From Chryseobacterium lathyri (GTDB lineage: Bacteria; Bacteroidota; Bacteroidia; Flavobacteriales; Weeksellaceae): a DNA stretch of 64,000 nt. The translations under genes were made by a program, and so were the position numbers. Position 1 is the stretch's first letter; each line of letters opens with the position of its first letter. Location of the stretch: assembly GCF_003290185.1 (NCBI RefSeq), contig NZ_QNFY01000004.1, positions 289,168-353,167 on the forward strand, in the 5' to 3' direction. Positions 1-64,000 of this stretch are shown piece after piece. The notes under the pieces were generated by a model. It did no database searches. It was given only the letters and a program-made list of their open reading frames with translations, and was not told where the DNA came from.

Positions 1-282
1 CAGGAATTGGGCATCCTTATTCTGGTCTGTGATTTCTACAGGAAAATTAGCGGTTTCCGGATGTCTTAAGGTATATACAAACATAAAATAGAAAGCCGTT
101 CCCAGAATCGGTGTTAAAAAAGAAAAGGCTTTGTTTCCAAAATTATCAGCCTTTCCGTCAAAATCGAAATGTACCGGAATTCGTTTAGGAAGGGTTTTGT
201 AATGTTTCAGGGTAAACCACCAGAAAAAAACCACCAATCCGAAATTAAAAATATCAAAAGCTGTGAAAATAATATTCTCCAT
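1..282 (-). CDS. DUF1648-type membrane protein (partial, C-terminus outside window)
   Basis: Reading leftward from an ATG at 282 the frame is open for 94 codons to the window edge, so the C-terminus is missing. The N-terminus holds a hydrophobic segment (about residues 3-22) followed by KHYKTLPKRIPVHFDFDGKA and then a second hydrophobic stretch. The P-x-HF-x-x-x-G-x-A pattern after the first helix is typical of DUF1648 membrane proteins, whose molecular role is not established. The next gene, NlpC/P60, ends 18 bases upstream on the same strand, so the two are probably co-transcribed. The family call rests on this motif only. Confidence 0.6.
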   Translation of the reverse strand, partial: MENIIFTAFDIFNFGLVVFFWWFTLKHYKTLPKRIPVHFDFDGKADNFGNKAFSFLTPILGTAFYFMFVYTLRHPETANFPVEITDQNKDAQFL

Positions 283-299
283 TCAGACTGTATTTAAGA

Positions 300-1016
300 T
301 TAGAGTACGTTTTTGATCACTCTCAGCTTATGGGTATGCTTATTCATTTCTTTGTTAAAGATGCCGGTAGAATCCAGAATATCTATTCTCACTTTTCCCG
401 AAGCATGAATAATCTTCTGATTCTCAAGCATAATCCCCACGTGAATAATTTTGCCTTCAGGGTTTTCAAAAAATGCTAAATCACCTGGCTGGCTTTCTTC
501 AACGAAAGTTAAAGGGACACCTACTTCTGCCTGCTGATAAGTATCTCTAGGTAATTTAATATCATGGATCTTGTATACCAGCTGTGTAAAACCGGAACAG
601 TCTACTGCAAAAAAACTCTTTCCGCCCCATAGGTAAGGAACGTTAAGAAATTCTCTGGCAGCTAAAGCTATACTCTCACGGAGATCGTGACTTCTTCTTG
701 AAGCCACCGCAGGAAATTCTACTTCGGAACCCATTGACAGAAGGGTTTTTCCGTCATTCATTAACACTGAGGAAAAATCTTCAGTCACCACGGTAACCTT
801 TCTTTTTGCCAGCTCTTCCTCTGTTACAGGTTTCAGCTGTTTGGTATCCATCCATCCTTCATAACCATCATAATGCATTTTTATTCTGGTCCAGTTTTTA
901 TTCACTTCCAGAATATCAGCGCTTTCTCCAAACAGTATTTCCGTAACAATTTCCGCTTTGTCAGAATTCTCTGCACGAACCGGTGCTACAGTAACATTAC
1001 AAATTCCTTTATTCAT
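300..1016 (-). CDS. NlpC/P60 family cell-wall hydrolase (C40 peptidase) with SH3 domain
   Basis: A 238-residue protein. Residues 5-60 look like a bacterial SH3 domain (VRAENSDKAEIVTEILFGE, then GYEGWMD). The C-terminal half is an NlpC/P60 cysteine peptidase: the nucleophile lies in DCSGFTQLVY, the catalytic His in HVGIML and a third polar His in HASGK. The family cleaves peptidoglycan stem peptides, often between D-Glu and the diamino acid. No signal peptide is visible at the ATG chosen (1014-1016), so it may act in the cytoplasm on recycled muropeptides; this is inference. It lies upstream of the DUF1648 gene on the same strand. Confidence 0.85.
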   Translation of the reverse strand: MNKGICNVTVAPVRAENSDKAEIVTEILFGESADILEVNKNWTRIKMHYDGYEGWMDTKQLKPVTEEELAKRKVTVVTEDFSSVLMNDGKTLLSMGSEVEFPAVASRRSHDLRESIALAAREFLNVPYLWGGKSFFAVDCSGFTQLVYKIHDIKLPRDTYQQAEVGVPLTFVEESQPGDLAFFENPEGKIIHVGIMLENQKIIHASGKVRIDILDSTGIFNKEMNKHTHKLRVIKNVL

Positions 1017-1105
1017 TCATTCTAAATTAAAAGATTCAATGATTTAAAAATTAAAGAATTAGATTCCGTAAAATCTTTTATTTTTTTAATTTTTAAATCT
1101 TTTGC

Positions 1106-1753
1106 CTATTTTCTTCTCAGAAAATTCACTCCGTCACGCAAAGGTAAAATAAGATTTTCAAAATCATCGTCTTTTGCAATCAAATCATTGAGTTCCTTGA
1201 TAACCTGCGTAGATCTCTGTTTCGGATTTTCCTCCAGCACTTTTCCGTACCATAAAACGTTATCAAACATCACTACCGAACCTGTTTTTGTTCTGGGCTT
1301 GATTAGTCTGAAGTATTCCGCATAATTTTCTTTATCAGCATCTATGAAAACAAGGTCAAAAAACTCATCAGTATCTCTTAAAAATTCTTTGGCATCCTGA
1401 AGCTTAAAATCGATCTGTCCGGCATATTCACTTTCTTCAAAATATTTTTTTGGAAGGTAAGCAAGATCTTCGTTCACATCCAGTGTGGTAATTTTCCCAT
1501 CTTTGGCCAGTCCTGCTGTCAGGCATAGTGTGGCATATCCTGTAAAGGTTCCTATTTCCAGCACATTCTTAGGCTGTATCATTTGAGAAATAATAGTTAA
1601 AAGTCTTCCCTGCTGATATCCTGATATCATATGCGGCTGTGTAGTTTTCTGATAGGTCTCTCTTCTCAGTTTTTTCAGAATTTCAGGTTCCGAGGAAGCA
1701 TGCGTTTCCAGATACCTGTCCATTTCAGGATTTTTTTCTTCAAAAAAGCTCAT
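1106..1753 (-). CDS. Class I SAM-dependent O-methyltransferase
   Basis: About 215 residues of the caffeoyl-CoA/catechol O-methyltransferase type. The SAM-binding motif I reads VLEIGTFTGYATLCLTAGL, with the acidic motif II at ITTLDVN and a metal-ligand-like motif at FDLVFIDADKENY, then VVMFDNVLWYGKV. The physiological acceptor cannot be read from sequence. A longer frame begins at a TTG at 1780, but that codon lies inside a good -7 box (CAAAAGTA on the plus strand, 1778-1785), so I place the start at the ATG at 1753. The upstream intergenic region is shared with a divergent small transcript. Confidence 0.85.
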   Translation of the reverse strand: MSFFEEKNPEMDRYLETHASSEPEILKKLRRETYQKTTQPHMISGYQQGRLLTIISQMIQPKNVLEIGTFTGYATLCLTAGLAKDGKITTLDVNEDLAYLPKKYFEESEYAGQIDFKLQDAKEFLRDTDEFFDLVFIDADKENYAEYFRLIKPRTKTGSVVMFDNVLWYGKVLEENPKQRSTQVIKELNDLIAKDDDFENLILPLRDGVNFLRRK

Positions 1754-1777
1754 ACTGCAATTCTTTTTTATGTTATT

Positions 1778-1785
1778 CAAAAGTA
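1778..1785 (-). promoter_or_regulatory. -7 promoter box of the O-methyltransferase gene
   Basis: On the minus strand this reads TACTTTTG, a full match to TAnnTTTG, 24 bases before the ATG at 1753. No clear -33 TTG is visible. It overlaps the alternative TTG start. Confidence 0.55.
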
Positions 1786-1859
1786 CTTAAATATAAAGAA
1801 AAAATTATTATTGGTCGGCATTTTTCATCCGTTTCTCCGTAAAAAACCCATTGAAAATA

Positions 1860-1873
1860 CCGTAAAAATACGG
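1860..1873. repeat. Short inverted repeat (possible operator)
   Basis: CCGTA-AAAA-TACGG is a perfect 5-base inverted repeat with a 4-base spacer. It lies between the divergent methyltransferase and small-ORF promoters, just upstream of the latter. A regulatory role is inference; arms this short can occur by chance. Confidence 0.3.
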
Positions 1874-1878
1874 ATATG

Positions 1879-1905
1879 TTTGCCTGAAAGATAGTAATAC
1901 ATTTG
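1879..1905 (+). promoter_or_regulatory. Promoter of the 51-codon ORF
   Basis: A -7 box TACATTTG lies at 1898-1905. A TTTG at 1879-1882 could be the -33 element, but the 15-base spacing is shorter than the usual 17-23. The -7 match is exact. Confidence 0.5.
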
Positions 1906-1940
1906 CACAGAACAAGGGGTAAAAACACTAAGACAAAACA

Positions 1941-2096
1941 ATGAATGCAGGAGGAAAACTAATTAACACAGAGAATCAGAAGACCGCAAGGCCAAATGGC
2001 AGTGCGGATTCTTCGTCCAAAAAAACTAAGACAGAAATATCCAACTCATTTTTTCAACGAATTATTTCATTATTGAAAAAAGAAGAATTAATTTGA
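1941..2096 (+). CDS. Small 51-residue hypothetical protein
   Basis: An ATG at 1941 opens 51 codons ending at TGA 2094-2096. The first 30 residues are polar and rich in Ser, Lys, Thr and Asn; the last 20 (SFFQRIISLLKKEELI) could form an amphipathic helix. I do not recognise a family. The case for a real gene is architectural: an exact -7 box 35 bases upstream and an intrinsic terminator directly after the stop define a compact transcript of about 220 bases. Inside the frame an interrupted stem (CCGCA-AG-GCC against GGC-AG-TGCGG, 1984-2007) suggests the transcript could instead, or also, be a structured RNA. Confidence 0.45.
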   Translation: MNAGGKLINTENQKTARPNGSADSSSKKTKTEISNSFFQRIISLLKKEELI

Positions 2097-2098
2097 TT

Positions 2099-2131
2099 AA
2101 AAAAAATCCCGAATGACTTCGGGATTTTTTT
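2099..2131. terminator. Intrinsic terminator, probably bidirectional
   Basis: AATCCCGAA (2105-2113), loop TGAC, TTCGGGATT (2118-2126), flanked by A-run and T-run. It ends the small plus-strand transcript and can also serve the convergent OmpA gene. Confidence 0.85.
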
Positions 2132-2149
2132 ATGGGTATGTATGTTCAA

Positions 2150-2983
2150 TTACTTCTTAGGAGCAATATCCATTAATTTCATGAATTCATCCAGCTTAGG
2201 CATAATGATGATTTCCGTTCTTCTGTTTTCCGCTCTTCCTGAAACACTCATATTGGTTGCTTTAGGATTGTATTCGGAACGTCCTCCCGCAGTAATTCTT
2301 GCTGGATCTACTCCGAACTGCGTCTGAAGAACCTTCGCAATTGCTGTACCTCTCAATACAGAAAGATCCCAGTTATCTCTTGGCAGATTAGGTGAGCTTA
2401 ATGGTGCATTATCTGTATTACCTTCAATCAATACAGAATATTTATCATAATCATTAATTACCTTAGCTACTTTTCCTAATACTTCCTGAGCAGCAGGCAG
2501 TACGTTATAATCTCCTGTTTTGTATAGCATTTTATCAGAAAGCGAGATCATTACCACTCCTTTCAACACTTTCACCTGTACGTCATCATCCGCTACATTA
2601 TCAAGAGATCTTTTAAGCTTGTTGGACAGTGCCATATTCAGACTGTCATTTTTAGCATTGTTTGAAATCAGCTGTTTGATATATGAATTGGAAGCATTGA
2701 TCTCTCCAACCAGTTTATCAATATTAGCTGAACTTTTTCCTGTATTTGAAAGACATGCATCCAGAGATGATTTCAAAGCATCGTGCTGGCTTTTTAAAAG
2801 ATTATTCTCACCTGACAATGCAGAATTCTGAGACTTTAAATCCTGGATCTCTCTTTGTCTTTCACCGATATTTTCAATACACTGCTTATAATTGGAGCTT
2901 AATGCATCATACTGTTTTTTACTGACACAAGAGGTCAATCCCAACGCCATTACAGTTACTCCTAAAATTTTAATAATCTTCAT
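2150..2983 (-). CDS. OmpA family lipoprotein (peptidoglycan-binding)
   Basis: A 277-residue envelope protein. A short hydrophobic signal ends in the lipobox LTSC, so Cys19 should be lipidated and the protein anchored in a membrane. Residues 25-130 are charged, heptad-like and probably coiled coil. The C-terminal 120 residues are an OmpA-like domain with VLIEGNTDNAPL and the motif DLSVLRGTAIAKVL, followed by AGGRSEYNPKATN and RAENRRTEIII; the Asp and Arg positions that bind diaminopimelate in this family are present. It probably tethers the outer membrane to peptidoglycan. It is transcribed alone, divergent from tilS. Confidence 0.9.
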   Translation of the reverse strand: MKIIKILGVTVMALGLTSCVSKKQYDALSSNYKQCIENIGERQREIQDLKSQNSALSGENNLLKSQHDALKSSLDACLSNTGKSSANIDKLVGEINASNSYIKQLISNNAKNDSLNMALSNKLKRSLDNVADDDVQVKVLKGVVMISLSDKMLYKTGDYNVLPAAQEVLGKVAKVINDYDKYSVLIEGNTDNAPLSSPNLPRDNWDLSVLRGTAIAKVLQTQFGVDPARITAGGRSEYNPKATNMSVSGRAENRRTEIIIMPKLDEFMKLMDIAPKK

Positions 2984-3005
2984 ATGTAATCATTTTTAGA
3001 CGAAT

Positions 3006-3013
3006 CAAAGTTA
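3006..3013 (-). promoter_or_regulatory. -7 box of the OmpA gene
   Basis: On the minus strand TAACTTTG matches TAnnTTTG 22 bases before the ATG at 2983. No -33 TTG is clear. Confidence 0.5.
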
Positions 3014-3019
3014 GGAAAA

Positions 3020-3047
3020 TTGAATTGAATTTTATGGATTATCTTTG
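3020..3047 (+). promoter_or_regulatory. Promoter of tilS-dsbD
   Basis: TTG at 3020-3022, 17-base spacer, TATCTTTG at 3040-3047: a full Bacteroidetes-type promoter, 26 bases before the TTG start of tilS. Confidence 0.7.
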
Positions 3048-3073
3048 CATAAAAGAAATCTTCAACATACCCT

Positions 3074-4393
3074 TTGGAAAAATTTAGTTTTAAAAATCAG
3101 CTTGAAAACCTTGTCAGAAATCCGGAAACTCACAGCTATCTTCTGGCTGTAAGCGGAGGTGCCGATTCTATGGTCCTGGCCTCTCTTTTTAAGGGTTTGG
3201 GGCTTAATTTCCAGATAGCTCATATCAACTATAAACTTCGGGGTGAAGATTCTGATCTGGATCAAAAAACGGTTCAGGATTTTTGTGAGAAAAATCATAT
3301 TCGTTTTCACCTGTATGAAGTTTCGGAAAAAGATAATAAACCGGAAAATTCTATCCAGCTTTGGGCGAGAGAAATCCGTTATCGTTTTTTCAGGGAAATT
3401 CAGGAGCAGGAAAACCTTGAATTTCTTGTTACCGCTCATCATCTGAATGACCAGCTGGAAACTTTCATCATCAATCTTTCTAAAGCTTCTGGCATTAGTG
3501 GGCTGAGTGGTATTCCAGCAAATAAAAACAAAATAATCCGGCCTCTTCTTAACTTTTCAAAAAAAGAAATTTATGGGTACGCTGAGGAAAACAGAATTGA
3601 CTTCCGGGAAGATCTCTCTAATAAAAAAAGTGATTATTTAAGAAACAAAATCAGAAATGAGATCGCTCCCAAGCTTTTGGAAATCAATGAGCACTTTCTG
3701 GAAAATTTCAGAAAAAGCTCTTCTTATCTGAATCAAACCAGAGATTTTGTAGAAAAACGGATCGAGGAAATCGAAAATAAACTTACGGTATTTAACTCTG
3801 AGCACAAAATCTTATCCAAAGAAAAGCTGGGTCAGGAAAGTGCTTTCGTACAGTTTGAGATTTTAAAGAAATACGGATTCGACAAGGAAGAAGAAATCTC
3901 CAAAATTTTTACAGCGGAAAACGGCAGTTCTTTTTTTTCAAAAGATTATCAGCTTATGATCAGCCGCGATGAATTAATTTTCATCAGTAAAAACCAAAGG
4001 CAAGAAACCAAAGATGAAATTATTTTGGTGGAAAATTTTGATTTTTCTGAAATCCAAATGGATATTAGTCTTGAAGATACAATTGAAAACATTGACGGAA
4101 TCAATAACAGTTTTGAATGGGATTTTGATGCCGCAAAACTTCAGTTTCCATTACGTTTAAGAAAACAGCAGGATGGTGACGAGTTTTATCCGGCGGATTT
4201 TTCAGGCAAAAAGAAAGTTTCTAAGTTTTTTAGGGACGAAAAATTATCTATTTTAGCGAGGCCAAAAATTTGGATCCTGTGTGACAGTTACAATTCCGTA
4301 CTTGGAATTATACCTCTCAGACAGGACAGACGATATGCAAGTGATGAGAAAACGCAAAGTATTCTCAAAATTTTTAATGAAAAGAAAAAATGA
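3074..4393 (+). CDS. tilS: tRNA(Ile)-lysidine synthetase TilS
   Basis: Adds lysine to C34 of the CAU-anticodon tRNA-Ile, converting it to lysidine so that it reads AUA; an essential decoding step. The 439-residue protein has the PP-loop ATPase motif AVSGGADSMVLAS (Ser27-Ser32), the HINYKLRGEDSD segment and TAHHLNDQLETFIINL, all diagnostic of TilS, and a C-terminal domain ending in a KKVSKFFRDEK-type motif. The start is a TTG; no upstream ATG is in frame and the promoter lies just before it. The stop overlaps the ATG of dsbD by four bases (ATGA), indicating translational coupling. Confidence 0.93.
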   Translation: MEKFSFKNQLENLVRNPETHSYLLAVSGGADSMVLASLFKGLGLNFQIAHINYKLRGEDSDLDQKTVQDFCEKNHIRFHLYEVSEKDNKPENSIQLWAREIRYRFFREIQEQENLEFLVTAHHLNDQLETFIINLSKASGISGLSGIPANKNKIIRPLLNFSKKEIYGYAEENRIDFREDLSNKKSDYLRNKIRNEIAPKLLEINEHFLENFRKSSSYLNQTRDFVEKRIEEIENKLTVFNSEHKILSKEKLGQESAFVQFEILKKYGFDKEEEISKIFTAENGSSFFSKDYQLMISRDELIFISKNQRQETKDEIILVENFDFSEIQMDISLEDTIENIDGINNSFEWDFDAAKLQFPLRLRKQQDGDEFYPADFSGKKKVSKFFRDEKLSILARPKIWILCDSYNSVLGIIPLRQDRRYASDEKTQSILKIFNEKKK

Positions 4394-6456
4394 AATTTAG
4401 AAACTGGTTTTTAGCCGTACTACTGTTTTTAGCGGCAGGAATTAATGCACAGATCAAGAACCCTGTAAAGTTTAAGTTCACTGTCAACGATCTAGGGAAC
4501 AACCAATATGAAGCAGTTTTAAATGCTACTATGGAAAACGGCTGGCATATCTATTCCAAAGATCTTCCTGAAGATACAGGAATTCCTACCGAGTATAAAG
4601 TTTCAGGGAAAAACATCGAACTGATCGGAAAGTTCACTGAAGTTGGTAAGAAACACGAAGAGTTTTCAGAAGCTTTTGGAGGGACGATTGTTTTTTATTC
4701 CAATTCTGCCGGTTTCAAGCAGAAATTTAAATTAAAAGACCCTACAAAACCAGCAGAGGTTATTTCTGAAATTACCTATCAGACTTGTGACGACAGAGTT
4801 TGTCTGGCTCCAAATACTTTAGAATTCAATCAAAAAGTAACTCCAAAAGGTGCTGTTGAGGAAACTGCAGAGGAAAAGACGGATGTTATAAAAGATTCTG
4901 CAAAAACTATAGAAACAGTTGCAGTAACGCCTGTAAAAGGAGAATTACCCGTTGCAGAAACATCAAAACTGGATCCAAAACAGCTAAAAATAGCAACCAT
5001 TGATTTCCAGAAACCCTTGACCGATTGCGGAACAGCCGTGGAAGAAGTCGGAGAAAATTACTGGACTTATTTATTCTTAGGATTTGTAGGTGGTCTGATC
5101 GCTTTGCTGACACCTTGTGTTTTTCCTATGATCCCGCTGACGGTTTCTTTCTTTACAAAAGGGAATAAAAACAAAGCAAAGGGTAAAAGAGATGCACTGA
5201 TCTATGGATTTTTCATCCTTATCATCTTTGTCCTTCTGAGCCTTCCTTTCCATCTGATCGATGGAATTGCCGGAAATATTTTCAATGAAATATCTACAAG
5301 TGTATGGCTGAATATTGCCTTCTTTATCATATTCATCTTCTTTGCAGGAAGCTTCTTCGGATACTATGATATCACGTTGCCAAGCTCCATTGCCAATAAG
5401 TCTTCGAAAGCAGAAGAAGCAGGAGGAATTATCGGTATTTTCTTCATGGCACTGACGCTGGTTATCGTTTCGTTCTCATGTACCGGACCTATTCTGGGAA
5501 GCTTACTGGGAAGCGCAGTGACAGGCTCTACCAATGTTCCTATGCTGCTGACATTCGCATTGGCAGGATTCGGACTGGCATGGGCCATCGTTTTTGGATT
5601 GCTGGCTTTATTCCCGCAGGCTTTACAGAGTCTTCCAAAATCCGGAGGATGGATGAATACCGTGAAAGTGGTTCTTGGTTTTGTAGAACTGGCTTTAGCT
5701 TTAAAATTCTTATCTAAGGCAGATTTAGTTTCTAAAACATTCTTATTAAAAAGAGAACTTTTCATTGCCATCTGGATCGTTATTGCTTTGGGACTGGCTC
5801 TTTATTTATTCGGAGTTATAAGATTTCCGCACGATGATAAAAAACCGAAGATTTCTATTACAAGAAAGATATTAGGCGCTTTGGGAATAGGTTTTGTGAT
5901 CTATCTGATCCAGGGATTAATTCCGGCAGAACGTCCAAAACTACAGCTGTTAAGCGGAATTCTGCCTCCTTTGAATGTAAGTTATCTTCATGATGAAAAA
6001 GACGGAATTCTGGGAATGCATCCCGAGCATGATTTCTTTAAAGCTATTGAACTGGCTAAAAAGGAAAACAAACCAATTTTGATTGACTTCACAGGTTATG
6101 GCTGCGAAAACTGCCGAAAAATGGAGGAATTCGTATGGAGCGAGCCGGATATCCTTCCGATTTTACAGAACGATGTTGTATTGGCATCCTTATATGTAGA
6201 TGATAAGGAAGAGCTTCCTGAAGATCAGAAAACAAAAATAGATCTTGGGGACGGACAGGTGAAAAAGGTAAAAACGATTGGTGACCGATGGAGCTTATTC
6301 CAGCAGGTGAATTTTAATAATAATTCCCAGCCTCACTACGTTTTGATAACACCGGACGGAAAAGTAATCAATACGCCTGTATCCGGATATATGCCGAAAG
6401 AAGATTTCAAAAAGTTCTTAGAATGCGGAGTTAATTACTATAAAACGACGAAGTAA
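4390..6456 (+). CDS. dsbD: Thiol:disulfide interchange protein DsbD
   Basis: A 688-residue inner-membrane reductase that carries electrons from cytoplasmic thioredoxin to periplasmic thiols. After a signal peptide (cleavage near NAQ, residue 21) comes the periplasmic alpha domain with the Cys pair in YQTCDDRVCLAP (about residues 133 and 138). A central membrane domain of roughly eight helices carries TPCVFPMIPLTVSF and SFSCTGPILGSLLG, whose cysteines form the transmembrane relay. The C-terminal thioredoxin-like domain has GYGCENCRKME (CxxC). All three domains are complete. The gene overlaps tilS by four bases and ends at a terminator; the functional link with tilS is not obvious. Confidence 0.9.
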   Translation: MKFRNWFLAVLLFLAAGINAQIKNPVKFKFTVNDLGNNQYEAVLNATMENGWHIYSKDLPEDTGIPTEYKVSGKNIELIGKFTEVGKKHEEFSEAFGGTIVFYSNSAGFKQKFKLKDPTKPAEVISEITYQTCDDRVCLAPNTLEFNQKVTPKGAVEETAEEKTDVIKDSAKTIETVAVTPVKGELPVAETSKLDPKQLKIATIDFQKPLTDCGTAVEEVGENYWTYLFLGFVGGLIALLTPCVFPMIPLTVSFFTKGNKNKAKGKRDALIYGFFILIIFVLLSLPFHLIDGIAGNIFNEISTSVWLNIAFFIIFIFFAGSFFGYYDITLPSSIANKSSKAEEAGGIIGIFFMALTLVIVSFSCTGPILGSLLGSAVTGSTNVPMLLTFALAGFGLAWAIVFGLLALFPQALQSLPKSGGWMNTVKVVLGFVELALALKFLSKADLVSKTFLLKRELFIAIWIVIALGLALYLFGVIRFPHDDKKPKISITRKILGALGIGFVIYLIQGLIPAERPKLQLLSGILPPLNVSYLHDEKDGILGMHPEHDFFKAIELAKKENKPILIDFTGYGCENCRKMEEFVWSEPDILPILQNDVVLASLYVDDKEELPEDQKTKIDLGDGQVKKVKTIGDRWSLFQQVNFNNNSQPHYVLITPDGKVINTPVSGYMPKEDFKKFLECGVNYYKTTK

Positions 6457-6475
6457 TTCTTAATTTAAACATATA

Positions 6476-6511
6476 AAAAGCCTTATCATTATTTTGATAG
6501 GGCTTTTTTGA
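6476..6511 (+). terminator. Intrinsic terminator after dsbD
   Basis: AAAAGCCTTATCA, loop TTATTT, TGATAGGGCTTTTTT: a long stem followed by a T-run, 20 bases after the dsbD stop. Confidence 0.85.
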
Positions 6512-6720
6512 TATTTATAAAAATAATCATATTCTTAAAAAGTCACAAAAGCTTGCGAATATAAAATATTGTACAGTTATTTTATGTCAACCATTCTATA
6601 AATTTTAAATTTTATTGATATTTATCAATTTTAGGTACAAACTTTGTATAGATTCCATCAGATAAGTATCAATACTTTACTTTTTTAATCAAAACCGTTT
6701 AACATTTAAAAATATGAATT

Positions 6721-7245
6721 ATGGCTGAAGTAATTGCACAAGAAAAACAGGGAGGAAGCAAACAAAGAAAAAAATTAATCCGGGTGGATATGACTCCAAT
6801 GGTAGATTTAGGATTTCTATTGATCACCTTCTTTATGTTTACCACCAATTTTACAAAACCCAATGTAATGGATCTGGGACTTCCGGCAAAGGATCCTAAT
6901 CCTCACCCTATTACCGATGTAATTATGGATCAGAACCAGGTTACCTTCATTCTCGGGAAAAACGACAGGGTATTTTACCACCAAAGCAATGAGAAGGATC
7001 TGAATACAGCAAATCTGAAAGAAACCGATTTCAGCGGGGTAAAAATTTCCAAGATCATTTCTGAAGCTTATAAAAACGCTCCGGTGCCTGAAAATTTCAC
7101 CGTCATTGTAAAGCCCACCGATGATGCCATCTATAAAAACTTCGTAGACATCCTGGACAATATCGCGATCTCTAAAAAAGAAAGATATGGCATTACTGAT
7201 ATAAAACCATGGGAAAAGAAAATTTATACCGAATTAACCCAATAG
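6721..7245 (+). CDS. ExbD/TolR family biopolymer transport protein (orphan)
   Basis: A 174-residue protein of the ExbD/TolR family, which form the proton-driven motor that energises TonB or Tol systems. After a basic cytoplasmic start comes the characteristic RVDMTPMVDLGFLLITFFMF transmembrane helix, in which the Asp of MVDLGF is the proton-carrying residue. The periplasmic part ends with VIVKPTDDAIYKNFVDILDN, the family's peptidoglycan-binding-like fold. No ExbB, TonB or second ExbD is adjacent; the gene is flanked by terminators on both sides, so it stands alone and must work with an ExbB encoded elsewhere. Confidence 0.88.
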   Translation: MAEVIAQEKQGGSKQRKKLIRVDMTPMVDLGFLLITFFMFTTNFTKPNVMDLGLPAKDPNPHPITDVIMDQNQVTFILGKNDRVFYHQSNEKDLNTANLKETDFSGVKISKIISEAYKNAPVPENFTVIVKPTDDAIYKNFVDILDNIAISKKERYGITDIKPWEKKIYTELTQ

Positions 7246-7250
7246 AATCG

Positions 7251-7279
7251 AAGAGCATTTTTACAATGCTCTTTTTTAT
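7251..7279 (+). terminator. Intrinsic terminator after the ExbD gene
   Basis: AGAGCATT, loop TTTAC, AATGCTCT followed by TTTTT. Confidence 0.8.
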
Positions 7280-7280
7280 T

Positions 7281-7288
7281 TAAATTTG
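7281..7288 (+). promoter_or_regulatory. -7 box of the alpha/beta hydrolase gene
   Basis: TAAATTTG, exact match, 17 bases before the ATG at 7306 and directly after the preceding terminator. Confidence 0.5.
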
Positions 7289-7305
7289 AAGAAACAACTA
7301 AGATT

Positions 7306-8088
7306 ATGCTGAATTTTGAAAGAAAAGGAAACGGGAAAGAAACTTTGGTACTGCTTCACGGCTTTATGGAAAACATCTCCATCTGGAGTGATATGGAGCC
7401 ACATCTTTCGCGAGATTTTTCACTGTTGAAAATAGATCTTCCGGGCCATGGACAATCTGATATTCTGGCCGAAGTTCACACCATGGAACTGATGGCTGAT
7501 GAAGTGAAAAAAGTTTTAGATCATGAGAAGCTGGATAAAGTACATCTTTTGGGGCATTCCATGGGAGGGTACACCTCACTGGCTTTCGCAGAAAAATATC
7601 CTGAGACTCTCAAAAGCCTGACCTTATTCTTTTCCACCTATTTTCCTGACGATGAAGAAAAAAAACAGCAGCGGATTAAAAGCTATAGAATCATCAAGGA
7701 TGCATTTCCCCATTATGTACGGGCTGGAATTCCGAATCTTTTCAATCCCAATGAAAGAGACATCCTGGAAGGCAAAATTGAAGCCGCGCTTGAAACTGCA
7801 CTTTCCACCAACAATATGGGAGCTCTTGCCTGTGTAAAGGGTATGGTAGAAAGAACAGACAAAAAACATGTCATGGAAAGCCTGGAAGCGAAAATTTTAG
7901 TATTGGCAGGAAAGCATGACAACGCTGTAAAAACAGATATGATGATCAAACATCTTCCTGACAGAACGAATATAAAATCCTACATCCTGGACTGCGGGCA
8001 TAACGGGCACTGGGAAAAGCCCGGCATCTGCGCAGAAATTATCAATACGGAACTTCTTCATAATCTTCCAAAAAAATTAGTCCTGTAA
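7306..8088 (+). CDS. Alpha/beta hydrolase
   Basis: A 260-residue alpha/beta hydrolase. The oxyanion segment is LLHGFMENISIW, the nucleophile elbow GHSMGGYTS carries the catalytic Ser, and the last His lies in LDCGHNGHWEKP; an Asp in LAGKHDNAV is the likely acid. The pattern fits carboxylesterases and MhpC-type hydrolases, but the substrate cannot be deduced. No signal peptide, so cytoplasmic. It is preceded by its own -7 box and followed by an imperfect hairpin before the patatin gene. Confidence 0.85.
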   Translation: MLNFERKGNGKETLVLLHGFMENISIWSDMEPHLSRDFSLLKIDLPGHGQSDILAEVHTMELMADEVKKVLDHEKLDKVHLLGHSMGGYTSLAFAEKYPETLKSLTLFFSTYFPDDEEKKQQRIKSYRIIKDAFPHYVRAGIPNLFNPNERDILEGKIEAALETALSTNNMGALACVKGMVERTDKKHVMESLEAKILVLAGKHDNAVKTDMMIKHLPDRTNIKSYILDCGHNGHWEKPGICAEIINTELLHNLPKKLVL

Positions 8089-8089
8089 T

Positions 8090-8117
8090 ACCCGGCAATA
8101 GCTTTATTGCCCGGTCT
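8090..8117 (+). terminator. Hairpin after the hydrolase gene (weak terminator)
   Basis: CCCGGCAATA and TATTGCCCGG pair over ten positions with one mismatch around a short loop. There is no T-run, so its strength as a terminator is uncertain. It covers the alternative TTG start (8107) of the next gene. Confidence 0.45.
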
Positions 8118-8160
8118 ATATCAAAATTTCTTGTATCTTAGTAAGGAATTATTACTTTCG

Positions 8161-8970
8161 ATGGGTTTATTCTCTTTCAAAAAAAAGAAACCGCCGGTTA
8201 TCGGCCTTACACTTTCCGGTGGAGGAATGCGTGGAATTGCCCATATCGCAGTACTGAAAGCACTGGAAGAATATAATCTGAGACCGCATATCATTTCAGG
8301 GACCAGCGCCGGCTCTATTGTGGGAGCATTTTATTCCTTCGGAAAATCACCGGATGAGATGATGGATATTGTAAAACAAACAACATTCTTTTCAAGATCT
8401 TATCTGAAACTTTCTAAAAACGGTATTTTCAGCTCAAATTTCATCCTGAAACTTTTTAATGATCATTTTCCTGAGAATGATTTTAAAATCTTAAAAATCC
8501 CTGTTTACGTTACTGCCACGGAAATGACCCACGGAATTGTGGATTTCTTTTCGGAAGGTGAGCTTTTCGGCCCGCTTCTGGCTTCGTCAAGCGTTCCGTT
8601 TATTTTACCTCCTGTGAGAATGGGTGAAAAAATATATGTTGATGGAGGTGTTTTAGACAATCTCCCTATAGAGCCGATCATCGACAAATGTGATTTTTTA
8701 ATTGCTTCTCACGTCAATTCTATAAGTTATGATGAATTAAGGAAAATGAGCCTGATGAAGGAATTTGACCGTATTCTCCATTTAGCCATTGCAAAATCGG
8801 TTTACTCCAAAGCAAAGTCCTGTGACATTTTTTTAGACCCTCCTAAAATGACAAAATTCAGCTTATTCAGTAAGAAAAACCTTGATGTCATGTTTCAGGA
8901 AGTTTACGAGTATACCTGTGAAGAACTCGAAAGCAAGGGATATACTAAAAATTTGAGTACCGAAGTGTAA
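8161..8970 (+). CDS. Patatin-like phospholipase
   Basis: About 269 residues of the patatin family of serine acyl hydrolases acting on phospholipids. The oxyanion loop is LSGGGMRG, the nucleophile Ser49 lies in SGTSAGS and the catalytic Asp161 in VDGGVLDN, so the Ser-Asp dyad is complete. The frame extends 18 codons upstream to a TTG at 8107, but that start sits inside a hairpin, so the ATG at 8161 is preferred. The basic start (FSFKKKKPP) and lack of a signal peptide suggest a cytoplasmic or membrane-associated enzyme without an outer-membrane barrel domain. Confidence 0.88.
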   Translation: MGLFSFKKKKPPVIGLTLSGGGMRGIAHIAVLKALEEYNLRPHIISGTSAGSIVGAFYSFGKSPDEMMDIVKQTTFFSRSYLKLSKNGIFSSNFILKLFNDHFPENDFKILKIPVYVTATEMTHGIVDFFSEGELFGPLLASSSVPFILPPVRMGEKIYVDGGVLDNLPIEPIIDKCDFLIASHVNSISYDELRKMSLMKEFDRILHLAIAKSVYSKAKSCDIFLDPPKMTKFSLFSKKNLDVMFQEVYEYTCEELESKGYTKNLSTEV

Positions 8971-9021
8971 GTGTTTGAATGTATAAGCTTACTGTCTGAA
9001 AATAGTCATGTACTAATTCCT

Positions 9022-10026
9022 TTACAGCTCTTCCTGCTCCAGTCTTTTCTTGAATGTTTCGATGGTATCCGGAAGAGATTCATCAGATTTTCCACCCGCA
9101 GCATTGATGTGTCCGCCACCACTGAAATATTTTCTGGAAAACTGGTTCACATCCACATCATCCTTACTTCTGAAAGAGATCTTGATAAAATCATCGTACA
9201 GGTCTTCCATAAAGAAAGCTGCCATTTTTACTCCTGCAATGCTCAGTCCATAATTGACAAAACCTTCTGTATCTCCTTTCTGGAAACCAAATTCCTTCAG
9301 CTCGTTTCTTGTAAGTGACAGCACAGCTACTTTGCCATCATTCACGACTTCTATCCTTCCCAGCACGAGAGCAAGAAGGTGAAGACGGGAAACTGTGTTG
9401 GTATCCCATGTGTTCGAGGTTATAACGGAAGGATCAGCTCCTTTTTCTATCAGATTGGCAATAATCCTGTGAGTCGTTGCGCTTGTGGAACGAAAACGGA
9501 AACCGCCTGTATCCGTCATGATCCCAGTATAGAGGCATTCTGCAATATCCTGATTGACCAGCCTTTCATCTTCCATTGCTTCAATAAAATGATAAATCAT
9601 CTGTGAGGTGGCTGGAATCACTGTGTCAGAATACACAAAGTCAAAATTTTCCGGTTGCTGGTGATGGTCGATAAGTATTTTTTTAGCTTTAGATTTAATC
9701 AGCCATTCTCCCAATAATCCTATTCTTGAAGGCGAGTTAAAATCAAGACAAAAAATAACATCTGCCCCACTGATCAGATCAGATGCATACTTTCTTTTAT
9801 ACTCCCCGATGACCACCTTTTTGGATTCCGGCATCCATTTCAGAAATTTCGGAAAATCATTGGGAACAATCACTTCTACCGGAATTCCCTTTGCCCCAAG
9901 ATAATGCTTTAATCCCAGACTGGAGCCTATAGCATCGCCATCCGGATTATAATGGGTAAGGATAATTATTTTATTTTCAGGCGTAAGTAATGTGTTGATA
10001 TCTAAAAGTTCTGCTGGTGTAAACAT
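9022..10026 (-). CDS. nrnA: DHH/DHHA1 family phosphoesterase, NrnA-type oligoribonuclease/pAp phosphatase
   Basis: A 334-residue two-domain protein. The DHH domain shows HYNPDGDAIGSSLGL, FCLDFNSPSRIG and ILIDHHQQPENF, the metal-binding signature; the DHHA1 domain ends in FSGGGHINAAGG. Length and motifs match NrnA, which degrades nano-RNAs and dephosphorylates 3'-phosphoadenosine 5'-phosphate; RecJ is much larger. The symbol is assigned by family resemblance. It converges with the patatin gene, without an obvious strong terminator between them, and has a -7 box just upstream of its start. Confidence 0.85.
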   Translation of the reverse strand: MFTPAELLDINTLLTPENKIIILTHYNPDGDAIGSSLGLKHYLGAKGIPVEVIVPNDFPKFLKWMPESKKVVIGEYKRKYASDLISGADVIFCLDFNSPSRIGLLGEWLIKSKAKKILIDHHQQPENFDFVYSDTVIPATSQMIYHFIEAMEDERLVNQDIAECLYTGIMTDTGGFRFRSTSATTHRIIANLIEKGADPSVITSNTWDTNTVSRLHLLALVLGRIEVVNDGKVAVLSLTRNELKEFGFQKGDTEGFVNYGLSIAGVKMAAFFMEDLYDDFIKISFRSKDDVDVNQFSRKYFSGGGHINAAGGKSDESLPDTIETFKKRLEQEEL

Positions 10027-10058
10027 CGTGTGTTTATTTTTCTTTAAATTTGAGTTTT

Positions 10059-10066
10059 CAAAGATA
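10059..10066 (-). promoter_or_regulatory. -7 box of the nrnA gene
   Basis: CAAAGATA on the plus strand, reading TATCTTTG on the minus strand, 32 bases before the ATG at 10026. Confidence 0.5.
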
Positions 10067-10187
10067 GAGCTTTTAAATAAATCAGCTAAATATTATTTCT
10101 TTGCACAAAATTTCGTTTCTTAATGCAGTTTGTCAATATTGGTATAAAAAGCATTGTCAAATAATTTCTAAAAAAAGATAAGTAAAA

Positions 10188-10218
10188 TTTGTAACTTTTA
10201 AAAATTTCTATATCTTTG
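10188..10218 (+). promoter_or_regulatory. Strong promoter of rpmH
   Basis: TTTG at 10188-10191, 19-base spacer, TATCTTTG at 10211-10218: an ideal -33/-7 pair for the Bacteroidetes housekeeping sigma factor, 44 bases before rpmH. Confidence 0.85.
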
Positions 10219-10262
10219 CAACCTGAAAATTAATAGATTAATTACGATTTAAATATATAGTA

Positions 10263-10421
10263 ATGAGTAAAAGAACATTCCAGCCATCAGAAAGAAAGAA
10301 AAGAAACAAACACGGTTTCAGAGAAAGAATGTCTACGCCAAATGGTAGAAGAGTTTTGGCAGCAAGAAGAGCTAAAGGCAGAAAGAGTTTAACTGTTAGT
10401 GCAGCCCGCGCTAAGAGATAA
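10263..10421 (+). CDS. rpmH: 50S ribosomal protein L34
   Basis: A 52-residue, very basic protein with the universal L34 pattern: [19 protein letters not shown], then [19 protein letters not shown]. It belongs to the large ribosomal subunit. The gene has an excellent promoter and a terminator directly after it, so it is transcribed alone. It is not next to rnpA or dnaA, unlike in many other bacteria. Confidence 0.97.
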
Positions 10422-10444
10422 TATCTCGAATTATCATATACAAA

Positions 10445-10478
10445 TCATGCTTGAAAAGAAGTTTTTCAGGCATTTTTT
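10445..10478 (+). terminator. Intrinsic terminator after rpmH
   Basis: ATGCTTGAAAA, loop GAAG, TTTTTCAGGCAT followed by TTTTT. Confidence 0.8.
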
Positions 10479-10576
10479 GTTGTTAAAATTTCCTAAAGTT
10501 TAGGGTTTTTAAGCTTCTTTTCTCTATTTTTAAGATCTGAAAAAATATTTTAGAAATAGCACTATAAAATTGAATT

Positions 10577-11287
10577 ATGCCGCATACACATATCTCCGGA
10601 GATAATATTATAAGCTTACAGCACGCAAAAATTGCGCAAAAAAACTTTACTGTTCTTTCTGACGTTAATCTTAACATCAAAAAGGGCAGATTCTGTTACC
10701 TTATCGGAAAAACAGGTTCCGGAAAAAGCTCGCTTCTGAAAACACTTTACGGACACATTCCTTTAGCATCAGGACATGGAGCTGTGGTAGGTTTTGAACT
10801 TGCCAAACTGAGACCATCTGATATTCCTAACCTGAGAAGGAAACTGGGGATTGTATTTCAGGATTTCCAGCTACTTTCTGACAGAACAGTTGAGAAAAAT
10901 CTGAAATTCGTTCTTGAAGCAACAGGATGGAGTGATAAAATAAAAATGGAAGACCGCATCAATGAAGTTCTGGGAAGTGTAAACATGAAAAGCAAAAAGC
11001 ACAAGATGCCGCATGAACTTTCAGGTGGGGAGCAGCAGCGTATCGCTATTGCAAGGGCTTTACTTAATCATCCGGATCTTATCCTTGCCGATGAGCCTAC
11101 AGGAAACCTTGACCCGGAAACATCCAATGAAATCATGACGCTTCTGAAGCAGGTAGCCCTTGAAAACGGAGCCGCAGTAGTAATGGCGACACACGATTAC
11201 CATATGATCCAGAACTTCCCTGGAGAAGCGATCAGGTGTGAAGACGGAAAAGTTTCCGTGTTGGATACTGCAGAATTATTTGAATAA
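10577..11287 (+). CDS. ftsE: FtsE-like ABC transporter ATP-binding protein
   Basis: A 236-residue ABC ATPase. Walker A is GKTGSGKSS (residues 44-52), the Q-loop region FQDFQLLSDRTVEKNL, the signature LSGGEQQRIAIARALL and Walker B LILADEPTGNLD. The LLSDRTVEKN-type Q-loop and the overall length fit FtsE, which with FtsX regulates peptidoglycan hydrolases at division; LolD or MacB-like ATPases are the alternative. No ftsX or other permease gene is adjacent, so the partner is encoded elsewhere. No clear promoter box is visible upstream. Confidence 0.75.
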   Translation: MPHTHISGDNIISLQHAKIAQKNFTVLSDVNLNIKKGRFCYLIGKTGSGKSSLLKTLYGHIPLASGHGAVVGFELAKLRPSDIPNLRRKLGIVFQDFQLLSDRTVEKNLKFVLEATGWSDKIKMEDRINEVLGSVNMKSKKHKMPHELSGGEQQRIAIARALLNHPDLILADEPTGNLDPETSNEIMTLLKQVALENGAAVVMATHDYHMIQNFPGEAIRCEDGKVSVLDTAELFE

Positions 11288-11358
11288 GATATAAGATAAA
11301 GAATTGCAAATTGGAGGTACAGACTGAATATGACCATCTAACTTCTAACCTCTAGTTT
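11288..11358. repeat. Low-complexity intergenic word repeat
   Basis: The gap holds reiterated variants of a short word (CTAACTTCTAACCTCTAG and TTTCTAGCTTCTAC), similar to the repeats at 16739-16830 and 48690-48760. No gene is visible. Confidence 0.4.
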
Positions 11359-12060
11359 CTAGCTTCTACTTTTAAAGACATGAAACTCCTTCGTGAGTTC
11401 AAGATATTGGTCCGAGTATTGTCTCGGACTTTTTTCTATGACAAAATCAGATTCTTCAATAGCTCTTTCTATGAACGAAAATTCCAGAACTAATCTTTTC
11501 GTTTTTGAATTCTCAATCCCTTTAATATTAACTTTTCGTTTTAAGAACAATCGGTTTTCTGATGCTATATCAATAAAAACACTGCCGGCCTCAACAGGAA
11601 TAATAACCGACAAAACACCATGATCAGACAGAAGTTTTTCAGAAACAGAAATAAGCTGCTGGAAATTCAGTTCTACAGTCTGACGTGCTATTTTATCTTT
11701 ATCAGATCCGGATTCTTCAAAATAAGGAGGATTTGAAACAATAAGATCAAATTTATTTTCTGTATGAAAAGTTTTAAGATCCTGATGGATATTTTTCAGC
11801 CTTGAATGAAAAGGAGATTGTTCAAAATTCTTTTTAGTCAGCAGAGCAGCGTCCGCATTGATATCAAGACCCAGAAAAGAAGCGTGATCATTTCTCTGAG
11901 CAAGCATTAACGAAATCAGGCCGGTTCCGGTTCCTATCTCCAAAACTTCCGAAGCATTCTTTACATCAGCCAGAATACCCAGCAAAACACCGTCTGTTCC
12001 TACACGAAAGACCTCTTTCGACTGTTGGATTTCAAAATATTTAAATTTAAAAGGCTTCAC
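11359..12060 (-). CDS. trmN6: tRNA1(Val) (adenine(37)-N6)-methyltransferase
   Basis: A 233-residue class I methyltransferase of the YfiC/TrmN6 family, which methylates N6 of A37 in tRNA1-Val. The SAM motif is VLEIGTGTGLISLMLAQR and the amino-methyltransferase catalytic motif is NPPYFEES. The N-terminal FKFKYFEIQQSKEVFRVGTD is also characteristic. The start is a GTG whose G is the last base of the TAG stop of the upstream kinase gene (TAGTG), so the two are translationally coupled. It is the last gene of the ribE-kinase-trmN6 unit. Confidence 0.88.
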   Translation of the reverse strand: MKPFKFKYFEIQQSKEVFRVGTDGVLLGILADVKNASEVLEIGTGTGLISLMLAQRNDHASFLGLDINADAALLTKKNFEQSPFHSRLKNIHQDLKTFHTENKFDLIVSNPPYFEESGSDKDKIARQTVELNFQQLISVSEKLLSDHGVLSVIIPVEAGSVFIDIASENRLFLKRKVNIKGIENSKTKRLVLEFSFIERAIEESDFVIEKSPRQYSDQYLELTKEFHVFKSRS

Positions 12061-13514
12061 TATAGGTTCGTAGGTAGCGTAATAGTAAATGTAGACCCCT
12101 TCCCTACTTCTGATTTCACTGCAATCTCCCCTTTGTAGTCTTCGATCATTTTTCTTACCATAGAAAGTCCAAGTCCCATACCGCTGTTTTTAGAGGTGAA
12201 ATTAGGCTCAAATATTCTTTCATACATATTTTCAGGAATCCCGATTCCGTTATCCTGTATGGAAATCATTACCCTTCTCTGATGCTGTTCCACATCTACG
12301 TTGATGATCAGCTTACGTTCATCGCTTTGGGCCTGTTTTGCATTGGTTACAAGATTAGTAATGATCCTGGAAAGGTAAATCCTGTCCATATTGATCATAA
12401 TATTACCTTTATTGGAATGCATAAAAATGCTGTCATCATTGAAAACACGCAGAATATCTTCCACTTCAGTATTAAGATTGATGACTTCATTATTTTTTTC
12501 AGGAAGTTTTGCAAATTCTGAGAAAGCTGAGGCAACAGTCGCAATCAGGTCAATCTGATCTACCATCGTCTTGCTCATCTGTTTTACTCTTTCTCTGATA
12601 TTCGGGTCTTCAGGATCAAATTTTCTTTCAAAATTCTGAATGGTAAGCTTCATTGGAGTAAGAGGGTTTTTAACCTCATGAGCTACCTGTTTTGCCATTT
12701 CTCTCCAGGCTTCTTCAGAGGCTTTAAACCGTAGCCTTTCTTTCTGATCCTGGATCTGCAGAATCATTCTGTTATAAGCCCTTGCCAGTGCATTAAGCTC
12801 ATCATTTTTATAGTACCTGATAGGCCGCATTTCATTTTCAAACAATGTAATACGGGTGATCATATCAGAAAATTTAGTAATATTTTTCGCCAGACTGTTG
12901 GACGTTACCCAACTTATCCACACACTGAACAAAATAAGGAAAATATCTACCAGCAGAATATATTTTATATACTGATGAAGGACATCCAGATAGGCGGATT
13001 CATTATGATATAAAGGAATATATACAATTCCTATGGGTTCAAGCTCATTATTTTTTAAAAGGAGATACGATGAAGTACGTCCTGCGTCTTTGGTTTTGTC
13101 ATACCCTTTAATATCAACTCTTGAATCGGTAGCCAGAATTTTATTGACAATATTGAGTGGGATGGTTTTCTGGTCAATAAGGCTTTCATCTTTATTGGAA
13201 AGAAGATAACTTCCTTTCAGATCATAAATCACAATATCATGCTGATTGATATCTGCTATTTCAAAAATCTTATTCCCCAAAACCTGTGGCAGATCCTTGG
13301 TCTCAACAAGGGTGCGGCTCACAGCATAATCCAGATATCTCATCACGGCATTGGTCTTCTCCTGCATGTCGATATTACTCTGCTGCAGGGAATTATTCCT
13401 TAAAACAAAATAGGGAACCAGCGAGGTAGCAACAACACTTAAAAAACATACGAGTAAGAACCCGAAAAACACCCGGTTCCTTAAACTGTATCCTTTATAT
13501 TTACTTATTGGCAT
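12060..13514 (-). CDS. NtrY-like membrane sensor histidine kinase
   Basis: A 484-residue inner-membrane kinase. Two transmembrane helices (about residues 13-34 and 180-200) flank a sensor region of about 140 residues without a recognised domain. A HAMP-like linker follows, then the HisKA motif VAHEVKNPLTPMKL with phospho-acceptor His279, the N box NLVTNAKQA, the G1 box DNGIGIP and the G2 box GMGLGLSM. The long gap before the H box and the AHEVKNPLTP sequence resemble NtrY. No response regulator is in the operon. It lies one base after the ribE stop and overlaps trmN6, an odd setting for a signalling gene. Confidence 0.88.
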   Translation of the reverse strand: MPISKYKGYSLRNRVFFGFLLVCFLSVVATSLVPYFVLRNNSLQQSNIDMQEKTNAVMRYLDYAVSRTLVETKDLPQVLGNKIFEIADINQHDIVIYDLKGSYLLSNKDESLIDQKTIPLNIVNKILATDSRVDIKGYDKTKDAGRTSSYLLLKNNELEPIGIVYIPLYHNESAYLDVLHQYIKYILLVDIFLILFSVWISWVTSNSLAKNITKFSDMITRITLFENEMRPIRYYKNDELNALARAYNRMILQIQDQKERLRFKASEEAWREMAKQVAHEVKNPLTPMKLTIQNFERKFDPEDPNIRERVKQMSKTMVDQIDLIATVASAFSEFAKLPEKNNEVINLNTEVEDILRVFNDDSIFMHSNKGNIMINMDRIYLSRIITNLVTNAKQAQSDERKLIINVDVEQHQRRVMISIQDNGIGIPENMYERIFEPNFTSKNSGMGLGLSMVRKMIEDYKGEIAVKSEVGKGSTFTITLPTNL

Positions 13515-13515
13515 C

Positions 13516-14100
13516 CTACTTTTTAATTAATCTAGCAATATACTTACCAATGATGTCAAATTCTAAATTAACTTTATCTCCGATTTTAAGATGCTGCATA
13601 TTCGTAAACTCCCACGTATATGGAATAATAGCTACAGAAAACTGTGTATCTTCACTTTTTGCTACCGTGAGGCTTATTCCGTTTACCGTAATGGACCCCT
13701 GCGGAACAGTTACAAAACTACCGTTGTCTTCATATTTAATGGTAATAAAATAGCTTCCGTCTTTATTTTCAATTCCTGCTACTTCACCGGTTTTGTCAAC
13801 ATGTCCCTGTACAATATGTCCGTCTAATCTTCCGTCCATCTTCATGCATCGCTCAAGATTTACCACAGTACCCACGTCCCATTTTCCAAGATTGGTCTTT
13901 TCCAGTGTCTCGTTGATTGCCGTTACTACATACTGATCCTCTTTAATCTCAACAACTGTAAGACAGCATCCGTTATGGGCAAGGCTTTGATCTATTTTTA
14001 GCTCGTTCGTAAAAGGGCATGTTAATGTAAAATCTATGTTGCTTCCTTTTTCTTCAATCTTTTCAATAATGCCAACTGCTTCAATAATTCCTGTGAACAT
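13516..14100 (-). CDS. ribE: Riboflavin synthase, alpha chain
   Basis: Converts two molecules of 6,7-dimethyl-8-ribityllumazine into riboflavin and an amino-pyrimidine, the last step of riboflavin synthesis. The 194-residue protein begins with the diagnostic MFTGIIEAVG and has two lumazine-binding repeats: the first with SLAHNGCCLTVV, the second with GSITVNGISLTVA and the bridging GHIVQGHVDKTGEV. No FMN riboswitch is apparent in the short gap to pdxA. It opens a three-gene minus-strand unit with a histidine kinase and trmN6. Confidence 0.95.
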   Translation of the reverse strand: MFTGIIEAVGIIEKIEEKGSNIDFTLTCPFTNELKIDQSLAHNGCCLTVVEIKEDQYVVTAINETLEKTNLGKWDVGTVVNLERCMKMDGRLDGHIVQGHVDKTGEVAGIENKDGSYFITIKYEDNGSFVTVPQGSITVNGISLTVAKSEDTQFSVAIIPYTWEFTNMQHLKIGDKVNLEFDIIGKYIARLIKK

Positions 14101-14112
14101 ATTATTTTTTGC

Positions 14113-14120
14113 TAAATTTG
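14113..14120 (+). promoter_or_regulatory. -7 box of pdxA
   Basis: TAAATTTG, exact -7 match, 28 bases before the pdxA ATG; no clear -33 TTG. Confidence 0.5.
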
Positions 14121-14148
14121 TAAATTATAATCTTCAAAGATAATCAAA

Positions 14149-15240
14149 ATGAGCCCAAAAAACCATAAAGTACGAGTAGGAATTTCAATCGGTGATTTTA
14201 ACGGCATCGGTCCGGAGATCATCATGAAATCCCTGAGTGACAAAACCATTACGGATTTTTTCACTCCGGTGATTTTTGGCTCGGGAAAGTTATTTACCTT
14301 TCAGAAAAATATTTTCAAACTGAATCTGAACTTCAACTACATTAATGAAGCATCGCAGGCTCAGGCAGGAAAACTGAATATGGTGAACCTCACCAAAGAC
14401 AATGTGAATGTAGAACTAGGTGTTCCTACAGAAGAATCTACCAAAATGGCTATTGATTCCCTGGAACTGGCCACCGAAGCTTTAATGAAAGGAGAGATTG
14501 ATGTGCTTGTTACAGCGCCTATCAATAAGGATGAAATGGTAAAAATGGGCTTTAAGCATGCAGGACACACAGGATATTTCGAGGAAAAATTCAGTAAAAA
14601 AGGACTGATGTTCCTGGTTACAGAAGATCTGAAAGTAGCTGTTTCTACCCATCACATCCCCATTGCCAGTGTTGCAGAAAATATTTCCAAAGAAAAAATA
14701 AAAAAACAGATCAGAGCCCTGAACCAAACATTAATAGAAGATTTCTGCATACAAAAACCAAAAATTGCAGTATTGGGGCTAAACCCTCACGCTGGAGACG
14801 GAGGTGTGATCGGAAAAGAAGAGATCGAGATTATAGAGCCAGCAATAAAAGAGCTTTCTGATAATGGAATACTAGCGTTTGGACCTTATCCTGCAGACAG
14901 TTTCTTCCAGCCTAATAAATACAAAAGCTTTGATGCTGTTTTAGCCATGTACCATGATCAGGGACTTGCCCCATTCAAAACATTAGCCTATGAAGAAGGC
15001 GTAAACTATACAGCAGGACTTCCGTTTATCAGGACGTCTCCGGACCACGGAGTGGCCTACGATATTGCAGGAAAAAACATTGCTGATGAGCAGAGTTTTA
15101 CTGAAGCTATTTTCACTGCTATTAAGATTTTTAAGAACAGAAGCGAATATAATGACCTGATGAGCAATCGTATGCAGCCAAGAAAAATGGCTGTTGATAA
15201 CGGAGTAGATGAAGATCTTCCTGATGAAAACGAAGGATAA
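14149..15240 (+). CDS. pdxA: 4-hydroxythreonine-4-phosphate dehydrogenase
   Basis: Oxidises 4-phosphohydroxy-L-threonine for pyridoxal-phosphate synthesis by the DXP-dependent route. The 363-residue protein has the PdxA signatures GDFNGIGPEIIMKSL, TAPINKDEMVKMGF, the metal-binding HAGHTGYFEE, LGLNPHAGDGG and AMYHDQGLAPFK, and the C-terminal TSPDHGVAYDIAG. Metal ligands from the three His-containing motifs are all present. It has its own -7 box and diverges from ribE, another cofactor gene. Confidence 0.95.
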   Translation: MSPKNHKVRVGISIGDFNGIGPEIIMKSLSDKTITDFFTPVIFGSGKLFTFQKNIFKLNLNFNYINEASQAQAGKLNMVNLTKDNVNVELGVPTEESTKMAIDSLELATEALMKGEIDVLVTAPINKDEMVKMGFKHAGHTGYFEEKFSKKGLMFLVTEDLKVAVSTHHIPIASVAENISKEKIKKQIRALNQTLIEDFCIQKPKIAVLGLNPHAGDGGVIGKEEIEIIEPAIKELSDNGILAFGPYPADSFFQPNKYKSFDAVLAMYHDQGLAPFKTLAYEEGVNYTAGLPFIRTSPDHGVAYDIAGKNIADEQSFTEAIFTAIKIFKNRSEYNDLMSNRMQPRKMAVDNGVDEDLPDENEG

Positions 15241-15281
15241 ATTGTTAAAACAAATTTTAAATTAATTTGTTATGTATTTTA

Positions 15282-15312
15282 TTTGTTATTATAAAAAAAT
15301 TGCATATTTTTG
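15282..15312 (+). promoter_or_regulatory. Strong promoter of the DUF177-rpmF unit
   Basis: TTTG at 15282-15285, 19-base spacer, TATTTTTG at 15305-15312. The ATG at 15325 is only 12 bases downstream, so the 5' leader should be extremely short. The box covers the alternative TTG start at 15310. Confidence 0.8.
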
Positions 15313-15324
15313 CACACTCATTTT

Positions 15325-15855
15325 ATGGACAAGTTAAGAAACTATGACGTAAGCTTTTCCGGACTTAAAAACGGGAAGCACGTGTTCAAATTTGAGATAG
15401 ATAAAACGTTCTTTCAATTATTTGACACTGAACAGGAATTTACAAATCCTAAAATAACAGCTGATGTTTTTCTTGAAAAGCATACTACATTTTTAGAATT
15501 TGAGATCAAAGTACATGGAACAGTAGAGCTTATTTGTGATATCACAAATGATGAATTCGACTACCCTATTGAAAACGAGATCGGAATTTTAGTGCATTTT
15601 GGCGAAGAATACGACGACAGCAATGAAGATGTCATTACCATCCCAGCCTCAGATCACGCATTCAATGTGGCACAGCTGATCTATGAAAATGTACAGCTTT
15701 CTATACCGATGAAGAAAATTTCACCGAATGTAAGCGATGAAGATCTGGAAATTCTGAACAGGTTCAGTCCAAAAGATATTGAGGAACCCGAAGAGGAAAA
15801 TCATGAGAGCGATCCCAGATGGGACGCACTGAGAAAATTAAAAGACAATAATTAA
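15325..15855 (+). CDS. DUF177 (YceD-like) protein
   Basis: A 176-residue acidic protein of the DUF177/YceD family, which is almost always encoded just upstream of rpmF and in plants is needed for 23S rRNA accumulation. Visible hallmarks are the central VHGTVELICDITNDEF segment, in which the second strand-Cys pair of many homologues is reduced to one Cys, an acidic stretch, and the C-terminal ESDPRWDALRKLKDNN. It lies 66 bases before rpmF and shares its promoter. Start chosen at the ATG after the promoter rather than the TTG inside it. Confidence 0.85.
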   Translation: MDKLRNYDVSFSGLKNGKHVFKFEIDKTFFQLFDTEQEFTNPKITADVFLEKHTTFLEFEIKVHGTVELICDITNDEFDYPIENEIGILVHFGEEYDDSNEDVITIPASDHAFNVAQLIYENVQLSIPMKKISPNVSDEDLEILNRFSPKDIEEPEEENHESDPRWDALRKLKDNN

Positions 15856-15921
15856 ATAAAATAATTTAAATATGATGAGATGATGAATCTCATCGCTCAT
15901 CAATTAAAAAAGTTATTCAAA

Positions 15922-16125
15922 ATGGCACATCCTAAGAGAAGACAGTCGTCCACAAGAAGAGATAAGAGAAGAACTCATTATAAAGCAGTAGTTCCTCAAT
16001 TAGCGAAAGATGCAACAACTGGTGAACTTCACCTTTACCACAGAGCTCACTGGCATGAAGGGAAACTTTACTACAGAGGTAAAGTAGTATTGGAAAAAGA
16101 AGTAGCAACTACAGAAGAAAACTAA
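15922..16125 (+). CDS. rpmF: 50S ribosomal protein L32
   Basis: A 67-residue large-subunit protein starting [20 protein letters not shown], the standard L32 N-terminus, and continuing with [18 protein letters not shown]. The four zinc-binding cysteines found in some L32 proteins are absent, so this is the Cys-free form. The frame is open 14 codons further upstream but those residues do not belong to L32. It follows the DUF177 gene and is closed by a terminator. Confidence 0.96.
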
Positions 16126-16161
16126 GAGTCGCTTTTCACTGAAAAAGCCTCATTTTAATAC

Positions 16162-16200
16162 AAAAACCGCCCAATTTTGATAAAATTAGGCGGTTTTTTG
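16162..16200 (+). terminator. Intrinsic terminator after rpmF
   Basis: AAAACCGCC and GGCGGTTTT with additional pairing of AATTTT and AAAATT inside, then TTTTT. Confidence 0.85.
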
Positions 16201-16229
16201 TTGTTTTTTGTGTTTTTTTGGTATCTTTG
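16201..16229 (+). promoter_or_regulatory. Promoter of accB-accC
   Basis: TTG at 16201-16203, 18-base spacer, TATCTTTG at 16222-16229, 23 bases before the accB ATG. It begins immediately after the rpmF terminator. Confidence 0.75.
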
Positions 16230-16252
16230 GGACAAAATCAAATATCAAATTT

Positions 16253-16735
16253 ATGGACATTAAAGACATACAAAATCTTATCAAGTTTGTATCTAAAGCT
16301 GAAGTTTCAGAAGTAAAATACAAAACTAAAGATTTCGAAATCACTATTAAAACTCCATTAGCCGGTAGCGATGCGGTTTATGCACAACCAGCAGTTTACC
16401 ATACAGCTCCTCAGGCTGCAGCGGCTCCTGCTCCTGTAGCAGCTCAGGCAGCGGCTCCTGCTGAAAAAGCAGAAGCAGTATCTGATGACAGCAAATATGT
16501 GGCTATCAAATCTCCTATGATCGGTACTTTCTACAGAAAGCCTTCACCAGATAAAGATGTATTTGTAAATGTCGGTGACGAAGTTTCTGCAGGAAAAGTA
16601 GTTTGTGTAATCGAAGCAATGAAGTTATTCAACCAGATCGATTCTGAGATCAGCGGAAAAATCGTGAAGATCCTGGTAGACGATGCTACTCCGGTAGAAT
16701 ACGACCAGCCTTTATTCTTAGTAGATCCATCTTAA
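16253..16735 (+). CDS. accB: Biotin carboxyl carrier protein of acetyl-CoA carboxylase
   Basis: A 160-residue carrier that holds the biotin used by AccC and the AccA/AccD carboxyltransferase in the first step of fatty-acid synthesis. The N-terminus [18 protein letters not shown] is typical of AccB. A flexible Ala/Pro-rich linker (about residues 50-80) leads to the biotinyl domain, with the biotinylated Lys124 in EAMKLF instead of the commoner EAMKM. Start set by the promoter; the frame upstream runs through the -7 box. accC follows 99 bases later. Confidence 0.95.
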
Positions 16736-16738
16736 TTT

Positions 16739-16830
16739 AGAAGTTAGATGTTAGACATTAGATGTTAGACTTAATTCTGCATTCAAAATAACATTACCTA
16801 ATTTTCAAATTATCTAATTTTCAAATTGAA
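16739..16830. repeat. Intergenic word repeat between accB and accC
   Basis: Contains TTAGATGTTAGAC and near copies (GAAGTTAGATGTTAGACATT), then two copies of CTAATTTTCAAATT. Similar short-word repeats occur in other gaps of the window. No gene. Confidence 0.5.
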
Positions 16831-16834
16831 GAAG

Positions 16835-18190
16835 ATGTTCAAAAAAATATTAATAGCCAATCGTGGCGAAATTGCAATGCGTATTTTACGTACATGCAAA
16901 GAAATGGGGATCAAAACCGTTGCAGTATATTCTACTGCCGACAAAGACAGTCTTCACGTAAGATTTGCTGATGAAGCGGTTTGTATAGGCCCTCCTATGA
17001 GTAAGGACTCTTACCTTAAAATCCCTAATATTATTGCTGCAGCAGAAATCACTAATGCTGACGCCATTCATCCAGGTTACGGATTCTTGTCTGAAAATGC
17101 TAATTTCTCAAGAATCTGCCAGAAAAATAACATCAAGTTTATTGGTGCTTCTCCTGAACAGATTGAAAAAATGGGCGATAAGGCAAACGCTAAAGCAACG
17201 ATGAAAGCAGCAGGAGTACCATGTGTACCTGGTTCTGACGGATTAATTGAATCTTATGAGCATGCCGTAAAAGTGGCTGAAGAAACAGGATATCCTGTCA
17301 TGATCAAAGCTACTGCAGGCGGTGGTGGAAAAGGGATGAGAGCTGTATGGAAAGCTGAAGACCTTAAAGATCACTGGGAATCTGCGATTCAGGAAGCTGT
17401 AGCGGCCTTCGGGAACGGAGGAATGTACATGGAGAAACTGATTGAAGAGCCAAGACATATCGAGATTCAGGTTGCAGGTGACCAATTTGGTAAAGCATGC
17501 CACCTTTCTGAAAGAGATTGTTCCGTACAGAGAAGAAACCAGAAGTTAACTGAAGAAACACCTTCTCCATTTATGACTGACGAACTTCGTGAGAAAATGG
17601 GTGAAGCTGCTGTAAAAGCTGCAGAATTTATTGGGTATGAAGGAGTGGGAACTATTGAATTCCTTGTAGACAAGCACAGAAATTTCTATTTCATGGAGAT
17701 GAATACAAGAATCCAGGTAGAACATCCTATCACGGAGCAGGTAATTGATTACGACCTGATCAGAGAGCAGATTCTTCTTGCTGCAGGAACGCCTATCTCG
17801 GGAATCAACTACTACCCGAAATTACACTCAATTGAGTGCAGAATCAATGCTGAAGATCCATATGCAGACTTCAGACCTTCTCCGGGGAAAATCACAGGAT
17901 TAAATATCCCTGGCGGACACGGAATCAGAGTAGATACTCACGTATATTCAGGATACACAATTCCTTCCAACTATGACTCAATGATCGCTAAGCTTATCAC
18001 TACGGCTCAAACCCGTGAGGAAGCTATCGCTAAAATGAGACGTGCATTAGAAGAATTCTATATTGAAGGGGTAAAAACAACTATCCCGTTCCACAGACAG
18101 CTGATGGATAATGAAGATTATCTGGCCGGAAACTATACGACAAAATTCATGGAAGATTTTGTAATGGATAGAAAATATGATAATCACTAA
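16835..18190 (+). CDS. accC: Acetyl-CoA carboxylase biotin carboxylase subunit
   Basis: Carboxylates the biotin on AccB using ATP and bicarbonate. The 451-residue protein starts [16 protein letters not shown], the family N-terminus, and shows the ATP-grasp loop [15 protein letters not shown], the [13 protein letters not shown] segment, [16 protein letters not shown] with metal and bicarbonate-binding residues, and the C-terminal domain. A TTG three codons upstream is in frame, but the ATG at 16835 gives the canonical start. It is probably co-transcribed with accB; accA lies at 31.5 kb and accD is not in the window. Confidence 0.96.
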
Positions 18191-18208
18191 AATTATTGAT
18201 CTATAAAT

Positions 18209-18240
18209 TTTAAACTGCCTCGTTTGAGGCAGTTTTTTTA
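18209..18240 (+). terminator. Intrinsic terminator after accC
   Basis: AAACTGCCTC, loop GTTT, GAGGCAGTTT with a T-run. Confidence 0.88.
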
Positions 18241-18459
18241 TACCCAATTTTGCAAACTTCATTTTTTGAGAAAAATATTGATCTGCATTTCAAAATCCTT
18301 CCATTCGTCCTGTCCATCGAAAGTAAACAAACCCTTAATGTAAAAAACCTATAAGCAGCTGATTACCAACAAACAAATCACCTAACAACTGTTAGTCGAA
18401 GAATTACGACACTTTTTAAAATTCTTTTAAAAAATTTTTCCTGATAATATAATTACTTC

Positions 18460-18467
18460 TAAATTTG
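18460..18467 (+). promoter_or_regulatory. -7 box of the TssD gene
   Basis: TAAATTTG, exact match, 51 bases before the ATG; no clear -33 element. The 220 bases upstream, after the accC terminator, hold nothing recognisable. Confidence 0.45.
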
Positions 18468-18518
18468 GTGACATAAGATATCCAATCACACAATATTAAC
18501 ATTTAAAATTTACTAATC

Positions 18519-18926
18519 ATGGCAGAAAGAAATTCAAGAGGAATTCTAAAATTCAATGGCGGTGAAGGACAGAAGTTATTAAAACTTAACTACAGTGTAT
18601 CCCGTTCTACAGACGTATCAGGAAGAGTAGCATCAGATCCTTCCAATGCTCTCATCAAAATCACAGTTGAAGCTACAGAAAAATCAGATATTCTGGAAAG
18701 TCTTCTGAACGGAAAATACAAACCTACAACCGGAGAAGTAACGTTCAACAAATCTCACGAAGAAGGAACACTGACTACTCTGAAATGGGAAAACGGATAT
18801 GTAATTCAGCACGAAGTAGATTTTGACGCGGTAGATGACAACAGTATGTACATCAGCTTCGTCGTGAGTGCCGAGCATATTGATCTGGGTAATTCTTCTT
18901 ATAGAGCAGAATGGCCTACATCTTAA
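18519..18926 (+). CDS. tssD: Type VI secretion tube protein TssD (Hcp), orphan
   Basis: A 135-residue protein of the Bacteroidetes TssD family, the Hcp-fold ring protein that stacks into the inner tube of subtype iii type VI secretion systems. The pattern LNYSVSRSTDVSGRVASDPS, then ITVEATEKSDILESLL, EEGTLTTLKWENGYVIQHEV and FVVSAEHIDLG matches this family closely. There is no signal peptide, as expected for a cytoplasmically assembled tube. It is flanked by terminators and no sheath, baseplate or VgrG gene is in the window, so it is a stand-alone copy, either an extra tube subunit or one adapted to a specific cargo. Confidence 0.85.
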   Translation: MAERNSRGILKFNGGEGQKLLKLNYSVSRSTDVSGRVASDPSNALIKITVEATEKSDILESLLNGKYKPTTGEVTFNKSHEEGTLTTLKWENGYVIQHEVDFDAVDDNSMYISFVVSAEHIDLGNSSYRAEWPTS

Positions 18927-18953
18927 GAATATAATTTCTATATCAAAAAACAA

Positions 18954-19001
18954 CAGACAGAATGGTAACCCGAAGTGAGGGATACTGTTCTGTCTTTTTT
19001 G
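18954..19001 (+). terminator. Intrinsic terminator after tssD
   Basis: AGACAGAA and TTCTGTCT form the outer stem, CCC and GGG an inner one, followed by TTTT. Confidence 0.8.
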
Positions 19002-19345
19002 TTGTATTGACGGTCACTATTTTAACCTAAAAAATATAACCAAAAAATGGTTAAGCTTATTTATAAAAACAAATAATGGTCGCTAATATTTCTTTTAAAT
19101 GAGTTCCTGCAATATGATCCGAAAACTTCCCGTACTTTATTAATATGATAATAACAACATCCTAAAAATAATAGAACCCATTCCGGAAAGATATAAAACC
19201 TACACCCCTTGATCAGGAAAAGAAATATTTTCTAGAAGAGCATAACATAGCCTTAAAATACACTTTAAATCCCCAGTTGTACTGTATTACGTTTTTGTTC
19301 ATGCATCTCATTAATAATGCTTAAATTTGTCAAAAACCGAAACAT
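19002..19345. other. Non-coding gap before rocD
   Basis: About 340 AT-rich bases with short interrupted frames only. The only signal I see is a -7 box (TAAATTTG, 19322-19329) 16 bases before the rocD ATG, with a TTTG at 19294-19297 at 24-base spacing as a possible -33. No RNA gene was recognised. Confidence 0.5.
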
Positions 19346-20593
19346 ATGTCAACAGCAGCAACAGCAAAAAACTCACAGTATTTTATTGACCTTGAAGACA
19401 AACATGGAGCCCATAACTATCACCCTCTTCCAGTGGTTCTTGACCGCGGCGAAGGCGTTTTTGTATGGGACGTGGAAGGCAAAAAATATTATGATTTTCT
19501 TTCAGCATATTCTGCTGTGAACCAAGGACATTCCCACCCTAAAATTGTGGCAGCTTTGGTAGATCAGGCCCAGAAGCTGGCCCTGACATCAAGAGCATTT
19601 TACAATTCAAAATTAGGCGAGTATGAGCAAAAAATCACTTCCCTTTTTGGATTTGATAAGGTACTTCCTATGAATTCCGGAGCTGAAGCCGTAGAAACAG
19701 CCGTAAAATTAGCCAGAAAATGGAGTTACGAAGTAAAAGGAATTTCAGAAAATGCAGCCAAGATCATCGTATGCGAAAATAATTTCCACGGAAGAACAAC
19801 TACCATTGTTTCTTTCTCCAATGATCCTGATGCCAACCAGAACTATGGACCTTTCACACCCGGATTCATAAAAATCCCTTACAATGATACTGCAGCATTA
19901 GAAGAAGTTCTGAACAGAGAAGCAGGAAATATCGCTGCATTTTTAGTGGAGCCTATCCAGGGTGAAGCCGGTGTTTACGTTCCGGATGAAGGTTTCCTGA
20001 AAAACGCTTCTGAATTATGTAAAAAACATAACGTACTGTTTATTGCAGATGAGGTGCAGACCGGTATCGCAAGAACAGGACAGCTTATTGCATGTCACCA
20101 TGAAAATGTACAGCCTGATATTCTTATCTTAGGAAAGGCCCTTTCCGGAGGGATGTATCCTGTTTCTGCAGTATTGGCTAATGACAGCATTATGAATGTA
20201 ATCAAGCCGGGACAGCACGGTTCTACCTTTGGAGGAAATCCTATTGCATGCGCCGTAGCCGTAGCAGCATTGGATGTGGTTGCCGATGAGAAACTGTCCG
20301 AAAGAGCCGAACAGCTGGGACAACTTTTCAGAGCCGAAATCGAAAAAATTATCGAAAAAAACAGTCTTATTACCAAAGTAAGGGGAAAAGGCCTTTTGAA
20401 TGCTATTTTAATTAATGATACTCCGGACAGCTCTACAGCATGGAACCTTTGCCTACAGTTAAAAGAAAATGGACTTTTGGCCAAACCTACCCACGGAAAT
20501 ATCATCAGACTGGCACCACCTTTGGTTATTACAGAAGAGCAGCTTTTAGACTGTGTCAGAATCATTGAAAAAACTATTACAGAATTTCGTTAA
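19346..20593 (+). CDS. rocD: Ornithine--oxo-acid aminotransferase
   Basis: Transfers the delta-amino group of ornithine to 2-oxoglutarate, giving glutamate semialdehyde, in arginine/ornithine catabolism or proline supply. The 415-residue class III aminotransferase has the N-terminal [19 protein letters not shown], the cofactor motif [30 protein letters not shown] and the PLP-binding Lys264 in [20 protein letters not shown] is typical of ornithine aminotransferases as opposed to acetylornithine enzymes. Its TAA overlaps the ATG of a glycosyltransferase by one base (TAATG), an unexpected coupling. Confidence 0.93.
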
Positions 20594-21348
20594 TGAAGTT
20601 ATCAGTCTGTTATATTGTTTTAAATGGAGAAAGAGTCATTGAAAAAAGCATCAGCAGCGTCTACGAGATTGCTGATGAGATAATAGTCGTTGATTCTTTT
20701 TCCACAGACAAAACTGAGGAAATCTGTATGGGATTTCCGAAGGTAAAATTTATCAGAAAAAAATTTCACGGCTTCGGCTGTCAGAAAAACTATACCCTGT
20801 CTGAAGCTTCCGGAGAGTGGATCCTGTTTTTGGATTCCGATGAAGTTCCGGATAAAATGGCTGTTGATGCTATCAAAGAAATTTTAACCAGTTCCAATCC
20901 TTCCTATAACGTCTATGAGATCCATTTCAACAATATTCTGCTGAAGAAAACCATACAATATGGCGGCTGGGGTAATGTGTGGAGAGAAAGATTCTTCAGA
21001 AAAGGGCATGGAAAATATTCTGACGATTTGGTGCATGAATGCTTTATTACACAGGATAAAAAAGGAAGGCTTCCCGGAAATATTGATCACTACACCTATA
21101 AAAGCATAGCCCATCATATTGAAAAGATCAATAATTATACACAGCTGATGGCAGAAAAAAAGGTTTTGAATGGGAAATCAGTGTCTCTTTTTAAAATTAT
21201 ATTTTCTCCTTTTTATGACTTCATGAAAACCTATTTTTTTAAACTGGGCTTTCTGGATGGCGTCGCCGGATTTTATATCTCAATCACCGGAGCATTTTAC
21301 ACCTTTCTGAAGTATATAAAAATTAACGAGATCCATAAATTCAAATAA
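20593..21348 (+). CDS. Glycosyltransferase family 2 (WaaE/KdtX-like)
   Basis: A 251-residue GT-A enzyme. The N-terminal LSVCYIVLNGERVIEKSI, the DSFSTDKTEE segment, the metal-binding LFLDSDEVP and a later DLVHECF match the WaaE/KdtX group, which adds a beta-linked sugar to the lipopolysaccharide inner core. A hydrophobic C-terminal segment suggests membrane association. Its start overlaps the rocD stop by one base, so it is probably translated from the rocD message. It opens the glycan cluster, and a strong hairpin follows. Confidence 0.88.
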   Translation: MKLSVCYIVLNGERVIEKSISSVYEIADEIIVVDSFSTDKTEEICMGFPKVKFIRKKFHGFGCQKNYTLSEASGEWILFLDSDEVPDKMAVDAIKEILTSSNPSYNVYEIHFNNILLKKTIQYGGWGNVWRERFFRKGHGKYSDDLVHECFITQDKKGRLPGNIDHYTYKSIAHHIEKINNYTQLMAEKKVLNGKSVSLFKIIFSPFYDFMKTYFFKLGFLDGVAGFYISITGAFYTFLKYIKINEIHKFK

Positions 21349-21365
21349 TTTCTTCGGATTAAAAC

Positions 21366-21403
21366 TAAACAGCCGGCTCAATTCTATTGCAGCCGGCTGT
21401 TCT
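21366..21403 (+). terminator. Strong hairpin after the GT2 gene
   Basis: AACAGCCGGCT and AGCCGGCTGTT are perfect 11-base arms around a 12-base loop. The following T-run is weak (TCTGTTATAT), so terminator function is likely but not ideal. Confidence 0.7.
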
Positions 21404-21665
21404 GTTATATAATGCCATAGATTTAATCATCTAATGCAGATTGTTATAAATAGCCGGATGACCTCTATTTATCGCTTTACTGTCCTTACTTAATACTTCT
21501 TACTTAACTTTGTGATCAAGTTGTTTGTTAGCTTAAATCTTATTTTAAGCTATTTTTAAGTTAATGCGTTCAATATTTAATTAATTTTGAATCTTGTAAC
21601 AGATGTCTTTTTTTGTAGACTCATACATTATTCAATCAGTTAGTCAGTAATAAACAATAGAATTA
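21404..21665. other. Non-coding AT-rich gap before the deacetylase gene
   Basis: Together with the adjoining hairpins this 380-base gap is the longest in the glycan cluster. No ORF, tRNA or full promoter is visible. Its right end carries the long inverted repeat listed separately. Confidence 0.5.
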
Positions 21666-21716
21666 TATAAACCGTAAATAATTTTATAGACAGCATTATA
21701 TAAAACACGGTTTATA
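21666..21716 (+). promoter_or_regulatory. Nested inverted repeat in the deacetylase leader
   Basis: TATAAACCGT (21666-21675) and ACGGTTTATA (21707-21716) are perfect 10-base arms; inside them TTTTATA (21682-21688) and TATAAAA (21699-21705) also pair. The structure ends 13 bases before the ATG. It could fold as an mRNA hairpin controlling translation or be paired half-sites for a DNA-binding protein; the sequence alone does not decide. Confidence 0.55.
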
Positions 21717-21729
21717 CATTCATATAGCC

Positions 21730-22473
21730 ATGCTCAGATTTATTAAAAGAACATTCGGATTCTCAGGAACAGAAAGTGTCCGCATTCTCATGTATCATAA
21801 AGTTTTGCCGGAGAAAAAAATTTCCGGCAAAGATTTGCTGACCGTTTCGGCAGAAGATCTGGAACAGCAGTTTAAGTACATTAAAAATAATTATAACACC
21901 TTATTTTTTAATGAACTGAAAACCAACAGCCAATTGAAAAACAAACTCATTCTCACTTTTGATGATGGCTACCTCAACAATCTTCAATACTTAGTTCCTT
22001 TGCTGGAAAAATACTGTTTGAAAGCCACTATCTTCATTCCAACCGAACTTATCCAGAAAAGCGAAGCGGATGAAAACCGCCAGCTCATGACATTTGACGA
22101 GATCAGATCGCTAAATCCTGAAATCGTTGAAATTGCGCTTCATAGCCACTCTCATAAGAACTTTTCTCAGATCTCACTTCAGGAAGCAGCAGATGATATT
22201 CATAAAAACATCCGTACCCTGGAGGAAAAAGCAATACCTTTCACCAAGGTACTCGCCTACCCTTATGGCAAATTCCCTAAGAAAGGGGAACAAAAAAAAG
22301 AATTTTTCTCCCTACTCGAAAAAGCAGGAATTATTTCTGCAGTACGCATCGGTAACAATATTGCCTATTATCCCTGGAAAAATAAATTTGAGATTAAAAG
22401 AATTGATATCAGGGGAGGTGACAGTTTCGATGTATTTAAGTGGAAATTAAGGCTCGGAAAGATTAAACTTTAA
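21730..22473 (+). CDS. Polysaccharide deacetylase family protein
   Basis: A 247-residue NodB-homology protein (carbohydrate esterase family 4). It shows the lead-in ILMYHKVLP, the catalytic-base motif LTFDDGY, the metal-binding ALHSHSHKNFS and LAYPYGKF. Such enzymes remove N- or O-acetyl groups from surface polysaccharides. There is no signal peptide, so it may act on a cytoplasmic precursor. It converges on the following GT4 gene with a four-base overlap of the 3' ends, and a large inverted repeat precedes its start. Confidence 0.87.
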   Translation: MLRFIKRTFGFSGTESVRILMYHKVLPEKKISGKDLLTVSAEDLEQQFKYIKNNYNTLFFNELKTNSQLKNKLILTFDDGYLNNLQYLVPLLEKYCLKATIFIPTELIQKSEADENRQLMTFDEIRSLNPEIVEIALHSHSHKNFSQISLQEAADDIHKNIRTLEEKAIPFTKVLAYPYGKFPKKGEQKKEFFSLLEKAGIISAVRIGNNIAYYPWKNKFEIKRIDIRGGDSFDVFKWKLRLGKIKL

Positions 22474-23549
22474 TTCAGTAGTTCATGGTAAAGCTTTTCA
22501 TAAGCTCCTGCCATTTCCAGGTATCCGAATTTTAGGGCTCTCTGCTTTAACTGCACAGCGTATTCATCCGTTCCGGAGCCGTAAGCCTGCATTCCGGATG
22601 CATAAACCTGCTGCATATGTTCCGCTGAAAAGTCATCAAAATAAAAAGCCAAATCTCCCCCTATCTCAGGAAGGCTTGTTAATGTGCTTAAAAAAACAGG
22701 CTTTCCAAAATACATGGCTTCCACGGGAGGAATTCCAAAACCTTCTGCCAATGAAGGATGGCAATATGATTCGCAATGCTGAAGAAGAAAATATTTTTCG
22801 TTATTATCTATATTTTCCAGGATGTGCACTTTATCTTCCAGTCCCAGAGTTTTTATTTTCTCCAAAAATTTCTCTTTATAGGCAGATTTTGCAGATGAAG
22901 TTACCAATACCAGGTCTCTGTCATTTTTTGAAATAAGATCCAGAAGCACATCCTGATTTTTTTTGGGAAAAAGCACTCCGATATTTAAAATATATTTCTT
23001 CCCGATGAAACTGTACCTGTTCTTAGAAGTGAACTCCGTGGTTTCGGGAAAAATGAGTCCGTTATAGACTACTGTTACTTTAACGTCATTTTTTAAAGTA
23101 AAAAGCTTCCTGTTCTTAAGAAAATCTTCTTTTACAAATTCTGAGATACAAACGATGGCATCTGCATTACCTATATTTTTCTGAACGAGTTTTGTGTCTT
23201 TTTTCACTTTTTGTTCCAGGCTTCCATCGTGAAGAAAATTAAGATCATGAAGCGTTACTACCTTTTTTTGCCCTTTTTTTACGGTATGAAAATATTTTGA
23301 AAGCTGATGAGCGGTATGGATCAGGGAAAAAGGCTGAGTATTTATAGAAAATTTCTTCTGCCAGAACTTCCAGTCGATAATATTAAATTTTTTTTTCGTC
23401 TCTGGAATATTTTTTTTAGGCCCGTAAAAAGTATACTCAAAATCAGAGGTTTTCTCGTCCAGACCCTTTATTAATGAAACACATACGTTGGCAATCCCCG
23501 ACTTCGGGTACTTTAATCTTTCGACATCAATAAGAATTTTCTTTTGCAT
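22470..23549 (-). CDS. Glycosyltransferase family 4/1 (GT-B)
   Basis: About 359 residues with a GT-B fold. The N-terminus KKILIDVERLKYPKSGIANV is typical of mannosyltransferase-like GT4 enzymes, with NIGVLFPKKNQDVLL at the domain junction and the donor-binding motif HPSLAEGFGIPPVEAMYFGK near the C-terminus. The longer frame starting at 23570 is unlikely because a -7 box (TATTTTTG on the minus strand, 23568-23575) lies right there; the ATG at 23549 fits a short leader. It is the only minus-strand gene in the glycan cluster. Confidence 0.88.
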   Translation of the reverse strand: MQKKILIDVERLKYPKSGIANVCVSLIKGLDEKTSDFEYTFYGPKKNIPETKKKFNIIDWKFWQKKFSINTQPFSLIHTAHQLSKYFHTVKKGQKKVVTLHDLNFLHDGSLEQKVKKDTKLVQKNIGNADAIVCISEFVKEDFLKNRKLFTLKNDVKVTVVYNGLIFPETTEFTSKNRYSFIGKKYILNIGVLFPKKNQDVLLDLISKNDRDLVLVTSSAKSAYKEKFLEKIKTLGLEDKVHILENIDNNEKYFLLQHCESYCHPSLAEGFGIPPVEAMYFGKPVFLSTLTSLPEIGGDLAFYFDDFSAEHMQQVYASGMQAYGSGTDEYAVQLKQRALKFGYLEMAGAYEKLYHELLN

Positions 23550-23567
23550 TCCGGTCAGGCTTTTCAT

Positions 23568-23575
23568 CAAAAATA
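23568..23575 (-). promoter_or_regulatory. -7 box of the GT4 gene
   Basis: TATTTTTG on the minus strand. It lies immediately before an in-frame ATG at 23567, so the usable start should be the ATG at 23549. Confidence 0.5.
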
Positions 23576-23596
23576 TAAATTTAAATATGAAATTTT

Positions 23597-23604
23597 TATT
23601 TTTG
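23597..23604 (+). promoter_or_regulatory. -7 box implying a leaderless mRNA (gene at 23609)
   Basis: TATTTTTG followed by CAGT and then the ATG. With the -7 element ending four bases before the start codon, transcription should begin at or next to the A of ATG. Confidence 0.5.
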
Positions 23605-23608
23605 CAGT

Positions 23609-24586
23609 ATGAAAATTTGTTTAATCAGCTTCGATTTCTGGAATTATGATGAACACATAGTGGAAAAACTGAGTGATAAAGGCATTGAAGCATGCCACAT
23701 CAACATCGGAGCCTTTACCCACAAAAATACCGGAGAGCGTATAAAAAACACGTTCAGCAAGATTTTTCTGGGCAAAAATCCAAAATATCACAAAAGACAA
23801 AGTTTCATACTGGAGTCTCTGGAAAAAATAGGACGACAGGATCAAATCCTGGTCATCAATCCTGAGGCTATTGACGAAAGCATCCATCAAAAGATCAGGG
23901 AATATACGGACCGGAACATTGCCTATCTGTATGACAGCATGGCGCGGAACCCGGCTACCCATCTTCTACATTATTTTGATACGATATTTTCTTTTGATGA
24001 TGAAGATGTAAAGAATTTCGGATTCGAAAAGATTACCAATTATAATTACCTGGACCATATTCCGGCATCCAAGCAGCGTCCGAAGCTGGATCTGTTTTAC
24101 ATCACATCGTATGATCAAAAAAGGCTTTCTGCCCTAAATATGTTGATCAACCGTATACATCCAATGAAAATAAAATTCGAGGTCTATATGGTTGGTAAAA
24201 AGGGCTGGAAAAATAAACTGAACCAGATCATTGATAAAAAGAATATTGATATTTTAAAGTTCGGAAGAAAAAAGATACCTCATCACGTACTTCCCGCCTA
24301 TTATAAGAATACTAAAGTTATCCTTGACCTGATGCGGGCCGACCAGACCGGACTCAGCTTCAGAATATTTGAAGCCATGGCTCTGGAAAAGAAAATTATT
24401 ACTGATAACCCCACCATCAAAACATATGATTTTTATAATCCCAATAACATTTTGGTGTTGGATAAGAATTTCCGCAATCTGAAAAAAGATTTTTTCACTA
24501 CACCATACGAAAAACTGTCTGAAGAAGTTTATTATAAGTATACTCTCGACCATTGGGTGAACACTGTATTTAAACTGAATTCATGA
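23609..24586 (+). CDS. GT-B-like protein of unknown specificity
   Basis: A 325-residue protein. The first half (MKICLISFDFWNYDEHIVEK, later YLYDSMARNPATHLLHYFD and IFSFDDEDV) resembles the acceptor domain of GT-B enzymes; the second half contains LSFRIFEAMALEKKIITDN, which looks like the donor-binding E-rich motif of glycosyltransferases. The overall pattern is like CgeB-type spore-coat glycosyltransferase relatives, but I cannot name a substrate. Its last four bases overlap the next GT4 gene (ATGA), placing it in the same operon. A -7 box directly before the ATG predicts a leaderless message. Confidence 0.7.
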   Translation: MKICLISFDFWNYDEHIVEKLSDKGIEACHINIGAFTHKNTGERIKNTFSKIFLGKNPKYHKRQSFILESLEKIGRQDQILVINPEAIDESIHQKIREYTDRNIAYLYDSMARNPATHLLHYFDTIFSFDDEDVKNFGFEKITNYNYLDHIPASKQRPKLDLFYITSYDQKRLSALNMLINRIHPMKIKFEVYMVGKKGWKNKLNQIIDKKNIDILKFGRKKIPHHVLPAYYKNTKVILDLMRADQTGLSFRIFEAMALEKKIITDNPTIKTYDFYNPNNILVLDKNFRNLKKDFFTTPYEKLSEEVYYKYTLDHWVNTVFKLNS

Positions 24587-25785
24587 AAGAAATAAAAAAT
24601 GTACTTATTGTAACCCGGGAATACAAATCTTCCCGAACTCCTAAAGTAGGCGGAACAGGCGTTTTTTATAAAAATTTATGCGCAGAACTTGTAAAGAGAG
24701 GGATCTCAGTACATGTTTTCCTGATTTCAAAATATGTATTTGATATAGAGGAAAACGGTGTAAAGATCCATTCAATCAAAGATATTTTCAAAGCCAATCC
24801 TCTTCTTGAACTGCTAAGGTCTTTTACCGGAAAACTGAAAATTCTTGAGCAGATTCATTTTAAAACCTATTTATACGAGAAAAAAAGCATCTCTAATCAG
24901 ATCAATTCCTGGATCAGTAAGAATAATCTTCATTTTGACATTGCAGAAACCCATGACTTTGACGGTCTGGCACTTTCCATCCCTAAAGAAATTCCTTATG
25001 TGATCAGATGCCATGGCTCATGGTCTGTTCTGGAAAAATATTTTGGCTACAAAAAAGTGCATAAGGGAAGAATCTTCTGTGAAAAAGCTGCTTTTAAAAG
25101 TTCCGAAAATATTATCACGATATCCCGGTATAATGAGAAGATCAATAAGAACCTGTTCGGTATCAAAGATCCGAAACTCATTTACAACGGCATTGATGAA
25201 CAGTTCTACAAACCTGTAGAAAATGTAGAAATCATTCCCAAATCTGTATTTTTTCTGGGAAATGTTTCTTTTGAAAAAGGGGCAGAAACTCTGATCAGTG
25301 CTTTTATTAAGCTCAAAAAAAAATATCCTGAAACATCGCTTCATTTCATAGGAAAGCCCAATCATTATCCGGCCTATATCACTGAAAACATCCCTGATAT
25401 GGAGACCCGGAATTCAATTCATTTCTATGGCAATAAACCGGGAGAGGAAATTGTACAGCTCATCGGCAAAGCAGAGGTGGTGTGTTTCCCCTCTAAAGGT
25501 GAAAATTTTAGCTTATCTTTGCTCGAGGTAATGGCCATGCAGAAACCTATTGTATGTTCTGCGATAGATTCCTTTAAAGAAATTATAGAGGAACCTGCGA
25601 ATGGGCTGATTGCCGGGGAAGGAAACTTCCACGAAAAGATAAGTCTTATTTTTGAAGACGATGAGCTGAGAAACAGGATATCAGTCAATGCACGAAAATT
25701 AATAGAATCTAAATTCGGCATTGATATGATGGTGGATGAAACCATAAGTTATTATACAGAAATTATAGAAAAATACAAACTGTAA
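24583..25785 (+). CDS. Glycosyltransferase family 4
   Basis: A 400-residue GT-B glycosyltransferase. The N-terminal glycine-rich motif is KVGGTGVFYKNLCAEL, the middle shows ETHDFDGLALSIP and YVIRCHGSW, the domain linker is FFLGNVSFEKGAETLISAF and the nucleotide-sugar motif is FPSKGENFSLSLLEVMAMQK. These are GT4 hallmarks; the sugar added is not deducible. It overlaps the previous gene by four bases, and the next gene begins 51 bases later on the same strand. Confidence 0.9.
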   Translation: MKEIKNVLIVTREYKSSRTPKVGGTGVFYKNLCAELVKRGISVHVFLISKYVFDIEENGVKIHSIKDIFKANPLLELLRSFTGKLKILEQIHFKTYLYEKKSISNQINSWISKNNLHFDIAETHDFDGLALSIPKEIPYVIRCHGSWSVLEKYFGYKKVHKGRIFCEKAAFKSSENIITISRYNEKINKNLFGIKDPKLIYNGIDEQFYKPVENVEIIPKSVFFLGNVSFEKGAETLISAFIKLKKKYPETSLHFIGKPNHYPAYITENIPDMETRNSIHFYGNKPGEEIVQLIGKAEVVCFPSKGENFSLSLLEVMAMQKPIVCSAIDSFKEIIEEPANGLIAGEGNFHEKISLIFEDDELRNRISVNARKLIESKFGIDMMVDETISYYTEIIEKYKL

Positions 25786-25836
25786 TATTTCCGGAAATAA
25801 CGAACGAGCTTCTTAGTTCATCCTAAGTTTTAGAAT

Positions 25837-27075
25837 ATGAATGCGAAGGAACAAATTGAAAATTTAGAAAAGCAGCTTAAAGCACTTAGAAAAAAATATT
25901 ATATCAAGTCTTTTTTCAGGAAAGCCAAAAGACTCGTAACCGATTTTTTACCGCTGGATTCCATCCCTTCTGAATACTGTACGGAAAGAATTACAATCAG
26001 TGACAAAGAAGAGTCAGAATTGTTTCTGCCTAAAACGTTTGATACTACGACTCAAGCTTCTATAAAAACACCTAAAAATGCCATAGAGATTTTTGCCCTT
26101 CAGAATGTTTTCTGTATTCCCAATTCCACTTATTTTTTGGATCTGAAAAAAGAGAAGATCTACTATGAAAAATGGCATGACGACGACAGAATCACGTATG
26201 TCTACAATACCAACAATCTTTTGCAGCATTCAATGACTCTTGCCAAGGTAAAGAACTATAAAGAGGTCTATTATGACGAGGAAGCTATTTTCATGGGTGG
26301 AACGTTTACTTTCAATTATTATCATTTCCTGGTAGATATCCTGTCCAAAGTTGAGTATTTCAAACATATTCCTGATGCAAAAAATAAGCTGATCATCATA
26401 GATGAAGATGTACAGAAGGTCGAAAATCTGAAGGACCTGCTTATGTTCTTTTTGAAGGATTATAAAATTATGTTCCTCAGCCACGAAAAAAATTATTACC
26501 GCTTTAAAAAGCTGTGGCATATCACCAGCAACAATTATGCAGTCCCGAATATTATGCCGGGTATGACCTATGAGGCCGGGTTTACAAAACTATCAAAATC
26601 GTCGCTTCAATATCTCCGAAAAACAGCCTTTGACAATCTGGATCTCGCCAAAGTCCGCATTCAGCCAGTTAAAAGAATATTTATCTCCAGAAGATCTCAG
26701 TATAGAAAATATAATGAAGAAGAAATCCTGGCTTTGGTACAAAAGCATGGGTTTGAAGAAGTCTTTTTTGAAGATCTGAACATTCATGAACAAATCTACC
26801 TGGTCAACAATGCCGAATACATTATTGGCCCCAGTGGTGCAGCCTGGACGAATGTATTATTTGCCAACCAAGGTGCTAAAGGCCTGAGCTGGTTCAGTTC
26901 CGTATGGGGAGATTTTGCAATTTTTTCTACCTTAGCTAAGCAAGTAGGCTTTGATCTTTATTTTTATATTTACCCGCAGGATTATGAAGGTTTCCATGAA
27001 GATTACAGACTGGATCCTGAGGTTTTTAGTCAGTACTTGGATAAGCTAATCAATATGCAAGAAGTCACGGATTAA
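25837..27075 (+). CDS. Glycosyltransferase family 61 (DUF563) protein
   Basis: A 412-residue protein with a coiled-coil start (EQIENLEKQLKALRKKYY) and a C-terminal GT61 domain: RIFISRRSQYRKYNEEE, then GFEEVFFEDL, VNNAEYIIGPSGAAWTNVLF. These arginine and GPSGAA-type motifs are diagnostic of DUF563/GT61, whose plant and animal members are xylosyl- or GlcNAc-transferases; bacterial members act in capsule or LPS assembly. No membrane segment is evident. It lies 20 bases before a polytopic membrane protein gene. Confidence 0.85.
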   Translation: MNAKEQIENLEKQLKALRKKYYIKSFFRKAKRLVTDFLPLDSIPSEYCTERITISDKEESELFLPKTFDTTTQASIKTPKNAIEIFALQNVFCIPNSTYFLDLKKEKIYYEKWHDDDRITYVYNTNNLLQHSMTLAKVKNYKEVYYDEEAIFMGGTFTFNYYHFLVDILSKVEYFKHIPDAKNKLIIIDEDVQKVENLKDLLMFFLKDYKIMFLSHEKNYYRFKKLWHITSNNYAVPNIMPGMTYEAGFTKLSKSSLQYLRKTAFDNLDLAKVRIQPVKRIFISRRSQYRKYNEEEILALVQKHGFEEVFFEDLNIHEQIYLVNNAEYIIGPSGAAWTNVLFANQGAKGLSWFSSVWGDFAIFSTLAKQVGFDLYFYIYPQDYEGFHEDYRLDPEVFSQYLDKLINMQEVTD

Positions 27076-27095
27076 ACAGATCACGATTACAAAAT

Positions 27096-28610
27096 ATGAA
27101 TTTAGTACCCAATTATAATAAAAATCAGATTTTCTCCTACGGAATACTATTTTTATCAGGTTTATATTTTGCGTTTATAAGTGTTTATTCTATTAATCAG
27201 GTTGACTTAGGGTTTCAGCTGTCTGCAGTAGAAAGGTTAAAAGCCGGGCAGATTATTTACAAGGATTTCGATTTTATCCGTCCTTTTTTCGGAGTCATTT
27301 TTTGGGATTACCTGCTCAAGTTTATTCCGCTGCAGTTTGATTATTTAATTCTAATTTCCCGGTTTTTTGTTATTATAGAAAGCTTTGTCATTTGTTATAC
27401 CATACAGAAGCTTATTTTTGAGAGGAAGGATCTACAGACTACCGTATTTCTGGTATTATGTTTTCTTCATACCTTCCCCATTATGCCCTGGCATACTATA
27501 GACGGAATTTTCTTTGCCGTCCTTGCGTTGCTGTTTTATAAAGAAAAATGGTATCTGAGTTCACTCCTTTTTATTGTATTCGCTTCTCTTACCAAGCAAT
27601 CGTTTATGATTTTCGGACTGGGAGCATCAGTAATTATCCTTTTTGATCTGTTTAAAAAATTGGTGATTACAAAAAAAGACCTGTACCTCTTTATTCCTTC
27701 TTTTTTATTTTTAATTGCAGTATTGTTTCAGTATCGGATTATTGAAAATTTCAGCTTATTTATAGATCAGGTTTTACAGTCTGCATCGCCATCTTATCTT
27801 TACGAAGGTTGTATAGCTCCTTATTTTTCTTTTGAAAAAAACTTTCACACCATACTCTATATTCTTTCATTGGCCTTGATCTATTTTATAAATATTAATA
27901 GAAAAGTATTTGAAATAGCATTAATGGCTGTATTGCCGGTCTTTATCATATATCCTTTTTTTAATGACGGACAATTCAGGGGAGCTTATGTTTTGTATGT
28001 TCTCTTATTCATCTTATTTCTAAAGTATGAACGGCAAAATAAATTTATATTTTTATTGCTGTTTCTCGGATGGTGCTCTTCTATATCGTGGGGATATAAT
28101 ACACCTGCTTTTTTTATTTTGATTCTTCTTTATAGGTTTATAGAAAAGCAGAACAAATTTTTTATACTTTTATGGGGAGTTATATTAACCGTCTTTTCAA
28201 TATATAGAAGCAAATATCCTTATGCTTCCGAAAGTCTTGCCTCTAAACATGTCTTTATTAAAAACATCCCGGCAGTTTCAGGTCTATTGGTCTCGGAAAA
28301 AGAATATTCTTATATCCTGGAAGCACAAAGGATACATAAAGTGCATAAAAATATTATATTCTTACCCGCTTCACCTCTTTTGGATATTATTAACACCAGT
28401 TTTTTGAACCGTGCGTCATGGGAAATGGACATTGAATACCCAAGCTGGAAATCTGAGCTTCAAAAATTAAAAACAAACCCAATAGCAGTAGATAACAATC
28501 TCTTTCATTACTATAAAAAAGGCTTCTTTGTCAGTTCAATAACCCTTGAACTTATGAAACAAAAAAAGGCGATCAGGAAGACAAAATATTTTACCATTTA
28601 TAGCAATTAA
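27096..28610 (+). CDS. Polytopic GT-C-like membrane protein
   Basis: A 504-residue protein with around ten hydrophobic helices between residues 15 and 370 and a soluble C-terminal 130 residues. The segment GQIIYKDFDFIRPFFGVIF in the first periplasmic loop resembles the acidic catalytic loop of GT-C glycosyltransferases that use polyprenyl-phosphate sugars, and LTKQSF at a later loop also fits. I infer a lipid-linked-sugar transferase for the surface glycan; an O-antigen polymerase is an alternative. No closer family was recognised. Base composition is visibly more AT-rich than in the flanking housekeeping genes. Confidence 0.65.
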   Translation: MNLVPNYNKNQIFSYGILFLSGLYFAFISVYSINQVDLGFQLSAVERLKAGQIIYKDFDFIRPFFGVIFWDYLLKFIPLQFDYLILISRFFVIIESFVICYTIQKLIFERKDLQTTVFLVLCFLHTFPIMPWHTIDGIFFAVLALLFYKEKWYLSSLLFIVFASLTKQSFMIFGLGASVIILFDLFKKLVITKKDLYLFIPSFLFLIAVLFQYRIIENFSLFIDQVLQSASPSYLYEGCIAPYFSFEKNFHTILYILSLALIYFININRKVFEIALMAVLPVFIIYPFFNDGQFRGAYVLYVLLFILFLKYERQNKFIFLLLFLGWCSSISWGYNTPAFFILILLYRFIEKQNKFFILLWGVILTVFSIYRSKYPYASESLASKHVFIKNIPAVSGLLVSEKEYSYILEAQRIHKVHKNIIFLPASPLLDIINTSFLNRASWEMDIEYPSWKSELQKLKTNPIAVDNNLFHYYKKGFFVSSITLELMKQKKAIRKTKYFTIYSN

Positions 28611-28643
28611 ACTCATCCTATCTAAAATCAGTATCTTTAAACA

Positions 28644-29549
28644 ATGAACAACCCGCCGCTTGTAAGCCTCATCATCATCACCATGAACCATGAAAAGTTC
28701 ATTGAACAGGCATGCTTGTCCGCTATTTCGCAGTCCTATACCAATTATGAAATCATTCTTTTGGATAACGCTTCCAAAGACAAGACATTTGAAAATGCGG
28801 AAAAAGCTCTTTCGAAATTTGACCGGCATTACAAGATGATCCGGAATACTGAAAGTTTTGGCGTAGCAAAAAACATTAATATTGCAGTTTCTCATGCATC
28901 GGGAGAATATATCTCCCTGCTTTCGGGAGACGACTGGTATACAGAAGACCATCTTTCAGAAAAAGTATCATACATTGAGAAGAATCCTGTAGACTTTATT
29001 CTTTCGGACGGTTATAAATATTATCAGTCGGAAGAGAAAATGACAGATGCCTATACTCCGAAAGAGAAAAAACAGATCATGGACACGCTTAATAATTTTT
29101 TCCATGAAAATGTTTCGGAAAACAAAACGGCCAATGTAGGAACATTTGTAAAAAGAGAACTTCTTGTAAAATACCCATTTGATGAAAACATCAATACCGA
29201 AGACTGGGATATGAATCTGAGACTGACTTCCAAAGGCTATAAAATTGGATTCATTGATAAGAAACTATTCTATTACAGAATCCTGTCCACCAGCCTTTCC
29301 AGAAACTGGAAGCTGATGAAAGATTCTTATGAAAAAGTGACTCATAAATACATTGATTACATAAAAGCCGATCAGGAACTTTATAAAAAATACAGGCTTA
29401 AGCTCATTCATTTTAAATACGAAATCCTATTATCAGAAACAGATTCTGAATCTGAAAAAGAAAGGCTGCAAACAGAGTGGAAAAAAGAAAAATACAGAAT
29501 TAAGTATAAAAATCCTGTCTTATTCTTCAAACTGCTGATGCTTAAATAA
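28644..29549 (+). CDS. Glycosyltransferase family 2
   Basis: A 301-residue GT-A enzyme: VSLIIITMNHEKFIEQACL, the ILLDNASKDKT segment, and the metal-binding LSGDDWYTEDH, followed by a long basic C-terminal helix region. No transmembrane helix is obvious. It is the last gene of the glycan cluster, 33 bases after the GT-C-like gene; a near -7 box (TATCTTTA, 28632-28639) might add internal transcription. Confidence 0.87.
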   Translation: MNNPPLVSLIIITMNHEKFIEQACLSAISQSYTNYEIILLDNASKDKTFENAEKALSKFDRHYKMIRNTESFGVAKNINIAVSHASGEYISLLSGDDWYTEDHLSEKVSYIEKNPVDFILSDGYKYYQSEEKMTDAYTPKEKKQIMDTLNNFFHENVSENKTANVGTFVKRELLVKYPFDENINTEDWDMNLRLTSKGYKIGFIDKKLFYYRILSTSLSRNWKLMKDSYEKVTHKYIDYIKADQELYKKYRLKLIHFKYEILLSETDSESEKERLQTEWKKEKYRIKYKNPVLFFKLLMLK

Positions 29550-29551
29550 GA

Positions 29552-29640
29552 TAGGAAGTTTGAAGACGGAAGAAAGAAGTTATATCAACCCCAACAGGAA
29601 CTTCCAGCCTCCCTCTTCAAGCTTCCGGCCCTTTAATCTT
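29552..29640. repeat. Imperfect inverted repeat built from GGAAG words
   Basis: GGAAGTTTGAAGACGGAAG on the left is imperfectly complementary to CTTCCAGCCTCCCTCTTCAAGCTTCC on the right (11 of 12 in the terminal arms). It may fold as a hairpin after the GT2 gene. The word-like composition resembles a dispersed intergenic repeat. Confidence 0.5.
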
Positions 29641-29673
29641 AATTTTCTTCACCTGAACTCGGGTAATTTTAAG

Positions 29674-29681
29674 TAAATTTG
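29674..29681 (+). promoter_or_regulatory. -7 box of gltX
   Basis: TAAATTTG, exact match, 18 bases before the ATG at 29700. It overlaps the alternative TTG start at 29679. Confidence 0.55.
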
Positions 29682-29699
29682 CACAAAATTTTTATTGAA

Positions 29700-31427
29700 A
29701 TGGGGAAAGTAAGAGTTCGTTTTGCTCCAAGTCCTACCGGACCTTTGCATTTGGGAGGCGTAAGAACCGCATTATATGATTATCTTTTTGCCAAAAACCA
29801 GGGTGGTGAATTTGTACTTCGAATCGAAGATACAGATACGGCTAGATATGTAGAAGGAGCTGAAGACTATATCGAAGAAGCTTTAGAATGGTGCGGAATC
29901 GTTCCTGATGAAAGTCCTAAGAAAGGAGGGAAGTTTGCCCCTTACAGACAGTCTGAAAGAAGAGACATCTACGACAGATACACAGCGCAGATCCTGAAAA
30001 CAGATTATGCCTATATTGCTTTTGATACTCCTGAAGAACTGGATGCCATCCGTGCTGAATTTGAAGCCAACGGTGAGGTTTTCTCTTATGATAATAAAAC
30101 CAGAAACCGTCTCAGAAACAGTGTCGCACTTTCCGAAGAGGAAGTTCAGAAATTACTGGATGAAAAAACACCTTATGTGGTAAGATTTAAAATGCCGGTT
30201 GACAGAACATTAAACCTTCAGGATATCATCCGAGGAAATTCTTCTGTGAACACCAATACACTGGATGATAAAGTCCTTGTAAAGAACGATGGAATGCCTA
30301 CTTATCATTTTGCCAACATCATTGATGACCACGAAATGGAAATTTCCCACGTGATCCGTGGTGAAGAATGGCTGCCATCTTTAGGACTTCACACTTTATT
30401 ATACGAAGCAATGGGATGGGAAGCACCTCAGTTTGCCCACCTTTCTTTAATCCTGAAGCCTGATGTATCAACTTTAATTAATAAAGATAATATTGACAGC
30501 ATCACAAAATCTTTTGCAGAAGAATTCGTTTTGAAAAACAGCCAGTTTTCTTTTGATGAATCAGCAGAGCTTATTAAATCTTTCTTTGCAGAAGTAAAAA
30601 GCCCGAGATTTAAATCAATGCTGGGCGAAAATGATAAAGATAACCCGTTAACCGCTTCTGTAAAACAGTTTTTAAAGAAAGGACTTTCCGGGAAATTAAG
30701 CAAAAGAGATGGTGATAAGTTTGGATTCCCTGTATTTCCGCTGGACTTCAAAGATCCTGCAACGGGAGCTGTTTCTAAAGGATACAGAGAAAACGGATAC
30801 CTTCCTGATGCATTTATCAATATGGTCGCTTTGTTAGGCTGGACTCCTTCAGATGATAAAGAAATCTTATCACTGGAAGAAATGGGTAAAGAATTTGATC
30901 TTCATAAAGTACATAAAGCAGGTGCCAGATTCAGCAAGGAGAAATCCGAATGGTTCAACCATCAGTATATCCAGATGAAATCGGACGACGAGCTTCTGCA
31001 GCTGTTAAAAAATACAGACATTGACCTTTCCGGTGTTTCTGATGAAAAGTTAGTAAAGATCATCGGTTTGATGAAAGAAAGAGCTACCTTTCCTAAAGAT
31101 ATTTATGAAAACGGAAAATTTTTCTTTAAAGCTCCGATTTCTTACGATGAAAAAGCATCAAAAAAAGCATGGAACGAGGAAACTTCAGCTGTTTTAGGGG
31201 AATTATCCGAAAATCTTACTGCCACTGAATTTAGCTCAGAAATCCTGAAGCAGGCAGTTCACGATTTCGCGGAAAACAAAGGCCTGGGGATGGGAAAAGT
31301 AATGATGCCGCTGCGTTTGGCTCTGGTAGGAGAACTGAAAGGCCCGGATGTTCCGGATATCATGGAACTGATTGGAAAAGAGGAAACTACCTCCCGAATA
31401 AACAATGCTATCAATAATTTTAAATAG
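29700..31427 (+). CDS. gltX: Glutamate--tRNA ligase with an insertion before the KMSKS-type loop
   Basis: Charges tRNA-Glu with glutamate. The 575-residue class I synthetase has the HIGH-type motif PSPTGPLHLGGVRTALYDYL (residues 8-27) and the KMSKS-type motif GKLSKRDGDKFG. Between LILKPD (ending at residue 255) and GKLSKRD (residue 331) lies an insertion of about 73 residues with a helical, charged composition; in most GltX proteins only two residues separate these motifs. The frame is intact across it. The start is the ATG at 29700, since the TTG seven codons upstream is part of the -7 box. Confidence 0.93.
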   Translation: MGKVRVRFAPSPTGPLHLGGVRTALYDYLFAKNQGGEFVLRIEDTDTARYVEGAEDYIEEALEWCGIVPDESPKKGGKFAPYRQSERRDIYDRYTAQILKTDYAYIAFDTPEELDAIRAEFEANGEVFSYDNKTRNRLRNSVALSEEEVQKLLDEKTPYVVRFKMPVDRTLNLQDIIRGNSSVNTNTLDDKVLVKNDGMPTYHFANIIDDHEMEISHVIRGEEWLPSLGLHTLLYEAMGWEAPQFAHLSLILKPDVSTLINKDNIDSITKSFAEEFVLKNSQFSFDESAELIKSFFAEVKSPRFKSMLGENDKDNPLTASVKQFLKKGLSGKLSKRDGDKFGFPVFPLDFKDPATGAVSKGYRENGYLPDAFINMVALLGWTPSDDKEILSLEEMGKEFDLHKVHKAGARFSKEKSEWFNHQYIQMKSDDELLQLLKNTDIDLSGVSDEKLVKIIGLMKERATFPKDIYENGKFFFKAPISYDEKASKKAWNEETSAVLGELSENLTATEFSSEILKQAVHDFAENKGLGMGKVMMPLRLALVGELKGPDVPDIMELIGKEETTSRINNAINNFK

Positions 31428-31444
31428 TTTTTCATAATTTTTCA

Positions 31445-31452
31445 TAAATTTG
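31445..31452 (+). promoter_or_regulatory. -7 box of accA
   Basis: TAAATTTG, exact match, 23 bases before the accA ATG. Confidence 0.5.
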
Positions 31453-31475
31453 AAAGATTTAATTTACTTCAAGAA

Positions 31476-32432
31476 ATGGAATATTTAAGTTTCGAACTTC
31501 CTATAAAAGATCTGATGGATCAACTTCAGACTTGTTCTTTAGTAGGAGAAGAAAGTGGTGTTGATGTAAAATTAGCATGCAGCCAGATTGAGGACAAGAT
31601 TTTGGAAAAGAAAAAAGAAATCTACGAAAATCTTACCCCTTGGCAAAGAGTACAACTATCCCGCCATCCTGATCGTCCTTATACAATTGACTATATCAAC
31701 GGAATGGTAGATAAAGGAAGTTTTCTGGAGCTTCACGGTGACAGAAATTTCGCAGATGACCCTGCAATGATCGGCGGTTTAGCAACATTGGATGGCCAGA
31801 AAATAATGATCATAGGAACCCAGAAAGGGAGAACCACTAAAGAAAGACAGTACAGAAGATTCGGAATGCCAAATCCTGAAGGATACAGAAAAGCTTTACG
31901 ACTAATGAAGCTTGCTGAAAAATTCAAAATCCCTGTAGTGACTTTAGTAGATACACCGGGAGCTTATCCTGGATTAGAAGCTGAAGAAAGAGGACAGGGA
32001 GAAGCGATTGCCAGAAATATTTTTGAAATGGTTCAGCTTAAAACTCCTATTTTCACTTATATTATCGGTGAAGGAGCAAGTGGCGGAGCTTTGGGAATAG
32101 GAGTCGGAAATAAAGTATACATGCTTGAAAATACATGGTACACTGTAATCGCACCGGAAAGCTGCTCTTCTATTTTATGGAGAAACTGGGATCATAAGGA
32201 AGATGCAGCCAATGCATTAAACCTTACCCCGAAAGATGCTTTAAGAGAAAAATTCATCGACGGTATTATTGAAGAACCCCTTGGAGGTGCTCAATATGAT
32301 CCTGAAGTAGCTTATCTGAACCTTAAGCATTCTATTTTACAGAATATTAAAGCTTTTTCAAAGTTCTCAGGACAGGAACTTGAAACCCAAAGGCAGGAGA
32401 AATTCATTGCAATGGGACAGTTTAAAGGATAA
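31476..32432 (+). CDS. accA: Acetyl-CoA carboxylase carboxyltransferase subunit alpha
   Basis: With AccD it transfers the carboxyl group from biotin on AccB to acetyl-CoA. The 318-residue protein begins [17 protein letters not shown] and has [20 protein letters not shown], the [20 protein letters not shown] strand, [20 protein letters not shown] and [14 protein letters not shown], which form the oxyanion holes of the crotonase-like fold. It carries its own -7 box and terminator, separate from accBC. Confidence 0.96.
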
Positions 32433-32436
32433 AATA

Positions 32437-32470
32437 AAAAACGGTTAAGAAAATTTCTTAACCGTTTTTA
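32437..32470. terminator. Bidirectional intrinsic terminator
   Basis: AAAACGGTTAAGAAA and TTTCTTAACCGTTTTT form a long perfect stem, serving accA and the convergent gene at 32495. Confidence 0.9.
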
Positions 32471-32494
32471 CTTATAGTTTAGTTTTAATTAATC

Positions 32495-33253
32495 TTAATC
32501 AGCTACGTTGAGTGCAATTTCAATATCCTGAGTAACTTTCTTGATCGAAGAATATTTTGCATCACACACCATTGTAGTCAGTACATACTCCCCTTTATCT
32601 ATCAGAATAAAATTCTGTCCCTTGGCGGGAACCGTTAGATTATAATATTTTTTTCCACTTATTTTTACGATCAGATTACAGCTTGATCTGTTCTTGATAT
32701 TGACATAAGCCTCATTCTTATTCATATCATTATTAAAAATGTGGGTAAGCATTGCTGCCGTTTTTTTATGGGCTTCACTAGCTTCTGATTTGGCAACCCC
32801 GGCAGTTTTGGCGGAACTTGCGGAACCAACACTTGCCAGTCTCTCTTCTTTCAAAGCATTTATAGCATCATTTATCTTATCCGTGTTCTTATTTTCAACA
32901 GATGTTTTATTATTGGCCGCTATCACTTTACCGCTGTTAAGCTCATTATTCTGAACAATTTTTTCTATTTTCTCTTTACTGATCGGCTTAATCGTAGGTT
33001 TGGCTTCAGGAGAATTATCGGCCATAATCATTTCAATCAATTTTCTTTTAAAATAATCAGTTTTGGCATGTCCGGGGTTTTGTTTCAGAAAACCGGCGAT
33101 CACTCTGGCCTCTTTAGAAGCTTCGGCATCCTGCTCTGTATAGATGATTACCGTTTCTTTTTCTACAACAGCCTTAGATTTCGATTTTTTCTTTTTTTGG
33201 GAGAAACCTAAGGTAAAAATGCATAGAAATATAAGTAGAAAGATTTTTTTCAT
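32495..33253 (-). CDS. Secreted protein of the local CN/VC-motif family (member 1, DUF6759-like)
   Basis: A 252-residue exported protein: signal peptide ending near GFSQ (residue 19), a Lys/Ser-rich stretch, a helical region containing VIAGFLKQNPGHAKTDYFKR, a low-complexity middle, and a C-terminal domain of about 90 residues with NRSSCNLIVKISGKKYYNL, TVPAKGQNFILIDKGEY and TTMVCDAKYSSIKKV. The same domain recurs in three proteins at 45-47.7 kb. The two invariant cysteines could form a disulfide in a beta-sandwich. I recall the name DUF6759 for such proteins but cannot verify it. Function unknown. Confidence 0.75.
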   Translation of the reverse strand: MKKIFLLIFLCIFTLGFSQKKKKSKSKAVVEKETVIIYTEQDAEASKEARVIAGFLKQNPGHAKTDYFKRKLIEMIMADNSPEAKPTIKPISKEKIEKIVQNNELNSGKVIAANNKTSVENKNTDKINDAINALKEERLASVGSASSAKTAGVAKSEASEAHKKTAAMLTHIFNNDMNKNEAYVNIKNRSSCNLIVKISGKKYYNLTVPAKGQNFILIDKGEYVLTTMVCDAKYSSIKKVTQDIEIALNVAD

Positions 33254-33328
33254 TAATCAGGTCTTTAAAATAGTATTAAATATATCAATAACGTGAAAAG
33301 TCATTTTTTAGTTTATCATTAAAATCAT

Positions 33329-33336
33329 TATCTTTG
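33329..33336 (+). promoter_or_regulatory. -7 box of tsf
   Basis: TATCTTTG, exact match, 61 bases before the ATG of tsf; the -33 region (TTTAG) is only a weak match. Confidence 0.6.
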
Positions 33337-33397
33337 CACTGCTTTAAAATTAAGCTAAAAATTAATACTAATCTTAAATAAAAAAATAATACATATT

Positions 33398-34225
33398 ATG
33401 TCTTATACACCAGCTGCTGCAGACGTAGCAAAATTAAGAAACCAAACAGGTGCAGGTATGATGGACTGCAAGAAAGCTTTAGTTGAAGCAGAAGGAGACT
33501 TCGAAAAAGCAGTAGATATCCTTAGAAAAAAAGGACAGAAAGTTGCTGCAAACAGAGCTGACAGAGAATCTTCTGAAGGTGCAGTAATCGCCAGAGTAAA
33601 CGAGGATAACACTTTAGGAGTGATCATCTCTCTAAACTGCGAAACTGACTTCGTTGCTAAAAACGAAGCTTTCATCGAGCTTGCTTACGAATTAGCTGAA
33701 ATGGCTATTTTCGCAGCTACTAAAGAAGAACTTTTAGCTACAGACTTCCACGGACTTACTGTTGCTGATAAATTAATTGAGCAGACAGGAGTTATCGGTG
33801 AGAAAATCGAGATCGGAGCATTCGAAAGAATTGAAGGACCTTACCTGGGAGCTTACATCCACGCTGGAAACAAAATCGCTGCTATCACTGCCCTTTCTGC
33901 TAAGGTAGACGGAGCTGACGAAGTGGCTAAAGCTGTTTCTATGCAGGCTGCTGCAATGAACCCAATCGCTCTTGACGAAACCAGAGTTTCTCAGGAAACT
34001 ATCGACAAAGAATTGGAAATCGAAAGACATAAACTTACTGAAGAAGGTAAGCCTGCAAACATTATCGACAATATACTGAAAGGTAAAATGCAGAGATTCT
34101 ACAAAGACAACACTTTGGTACACCAGGATTTCATCAAAGACAGCTCTATTTCTGTAGCTGACTATGTAAAATCTGTAAATGCAGACCTTAAAGTAACAGG
34201 TTTTGTAAGAGTAAGCTTAGCTTAA
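33398..34225 (+). CDS. tsf: Elongation factor Ts
   Basis: Guanine-nucleotide exchange factor for EF-Tu. The 275-residue protein has the N-terminal UBA-like helices LRNQTGAGMMDCKKALVEAE, the exchange motif LNCETDFVAKNEAF and the C-terminal dimerisation region. Codon use is that of a highly expressed gene. It has its own -7 box and terminator. In most bacteria tsf directly follows rpsB; here rpsB lies about 13.6 kb away in convergent orientation. Confidence 0.97.
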   Translation: MSYTPAAADVAKLRNQTGAGMMDCKKALVEAEGDFEKAVDILRKKGQKVAANRADRESSEGAVIARVNEDNTLGVIISLNCETDFVAKNEAFIELAYELAEMAIFAATKEELLATDFHGLTVADKLIEQTGVIGEKIEIGAFERIEGPYLGAYIHAGNKIAAITALSAKVDGADEVAKAVSMQAAAMNPIALDETRVSQETIDKELEIERHKLTEEGKPANIIDNILKGKMQRFYKDNTLVHQDFIKDSSISVADYVKSVNADLKVTGFVRVSLA

Positions 34226-34247
34226 TCATCTTTCAAAGAATAATACA

Positions 34248-34277
34248 GATCCCGGTGAAATTCACCGGGATTTTTTA
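34248..34277 (+). terminator. Intrinsic terminator after tsf
   Basis: ATCCCGGTGAA and TTCACCGGGAT with a following run of six T. Confidence 0.9.
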
Positions 34278-34473
34278 TGTGTTATGCCAGTCAAAACAAT
34301 AGAGGAAAAAGTAAACGGAAGAAATCTTCCGCTGATATTTACCGGGATGTGATCATCTGTACAGAGGCTGATACGAAATTAGCAGTTTTATATTACGGAT
34401 GGCTTTTAATTAAAAATCATGATTAATTTTTAACTTTTGTTATATTTATTTAACACTATTTCAAATATTATTT

Positions 34474-34481
34474 TAAATTTG
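34474..34481 (+). promoter_or_regulatory. -7 box of surface protein 1
   Basis: TAAATTTG followed seven bases later by CCTAATTCC. The second paralogue has a -7 box with CCTAATTCC at the same seven-base distance. Confidence 0.6.
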
Positions 34482-34503
34482 TATAAATCCTAATTCCAGA
34501 CAC

Positions 34504-37359
34504 ATGAAAAGATTTCTACTCAGCTTAGTATTAGTTCTTTTATCAATTAACACGCTCTTTGCACAAAGAGATACAGAGCACTGGTTTGCGCCTATGGCAG
34601 CAAAACCCTCCGCTTTGCTCAGTCCTAAACAGGCTTTATATTTTTCTACAGACTCAGTAACGCCTTTCCCTGTAGAAATTTACAGCAATGGTGCACTGCT
34701 TGGAACAGTAACCATTATGAAAGGTGATCCTAAAGTGTATGAGCTTACAACGGATAAAATGATCACTTCTGCTCCGTCTGAAATGTTCACCCCCATTGGT
34801 AAAGGAATTTACACTAAAGGGACAAAACCATATTATGTAAATTTCAGATTTAGTGTTACCAGCCATGGAGAAATATTAACCTCTAAGGGGAAAGCAGGAA
34901 TCGGGAAGAAATTCTATGCTGCTTCTACTCCAATGACCGGACAGTCTATTACTTATGTAAATTTCACTGCAGGGGTTCTAGCTACTGAGGACAATACTCA
35001 CGTTACAGTTTCAGGCTATAATGCAGGCCTTCAGTTTACCAACGGTACTACAGGAACCACAAATCCAACAATGACATTTACCCTTAATAAAGGGCAGGCA
35101 TATATTATCGAAGGCCGGGACAATACGGGTGCTAATGCCACTGGCTTTATCGGTGCCAAAATAGAATCCGACAAACCTATATCACTTACAAACGGAAATT
35201 TTAATGGTCAGTTTGCCCTGCCTCCAAGCGCAGGATCCGGAGGTTCTGATATTATTATGGACCAATCCGTTCCTGTAGATAGGCTAGGAAATGAATTCGT
35301 TCTTGTAAAAGGAAACGGAGACAACAATGACGGGGATGAAGACGCAATGATTATCGCAACTGAAAATGATACTCAGGTTTTTCTTAACGGATCTACCACT
35401 CCTATCCAAACCCTGAATGAAGGAGAATGGGTAAGAGTAGGCCAGGGACCAAACAATACCTATGTATTCCCATACATTGATCAGGGAAGTTCCCACTTCA
35501 ATATGCACATCAAAACCTCTAAAAATGCATATGTTTATCAGCTTTTGGCTGGTCTTCCAAACAGTACGGCAACAGAAGGATTCAATTACATCCCGCCTTT
35601 GAACTGTTTCCTTCCAAAAAAAATCGATGAGATAGGATTGATCAATGAACTCCCTGAAACTTTTTCCAGTGGTACAAAAAACGTGAAACTAAACATACTT
35701 ACTGAGACAGGAGCAACTGTAACCGTAAATGGAGTTATCCCTCCAACTACACAGGGTCCTTTCTCTGCAACAGGAACTACAGCATGGGTATCTTATTCTA
35801 TTCCTAATATTACAGGGAACGTTACTGTTATTTCAACAAAAGCAGTTACCGCAGGTATTTCTGCAGGAAGTGGTGCTGTAGGATATGGTGGATATTTTGC
35901 GGGATTCTCTTCAATTCCGGTAATTACCAAGCGTTCCGGAGAATGTGCTCCCGGTATTGTACTTGAAGTGGATGATACTTATGAAGGGTACCAGTGGTTC
36001 CTGAACGGAACAGCTATCGCGGGGGCAACGACCAATACATTTTCCCCTACAACTTCTGGAAACTATACGGTAAAAGTAACAATGGGTACATGTCCCCCTG
36101 TTACTACCCCAATCTATAAGGTATTTACCTGTTTAAAACTTACGACACAAACACTGAATGCATGTTCTACGAAGGTTATTACACCGGCATTCACATCTTC
36201 AACACAGACTCCTGTACCAGGTACACTGGTGATTATTACTCCGCCAGCACATGGTACAGCTGTAATAAATTCAAACGGAACGATTACCTACACTCCTACG
36301 GCCAACTATTATGGTGCAGATCAGATCGTTTATAAATTCTGTGGTAATGCTACTGAATTTATAGATTGTGAGCAGGTTACTTTAAATCTTACCGTAGTCC
36401 CTTTCGTAGTGAGAGATGCAATACTCAAGGCATGTCAATATGATGTAGACCCATATGCTTATTTTGATCTTACTAAAGCCAGCGTTACTGACTATAATGC
36501 AGTAGTTAAAAAATACTATCCTACATTGGCCGATCTTACTGCAGGAACTAACGAGATCACAGTCCCTCAGAACTATCCGTCTGCTGGAGGATTTGTGTAT
36601 GTAAAAGTTACCACTAACGAAGGGTGTACAGCGAATGCAAAAATTCAGCTGATTGCTCTTCCTATAAAAAAATCGCCAATTCTTGTTGACCAGTATATCT
36701 GTGCGGACGGAACAACAAATCTGGATGCAGGTCCTGGATATGACTCTTATCTATGGAGTACCGGAGCAACAACGCCTTCCATTCAAAATGTAGGTATTGG
36801 AGAATATACTGTAGTTCTGGGCAAAAACGGATGCCTGCTGCCACAGATTGTAAGAGTAAAAAAAGCTGAAGATCCGGTAATTACCAAGATCGAAATTTCT
36901 AACACTACAGCAACAGTAGTTATAAACGGAGGAAAAGCCCCATATAAATTTGCGGTAGATTCGCCATCCAACTGGCAGGATTCTAATGTATTCACAGGAC
37001 TAACAAGAGGCCAACATACTTTCTATGTGAAGGACGCTTACAATTGCGATCCTACATCAGTAGAAGTAACGGTTCCTAATTTATTAAACGCCATTACTCC
37101 TAATGGTGATAATAAAAATGACTTTATTGACTATAGTGATTTAGCTTATAAGGAAAACCTTTCTTTTGTAATTTATGACAGATACGGAAATATGGTATTT
37201 ACCGGAAACAAATTCAATAATTACAAGTGGGATGGAAAACATTATGACAAAAAGCTGGTAACAGGAACCTATTGGTATCATATCAACTGGAATGAAACCA
37301 ACAAAGAAAAAACTCCTATTCACTATACAGGATGGATTTTAGTAAAAAACATTGAATAA
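34504..37359 (+). CDS. Large T9SS type B secreted protein, IgGFc-binding-like (paralogue 1)
   Basis: A 951-residue exported protein. Signal peptide to about LFAQ (residue 21). Residues 22-480 resemble the N-terminal region of IgGFc-binding proteins (QRDTEHWFAPM, VLATEDNTHVTVSGY, MTFTLNKGQAYIIEG, LGNEFVLVKGNGD, FNYIPPLNC). Then come an Ig-like domain (YQWFLNGTAIAGA), a cadherin/Ig-like repeat (GTITYTPTANYYGADQIVYK), an LDAGPGYDSYLWSTGATT repeat and a C-terminal type B sorting domain (NAITPNGDNKNDFIDY, YDRYGNMVF, YWYHINW, YTGWILVK). It should be exported by Sec, cross the outer membrane by the type IX system and stay on the surface or be released. First of three tandem paralogues. Confidence 0.88.
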   Translation: MKRFLLSLVLVLLSINTLFAQRDTEHWFAPMAAKPSALLSPKQALYFSTDSVTPFPVEIYSNGALLGTVTIMKGDPKVYELTTDKMITSAPSEMFTPIGKGIYTKGTKPYYVNFRFSVTSHGEILTSKGKAGIGKKFYAASTPMTGQSITYVNFTAGVLATEDNTHVTVSGYNAGLQFTNGTTGTTNPTMTFTLNKGQAYIIEGRDNTGANATGFIGAKIESDKPISLTNGNFNGQFALPPSAGSGGSDIIMDQSVPVDRLGNEFVLVKGNGDNNDGDEDAMIIATENDTQVFLNGSTTPIQTLNEGEWVRVGQGPNNTYVFPYIDQGSSHFNMHIKTSKNAYVYQLLAGLPNSTATEGFNYIPPLNCFLPKKIDEIGLINELPETFSSGTKNVKLNILTETGATVTVNGVIPPTTQGPFSATGTTAWVSYSIPNITGNVTVISTKAVTAGISAGSGAVGYGGYFAGFSSIPVITKRSGECAPGIVLEVDDTYEGYQWFLNGTAIAGATTNTFSPTTSGNYTVKVTMGTCPPVTTPIYKVFTCLKLTTQTLNACSTKVITPAFTSSTQTPVPGTLVIITPPAHGTAVINSNGTITYTPTANYYGADQIVYKFCGNATEFIDCEQVTLNLTVVPFVVRDAILKACQYDVDPYAYFDLTKASVTDYNAVVKKYYPTLADLTAGTNEITVPQNYPSAGGFVYVKVTTNEGCTANAKIQLIALPIKKSPILVDQYICADGTTNLDAGPGYDSYLWSTGATTPSIQNVGIGEYTVVLGKNGCLLPQIVRVKKAEDPVITKIEISNTTATVVINGGKAPYKFAVDSPSNWQDSNVFTGLTRGQHTFYVKDAYNCDPTSVEVTVPNLLNAITPNGDNKNDFIDYSDLAYKENLSFVIYDRYGNMVFTGNKFNNYKWDGKHYDKKLVTGTYWYHINWNETNKEKTPIHYTGWILVKNIE

Positions 37360-37380
37360 ACCATTTTAAACAATAAATAA

Positions 37381-37411
37381 TTAACCGCGATTTGAAATCG
37401 CGGTTTTTTTT
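37381..37411 (+). terminator. Intrinsic terminator between paralogues 1 and 2
   Basis: AACCGCGATTT, loop GAA, ATCGCGGTT with eight T. The stem sequence is related to the terminator after paralogue 2. Confidence 0.9.
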
Positions 37412-37465
37412 GATCAAAAATCAATATTTTATATATATTTTATAATTCCAAATGAAATATTCTCC

Positions 37466-37473
37466 TATTTTTG
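37466..37473 (+). promoter_or_regulatory. -7 box of surface protein 2
   Basis: TATTTTTG, then seven bases, then CCTAATTCC, as in paralogue 1; 23 bases before the ATG. Confidence 0.6.
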
Positions 37474-37496
37474 CGACAATCCTAATTCCCATATAA

Positions 37497-40340
37497 ATGA
37501 AAATATTTTTACTAACTTTTCTATTGCTGTTTATAACAGCTAATCCACTTTTTGCACAAAGAGATACGGAGCATTGGTTTGCTCCGATGGCGGCACGGAG
37601 CACCAATGTTGTCAATCCACAGCAGGCTTTATATTTCTCCACGGATTCTACCACTCCATTTCCTGTGGAAATTTACAGTAATAACGTCCTGCTGGGAACA
37701 GTAACGGTTTCCAAAGGGGCCCCTCAGACATTTATCATTCCTTTAGGGAGCATTATTACCAGCAATACTTCTGAACTTTTCGTTCCGGTAAGCAAAGGGA
37801 TATATACAAAAGGTACAAAACCTTATTTCGCCACCTTAAGGTTTTCCGTAAGCAGTCATGGAGAAATTCTGACATCTAAAGGAAAAGCAGGGATCGGCAA
37901 GAAGTTTTATGCGGTAGTTTCGCCCATAGAAAATCCTATCGTTGCACTGAATTTTACTACCGGTGTGATGGCTACAGAGGATAATACTATCGTTACTGTT
38001 TCAGATTACTCTCCCGACGTTATATTTACCAACGGATGGACGGGTGTAAGCAATCCAACTCTGACTTTTACCCTCAATAAAGGCCAGTCTTATATCATTG
38101 AAGGGATTGGCGATAGAGCCGGAAATAAAGAAGGTTTTATCGGTGCCAAAATAGAGGCTGATAAACCGATTTCTGTAACTAACGGAAATTTTAATGGCCA
38201 ATTCGCTATTATTCCGCCGGGTGGCTTTTTTGATGGAGCAGATATTGTCATGGATCAATCTGTTCCTACAGACAGACTGGGAAATGAATTCGTTCTTGTA
38301 AAAGGAAACGGAGATATCAGTGAAAGAATGGAGGATGCGTTAATTGTTGCTACAGAAGGCGGTACCCAGGTATTCATTAACAATGGTGCAACTCCGGTAA
38401 TCACATTGAATGAAGGAGAAAGCTACAGAGTGAATAAGTTATCCAATACCAATTACATCAATCAGGGTAATAACCACTACAATATGTACATTAAAACAAC
38501 AAAAAATGTTTACGTGTACCAGCTATTAGCAGGTGTTGCAACAAGTAACGCAACAATTGGATTCAATTATATCCCACCTTTGAACTGCTATCTTCCAAGA
38601 AGAATTGATGAAATAGGAAATATTAACATCCTTCCCCCTACAACCAACAATGTTAAATTAAATATCCTGACAGAAACAGGAGCCGCAGTTACTGTTAACG
38701 GTGCTACCCCTCCTGCTGCTCAGGGACCCTATCCTGTCTCAGGAACTTCATCATGGGTATCCTATTCTGTACCGAATGTTACAGGAAACGTAACAATAAC
38801 CTCTTCAAAAGCTGTAACAGCAGGAATCTCCGGAGGAAGTGGCGTGGTAGGATATGGTGGATATTTCGCAGGATTTTCCTCCATTCCGGTTATTGCCAAA
38901 CAGACCGGCGACTGTATTCCTGGAATTGTTCTGGAAGTGGATGACAGCTTTGATTCTTACCAGTGGTACAGAGATAGCACTCCCATTACCGGAGCTGTAG
39001 CCAACTCTTATATTCCGACACAATCGGGTAACTATACTGTAAAGATCACGGTAGGCTCATGTCCGCCAATAACTACTCCCGTGTATAAAGTATTTACTTG
39101 CCTTACGGAAACTACATTGAATGAAACGGTTTGCGACGGCGTTAAGCTGATTGTTCCAACATTTACAAATTCAACACAATCTGTGGTACCAGGCAGTGTA
39201 ATCATCGTTACACCTCCTGTTAATGGTAATGCTGTAGTTGACCCCGTGACAGGGGTGATAAGCTATGCCCCTGCCTATACTTATGTAGGACCAGACTCAT
39301 TTGTTTATAAGTTTTGTGGAAATAATCCTGACTTTACAGATTGTGAGGAGGTAACATTAAATTTAACAGTTTCTGAGAGTCCGATTGTTAATAATGCTTC
39401 TTTAAGAACCTGTTATCTGGAAGCGAATCCAGCGACAGGATTATTTAACCTTACTAACGCTTCAGTAACTGTACAGCCGGGAGTAACCAAGAAATATTAT
39501 CCTTCTCCTACAGATGCGGACAACAGTACGAATGAAATCTTAAATCCAGCAACTTATATTGCCCCTACCGGAGTTGCGTATGTAAAAGTAATCAATGCAA
39601 ACGGCTGCTACAGAATTGCAGAGGTTTCACTTACCGTTCTTCCCCCTGTAAAGTCTACTGTTCTTGTTGATAAGATTATTTGTATAGAAGACAAAACAAC
39701 ATTGGATGCCGGACCTGGTTTCAATGGCTACGAATGGAGCACAGGTGCTACAACACAGTCCATCCAGAATGTTGGTGTAGGAACTTATTGGGTAAAATTG
39801 AAAACGGGCGATTGTGTAACGCTTCAGACTGTGAAGGTATATGCTTCCGAACAGCCGGTTGTTTCCAATATTGATATTTCAAATACCACTGTTACCGTTT
39901 ATGCAATAGGCGGAACTCCTCCATACCAGTACTCACTGGACAATATCCAATGGCAGGATACCAACATATTCACAGATGTGGCAAGAGGGACACCTGCAGT
40001 ATATGTGAAAGACAGTTATAACTGCGATCCAATAAAAGTAGAAATTACCATTCCTAATCTGATCAATGCTATTACCCCTAATGAAGACGGGGTCAATGAT
40101 GTCCTCGATTATTCATTATTATCAGGCAAAAAGAATTTGGAATTCACCATTTTTGACCGATATGGAAGCAAAATATTCCAGGGAGATAAATCAAATGGCT
40201 ATAAATGGAACGGAACTTTAGGCGGAAGCAAAAGAGTTTCTACCGGAAATTACTGGTTTGAGATCCATTGGAATGAACCTGCTGGCAAACAGACTGCTGT
40301 AAAATATACAGGTTGGATTCTTGTCAAAAGCAGAGAGTAA
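37497..40340 (+). CDS. Large T9SS type B secreted protein, IgGFc-binding-like (paralogue 2)
   Basis: A 947-residue protein collinear with paralogue 1 throughout: signal peptide to LFAQ, QRDTEHWFAPM, VMATEDNTIVTVSDY, LTFTLNKGQSYIIEG, LGNEFVLVKGNGD, YIPPLNCYLPRRIDEIG, the YQWYRDSTPITGA Ig-like domain, LDAGPGFNGYEWSTGATT and a type B sorting domain (NAITPNEDGVNDVLDY, FDRYGSKIF, YTGWILVK). A 35-base stretch (38280-38314) is identical to 35287-35321 in paralogue 1. It is a separate transcription unit with its own -7 box and terminator, which allows independent expression. Confidence 0.88.
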   Translation: MKIFLLTFLLLFITANPLFAQRDTEHWFAPMAARSTNVVNPQQALYFSTDSTTPFPVEIYSNNVLLGTVTVSKGAPQTFIIPLGSIITSNTSELFVPVSKGIYTKGTKPYFATLRFSVSSHGEILTSKGKAGIGKKFYAVVSPIENPIVALNFTTGVMATEDNTIVTVSDYSPDVIFTNGWTGVSNPTLTFTLNKGQSYIIEGIGDRAGNKEGFIGAKIEADKPISVTNGNFNGQFAIIPPGGFFDGADIVMDQSVPTDRLGNEFVLVKGNGDISERMEDALIVATEGGTQVFINNGATPVITLNEGESYRVNKLSNTNYINQGNNHYNMYIKTTKNVYVYQLLAGVATSNATIGFNYIPPLNCYLPRRIDEIGNINILPPTTNNVKLNILTETGAAVTVNGATPPAAQGPYPVSGTSSWVSYSVPNVTGNVTITSSKAVTAGISGGSGVVGYGGYFAGFSSIPVIAKQTGDCIPGIVLEVDDSFDSYQWYRDSTPITGAVANSYIPTQSGNYTVKITVGSCPPITTPVYKVFTCLTETTLNETVCDGVKLIVPTFTNSTQSVVPGSVIIVTPPVNGNAVVDPVTGVISYAPAYTYVGPDSFVYKFCGNNPDFTDCEEVTLNLTVSESPIVNNASLRTCYLEANPATGLFNLTNASVTVQPGVTKKYYPSPTDADNSTNEILNPATYIAPTGVAYVKVINANGCYRIAEVSLTVLPPVKSTVLVDKIICIEDKTTLDAGPGFNGYEWSTGATTQSIQNVGVGTYWVKLKTGDCVTLQTVKVYASEQPVVSNIDISNTTVTVYAIGGTPPYQYSLDNIQWQDTNIFTDVARGTPAVYVKDSYNCDPIKVEITIPNLINAITPNEDGVNDVLDYSLLSGKKNLEFTIFDRYGSKIFQGDKSNGYKWNGTLGGSKRVSTGNYWFEIHWNEPAGKQTAVKYTGWILVKSRE

Positions 40341-40363
40341 ACGCTGAAAAATACAACTTCCCA

Positions 40364-40392
40364 AACCGCGGTTTTATCATCGCGGTTTTTTT
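40364..40392 (+). terminator. Intrinsic terminator between paralogues 2 and 3
   Basis: AACCGCG, loop GTTTTATCAT, CGCGGTT then TTTTT. Confidence 0.85.
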
Positions 40393-40426
40393 ATTACTTT
40401 TTCGACGTATAAATCCATTTTATTAT

Positions 40427-40434
40427 TAAATTTG
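40427..40434 (+). promoter_or_regulatory. -7 box of surface protein 3
   Basis: TAAATTTG, exact match, 20 bases before the ATG. The CCTAATTCC leader word of paralogues 1 and 2 is not conserved here. Confidence 0.55.
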
Positions 40435-40454
40435 TGTTAAACTCCCTCTGCTGA

Positions 40455-43400
40455 ATGAAAAAAAATTTATCTTTTTTGTTTATATTTTGTTTTTTCGCCT
40501 TTGCCTTCGCACAGTTGGACAGGGAACATTGGTTTGCACCCATGATGGATAGAAGCATCAGTCCTAATCCATATCAGAAATTATACTTATCGACAAACAG
40601 AACAACTCCTTTCCCGGTAAATATTTATAATAACAATGTACTTATCGGTACGGTAACCATCAGTAAAAATAATCCCCAGAAATTTGATGTATTAAGGAAA
40701 TATATTATCACTACCCTTCAGGCAGATTTGTTTACTCCTACAACGAAAGGACTATATCTAAAAGCAGAATTTCCTTTTTATGCCAATCTCAGGTTTTCTG
40801 TGTTCAACCACGCTGAAATTATTACTTCTAAAGGAATACCTTCTACAGGAAAAAACTTTTATGTTGCCAATGCTCCCATTACGGTCAGTAATCCTATCTT
40901 AAACTTTATGGCCAGCGTTCTTGCAACAGAGGACAATACAACAGTTACAGTAAGTGGATATAAGCCAACCGTACAGTTCTCGAACGGTACTACCGGAACC
41001 ACAAACCCTACAATGACTTTTACTCTTAATAAAGGACAGTCATACATTATAGACGGGGTGGGTACAATAAACACTGATGGTTTCATTGGAGCTAAGATCA
41101 CTGCCAATAAACCAGTCAATATTACCAACGGAAATTTCAACGGTCAATATGCAGGAAACTACCCTTCAAGCTCTGATATTTTAATGGATCAGGCTGTTCC
41201 TGTCGAAAGGCTTGGAACTGAGTTTGCTTTGGTAAAGGGAAACGGCAGAATTGGATCCAATATGGAAGGAGCTATTGTTATTGCTACTGAGAATAATACG
41301 CAGATCTTTGTCAATGATGAAATTCCTCCCCTTACTACTATAAATGCAGGACAATATTTTATTATTCCTGATTCAAAGTTTAAACTACAGGCAGGCGTCC
41401 ATTATAACCTTTACCTTAAAACATCCAAAAATGCTTATGTCTATCAGATTCTTGCCGGAGATTCCGTTTCAGGAAGTGAAGTAGCAACCGGCGGATTCAA
41501 TTTTATTCCGGCACTGAACTGCTATCTTCCCAAACAGATTAATGAATTAGGTTTTATTGATGAGAATTTTGTTCATTCAACCGCCAACCCTTCAGGAATC
41601 CTTAATATTCCAACAAAGCTGAATCTTATTACAGAAAAAGGAGCCAATGTCACGGTAAACGGCGCTGTTCCACCGGCAACAACAGGTCCATTTAATATGA
41701 CAGGCACCGCCAACTGGGTTACATACGGTATTCCTAATGTTACCGGCACAATCACTATAGTTTCTGACAAAGCAATCACCGCTGGAATTAATGCAGGGAG
41801 TAATGCTGTAGGATATGGAGGTTTTTTTGCAGGCTTTCCTACACAGCCCGTTATTTTAAGCTCAGGAGGAGGCTGTGCTCCCGGCATTGTACTTACAGTA
41901 GATCCTGTTATTTACGATACTTATCAGTGGTATGTAAACGGAACTCTTATTCCCGGAGCCACAGGATCATCCATTAGCCCCACACAGTCCGGATATTACA
42001 CCTGTTCCGTGACGATGGGGAAATGTGCACCTTTGGTGACAGAACAGTTCAAAGTACTTAATTGCACCAAACTGACCGCCACCACCTATAATGTCTGCAG
42101 CACAAAAACGATAACCCCTACATTCAGCAGCTCTGCACAAACTCCCGTCCCTTCTACGGTAGCCATTGTGAATGCTCCTACACTGGGAACAGCTGTAATC
42201 GATCCTGTAACCGGAATCATTACTTATACTGTTAATACTCCAGGAAGTACGGGGACAGATACTTTTACCTATACTTTCTGCGGTGATGATCCTGTTTTTA
42301 CGGACTGTGAAACAGTAACCGTCACCGTTAATGTTCTGGCTCTTATCGTAACAAATGCTACATTACATGCCTGTAATATTAATGGCCAGGGAACTTTTAA
42401 CCTTACTTCCGCCAATGTAACCAATAACTCACCGGTAACTATTACCTATTACCCTACCTTAGCTGATGCGCAGACAGAAAACCCGGGAGCCCTTATCACC
42501 TCGACGAATGCCTATACCGCACCAGACGGCACTATTGTATATGCTGTCGTAAAAAATAATCTGGGCTGTAAAAGTATTGCCCAAATTACCCTTTCTTTAT
42601 ATAACGTAGCTATTGTACCGAACAATTATAACGGTATTTTCTGTGATGACAATATGGATGGAACCGTCACCGTTACTTTATCCAGTATAACAGGCATTGT
42701 ACTGAATAATCCCGGTTACTTTACCAACGTAAGATATTACGCATCTCTTGCTGATGCTAATGCAGGAAACAACAATACCCTTCCTAATAACTGGAGCTAT
42801 ACAGCCACAACAACCATTTACATCAGGGTTGAATCTCCTGATGGCTGTGCTGTTGTTGTGAAACCTTTACAGTTCAGCATAGGAGCCCGTATTCCTTTAT
42901 TAACACATACAGCCGTAACAAGCATTTGTGATGATGATCTTGACGGAATAAAGGCGATTGATCTTGCACAGTTTATTCCACAGTTTACAGCAGATCCAAA
43001 TGTAACTTATACTTTCCATGGAAGTTTAGCTGATGCCCAGAATGACACTAATCCTATATCAGCAACCGTTAATAGTACAGGTACCCAGACCTTTTATATC
43101 AGATTTGAAAAAAATGGGGTCTGTCCTGAGGTTGGTTCTATTAAAATCACCGTTAAAGCCCCTAAGAAATCTGATATTTTAAAAGACAAGATCATTTGTC
43201 TAAAAGCTACCACTACATTAGATGCAGGTCCCGGGTTTGAAAAATACCTATGGAGTACGGGAGCCACTTCTCCTTCTATTTCCAATGTTCCTGTGGGGAG
43301 CTACTGGGTGGAGCTTACATTCAATGGTTGTGTTTACAAGCAATATGTTAATGTTATAGAATCACCTCTCCCGGTTATTACCTCTCTTGAAATCAACGGA

Positions 43401-43847
43401 TCTACAGTAACGGTGGGTGTAAGCGGCGGTGTACCTCCATATGAATATTCTCTGGACGGAGTAAGCTGGCAGAGCTCAAATGTGTTCAACAATGTGCCAA
43501 GAGGAGCTCACAAGGTCTTTGTAAGAGACTCTAAGCTGTGTGGTGAAGTAGAAAAAGCATTTGCCATCATCAATCTCATCAATACCATTACTCCTAACAG
43601 TGACGGACACAATGATGTGATAGACTATTCCGCTTTAATGAGTAATACGAACCTGGAATTCAGAATATTTGACCGCTATGGGGCAGAAATCTTCAGAGGA
43701 AGCCCAAGCAACCGGTATACCTGGGACGGAACCATGGGCGGAAGGCCTGTACCAACCGCTACCTACTGGTATTTCATATCCTGGACAGAATTTGGCACCT
43801 CTATTCCTATAAAATATACAAGCTGGCTACTGGTAAAACGTAAGTAA
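40455..43847 (+). CDS. Large T9SS type B secreted protein, IgGFc-binding-like (paralogue 3, extended)
   Basis: An 1130-residue relative of the two preceding proteins, more diverged: signal peptide to AFAQ, REHWFAPMMDRS, VLATEDNTTVTVSGY, MTFTLNKGQSYIIDG, LGTEFALVKGNGR, FNFIPALNCYLPKQINELG, YQWYVNGTLIPGA and the type B sorting domain (NTITPNSDGHNDVIDY, FDRYGAEIF, YTSWLLVKRK). It is about 180 residues longer because of two additional repeats of about 90 residues before the LDAGPGFEKYLWSTGATS unit; both start with a CDD-type motif (FCDDNMDGTVTVTL, ICDDDLDGIKAIDL). Likely surface-exposed, calcium-binding-like Asp clusters included; the ligand is unknown. Confidence 0.87.
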   Translation: MKKNLSFLFIFCFFAFAFAQLDREHWFAPMMDRSISPNPYQKLYLSTNRTTPFPVNIYNNNVLIGTVTISKNNPQKFDVLRKYIITTLQADLFTPTTKGLYLKAEFPFYANLRFSVFNHAEIITSKGIPSTGKNFYVANAPITVSNPILNFMASVLATEDNTTVTVSGYKPTVQFSNGTTGTTNPTMTFTLNKGQSYIIDGVGTINTDGFIGAKITANKPVNITNGNFNGQYAGNYPSSSDILMDQAVPVERLGTEFALVKGNGRIGSNMEGAIVIATENNTQIFVNDEIPPLTTINAGQYFIIPDSKFKLQAGVHYNLYLKTSKNAYVYQILAGDSVSGSEVATGGFNFIPALNCYLPKQINELGFIDENFVHSTANPSGILNIPTKLNLITEKGANVTVNGAVPPATTGPFNMTGTANWVTYGIPNVTGTITIVSDKAITAGINAGSNAVGYGGFFAGFPTQPVILSSGGGCAPGIVLTVDPVIYDTYQWYVNGTLIPGATGSSISPTQSGYYTCSVTMGKCAPLVTEQFKVLNCTKLTATTYNVCSTKTITPTFSSSAQTPVPSTVAIVNAPTLGTAVIDPVTGIITYTVNTPGSTGTDTFTYTFCGDDPVFTDCETVTVTVNVLALIVTNATLHACNINGQGTFNLTSANVTNNSPVTITYYPTLADAQTENPGALITSTNAYTAPDGTIVYAVVKNNLGCKSIAQITLSLYNVAIVPNNYNGIFCDDNMDGTVTVTLSSITGIVLNNPGYFTNVRYYASLADANAGNNNTLPNNWSYTATTTIYIRVESPDGCAVVVKPLQFSIGARIPLLTHTAVTSICDDDLDGIKAIDLAQFIPQFTADPNVTYTFHGSLADAQNDTNPISATVNSTGTQTFYIRFEKNGVCPEVGSIKITVKAPKKSDILKDKIICLKATTTLDAGPGFEKYLWSTGATSPSISNVPVGSYWVELTFNGCVYKQYVNVIESPLPVITSLEINGSTVTVGVSGGVPPYEYSLDGVSWQSSNVFNNVPRGAHKVFVRDSKLCGEVEKAFAIINLINTITPNSDGHNDVIDYSALMSNTNLEFRIFDRYGAEIFRGSPSNRYTWDGTMGGRPVPTATYWYFISWTEFGTSIPIKYTSWLLVKRK

Positions 43848-43990
43848 CGAAATGATTTTAGTTCAAATTTCATGATATCGTTTTTATTTATGATTATTTA
43901 TAACATTCATTAACAGTTAAGTATTAAAGTTTAATATAACTTTAACCTGTAATCACTATCTTAATAGGTATAAATTGCCGTATTTCTACG

Positions 43991-43998
43991 TAATTTTG
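43991..43998 (+). promoter_or_regulatory. -7 box of the gene at 44009
   Basis: TAATTTTG, exact -7 match, 10 bases before the ATG, so a near-leaderless transcript is expected. Confidence 0.5.
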
Positions 43999-44008
43999 CC
44001 CTAATTAT

Positions 44009-44797
44009 ATGAAGAAGCTAATTACCCTATTGATGCTGGTTTTTCTGGCAAAAATCAATGCACAGACATATTCCGGAGAGGTATTTTTAAGAGACAACTC
44101 GATCTTGTATCTTAACCAGGTTTACGTAACCAATCTGAATACCCAAAAAACGGTACTTACTGATTATAACGGTACTTATAATATACCTGCCGTTCCCGGA
44201 GATGTGATCCGTTTTACGTCTATCGTCACAGAACGAAAAGATGTAAAGCTTACTCCCCAGATGATGCAGCAGAAAAATTTAATTGAATTGAAAATTGCTT
44301 ATTACGAGATACAGGAAATTGTATTGAGCAGGTTCAAGCCTACGGGAAATCTTAGGTATGACGTAAATTCTATAAGAAAAGAAGATAAAGGACTGGCTAT
44401 CAAAAAAGTGATTGGACTGCCTGAGCCTAAGGGTGACGGAACCTCTCCTGAACTTCCGGTTGCGGGATTAAGAGACGGCGGACTTACTTTCAGCCTGGAA
44501 AGCATCTATGATATCCTTTCGGGAGACAGAAAGAAAAAACAACGTTATATGGCCTATGAAAGAATGAATAATTCTGTGGCCCAAATTAAGAATTATCTCG
44601 GTAAAGATTATTTTGCCAAGTTCAAAATCCCTGACAACCTTATTGATAATTTCCTTCAGTTTGTTTATACTTCAGAAAATATTGAAGCGTATGTCCTGTC
44701 CGGTAATTTTGAGGCGATAAAAATTCCTATCGAAAAGTACCTCCCGATCTATCAGAAAAGGCTTAAGACTTCAAATCTTCAGGAAGTCATTAAATAA
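44009..44797 (+). CDS. Exported carboxypeptidase-regulatory-like domain protein
   Basis: A 262-residue protein with a signal peptide ending near INAQ (residue 19). Residues 20-105 form a CarboxypepD_reg-like beta-sandwich: YSGEVFLRDNSILYLNQVYV, TVLTDYNGTYNIPAVPGD, IRFTSIVTERKDV. This domain is common at the N-terminus of TonB-dependent receptors, but here no barrel follows; the C-terminal 150 residues are helical and charged and are not recognised. Probably a periplasmic or surface protein. It follows the three large surface proteins on the same strand and ends at a strong terminator. Confidence 0.75.
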   Translation: MKKLITLLMLVFLAKINAQTYSGEVFLRDNSILYLNQVYVTNLNTQKTVLTDYNGTYNIPAVPGDVIRFTSIVTERKDVKLTPQMMQQKNLIELKIAYYEIQEIVLSRFKPTGNLRYDVNSIRKEDKGLAIKKVIGLPEPKGDGTSPELPVAGLRDGGLTFSLESIYDILSGDRKKKQRYMAYERMNNSVAQIKNYLGKDYFAKFKIPDNLIDNFLQFVYTSENIEAYVLSGNFEAIKIPIEKYLPIYQKRLKTSNLQEVIK

Positions 44798-44812
44798 ACT
44801 TTTATATTTTAG

Positions 44813-44858
44813 GAAATGTATACTATTTAATAATTTATAGTATACATTTCTTTTTTTA
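44813..44858 (+). terminator. Strong intrinsic terminator after the gene at 44009
   Basis: AAATGTATACTAT (44814-44826) and ATAGTATACATTT (44837-44849) are perfect 13-base arms followed by CTTTTTTT. Confidence 0.9.
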
Positions 44859-44993
44859 TTTAAAAATATGTTTAATTTTATCTCACAATGACGTATCTAA
44901 AATAAAAACAATTGTATTTCGTTATTGTAATAAACTAATGACCCAAAAACACAAATTAAGAAAGAACATCAGCTTTTAACTTAATATTTGTTA

Positions 44994-45767
44994 ATGAAAA
45001 AATTACTTTTACTATTTGTTTCTGTTCTGTTTTTTAACTTATCTGCCCAAAAAAGAGGGAAAGACTACACGAATATTTTAAAAAGTAAAAACATCTATGA
45101 GATCAATGCTTTTCTCAGAGATGCCCACCCCGATGATCCCCGCCGGTCTGTATTGAAACCCAGAGTGATGGAAATGATGACGCAATACATTAAAGATGCT
45201 CATCCTGCAGACCAAAAAGTAAAAGACATGCAGGAAATGCTTGCTTTGCTGAAAAGAAGACCGTCTACAAAGATCAGTTTTGATGAAATGAACGCCATTA
45301 TCAAACAGAAACAGATCGCCAAATATAAAGCAGAACTTGCTGCCAAACAATCTACGGTGGTGTATACGCCAAGTACCACTCAAAATGCTTTTGTCGTTAA
45401 TACATCCGCCAATGTCGCTGTTCCGAATGCCGAAGCTGAGGAGTTTAATCTACTGATGGCTGTAAATCCGGTGGAGCACAAAAATAAAACGGTCAAAATA
45501 TTAAATTCCCTGTTCGACAACGATCCAAACAGCAAAACAAGTATAGTTCTGATCAAAAACAATTCTGACTGTAATATCATTGTGAGAATGGAAGGTGTTG
45601 GAACTACCAAATACAGGCTTGCCGTTCCTGCCCATGATGACAGTACGATTGTTATAGATAAGGGCCAGTATCTTTTCACAAGTCTCGTTTGTGGCGCTCA
45701 GTATGCTTCTCAAAAAACAATCGAAAAAGCTATAATGGTTACATTGGGAAGTTCTCCAACTCAGTAA
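44994..45767 (+). CDS. Secreted protein of the local CN/VC-motif family (member 2)
   Basis: A 257-residue exported protein. Signal peptide to LSAQ (residue 19). The N-terminal module reads NILKSKNIYEINAFLRDAHP then DDPRRSVLKPRVMEMM, matching member 3; a repeat of the AHPADQK type follows. The C-terminal domain has IVLIKNNSDCNIIVRMEG, YRLAVPAHDDSTIVIDKGQY and TSLVCGAQYASQKTI, homologous to members 1, 3 and 4. The start is the ATG at 44994, two codons inside a frame opening with TTG. Function unknown; location presumably periplasm or surface. It begins a run of three family members interrupted by trmB. Confidence 0.75.
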   Translation: MKKLLLLFVSVLFFNLSAQKRGKDYTNILKSKNIYEINAFLRDAHPDDPRRSVLKPRVMEMMTQYIKDAHPADQKVKDMQEMLALLKRRPSTKISFDEMNAIIKQKQIAKYKAELAAKQSTVVYTPSTTQNAFVVNTSANVAVPNAEAEEFNLLMAVNPVEHKNKTVKILNSLFDNDPNSKTSIVLIKNNSDCNIIVRMEGVGTTKYRLAVPAHDDSTIVIDKGQYLFTSLVCGAQYASQKTIEKAIMVTLGSSPTQ

Positions 45768-45789
45768 GCATTCCTAAAATCTGTCGAGA

Positions 45790-45814
45790 CCTGCCTTTTA
45801 TGTCTAAAAGGCAA
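45790..45814 (+). terminator. Hairpin before trmB (weak terminator)
   Basis: TGCCTTTTA and TAAAAGGCA are perfect 9-base arms around TGTC; no T-run follows, so function is uncertain. Confidence 0.45.
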
Positions 45815-45835
45815 GGTAATCTATGTAAAAATTGC

Positions 45836-45843
45836 TATTTTTG
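45836..45843 (+). promoter_or_regulatory. -7 box of trmB
   Basis: TATTTTTG, exact match, 21 bases before the ATG at 45865. It overlaps the alternative upstream TTG frame. Confidence 0.55.
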
Positions 45844-45864
45844 CAGGATTTTATAAATGACTCG

Positions 45865-46542
45865 ATGGGCAAAAATAAATTAGCAAGATTCGCTGAAAAC
45901 AAGATTTTACCAAATGTTATCCAACCTACGAGAGAGGATGCACTCAATGGTTTTCCGCTTAAAGGCAACTGGAGAAAGGATTTCTTTAAGAACGAAAATC
46001 CAATCGTACTTGAGTTGGGTTGCGGAAAAGGAGAATATTCTGTAGGGCTTGCTAAAACATTCCCTGAAAAAAACTTCATCGGAATAGATATTAAAGGAGC
46101 CAGATTCTGGTTCGGAGCCAAGGAAGCTGTGGATAGCGGAATGAATAATGTAGCATTTCTCAGAACACAAATTGAGCTTGTAGATCATTTTTTTGCAGAA
46201 AATGAGGTTGACGAGATATGGATCACGTTCCCTGATCCTCAGATCAAATACAAACGTACAAAGCACAGGCTTACTCATCCTGACTTTTTAGAACGATACA
46301 AAAAATTCCTGAAGCCAGGTGGAATCATCCATCTGAAAACGGATTCAGAATTTCTGCATGGCTATACATTAGGCTATTTGCAGGGTGCCGGTTATGAAAT
46401 CATTACAGCCCACCACGACATTTATGGCGCTCCTGAGTACGATCCGAATACGGAACATCTCAGAGATATAAAAACCTACTATGAAGAGCTTTTCTCTGCT
46501 AAAGGAAAAACAATAACTTATATAAAATTCCGGATAAGCTAA
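45865..46542 (+). CDS. trmB: tRNA (guanosine(46)-N7)-methyltransferase
   Basis: Makes m7G46 in the variable loop of many tRNAs. The 225-residue protein has the SAM motif VLELGCGKGEYSVGLA, FIGIDIKGARFWFGAKEA, and the TrmB signatures EIWITFPDPQIKYKRTKHRL and PGGIIHLKTDSEF. The start is the ATG at 45865, because the longer frame reads through the -7 box. It sits between two members of the secreted family with unrelated function; the downstream family gene starts only 20 bases after its stop and may be co-transcribed. Confidence 0.94.
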   Translation: MGKNKLARFAENKILPNVIQPTREDALNGFPLKGNWRKDFFKNENPIVLELGCGKGEYSVGLAKTFPEKNFIGIDIKGARFWFGAKEAVDSGMNNVAFLRTQIELVDHFFAENEVDEIWITFPDPQIKYKRTKHRLTHPDFLERYKKFLKPGGIIHLKTDSEFLHGYTLGYLQGAGYEIITAHHDIYGAPEYDPNTEHLRDIKTYYEELFSAKGKTITYIKFRIS

Positions 46543-46562
46543 TGGAATAACACAACAAATTG

Positions 46563-47261
46563 ATGAAAAAAATTTTAACGACCCTCCTCTTCTTTTTCCT
46601 GGTTTCGGGTTCCGCTTCGGCGCAGAAAAAACACAAGGATATCCTAAAAAGCACAAATACAAAGGAAATTGAAGACTACCTTAAGAATGCACACCCTGAT
46701 GACCCTAAAAGATATGTGCTAAAACCTAAACTTATTGCCTTAAAGAATTCCAACTGGACAAAAGGGGCTAAAACCGCAAAACCAATGGAAGCCAGGCCGG
46801 TAATGACTGATATTCCGAACAGATTTTTGAGAAACTCCAACTCTAATGATGCGGAAGAGTTTAAAAGACTCATCGCCGAAACTTCTGATCAGCATAAAGA
46901 TAAAACGGTAAAACTTCTGAATGCTATGTTTGATGAAGATATTACCAGTAAAGAGGCTGTGCTTCTATTTAGAAATAATTCGGACTGCAATATCATCCTG
47001 AGAATTGAAGGAAAAAATTTCTACAACCTGGCAGTTCCTGCACATGGTGAAAATTTTATCATTCTCAATAAAGGTTCTTATACCCTGAACAGTAATGTCT
47101 GTGATGTAAAATACTCCTCTCAGAAAGACATAAAAAAAAGTATATTTGTAGTGATTGAAAATCCCGGTACACCCAGGCCTGATGCCAATAAAGATGCAGC
47201 AAAAGATCAAAAGGAAACTGTACCTGTGAAACCTTCAAAAAAGAAAAGATCAAAAAAATAA
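46563..47261 (+). CDS. Secreted protein of the local CN/VC-motif family (member 3)
   Basis: A 232-residue exported protein with signal peptide to SASAQ (residue 21). N-terminal module DILKSTNTKEIEDYLKNAHP then DDPKRYVLKPKLIALK, clearly related to member 2. C-terminal domain with VLLFRNNSDCNIILRIEG, YNLAVPAHGENFIILNKGSY and NSNVCDVKYSSQKDI, then a Lys-rich tail (KKKRSKK). Both conserved cysteines are present. Start at the ATG at 46563 rather than the TTG one codon earlier. Probably co-transcribed with trmB and with the lipoprotein gene five bases downstream. Function unknown. Confidence 0.75.
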   Translation: MKKILTTLLFFFLVSGSASAQKKHKDILKSTNTKEIEDYLKNAHPDDPKRYVLKPKLIALKNSNWTKGAKTAKPMEARPVMTDIPNRFLRNSNSNDAEEFKRLIAETSDQHKDKTVKLLNAMFDEDITSKEAVLLFRNNSDCNIILRIEGKNFYNLAVPAHGENFIILNKGSYTLNSNVCDVKYSSQKDIKKSIFVVIENPGTPRPDANKDAAKDQKETVPVKPSKKKRSKK

Positions 47262-47266
47262 ACTGA

Positions 47267-47704
47267 ATGAAAAAGCTAGCCACTTTCTCCGGAATTTCAC
47301 TTATCCTTATAAGCTGCAGTGCCAGCTACAGCAGTTATCCCAGCTATCCTATAAGAACTCCTTCAAGTCCGGGAAGTACTGTGATGAGTACGGAAAGAGA
47401 ATACGCAGAGCTTATTAAGACCTATAAACCTGAAACAGCAGATGTTTTAACAGACCTTCTTAATGAGGATTCTCCGAGCAATCCCAGAACTTCTATTTCG
47501 GTGGAAAATAAATCTCCCTGCAATATGGTCCTTACTGTGAGCAGCACCGGCTTCCTTAAAAAGATCCCGATAGGCTCTGGTAAAGTGGGTTATACAATGG
47601 TGCCTAAAAACCGGAACTACAGACTCTCCGGAATGCTCTGTAACTCCTCTTATGATTCTACAAAGTATATTACCACATCTTATGCTATAAAGATCAGCAA
47701 TTAA
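47267..47704 (+). CDS. Lipoprotein of the local CN/VC-motif family (member 4, short)
   Basis: A 145-residue protein with a lipobox LISC (Cys17), then a Ser/Pro/Tyr-rich linker. The rest is a shortened version of the family's C-terminal domain: SISVENKSPCNMVLTVSS, IPIGSGKVGYTMVPKNRNY and SGMLCNSSYDSTKYI, with the two conserved cysteines. The HPDD-type N-terminal module is absent. It starts five bases after member 3, so the two are co-translated; the soluble and lipidated forms may work together, which is inference. Confidence 0.72.
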   Translation: MKKLATFSGISLILISCSASYSSYPSYPIRTPSSPGSTVMSTEREYAELIKTYKPETADVLTDLLNEDSPSNPRTSISVENKSPCNMVLTVSSTGFLKKIPIGSGKVGYTMVPKNRNYRLSGMLCNSSYDSTKYITTSYAIKISN

Positions 47705-47708
47705 AATA

Positions 47709-47737
47709 AACCCCTCTCAAGTTGAGAGGGGTTCTCT
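47709..47737 (+). terminator. Intrinsic terminator after the lipoprotein gene
   Basis: ACCCCTCTCAA and TTGAGAGGGGT with a two-base loop, followed by TCTCTTAT. Confidence 0.75.
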
Positions 47738-47760
47738 TATATATCAGAATATGAAAACAC

Positions 47761-47793
47761 AAAAAACGCTGGATAGAAATCCAGCGTTTTTCA
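47761..47793 (-). terminator. Intrinsic terminator of the rplM-rpsI-rpsB unit
   Basis: On the minus strand AAACGCTGGAT, loop TTCT, ATCCAGCGTTTTTT. It can also terminate plus-strand transcription. Confidence 0.88.
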
Positions 47794-47814
47794 TATATTA
47801 AAGAAAATCTTTAA

Positions 47815-48576
47815 TTATTCAGCATCGAAATCAGTATCTGTTTCAGCAGATACTTTTTCTCCTTCTTCTTTAGATTTTTCTTTATCAGCTTTTCTTTGAG
47901 ACTGTCCTTCTTTGATAGAATCAGAAACAATGTTCAGGATCATATCGATAGATTTAGAAGCATCATCGTTTCCTGGGATAACGAAGTCTACTTTTCTAGG
48001 ATCAGAGTTTGTATCAACAATACCGAAAACTGGAATACCTAATTTCTTAGCTTCAGTTACAGCGATGTGTTCTCTCATGATATCTACAACGAAGATTGCA
48101 GAAGGAAGACGAACCATGTCAGAGATAGAACCTAAGTTTTTCTCTAGGTTAGCTCTTTGTCTGTCAACCTGTAATCTTTCTTTTTTAGATAAAGTTTCGA
48201 ACGTACCGTCTTTTTTCATTTTGTCGATATGGTTCATCTTCTTTACAGCCTTTCTGATTGTAACGAAGTTCGTTAGCATACCTCCAGGCCATCTTTCTGT
48301 AATATAAGGCATATTAAGTTCAGAAGCGTGTTTTGCAACCACTTCTTTCGCTTGCTTCTTAGTAGCTACGAAAAGAACTTTTTTACCTGCAGAAGTTAAT
48401 TTTTCTAAAGCACTACAAGCTTCATCTAATTTAACTGCTGTTTTATGTAAGTCTACAATGTGAATACCGTTTTTCTCCATAAAAATGTATGGAGCCATAT
48501 TTGGATTCCACTTTCTGGTCATGTGACCGAAGTGTACGCCAGCCTCTAAAAGGTCTTTTACATTTGCTTTTGCCAT
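47815..48576 (-). CDS. rpsB: 30S ribosomal protein S2
   Basis: A 253-residue small-subunit protein: VKDLLEAGVHFGHMTRKWNP, IHIVDLHKTAVKLDEA, VLFVATKKQAKEVVAKHA, RWPGGMLTNFVTIRKAV and GIVDTNSDPRKVDFVIPGND are standard S2 motifs. The tail is acidic (SAETDTDFDAE). tsf, its usual downstream neighbour, is absent: the transcription unit ends here at a terminator. It is last of the rplM-rpsI-rpsB set, 183 bases after rpsI. Confidence 0.97.
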   Translation of the reverse strand: MAKANVKDLLEAGVHFGHMTRKWNPNMAPYIFMEKNGIHIVDLHKTAVKLDEACSALEKLTSAGKKVLFVATKKQAKEVVAKHASELNMPYITERWPGGMLTNFVTIRKAVKKMNHIDKMKKDGTFETLSKKERLQVDRQRANLEKNLGSISDMVRLPSAIFVVDIMREHIAVTEAKKLGIPVFGIVDTNSDPRKVDFVIPGNDDASKSIDMILNIVSDSIKEGQSQRKADKEKSKEEGEKVSAETDTDFDAE

Positions 48577-48759
48577 GTTTTCTGTTTTTGTTAGTTTACT
48601 TTCCGTCTTTTAAACAATCAACAACTTCTTTAGATGGGAGAAGTGTTTGGATGCTAAACGTAACGGGCAATTTTTTTGTTTTGATAAATAGATATTAGAT
48701 ACAAGACCACAAACCGAATATATTCTGAAATTTGAAATCTTGAATCTGAAGTCTGAAAA
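48577..48759 (-). other. Gap between rpsI and rpsB with word repeats
   Basis: The part next to rpsI (48690-48760) contains repeated words on the minus strand such as TTCAGACTTCAGATTCAAG and ATTTCAAATTTCAG. The part next to rpsB may be a leader; I see no convincing promoter or known S2-binding structure. Confidence 0.4.
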
Positions 48760-49146
48760 TTAACGTTTTGAGAATTGGAATCTCTTTCTTGCTTTTTTCT
48801 GACCTGGCTTCTTTCTTTCCACCATTCTTGCGTCTCTTGTAAGTAAACCAGCTGGCTTCAAAGCTAATCTGAATTCAGCATTGATTTCACATAAAGCTCT
48901 TGAAATACCTAATCTGATAGCTTCTGCCTGACCTGTATTACCACCACCGAAAACATTTACGGTAACGTCATACTGACCAACAGTTTCAGAAAGGATAAAC
49001 GGTTGGTTCAACTTGTAAACCATCACGTCTGTAGAGAAATAAGTTGCAGCATCTTTACCGTTTACTGTAATAACACCAGAACCTGGTCTTACATAAACTC
49101 TTGCTACAGAAGTTTTTCTTCTTCCGATTTTGTGAACTATAGACAT
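48760..49146 (-). CDS. rpsI: 30S ribosomal protein S9
   Basis: A 128-residue small-subunit protein: [40 protein letters not shown] and the basic C-terminus [12 protein letters not shown], whose tail reaches the P-site tRNA. It starts six bases after the rplM stop, the near-universal rplM-rpsI pairing. Confidence 0.97.
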
Positions 49147-49152
49147 AATTAA

Positions 49153-49608
49153 TTATTTAAATTCGTTAACATTAATTGTTTTAGGCTGTTGAGCTTCATG
49201 TTTGTGCTCAGTTCCTTCATATAGATAAAGGTTCTTCAATAAAGCAGATCCTAATCTGTTCTTTGGCAACATACCTTTTACAGACTTCTCCAATACTTTT
49301 AAAGAATCTTTCTTCTGAAGTTCAGCCGCAGTCATAGACTTCTGTCCACCAGGGTAACCTGTATGCCAGATGTAAGTCTTATCAGCCCACTTATTTCCGG
49401 AAAGCGTAATTTTCCCAGCATTCAAAACGATTACGTTATCACCACAATCTACGTGAGGTGTAAAGTTCGTTTTGTGCTTACCTCTCAAAATCTTTGCAAC
49501 CGTAGAAGCTAGTCTTCCTAACGGCTGTCCTTCAGCGTCTACCACAACCCATTCTTTATTAGCAGTAGCTTTGTTCGCTGAAACAGTTTTGTAACTTAAT
49601 GTATTCAC
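49153..49608 (-). CDS. rplM: 50S ribosomal protein L13
   Basis: A 151-residue large-subunit protein with WVVVDAEGQPLGRLASTVAK, the HVDCGDNVIVLNAGKI strand, TYIWHTGYPGG and the conserved GMLPKNRLGSALLKNL helix. First gene of the unit, driven by a good promoter with a short CCC-TTTT-AGGG hairpin in the leader (about 49640-49650) that might serve autoregulation. Confidence 0.97.
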   Translation of the reverse strand: MNTLSYKTVSANKATANKEWVVVDAEGQPLGRLASTVAKILRGKHKTNFTPHVDCGDNVIVLNAGKITLSGNKWADKTYIWHTGYPGGQKSMTAAELQKKDSLKVLEKSVKGMLPKNRLGSALLKNLYLYEGTEHKHEAQQPKTINVNEFK

Positions 49609-49654
49609 ACGTTTTAGTTAAAGATTAAACATAATTTTCCCCTAAAAGGGTGTG

Positions 49655-49683
49655 CAAAGGTACAAATTATTTTCGTAACCCAA
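49655..49683 (-). promoter_or_regulatory. Promoter of rplM-rpsI-rpsB
   Basis: On the minus strand TTG (49683-49681), 18-base spacer, TACCTTTG (49662-49655): a full -33/-7 pair, 46 bases before the rplM start. Confidence 0.8.
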
Positions 49684-49918
49684 AAACATATTTTATTTAA
49701 TCTGTACTATCTCTGGATTTCAATTCCTTTTAATTGATTATCAACCATTGACTTGATATATGACTTATAAAATGATGACTAATTAAAAACATTTCAAAAT
49801 TCTAAAAACACACATAAAAACACAAAGAGTTTGAATATTAAACTCGGACTTTATTAACTTTACTTTAAAGATTTCCTTTAAAGCTTATTAATGTGATTAT
49901 TTTATGTGGCGAAATATT
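49684..49918. other. Divergent intergenic region upstream of the DUF3667 gene
   Basis: AT-rich, without ORF or RNA gene that I can recognise. A stretch with TAAAGATTTCCTTTAAAGCTTATTA holds a minor inverted repeat (TTTAAAGATT/CTTTAAAG). Confidence 0.4.
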
Positions 49919-49926
49919 TATATTTG
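49919..49926 (+). promoter_or_regulatory. -7 box of the DUF3667 gene
   Basis: TATATTTG, exact match, 27 bases before the ATG at 49954; it lies inside the longer GTG-initiated frame from 49906. Confidence 0.5.
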
Positions 49927-49953
49927 TGTCCAAATCATAGTCCCAAACTATCC

Positions 49954-51066
49954 ATGAGCCACGGAAAAATAAGAGAAGATAAAACCTGCCTGAACTGCGG
50001 GCACCAGGTTGAAGAAAGATTCTGCCCGCACTGCGGACAGCAAAATATAGAAAGCCGCCATCCTTTTTACTATCTGTTCACTCACTTTTTTGAAGACTTC
50101 ACACATTATGACGGCCAGTTTTGGGGAACTATGAAAAATCTGCTTTTTAAGCCTGGAAGACTTACAAAGGTGTATCTCGAAGGAAAAAGACAGCAGTTTG
50201 TCCCGCCGGTGAAGCTTTACATCTTTATCAGTTTTATAACATTTCTCTTTATTTCATTTCAGATAACAGATTTAAATTTCGGAAAGGAAAATTCCCGTCA
50301 GGCAAAAGAAATCAATAAAGAGATTCAAAAAGAAGCCGCTAAAAATAAAGCTGTAAATGAGGCTTTACAGTCTCCGGAAGCACTAAAGGCGGATTCCCTT
50401 ACCGGCGGAATGCTGACTCGTGCATTAGATTCCAGCCAAGTTAAAAATACAGCTCAAGATGATGTAGATGTTGAAAATATATTTAAAGAGAATAAGAGCA
50501 TTACAAAATCTTTAGGACTGCAGTCTATGAAGGATTTTGATAAGAAAGATCAAAAGAACGGACACAAATATCAGACTTTTCGCCCTTTCGTAGCTAAAAT
50601 CTTTGAATTGGAAGAAAAAGGCCATTCTCCTAGTGAGATTATCAATCTTTTTATTAAGAGTTCGGTTCACAATTTACCAAAAGCTCTTTTCATATACCTT
50701 CCTCTGTTTGCTTTTCTGCTATGGATATTTCACAGTAAAAAAAAGTGGTGGTATTTTGACCATGGTGTTTTTACTCTCCATTATTTTTCCTTTTTATTAT
50801 TGCTGACCCTTCTTCTTTTTGTACTGAATAAGGTGTTTAGCTATTTTGATGAAACAAGCAGCTTTGCCATTATTATGAAATGGTTGCTGACTACAGGAGC
50901 TACTGTTTATGCAGGATGTTATTTTTTTGTAGCTCATTATAAGACCTACCGCACGCACCCTGCCCTGACTATTTTAGTAGGTGCTATTCTATTCTTTATC
51001 AACACCGTTTTATTTACATTCTTATTAATGGGCTTGGGAATCGTTAGCTTTTTATTAATGCATTAA
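49954..51066 (+). CDS. DUF3667 zinc-ribbon membrane protein
   Basis: About 370 residues. The N-terminus has a zinc ribbon, CLNCGHQVEERFCPHCGQQN (four cysteines), then FEDFTHYDGQFWGTMKNLLF, KPGRLTKVYLEGKRQQFVPP and a membrane helix: the DUF3667 signature. A charged, helical middle (residues 100-220) is followed by three to four further membrane helices. Function unknown; the family is common in Bacteroidetes. The start is the ATG after the -7 box. The 3' end overlaps the convergent small membrane protein gene by four bases. Confidence 0.85.
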   Translation: MSHGKIREDKTCLNCGHQVEERFCPHCGQQNIESRHPFYYLFTHFFEDFTHYDGQFWGTMKNLLFKPGRLTKVYLEGKRQQFVPPVKLYIFISFITFLFISFQITDLNFGKENSRQAKEINKEIQKEAAKNKAVNEALQSPEALKADSLTGGMLTRALDSSQVKNTAQDDVDVENIFKENKSITKSLGLQSMKDFDKKDQKNGHKYQTFRPFVAKIFELEEKGHSPSEIINLFIKSSVHNLPKALFIYLPLFAFLLWIFHSKKKWWYFDHGVFTLHYFSFLLLLTLLLFVLNKVFSYFDETSSFAIIMKWLLTTGATVYAGCYFFVAHYKTYRTHPALTILVGAILFFINTVLFTFLLMGLGIVSFLLMH

Positions 51067-51395
51067 CTACGCAGGGACTTGTTTGCCCTAAAACTAGCAA
51101 TAAGATAATAGGCTACAAAAACCGTGGAAAACTTCAGGATAGACGGAATGGCAAGCTCCAGGTTGAATATGAATGTTCCAATGAGCACCAAAATACCCAT
51201 TGCGACAAAGGAAATACCTAATTTTTGCGGCAATGTAAAATTGGGCGTATCCAGATAATAAGCAATTCCCCATGCTATCCCAAAAGACAGGGCATAATAT
51301 ATATCAAGACCTACATTATCAGAACTGTAAAAAAAATAATTGATCAGGAAACTAAGAACAGTTCCTAAAGCAAAGTACATCAAAGCCTTTTTCAT
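51063..51395 (-). CDS. Small hypothetical membrane protein
   Basis: A 110-residue hydrophobic protein with four predicted helices (about residues 4-20, 30-47, 58-80 and 85-102) and a basic tail (FRANKSLRS). I do not recognise a family. It converges on the DUF3667 gene with a four-base overlap. No good -7 box is visible upstream. Confidence 0.6.
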   Translation of the reverse strand: MKKALMYFALGTVLSFLINYFFYSSDNVGLDIYYALSFGIAWGIAYYLDTPNFTLPQKLGISFVAMGILVLIGTFIFNLELAIPSILKFSTVFVAYYLIASFRANKSLRS

Positions 51396-51546
51396 ACTCT
51401 ATATATTAATGGTGCAAAAATAAAGAATTTACTTGTCATTATTAAACGAATGATTGTTAAGTTGGGAAAATAACAACCCGCCACCTGCAATCAACTATCT
51501 TAAAATCAAACCATTAAACAAAACCAAAAGGTTCTTATTTTATTAT

Positions 51547-51554
51547 TATATTTG
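51547..51554 (+). promoter_or_regulatory. -7 box of icmF
   Basis: TATATTTG, exact match, 28 bases before the ATG. A small GAAAATT/AATTTTC inverted repeat lies in the leader. Confidence 0.5.
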
Positions 51555-51582
51555 AAAATTCAGAAATTTTCTAGATTTTTTT

Positions 51583-54500
51583 ATGGAAACCCAAAAATAT
51601 ACTCCAACCAACAAAGTGAGAATCGTAACAGCGGCGTCATTATTTGACGGACACGATGCTGCGATTAATATCATGCGCCGCGTGATCCAGGGAACAGGAT
51701 GTGAAGTGATCCACCTGGGACACGACAAATCAGCTGAGGAAGTTGTTAACACAGCGATCCAGGAAGATGCCAATGCTATTGCATTAACCTCATACCAAGG
51801 CGGCCACAATGAATATTTCAAATATATCTACGACCTTTTAAGAGAAAAAAACTCCCCGCAGATCAAAATTTTTGGCGGTGGCGGCGGTGTAATTCTGCCG
51901 GAAGAAATTGAGGATATCATGTCTTACGGAATCGACAGGATTTATTCTCCGGATGACGGCCGTGAACTTGGCCTGCAGGGCATGATCGATGATTTGGTTA
52001 AAAGATCGGATTTCGCGACAGGAAAAGATATAACCGCTGGTGATCTGGATTCAATCAGTTTTGAAAATTCCACAAGCATCGCTAAAGTTATTTCCGCCGT
52101 CGAAAACTTCTCAGAAGAAAAACCTGAACTGGTAAAAGCAATTGACGAAAAATCAAAAGATCTAAATATTCCTATCATTGGTATCACAGGTACTGGTGGA
52201 GCGGGAAAATCTTCATTAACAGATGAACTGGTAAGACGTTTTATCCGTTCAAATCCTGATAAAAAAATCGCCATCATTTCCATTGACCCCTCTAAAAAGA
52301 AAACAGGAGGTGCTCTTTTGGGAGACAGAATCCGTATGAATGCGATCAATGATCCTAGAGTTTATATGCGTTCGATGGCCACAAGAGAAAACAATGTTTC
52401 CGTTTCTCCGTTTATTCATTCTGCACTGAATGTTTTGAAACTGGCTCATCCTGATGTTATCATTCTGGAAACTTCGGGTATCGGACAGTCCGGTTCTGAA
52501 GTGTCTGATTTTGCGGATGTTTCAATGTACGTCATGACTCCTGAATACGGAGCTTCTACGCAGTTGGAGAAGATTGACATGCTAGATTATGCTGATTTAG
52601 TGGCATTAAATAAATCTGATAAACGTGGGGCTCTTGATGCCCTTCAAGCCGTTAGAAAACAGTTTCAGAGAAACCATCTGTTATGGGAACAGCAGTTGGA
52701 TGACATGCCTGTTTATGCAACAAAAGCATCTCAGTTCAATGATCACGGAACAACTGAATTATACAATAGATTAGTTGCAAAAGTAAATGATAAATTCTCC
52801 GGTTTAAACTTACAAGGTTTTGTTGAACAGGAAATTACAGACGAAGTAACCATCATTCCTCCAAAAAGAGTTCGTTATTTATCTGAAATCGTTGAAAACA
52901 ACAGACAATATGACGCCAACGTTGAAAAGCAGGCTGAATTAGCCAGAAAAATGTATCATATTGAAGGGGTAAAAAGCTTCCTTTCGAATGAGACCCTGGA
53001 CGCTGAATATCAAAAAGCAGAAAAAGATCTTCAGCAGGAAAATATCGACTTCTTAAAAACCTGGGATGATACGAAAAAAGCTTTTCACGAAGAGTTTTAT
53101 TCTTATTTTGTAAGAGGAAAGGAAATTAAAGTGGAAACTTCAACGGAATCTTTATCCCACTTAAGAATTCCAAAGATTGCTTTACCAAAATACACAGACT
53201 GGGGTGATCTGATCAAATGGAAGGGTCAGGAAAATCTTCCCGGAGGATTCCCGTACACTGCAGGAATTTATCCTTTCAAAAGAACAGGAGAAGATCCGAC
53301 AAGAATGTTTGCAGGAGAAGGAGGTCCTGAAAGAACCAACAGAAGATTCCATTATGTTTCTGCGGAAATGGATGCAAAACGTCTATCTACAGCGTTTGAC
53401 TCTGTAACTTTATACGGACAAGATCCAGCTTTACCACCAGATATTTATGGTAAAATCGGAAATGCGGGAGTTTCTATCGCAACATTAGATGATGCAAAAA
53501 AATTGTATTCCGGATTTGATCTGGTAAATGCGATGACTTCGGTTTCTATGACCATCAACGGTCCTGCTCCAATGCTGCTGGCTTTCTTTATGAATGCAGC
53601 CATCGATCAGAATGTTGAAAAATATATTGCCGAACATAATCTTGAGGCGAATGTTGAAAAAGCTCTAAAAGCAAAATTTGATGATAGAGGCTTAGAAAGA
53701 CCAAAATACAACGGTGAACTTCCTCCTTCCAACAATGGTTTAGGATTAAAATTATTAGGAATTACAGGAGATGAAGTGATTCCTGCTGAAGCTTATGCCG
53801 AAATTAAGGCTAAAACCATTGCGACAGTTCGTGGAACGGTTCAGGCTGATATTTTAAAAGAAGACCAGGCTCAGAATACCTGTATTTTCTCTACTGAATT
53901 TGCCCTTCGTTTGATGGGTGACGTTCAGGAATATTTTATCACGGAAAAAGTTAGGAACTTCTACTCCGTTTCTATTTCAGGATATCACATTGCAGAAGCG
54001 GGCGCGAACCCGGTTTCTCAGCTGGCATTTACTTTGGCAAATGGTTTCACGTACGTGGAATATTATTTGTCAAGAGGAATGGATATCAATGATTTTGCCC
54101 CGAATTTGTCATTCTTTTTCTCTAACGGTATCGACCCTGAATATTCAGTGATCGGCCGTGTAGCAAGAAGAATATGGGCAAAAGCTATGAAGCTGAAATA
54201 CGGAGCAGACGAAAGAAGCCAGATGCTGAAATACCACATCCAGACTTCAGGACGTTCGCTGCATGCGCAGGAAATTGATTTCAATGATATCAGAACGACG
54301 CTGCAGGCACTTTACGCAATCTATGATAACTGTAATTCTCTTCACACCAATGCTTACGACGAGGCTATTACAACGCCGACTGAGCAGTCTGTAAGAAGAG
54401 CGATGGCGATCCAGTTAATTATTAATAAAGAATTAGGGTTAGCTAAGAATGAAAACCCTCTTCAAGGATCATTTATTATTGAAGAGCTTACGGATCTTGT

Positions 54501-54930
54501 GGAAGAAGCAGTTTACGCAGAATTCGACAGAATTACGGAAAGAGGCGGTGTGCTTGGCGCCATGGAAACCATGTACCAGCGTTCAAAAATTCAGGAAGAA
54601 TCGATGCATTATGAATGGTTGAAACACACAGGAGAATATCCGATTATCGGAGTGAATACGTTCCTTGGAAAAGACGGCTCACCAACAGTACGTCCGGGGG
54701 AAGTTATCCGTTCTACTGAGGAAGAAAAGCAGGTTCAGATCGAAACTTTACATAATTTCCAAAAATCTAATGAAGACAGATCTGCAGAAGCTTTAAAACA
54801 ATTGCAATATGCAGCCATCAACCAGCAAAACTTATTTGCCGTGATGATGGATGCTGTTAAATACTGTTCTCTTGGACAGATTACCAATGCTTTATTTGAA
54901 GTGGGTGGTAAATACAGAAGAAATATGTAA
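51583..54930 (+). CDS. icmF: Fused isobutyryl-CoA mutase IcmF
   Basis: A 1115-residue B12 enzyme that interconverts isobutyryl-CoA and butyryl-CoA, with its G-protein chaperone built in. Residues 10-150 are the cobalamin-binding domain ([14 protein letters not shown], His24 as lower ligand). Residues 195-420 are the MeaI-type GTPase with Walker [13 protein letters not shown] and [10 protein letters not shown]. The rest is the mutase barrel ([29 protein letters not shown]). In the segment aligned with the methylmalonyl-CoA mutase Arg207 the sequence is DQAQNT, with Gln764 instead of Arg, which in this family marks isobutyryl-CoA rather than methylmalonyl-CoA as substrate. Monocistronic, with its own terminator. 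Confidence 0.92.
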
Positions 54931-54977
54931 ACCCAGACAATTTTAAACATTGTTGAGCAATATTCAACTTATAAATT

Positions 54978-55008
54978 AAACCTCAAGGAGATTTCTTTGA
55001 GGTTTTTT
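54978..55008 (+). terminator. Intrinsic terminator after icmF
   Basis: AAACCTCAA, loop GGAGATTTC, TTTGAGGTTTTTT. Confidence 0.85.
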
Positions 55009-55039
55009 GTATTTTTACACAACAGCAACATTTTAACTA

Positions 55040-55810
55040 ATGAAATATATTTTATTCCTGATTGGAATTATTTCCTCCGGACTCTTCAATGCTCAAGAAG
55101 CTGATAACAACCTCCAGGGTTATTTTATGACCAATTCTAAAGAAACGTTATACCCATATTTTGCTTTTGATGGTAACGGAAAGGTCGATATTGCAGGATA
55201 TGGAAAAGGAGATTATTTTGTGAAAAATGATTCTGTGGTTGTTTTTCCGGATAAGGATATTTTTATTTTTAAAATGTCTAAAAACCGTTTGACCGGTAAT
55301 TCAACCTGGGTTAAGGACACCAAGTGGGACCTAAAGAAAGACAGCCTTGCCGAAAACAACAGAAAAGATGATGCCCTGGCTAAGAAAAACGCACAGCTTC
55401 TTTATGAATATTACCGTAAAACAAGAGCCAAATCCAATGATCTTGACAAATTATTTGATGAAAACGCAATGACAAATTATACAAAAACCATTGACGATTT
55501 ATGTACCAGAGGTCTTGCAAAGGCATGCATGGAGAAATTTGGATTGATGATCATGAACGATGTCGGCGGAATGGAAGCCGTTTTAAAAAACAAACTGAAA
55601 AAGCCTAAACAGAATCCTGAAATCATCAGGTTAGGACAAAAAATAATCAGCATGGGCGAGGTTGAAGGCCATACGGTTTTAGGAAGCTATTATTATAGTC
55701 TGGGTGACAAAACCAAAGCAAAAAAAGAATGGCAAACAGCAACTGATAAAGGAAGCACAAAAGCCGGATTAGCACAATTTGAAGCAGAAATGAATGATGC
55801 AGCAAAATAA
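55040..55810 (+). CDS. Exported hypothetical protein with Sel1/TPR-like C-terminus
   Basis: A 256-residue protein with a signal peptide ending near FNAQ (residue 19). The N-terminal half (GYFMTNSKETLYPYFAFDGN, later GKGDYFVKNDSVVVFPDK) is beta-rich and unrecognised. The C-terminal part contains VEGHTVLGSYYYSLGDKTKA then KKEWQTATDKGS, which looks like one or two TPR or Sel1-like repeats. Likely periplasmic; function unknown. The following Dph6-like gene starts at or just after its stop, so they form one unit. Confidence 0.65.
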   Translation: MKYILFLIGIISSGLFNAQEADNNLQGYFMTNSKETLYPYFAFDGNGKVDIAGYGKGDYFVKNDSVVVFPDKDIFIFKMSKNRLTGNSTWVKDTKWDLKKDSLAENNRKDDALAKKNAQLLYEYYRKTRAKSNDLDKLFDENAMTNYTKTIDDLCTRGLAKACMEKFGLMIMNDVGGMEAVLKNKLKKPKQNPEIIRLGQKIISMGEVEGHTVLGSYYYSLGDKTKAKKEWQTATDKGSTKAGLAQFEAEMNDAAK

Positions 55811-55826
55811 AACGCAGAATGAATTA

Positions 55827-56537
55827 ATGAAACCAAAAGCCGTATTCAACTGGAGTAGTGGAAAAGATTCTGCCCTTGCATTTTATAAAATCCAACAGGA
55901 AAATCAGACTGAAGTTACAACTCTGCTTACCAGTATCAATAAAGAGTTTCAGAGGATTTCCATGCATGGTGTTCATGTCTCACTTTTAGAAAAGCAAGCC
56001 GAAAATATAGGATTGCCTTTGATTAAAATGGAACTCCCCAAGGAACCCTCCATGGAAGAATACCGTGAGATTATGGGTAAAACGATGTCAGACATTCAAG
56101 CTATGGGCATTACGCAGTCTGTTTTTGGGGATATTTTCCTGGAAGACCTCCGGAAATACCGTGAAGACCAGCTGAATTCCATAGGAATGGAAGCTATATT
56201 TCCACTTTGGAAGCAGGATACAACCGACCTCATCCACGAATTTCTTAATCTTGGCTTCAAAACGATTGTGACCTGTGTGAATGAAACTTATCTGGACAAA
56301 AGTTTTGCAGGAAGAATCATTGACCAGGATTTCATCAATGATCTTCCTGAAAATGTTGATCCATGTGGAGAAAACGGGGAATTCCACACATTTACTTTTG
56401 ATGGGCCTATCTTTAAACATCCTGTTCAGTTTGAAATAGGAGAAACAGTAAAGAAAACCTACCCTAAACCTCAAGTAAATCCTGAAGATGAAGACGGTGA
56501 GTATGTTTTCTGGTTCTGCGATCTTATTTTGAAATAA
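55827..56537 (+). CDS. Dph6/diphthine--ammonia ligase-like ATP pyrophosphatase
   Basis: About 236 residues of the adenine-nucleotide alpha-hydrolase superfamily. The PP-loop is FNWSSGKDSALAFYK, followed by GVHVSLLEKQAENIGLPL, VFGDIFLEDLRKYRED, PLWKQDTTDLIHEFL and VDPCGENGEFHTFTFDGPIF, all typical of the Dph6/MJ0570 family. In eukaryotes Dph6 amidates diphthine; bacteria lack diphthamide, so the bacterial substrate is unknown. The frame opens earlier at 55794 inside the previous gene, but the PP-loop register favours the ATG at 55827, 17 bases after that gene's stop. Confidence 0.82.
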   Translation: MKPKAVFNWSSGKDSALAFYKIQQENQTEVTTLLTSINKEFQRISMHGVHVSLLEKQAENIGLPLIKMELPKEPSMEEYREIMGKTMSDIQAMGITQSVFGDIFLEDLRKYREDQLNSIGMEAIFPLWKQDTTDLIHEFLNLGFKTIVTCVNETYLDKSFAGRIIDQDFINDLPENVDPCGENGEFHTFTFDGPIFKHPVQFEIGETVKKTYPKPQVNPEDEDGEYVFWFCDLILK

Positions 56538-56698
56538 GATTCTATTAGTTACTAGGATTTTTAATTTAATCTGAATTCGAGATTAAAAATTAACGCAATG
56601 ATAAACAAGTTTTATAAGAAAATAATTGATTTTTAAAATTTACAAAGCCGTTTCACGTATTAATACGCAGGGAAGTATTACTTTACTGAATAAACAGA

Positions 56699-58108
56699 CT
56701 ACTCTAGCGTTGCTATTATGTTTTTCATCACATTAAATATCAGCTCGACATCCTTTTCGGTGGTTTGCCAGTTAACAAAAGCAGCTCTGATTCCTTTATG
56801 CTTATTATAAAAAGTAGGAGTCATGAAGACTTTTCCGGTGTCATTCAGTGCTTCCAGAAATCTGTTGACCTGATCCTGTTTTGCTTCCTCTTTTAAAGTA
56901 AAACATACTGTATTTAGCCTTACGGGAGCCAATAATTTGAAATCCTTACTGTCTTCAATCAGTTGGGCAAGTTGTTTAGACAGCGTTATATTGCTTTCTA
57001 CAATATCCTGATATCCTTCTCTGCCATATGCCATGATAGAAAACCATGCAGGAAGCGCCTTTAATCTTCTTGAATTCTCAGGAAGAAAATTCAAATAATT
57101 AAAATTCTCCAACGGGTCTCCCAGATAAGGAGCATTGGAATTCTGAAAGGTTTCCATCTGTAAAATTTTGTATTGTTCTTTTACAAAAAATACCGCACTT
57201 TCATAGGGAACGTTTAACCATTTATGACAATCTACTGTAATACTGTCTGCGTATTCCCAGCCGTCAACAAGATGTTTATAAGTATCTGAACAGGCTGCAA
57301 AACCTCCGAATGCTGCATCTATATGCCACCAAAATTTATATTTTCCTTTCAGCTTTCTGATCTCTGTAAAATTATCAAAATCAACCGTATTCACGGTTCC
57401 TCCACTGGAAATTAAGATGAACGGTTCTCCATTAAGCTGTATGATATGATCTTCAAGATCCTGTATGTTAATCGCTTCGCGATCTTCTGCAGCAGTTTTT
57501 ATCTTTATAATATTATTGCTTCCTATCCCTAAAAGTGACAGCGATTTTATGGATGATGAATGGGGTGTAGCTGTCAGTATTTTAACAGTTCCTGACATTC
57601 CTTCTTTAGCAATATCCCTTCCCTGCTCTTTTCCCAGCCATTGCCTTGCGACCGCCAGACATGTAAAATTAGACATTGTGGCTCCGGTTACAAAACCTCC
57701 CAGAAAACTTTGCGGCAGGCTAAGTAGATCCAGCAGCATCTTTATGGTTTCCATTTCTACATTGCCCGAGATATCTCCCTGGCCTGTTGTAGTTTGAGTA
57801 TTCTGATCGTAGACTGTTGCCAGCCAATCTCCCGCAATGGAAGCTGGAGTAGTGCCTCCGGTTACAAACCCAAGGTACCGCGGCCCTGATGATCCTACTA
57901 TGATGGGTTCAAATCTTTCATTGAATATTTTTAAAGTCTCTTCAGTTCCAAAACCGGACTCCGGCAAGCTTATGTTTTCAGGTGCCCGATTATTATTTAC
58001 AGAGGTGGGCCTTTCTGCCAGGGTATTCAAGTATTGAGTTCCTTGCTGCTTTATGATTTCAAGTATATGATCTATTTGCACTGAATCGCTTTTCAAATAT
58101 TCTTTCAT
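56699..58108 (-). CDS. PLP-dependent group II decarboxylase family protein
   Basis: A 469-residue fold-type I enzyme. Visible motifs are SGPRYLGFVTGGTTPASIAG, DQNTQTTTGQGDISGNVE, GGFVTGATMSNFTCLAVAR, WWHIDAAFGGFAA and the PLP Lys296 in VDCHKWLNVPY, the order and spacing of the glutamate/aromatic amino-acid decarboxylase family. The Lys is preceded by His as usual. The substrate cannot be assigned; such proteins also include aminotransferase-like relatives. Monocistronic on the minus strand, divergent from the serine hydrolase gene. Confidence 0.85.
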   Translation of the reverse strand: MKEYLKSDSVQIDHILEIIKQQGTQYLNTLAERPTSVNNNRAPENISLPESGFGTEETLKIFNERFEPIIVGSSGPRYLGFVTGGTTPASIAGDWLATVYDQNTQTTTGQGDISGNVEMETIKMLLDLLSLPQSFLGGFVTGATMSNFTCLAVARQWLGKEQGRDIAKEGMSGTVKILTATPHSSSIKSLSLLGIGSNNIIKIKTAAEDREAINIQDLEDHIIQLNGEPFILISSGGTVNTVDFDNFTEIRKLKGKYKFWWHIDAAFGGFAACSDTYKHLVDGWEYADSITVDCHKWLNVPYESAVFFVKEQYKILQMETFQNSNAPYLGDPLENFNYLNFLPENSRRLKALPAWFSIMAYGREGYQDIVESNITLSKQLAQLIEDSKDFKLLAPVRLNTVCFTLKEEAKQDQVNRFLEALNDTGKVFMTPTFYNKHKGIRAAFVNWQTTEKDVELIFNVMKNIIATLE

Positions 58109-58268
58109 TATGATATATTGTAAAATAATTTATTCAAAAATATTAAATACTTGTAAGATTCTACCCTGGCTTAGCACAAATTTTGCTTCTCTTTGAGACT
58201 TCAAAGGATTTTCTTACATTTAAATATGTATCAATCCTAAAGTCAGTAACTTTTAATATAAAACACCT

Positions 58269-59375
58269 GTGATAAAAAACGTTTCCTTTCTTCTGCTTTT
58301 CTGCTTTTTGTTTTCATGTAAAACTGAAACTCTCCAAAAACCGGTTGACAAAAATGTAATTATTGATTCCACAATTACAGCTTTTCAAAAAACACTTTTG
58401 GAACAGCAGATTGATTCTGTATTTAAAAAATATAATTTTAATGGAAGTATTGCCATATTTAAAGATTCTCTGCAACTGTACAGGAAAGAAAACGGCTATT
58501 CCGATTTCAAGAATAAGGTAAAAATCGACAGCAATACGGTTTTTGCTATTGGGTCTGTAAGCAAACAGTTTACTGCTACTCTTATTCTTCTTCAGATGGA
58601 ACAGGGAAAACTGAACGTTAGTGACAAAGCATCCAAATACCTGAAATCATTTCAAATCAAAGAGTATGAAAATATTACTATTCACCAGCTTTTAAATCAC
58701 ACTTCGGGATTAAATACTTTCGGAGGAAAGCTGATGTTCAAAAGCGGTTCGGATTTTTTCTATTCTAATGACGGCTTTAATGCTCTGGGCCAAATTATAG
58801 AAGTTGTTTCAGGAAAATCATACGATGAAAATGTCATGGAGCTGTTCAAAAAAGCAGGAATGAAAAATTCTTCCACGGGAAATATCTTTGAGGGTAAGAA
58901 TTTTGCAGGTGCTTATTTGGGAAATGCTACAAAATTTACAGCCGTTCCGAATATGCCAAAAAGATTGGGAGGAAAGGATATAGGAACTCCGGCGGGTGGC
59001 ATTCTTTCAACCATAGAAGATCTCCACATCTGGAATAATGCGATCTATAGCGGAAAAATCCTCAAAGCTGAAACTTTAAAGCAGTTTGTTTCTAAAAGCT
59101 CGGAAAGACATCATGCCATTTTAGGGAAAATGGGCTATGGCTACGGCATCATGATCAATATCGGAAGCCCTGAAAGTTATTTTCACAGCGGCTATGTAAA
59201 GGGCTCCCCTTCGCTGAATATTTATTATCCACAAACCAAAACCTCTGTTATTATTTTATCTAATATTGCGGATGAAGAAAAGGGAAAAAGTTCAACTTTC
59301 AGGCCTCATGTGGAAGTTAAAAAGATTACGGACCATCTTGAGAACACTTTGCTACAGCTCAAAGCAAAACACTAA
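58269..59375 (+). CDS. Serine hydrolase, beta-lactamase/class C type lipoprotein
   Basis: A 368-residue envelope protein. The signal ends in a lipobox FSCK (Cys17), so it should be a lipoprotein. The catalytic domain has the SxxK motif in AIGSVSKQFTATL, the YxN motif in YSNDGFNALGQ and a HSGYVKGSP segment in place of KTG. These are features of the class C beta-lactamase/DD-peptidase/esterase superfamily (penicillin-binding-protein-like); true beta-lactamase activity is not implied. The start is a GTG with no better ATG nearby. A near -7 box (TAACTTTT) lies about 15 bases upstream. Confidence 0.83.
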   Translation: MIKNVSFLLLFCFLFSCKTETLQKPVDKNVIIDSTITAFQKTLLEQQIDSVFKKYNFNGSIAIFKDSLQLYRKENGYSDFKNKVKIDSNTVFAIGSVSKQFTATLILLQMEQGKLNVSDKASKYLKSFQIKEYENITIHQLLNHTSGLNTFGGKLMFKSGSDFFYSNDGFNALGQIIEVVSGKSYDENVMELFKKAGMKNSSTGNIFEGKNFAGAYLGNATKFTAVPNMPKRLGGKDIGTPAGGILSTIEDLHIWNNAIYSGKILKAETLKQFVSKSSERHHAILGKMGYGYGIMINIGSPESYFHSGYVKGSPSLNIYYPQTKTSVIILSNIADEEKGKSSTFRPHVEVKKITDHLENTLLQLKAKH

Positions 59376-59456
59376 TTTATTTAACCTGAATTCAGATAAG
59401 AAAATTAAGCCTAATGTACTGTAAGCTACTATTGGACTTATAGCTATTGCCTAATA

Positions 59457-60182
59457 TCAATTGCCCGCAGGCTGAAGAAAATCCTGCATTCTTTTTAGGG
59501 TCTTTTTATGTTCAAAAAAATTGAACAGGGTGAAAATTACAAAGGTCTGCATAACAAAGGGAACAAGTAATGTAATAAGTGTCCCGGCTATTTCAGATGT
59601 ATTTTGCATTCTGAAAAACTGGTAAGCATAATGCCCGGTTTTTCCAACAATCTGCAACATGGAAATCGTACATATTACCATCAAACCCGTATTCTGCTGG
59701 TATGAGGTGTAAAAACACTTTCCTTTGTATTTAAAATCTGTTCTCATATATTTCCAGATTTTAATATTTAATAACCATACTGTCCCCATTATCAGTAAAA
59801 ACAGTCCATTCAGTAGTCTGAAAAATATTGTGTATTCTTCCTGATTTTTTGAAAAATAAATCAGCAGCAGGTTAATTCCAAAGAAAGCAAGACCTATTAT
59901 AAGAGACTTTTTCAGGAGTATATTAAATTTTTCTTTAATGATCTTTTTTACAATTAATGGAATCTCTACAGGAGAAAATAAAAAGTAACTTACCATTTTA
60001 AATTCTCCGTCCCATGATTTTTTTACGTTCAGAAACGCGTCTTCAAAATTCAGATTTTTGCGAAGCTGAACATCTGCAATCTGGGAGATCATATGGTCCT
60101 TTATTTCCACTAAAATATCAAGAGGAAGTTCCTGAAAAATAAGATAATCTGTAACCTGTTTTTCCTGTGCTTTGGTCATCAT
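59457..60182 (-). CDS. Membrane protein paired with a PadR regulator (HAAS-like N-terminus)
   Basis: A 241-residue protein. The first 65 residues (KQVTDYLIFQELPLDILVEI, then NLNFEDAFLNVKKSW) resemble the cytoplasmic HAAS/permease-prefix module found in proteins encoded next to PadR regulators. Four or five membrane helices follow between residues 80 and 225. No known transporter motif is visible. It overlaps the PadR gene by four bases, so its synthesis is tied to the regulator. A role in envelope-stress or drug response is inference. Confidence 0.7.
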   Translation of the reverse strand: MMTKAQEKQVTDYLIFQELPLDILVEIKDHMISQIADVQLRKNLNFEDAFLNVKKSWDGEFKMVSYFLFSPVEIPLIVKKIIKEKFNILLKKSLIIGLAFFGINLLLIYFSKNQEEYTIFFRLLNGLFLLIMGTVWLLNIKIWKYMRTDFKYKGKCFYTSYQQNTGLMVICTISMLQIVGKTGHYAYQFFRMQNTSEIAGTLITLLVPFVMQTFVIFTLFNFFEHKKTLKRMQDFLQPAGN

Positions 60183-60502
60183 ATGTTAAAAATAGTATTG
60201 AGGTTTAACAAATAACTTTTCATTTCGTTTTCTTGAACAGCCTGGTGTTTCTTTCCCTTTTCTGTCAGGAGGTAATATTTACGGTCCCTACCGTTGATCT
60301 TTTGGATCTCTGAGGTGATCATCCCGTCATTCTCCAATTTATGCAGCAGCGGATACAGCGCACCTTCCGTCATCTCAAGCTCCCCTTCCGTAAGTTCTTT
60401 GGCACGCTGGGTAATCTGATAGCCATACATTTTCACTTCTTTAGAAAGCAGTTTTAGAATAATGTTCTGGAGTGTTCCTTTGTAAAGACTGTTCTTTTTC
60501 AA
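60179..60502 (-). CDS. PadR family transcriptional regulator
   Basis: A 107-residue winged-helix regulator: LYKGTLQNIILKLLSKEVKM, YGYQITQRAKELTEGEL, EMTEGALYPLLHKLENDGMI and GRDRKYYLLTEKGKKH, the standard PadR DNA-binding domain with a short C-terminal helix. The start is a TTG; no upstream ATG is in frame. A perfect palindrome (60531-60551) lies just upstream and is a good candidate for its own operator. The membrane protein gene overlaps its 3' end. Confidence 0.9.
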   Translation of the reverse strand: MKKNSLYKGTLQNIILKLLSKEVKMYGYQITQRAKELTEGELEMTEGALYPLLHKLENDGMITSEIQKINGRDRKYYLLTEKGKKHQAVQENEMKSYLLNLNTIFNI

Positions 60503-60530
60503 AAACCTTGTTTTTATACCTTGTAAATCT

Positions 60531-60551
60531 ATGCATAATTTTCTTATGCAT
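60531..60551. promoter_or_regulatory. Candidate PadR operator
   Basis: ATGCATAA, spacer TTTTC, TTATGCAT: perfect 8-base arms. On the minus strand it is directly followed by TAGATTTA, a near -7 box for the PadR gene, so a bound dimer would block transcription. It also lies 34 bases before the divergent gene at 60585. Confidence 0.6.
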
Positions 60552-60584
60552 TAAGTTTTTTCTGAAAAATATCTATTTTGCGGT

Positions 60585-61106
60585 ATGAAAAAAATGTATT
60601 TCATCGCTATTTATCCTCCACAGAGCATCATTGATGAAGTAAAGGTGTTCAAACAAGATCTTGCTGCGAATTATGATAATTCAAAAGCATTAACCAATGA
60701 TGCACATATTACTTTATTATCACCTTTTGAAAGAGAACTTGAACTGGAAAGTGATATTCATACTGCTTTCCAGAAGATAGATACGGATATTCCTCCCTTT
60801 GAAATACTACTGAATGGTTTCGGAAGTTTTCCCAATCCAAAAAATGCGGTCATTTTTGTACAGCCTGAAGCCAACGAAAATTTAAATTTACTTCATCAAA
60901 GGGTAACACAGCACTTCAGTTTTGGCAAGAAATCTTTTACGCCTCACATGACTGTTGGCTACAGAAATCTTAGTTTTGATAATTATCTGAAAGCATGGGA
61001 AGTTTATAAGACCAAAGTATACAAAACTAAATTTTTAGTCGACAAAATTCTACTTCTCCGTCATGACGGAAGATGGATTCCCATTGCTGAAAAACATTTA
61101 AAATAA
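60585..61106 (+). CDS. 2'-5' RNA ligase family protein
   Basis: A 173-residue 2H-phosphoesterase superfamily protein. The two HxT-type motifs are HITLLSP and HMTVGY, about 75 residues apart, as required for the bilobed active site. Family members ligate or hydrolyse 2',5'-linked or cyclic RNA phosphates; the in vivo substrate is unknown. A TATTTTG sequence lies four bases before the ATG, a near match to the -7 box, suggesting a leaderless mRNA. The region is shared with the divergent PadR gene. Confidence 0.85.
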   Translation: MKKMYFIAIYPPQSIIDEVKVFKQDLAANYDNSKALTNDAHITLLSPFERELELESDIHTAFQKIDTDIPPFEILLNGFGSFPNPKNAVIFVQPEANENLNLLHQRVTQHFSFGKKSFTPHMTVGYRNLSFDNYLKAWEVYKTKVYKTKFLVDKILLLRHDGRWIPIAEKHLK

Positions 61107-61154
61107 GGCTCAATCAAACTTTATTACAATTCACCAAAAAAGATTTATAAACCC

Positions 61155-61162
61155 TATCTTTG
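61155..61162 (+). promoter_or_regulatory. -7 box of ruvC, implying a leaderless mRNA
   Basis: TATCTTTG followed by AAGC and the ATG at 61167. Transcription should start at or beside the start codon. No clear -33 TTG. Confidence 0.5.
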
Positions 61163-61166
61163 AAGC

Positions 61167-61721
61167 ATGATTTCAGAGAAGATAATTTTAGGGATTGATC
61201 CCGGAACAGCGATTATGGGTTTCGGCATTATTTCCGTGACCAAAAGTAAAATGGAAATGATTTCCATCCACGAGCTGATCCTGAAAAAATATCCGAACCA
61301 CGAAACAAAACTGAAATATATCTTTGATAAGACATTAGCTCTGATCGATGAATATCATCCTGATGAAGTCGCTCTGGAAGCTCCATTTTATGGGAAAAAC
61401 GTGCAGAGTATGCTTAAACTCGGCCGCGCACAAGGCGTTGCAATGGCCGCAAGCCTGTATAGAAATATTCCCATCACGGAATACTCTCCTAAAAAGATCA
61501 AAATGGCCATCACTGGAAACGGAAATGCCAGCAAGGAACAGGTAGCCGGAATGCTCCAGAACCTTTTAAAACTGAAAGAATTTCCTACCAAATATTTAGA
61601 TGCTTCAGATGGCTTGGCTGTTGCAGTCTGCCATCATTTTAATTCCGGGACTATTGCAGATACAAAATCCTACAGCGGATGGGATAGTTTTTTGAAACAG
61701 AATCCGGGGAGGGTGAAGTAA
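61167..61721 (+). CDS. ruvC: Crossover junction endodeoxyribonuclease RuvC
   Basis: Resolves Holliday junctions by paired nicks at the end of homologous recombination. The 184-residue protein has the RNase H-like fold with the first catalytic Asp11 in LGIDPGTAIMGFGI, the Glu in VALEAPFYGKNVQS, and the last acidic pair in YLDASDGLAVAVCHH. The length is normal. ruvA and ruvB are not adjacent. Confidence 0.95.
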   Translation: MISEKIILGIDPGTAIMGFGIISVTKSKMEMISIHELILKKYPNHETKLKYIFDKTLALIDEYHPDEVALEAPFYGKNVQSMLKLGRAQGVAMAASLYRNIPITEYSPKKIKMAITGNGNASKEQVAGMLQNLLKLKEFPTKYLDASDGLAVAVCHHFNSGTIADTKSYSGWDSFLKQNPGRVK

Positions 61722-62016
61722 AGTATGAGTTACCTTATAAAATATGAACTTTTTTATAAGTATAAGATGTTATTCTAGGTTCCAAGAGTTTTTTTCCGTT
61801 CTTTTCTATTAATTATTCCTGCATTTGTTTGGGTTGAATTTCTGTTATAATGGTTACACTCACAAGACTTGTTAATTAGAAGTTATAGCCTTTAATTTTA
61901 AACATCTCAGAAGTATATATGATGAAGGAGACGTTTCTACAACTAAAATACATTCTTCCTCTGCAAGTCTCTTTGCATTACTTTGATAATCTATACTGTT
62001 CGTAAAATGAAAAAAT
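61722..62016. other. Degenerate stretch after ruvC
   Basis: About 300 bases without an intact gene. On the minus strand a frame (61872-61990) reads AKRLAEEECILVVETSPSSY followed by ILLRCLKLKAITSN, which looks coding-like, but its upstream part runs into the plus-strand pseudogene. I take it as another possible gene remnant. No RNA gene seen. Confidence 0.35.
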
Positions 62017-62185
62017 AATGTTACCAACGAGATTTCTATAGAAAATACCGCAGTTCTGGAACAGCTAAAGCTTATCAACTAACTCGACAACGAAGAAAAA
62101 AATATTCTTCTAAAGCTCATTGAAACTCTCGTTTCCAAAAAAATGTTTTAAAGACTATTTACAGAAAAACATTGCTGCACTATAG
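62017..62185 (+). pseudogene. Remnant of a protein C-terminus (possibly an XRE-type regulator)
   Basis: One frame reads NVTNEISIENTAVLEQLKLI, then N, an in-frame TAA (62080-62082), then LDNEEKNILLKLIETLVSKK. After a shift in the A-run near 62140 it continues as FKDYLQKNIAAL and a stop (62183-62185). The helical, Leu-rich pattern resembles the tail of Flavobacteriia helix-turn-helix regulators of the XRE family, but this is weak. Upstream the frame has a further TGA. A decayed gene fragment is the simplest reading. Confidence 0.45.
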
Positions 62186-62221
62186 TTTGTTTCATATTTG
62201 GAAACAGAGCAACATAAAATA

Positions 62222-62250
62222 CAAAAACCACCGCAATTGCGATGGGTTCT
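62222..62250 (-). terminator. Intrinsic terminator of the RHS-immunity unit
   Basis: On the minus strand ACCCATCGC, loop AATT, GCGGTGGT then TTTT. One G-T pair in the stem. Confidence 0.65.
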
Positions 62251-62253
62251 TTT

Positions 62254-62286
62254 TTATCTGCCACACGATACAATCGTGTGGGAGCG
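62254..62286. repeat. Inverted repeat in the decayed region
   Basis: CCACACGAT, loop ACA, ATCGTGTGG: perfect 9-base arms without a T-run. It may be a remnant of a mobile element or an RNA hairpin; no transposase is nearby. Confidence 0.4.
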
Positions 62287-62324
62287 ATGGAAGTAGAGAT
62301 CGCATTTCTAATAAATTTTAAAAT

Positions 62325-62358
62325 AAAACCACTGTTTTTCACAGTGGTTATTTTTTTG
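62325..62358. terminator. Bidirectional intrinsic terminator
   Basis: AACCACTGT, loop TTTTC, ACAGTGGTT with T-rich sequence on both sides. Located 44 bases after the minus-strand membrane protein gene. Confidence 0.75.
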
Positions 62359-62401
62359 AGACGTAAAGACACCCGCGCCAGATTGGGAATATCCCTGTCA
62401 A

Positions 62402-62806
62402 TTAGGAAAATTTTAATCGTATAGATTTATAGAAGAATACCCATAATAAAACTACACTTATTATAATATTATAAATCCCCAGAGTTTTATCCGAAGGAGA
62501 ATACAAATATGTATAAGTAAAGTATTCCATTGTAAAAAATAATATTACAGAAAGTAAAAAATATATTCCTTTATTTATTTTAAAAATAAAATATAGAGGT
62601 AAAATTAAAACCAATATTAAAGGGATTGTATATATTGAAACAAATAAAATATAATTTAAAGTAAGTTTAGATACTTCAGATGATGTTCCAGCATTATCTA
62701 AAACAATATTTTTAAATCGATCTCCAATAAAAGCAAGTAGAAAAAAGAAAAAAATGTACTTAATTATTAAATACAAAAAGGTACTGATTAAATTAGTTTT
62801 AAGCAT
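62402..62806 (-). CDS. Small membrane protein, candidate RHS immunity protein
   Basis: A 134-residue protein with four hydrophobic helices (about residues 8-28, 48-72, 78-98 and 108-126) and few conserved-looking features. I recognise no family. It starts one base after the stop of the RHS gene (TAATATG) and is strikingly AT-rich compared with its surroundings. Position, size and coupling are those of immunity genes that follow polymorphic toxins; a membrane-embedded immunity protein would fit a toxin acting at the inner membrane or in the periplasm. The role is inference from context. Confidence 0.6.
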   Translation of the reverse strand: MLKTNLISTFLYLIIKYIFFFFLLAFIGDRFKNIVLDNAGTSSEVSKLTLNYILFVSIYTIPLILVLILPLYFIFKINKGIYFLLSVILFFTMEYFTYTYLYSPSDKTLGIYNIIISVVLLWVFFYKSIRLKFS

Positions 62807-62807
62807 A

Positions 62808-64000
62808 TTAATTTCTTTTATAAAATTTTGATGGATAATATGAAAAATCTCTTTTAGGGGCTGTTGTTCCTCTTGGAGTTACAGTAATTCCTGATGCATT
62901 GGGTGCGGTATGGGTCCCCGGAAAAGATGGTTGATTATATTGCATTAAAAGATAATGATTCTGATAAGGATCACCATTACCTAAAACTGTTAGATCTGCC
63001 GAAGGAAATACATTCGTGGAAGCTTCTATTGAAAGATTGCCATTACTATTAGTAAAGTTAATATTAAGTTTTTGAGCAACATCTACAATCTTAAATCCTG
63101 CCGCATTTAATCCTAATTCTTCAATTGGAGATACACTTGCGTGCTGTTCAAAATTTACATTAATTCCTGTGGAAGTAGTACTCATTCCAAATACGTTATT
63201 ACTCCCCCCTTCTCCTGGATAAAAATCTCTTGGTGTACCAATAGGGGTAATTCCTGGTGCTGAAGAAAATTCTCCAACCATACTTGTTAATTCTCCTTGT
63301 TCATTCTCTCTGCCTGTTAATTTCAATGTACTTGTTAATTTGTTTCCCGCAGGATCTATAAAAGGAGGTGTTGGACCATCCCAAAGTTTCCCATCAATGT
63401 AGCTTCTAAAATTAAAAGTAAGTTCCTTCCCAAGATAGTATTCCCCATTTTTAGTTGTAGCTTGAGAATTGGCATTTTTATCCCAATAAATACTTCCATC
63501 TTGTCTTTGGACAAAATCATTTATTCCTCTTCCATCAGGATCAATAAAACGTATAGGATTGTTCACAGCGTAATTATAAGTTGAATGCCTTCTGTATTGT
63601 TCACTCAAAGGATCTACAACACCCCACCTCCCAATATCCGGCATATAAAATCTAGCTCCATAATCATACATCCCACTTTCCTGAAGCTCCTTGCCATTGT
63701 ACTTATACTGATAACTATAATTCCCAGGTAAACTGTTATAGCTGCCATGTTTTAATCCAAATGGGTAGTAATTGTTCTCTTCAACCACTTCAAGCATTGC
63801 TCCATTATTAAAATAACTCAATCTTACATTTCCTAAATGATCAATGTAATTATAAATATACTTATTTTTTTCAAAATCAAAATAACCCTCTGGTGTCGGT
63901 GCAAACTTTAATGTTGGAACCGTAGGAACCGTTGAACCAAATGTTTCCAGATTGTTATATTGAAATCCATCTAAGTAATCTGTATTCTGTTCAGCACCCG
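62808..64000 (-). CDS. RHS repeat-associated core protein with variable C-terminal tail (5' end outside window)
   Basis: The frame is open from the right edge (first complete codon ends at 63998) to a TAA at 62808, giving 396 visible residues. It contains YNYIDHLGNVRLSYF, NNYYPFGLKHGSY, YKYNGKELQESGMYDYGARF and MPDIGRWGVVDPLSEQYRR, then NPIRFIDPDG, the RHS core end found in Bacteroidetes. After IDPDG the remaining ~250 residues are not RHS: they are the variable tail that in such proteins is the toxin, here beta-rich and Asn/Ser/Gly/Pro-rich, of a type I do not recognise. A short Met-initiated frame begins at 63821, but the upstream codons continue the RHS sequence, so that is not the true start. 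Confidence 0.85.
   Translation of the reverse strand, partial: GAEQNTDYLDGFQYNNLETFGSTVPTVPTLKFAPTPEGYFDFEKNKYIYNYIDHLGNVRLSYFNNGAMLEVVEENNYYPFGLKHGSYNSLPGNYSYQYKYNGKELQESGMYDYGARFYMPDIGRWGVVDPLSEQYRRHSTYNYAVNNPIRFIDPDGRGINDFVQRQDGSIYWDKNANSQATTKNGEYYLGKELTFNFRSYIDGKLWDGPTPPFIDPAGNKLTSTLKLTGRENEQGELTSMVGEFSSAPGITPIGTPRDFYPGEGGSNNVFGMSTTSTGINVNFEQHASVSPIEELGLNAAGFKIVDVAQKLNINFTNSNGNLSIEASTNVFPSADLTVLGNGDPYQNHYLLMQYNQPSFPGTHTAPNASGITVTPRGTTAPKRDFSYYPSKFYKRN

What the first reader, a model, noticed from the sequence alone, without database searches (positions are those of the whole stretch)
62402..64000. RHS toxin tail of unrecognised type with a candidate membrane immunity protein
Seen: after the RHS core end (IDPDG) comes a ~250-residue tail unlike RHS repeats; one base after its stop an AT-rich gene encodes a four-helix membrane protein. 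Known: polymorphic RHS toxins carry a variable C-terminal toxin followed by its immunity gene. Inference: a new toxin-immunity pair; a membrane immunity protein suggests a toxin that acts on or from the periplasmic side.
Basis: partly seen in the sequence, partly recalled or inferred. Interest (0 to 1): 0.7.

Follow-up and report, generated by a model that had tools for sequence, protein, structure and literature searches.

The report
RHS toxin tail with envelope immunity
The end of a large RHS gene in this bacterium encodes a domain, shared by many Bacteroidota but matched by neither Pfam nor NCBIfam here, that is likely an antibacterial poison acting in the cell envelope, and the membrane-protein gene one base behind it is predicted to protect the producer.

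The parts
63531..63770 (-). end of the RHS associated core (TIGR03696); the frame continues to 63998 and is cut by the contig end
63432..63530 (-). linker, residues 1-33 of the tail (DFVQRQDGSIYWDKNANSQATTK and flanks), similar to the start of other RHS tails; presumed recombination joint
62811..63431 (-). predicted toxin domain, residues 34-240 of the tail: mostly beta, DUF3238-like fold
63120..63149 (-). conserved polar stretch EQHASVSPIE (E128, H130, E137), candidate functional residues
   Evidence: E128 132/134, H130 133/134, E137 132/134
62402..62806 (-). predicted immunity gene, 134-aa four-helix membrane protein (class A), one base after the toxin stop
62327..62349 (.). terminator-like hairpin behind the immunity gene, T-run on both strands
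   Evidence: 4 such sites in 61700-64000, 1.1 expected from shuffles

Best explanation
The 240-residue tail of this truncated RHS gene is likely a toxin domain that would act on the periplasmic face of a rival's inner membrane, and the four-helix membrane protein encoded one base downstream is predicted to be its immunity protein. Shown here: the two-gene order is fixed, the tail is one of many that follow the same RHS core, and its partner is a membrane or lipid-anchored protein in every intact locus read although the partner's family changes. Inferred: the RHS protein, which in 7 of 8 relatives with a readable start begins with what looks like a Sec signal peptide, is exported through the producer's own periplasm; its RHS shell carries the tail to a neighbour; the tail, a mostly-beta domain with conserved Glu, His, Gln and Arg residues and no hydrophobic helix, works as an enzyme (or tight binder) on an envelope target such as a lipid-linked precursor; and the immunity protein blocks it at the membrane, either from within the bilayer (four-helix class) or by a domain held in the periplasm (three-helix or lipoprotein class). 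This is how colicin M and its two immunity types work.
Against: No toxicity or rescue data. Membrane or lipid-anchored next genes are common behind other RHS tails of this genome too (by eye 9 of 13 read), so envelope location may reflect this delivery route as much as this toxin's target. DUF3238 does not always have a membrane neighbour: of 5 loci read, 2 have one on the same strand, 1 has one on the opposite strand, 2 (Nostoc L074, Paenibacillus L075) have none. Tail and DUF3238 are not linked by sequence: hhalign 1.6% and 9%; in a second test the score 22.5 was reached by 4 of 100 block-shuffled profiles, and the unrelated class B profile scored 20.5. The DUF3238 motif G-D-x-R is in 21 of 21 DUF3238 rows but only 9 of 134 tail rows. 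Foldseek alone gave no PDB match below E 0.24. No catalytic residue can be assigned. L037 and L038 partners are only 23% and 17% identical to the window's.
Confidence: 0.75

Rival explanations
1. Toxin-immunity pair, but the toxin acts in the cytoplasm (for example on nucleic acid or NAD) and the membrane protein blocks its entry across the inner membrane rather than its activity.
Against: Class B partners appear to put a folded domain outside the membrane, and the lipoprotein versions have no helix bundle with which to block a channel; partner kinds without detectable relation would all have to block uptake.
Confidence: 0.1
2. The tail is a membrane pore former neutralised by a membrane protein.
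For: Membrane-depolarising toxins can have polytopic immunity proteins (EsxX with ExiCD, abstract of PMC12744356).
Against: No hydrophobic helix (at most 1.12 in 19 tails); the model is a compact mostly-beta fold at pLDDT 95; conserved polar residues look enzymatic. A beta-barrel pore made by oligomers is not excluded.
Confidence: 0.1
3. The tail is a structural or adhesive end of the RHS protein and the downstream gene an unrelated membrane gene.
For: No lethality test exists; DUF3238 also occurs as a lone gene (Nostoc L074, with a signal-like start by eye, and Paenibacillus L075).
Against: Tails change behind a conserved core and a similar linker, with other next genes; 22 of 22 intact loci read keep a membrane or lipoprotein gene there while its family changes; a second core-tail-immunity cassette stands in tandem in L023.
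Confidence: 0.05

Closest known systems
Polymorphic RHS toxins with a C-terminal toxin and downstream immunity gene (PMC3482391, passages; PMC3150448, listing only)
   Same: RHS core ending in DPDG, variable tail, immunity-like gene directly downstream, a tandem core-tail-immunity cassette, many tails per genome
   Different: The toxin domain matches no Pfam or NCBIfam toxin family tested; partners are several membrane or lipoprotein kinds. PMC3482391 calls all but few immunity proteins cytoplasmic, and names as exceptions two two-helix families, secreted or TM partners of an L,D peptidase toxin, and one lipoprotein (Imm65).
DUF3238 (PF11579; structure 3c5p, function unknown)
   Different: No DUF3238 match for any of 19 tails; profile comparison not significant; G-D-x-R motif in 21 of 21 against 9 of 134 rows
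Colicin M-like bacteriocins with PmiA/BmiA (integral) or Cmi/PmiB/BmiB (anchored periplasmic) immunity (PMC5277000, abstract and passages)
   Same: One toxin family with two immunity topologies: a ~137-aa four-helix protein, or an anchored periplasmic domain; pmiA lies downstream of the toxin gene on the same strand
   Different: No Colicin M family match; the stand-out fold match is DUF3238; carried by RHS instead of a colicin; activity unknown
4o4a, putative lipoprotein of unknown function
   Different: Low TM-scores (0.28-0.41), no sequence match; genome context not examined

Membership tests
polymorphic RHS toxin-immunity locus | RHS associated core directly before a variable C-terminal domain | tested here: met
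   TIGR03696 E 2.4e-16, then tail; other cores of the genome carry other tails
polymorphic RHS toxin-immunity locus | dedicated small gene directly downstream, tied to the tail | tested here: met
   18 of 18 relatives; co-occurrence in 148 and 395 genomes
polymorphic RHS toxin-immunity locus | tail is toxic and the downstream gene rescues | not testable with these tools
   needs expression assays
polymorphic RHS toxin-immunity locus | complete RHS shell and export signal in the window's own gene | not testable with these tools
   contig ends inside the core; relatives have signal-like starts in 7 of 8 readable frames
DUF3238 (PF11579) | match to the Pfam model | tested here: not met
   not among the families matched by any of 19 tails at E<=1
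DUF3238 (PF11579) | same fold as 3c5p | tested here: met
DUF3238 (PF11579) | profile-profile similarity above chance | tested here: inconclusive
   score 22.5; 4 of 100 block shuffles as high; reversed profile 15.2; unrelated class B profile 20.5
DUF3238 (PF11579) | conserved G-D-x-R motif | tested here: not met
   21 of 21 DUF3238 rows, 9 of 134 tail rows
Colicin M family | sequence match to the Pfam entry (that Pfam holds one is recalled) | tested here: not met
   not among the families matched by any of 19 tails at E<=1
Colicin M family | same fold | tested here: inconclusive
   not among the listed structural rows, which does not exclude it
Colicin M family | hydrolysis of lipid II | not testable with these tools
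   needs biochemistry

The most novel reading that the evidence does not exclude
The tail and DUF3238 are two branches of one cross-phylum toxin superfamily, carried by RHS proteins in Bacteroidota and by DNRLRE surface proteins and viruses elsewhere, all built on a fold of unknown activity and countered at the membrane by several immunity families that arose independently; it would be a new class of periplasm-acting toxin and would give a first function to DUF3238 and to the 4o4a-type lipoprotein domain.
Probability: 0.4. Interest if true: 0.72.

Novelty: new variant of a known kind. Interest (0 to 1): 0.52.

Why it matters
It points out a widespread toxin-like family of Bacteroidota that Pfam and NCBIfam do not recognise, ties it by predicted fold to a solved protein of unknown function, and shows one tail family that has changed between membrane or lipid-anchored partners without detectable relation. 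That makes the target compartment testable with a single experiment and proposes a function for DUF3238, a name that none of the 15 papers listed by my search carries.

Tried and rejected
Foldseek against PDB and viral models gave no significant match for the toxin. The PDB sequence hits of the toxin profile were RHS core only, brought in by full-length rows. Of 19 tails scanned, four Pfam families matched one member each, the best DUF4479 at 1.1e-4; with 1 of 19 members this was not followed. Pfam matches of the partners (MscS_TM in 2 of 13 class A, best 2e-4; Tetraspanin in 3 of 6 class B, best 0.0018, under the cut-off where shown; others single) were treated as hydrophobicity. Rfam found nothing. 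hhalign could not join tail and DUF3238; a control, tails against class B, gave the same level. Class A profile against 61 class B rows: one weak biased match, 4.5e-4. The Priestia four-helix gene resembles the viral-contig one and L064's above shuffles (z 5.7 each), hardly class A (0.9-1.9; other DUF3238 partners 1.8-3.0); the shuffle ignores hydrophobic blocks, so no homology is claimed. Whether 3c5p-like and 4o4a-like genes are neighbours was not examined: no Bacillus chromosome was within reach, and the one Bacillales locus read with a close DUF3238 match (Paenibacillus L075) has no lipoprotein neighbour. Shared exact contig lengths of class B proteins and listed tails (5, counted by eye) are only a proxy. 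A search for further viral relatives of L072 found only itself, and phage records had none. That 3c5p is DUF3238 was first recalled and then confirmed. Rows dropped: A2 used 117 of the 120 listed of 284 proteins; A5 20 of 75; A6 54 of 58. PHROGs and PADLOC were not searched.

Full report
What is there. The frame 62808-63998 on the minus strand is the 3' end of an RHS gene. It runs off the window because contig C4 ends there. TIGR03696 covers residues 77-156. The first 99 bases inward from this contig end are identical to the start of contig C10, where the same core continues into a different, JAB-like (by eye) tail with a lipoprotein-like next gene; the contig break is thus probably a repeat break. 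The tail begins after IDPDG and has 240 residues; one base after its stop starts a 134-aa gene with four hydrophobic segments. A terminator-like hairpin stands behind it.

Is the tail a family? In the window's protein NCBIfam sees only the RHS core and Pfam nothing at E up to 1. Of 19 tails, four Pfam families matched one member each, the best DUF4479 at 1.1e-4. A scan of genome contigs found 18 relatives, 43-71% identical in the best segment, in Chryseobacterium, Pedobacter, Hufsiella, Rhabdobacter, Arcicella and others. A protein search found 284, of which 120 were listed. Residues E128, H130, E137, Q153, T172, P176, Q200 and R239 are kept in at least 132 rows of a 134-row alignment.

Is it a module? 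The window's frame has 24 matches in this genome and only the window's copy has this tail. The first ~35 residues of the tail are a linker: in the family search 10 of 17 matches cover only that part, and in 11 of 11 such loci read (those 10 and L066) a different sequence follows, with a different next gene where one was found; several of the 11 are alike. L023 carries a second core-tail-immunity cassette in tandem.

The partner. In 18 of 18 loci the first ORF of at least 80 aa behind the tail encodes a membrane protein or lipoprotein. Counting the window, G060, G099 and G154 there are 22 intact loci: class A four-helix 14, class B three helices plus domain 6, class B lipoprotein 1 (L032), another four-helix protein 1 (L036). 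G130 was left out because its contig has the length of L028's and is taken as the same genome; G043 (tail frameshifted) also has a class A gene, and G124's tail is decayed. Class A is 17-72% identical to the window's protein, less conserved than the tails (46-75%); L037 and L038 are its weakest members. Class B has 58 homologues; of 11 read, chosen mainly as short or weak ones, 7 look like lipoproteins. Its model (pLDDT 89.7) shows three helices and a mixed domain whose best match is 4o4a, a putative lipoprotein of unknown function (TM-scores low). Class A and class B show no relation (hhalign 0.4%). On the tail tree (23 rows, with the second L023 cassette) the partner kinds need 4 changes where 2 is the least possible; 0 of 200 shuffles were as low. 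Partners thus mostly travel with the tail yet have been exchanged.

Specificity. Among 395 Bacteroidota genomes the tail over most of its length is in 4 (in G043 in two pieces), and each is followed by class A or B; class B occurs once, behind a tail; class A occurs four times, three behind tails and once as an incomplete piece near a contig start. Among 148 genomes of the family class A matched 8 times: 4 behind tails, 2 remnants (G136, G109), 2 with stops. Against specificity: membrane or lipid-anchored next genes also follow 9 of 13 other RHS tails of this genome, by eye, though the class A profile finds only the window's gene in it.

Mechanism. Of 12 loci looked at, 8 have an in-frame stop upstream of the RHS frame and 7 of these begin with a signal-like peptide by eye, so such proteins likely cross the producer's periplasm, where an envelope-acting toxin would need an immunity protein. 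All partner kinds read sit in the membrane or look lipid-anchored; in the three-helix class the N-terminus and second loop are basic, which predicts the domain outside, and the lipoprotein form fits that. The tail has no hydrophobic helix and has conserved acid, His, Gln and Arg residues, which favours an enzyme or binder over a helical pore. Colicin M is the nearest precedent in logic: one lipid II-cleaving domain met by a ~137-aa four-helix PmiA or by anchored periplasmic Cmi and PmiB (PMC5277000, abstract and passages). I put toxin-immunity at about 0.9, periplasmic action at about 0.75, and an enzyme on a lipid-linked envelope substrate at about 0.35.

Prior work. PMC3482391 (passages only) calls all but few immunity proteins cytoplasmic and names as exceptions two two-helix families, secreted or TM partners of an L,D peptidase toxin, and one lipoprotein family. 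A library search for DUF3238, lmo2686, BAS0735 and 3C5P listed 15 papers, none with DUF3238 or BAS0735. The searches (capped listings, read as listings apart from the passages cited) showed no title or abstract start that describes this tail. The held library lacks most subscription journals.

Noticed in passing
own genome G000, contigs C3, C4, C6, C8, C10, C12, C13, C15, C17, C18, C19, C28: 24 matches to the window's RHS frame, among them a row of core-tail cassettes with their own small next genes on C6:1.7-17 kb. By eye, of 13 other tails read, 6 are followed by multi-helix membrane genes, 3 by lipoprotein-like genes, 4 by soluble ones: envelope-located immunity seems common here.
   Followed up: partly
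L002 (G000:C10:1-2039): Core identical to the window's over the first 99 bases of the contig ends, but a JAB-like tail (by eye) with a lipoprotein-like next gene, recalling the Tox-JAB-1/Imm65 pairing in PMC3482391.
   Followed up: no
window 62154-62297: Piece between the immunity gene and the ruvC-like gene (named by eye) that also occurs behind another RHS cassette (L005, C12); contains the palindrome CCACACGATACAATCGTGTGG, present at only these two places of the genome with up to 2 mismatches.
   Followed up: partly
L055, L048, L049, L050, L066: Other RHS tails behind a similar linker: L055 looks GIY-YIG-like by eye, L048-L050 share one unnamed tail with a ~111-aa next gene, L066 has another short tail.
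   Followed up: no
G136:C7:200007-200246, G109:C28:182201-182551, G441:C11:159-455: Truncated or startless class A genes without the toxin: leftovers of lost cassettes or orphan immunity genes in decay.
   Followed up: partly
L073 3618-3998 and L072 4633-5004: Four-helix genes beside DUF3238 on a Priestia plasmid and on a viral contig that resemble each other, a possible further immunity family for DUF3238.
   Followed up: partly
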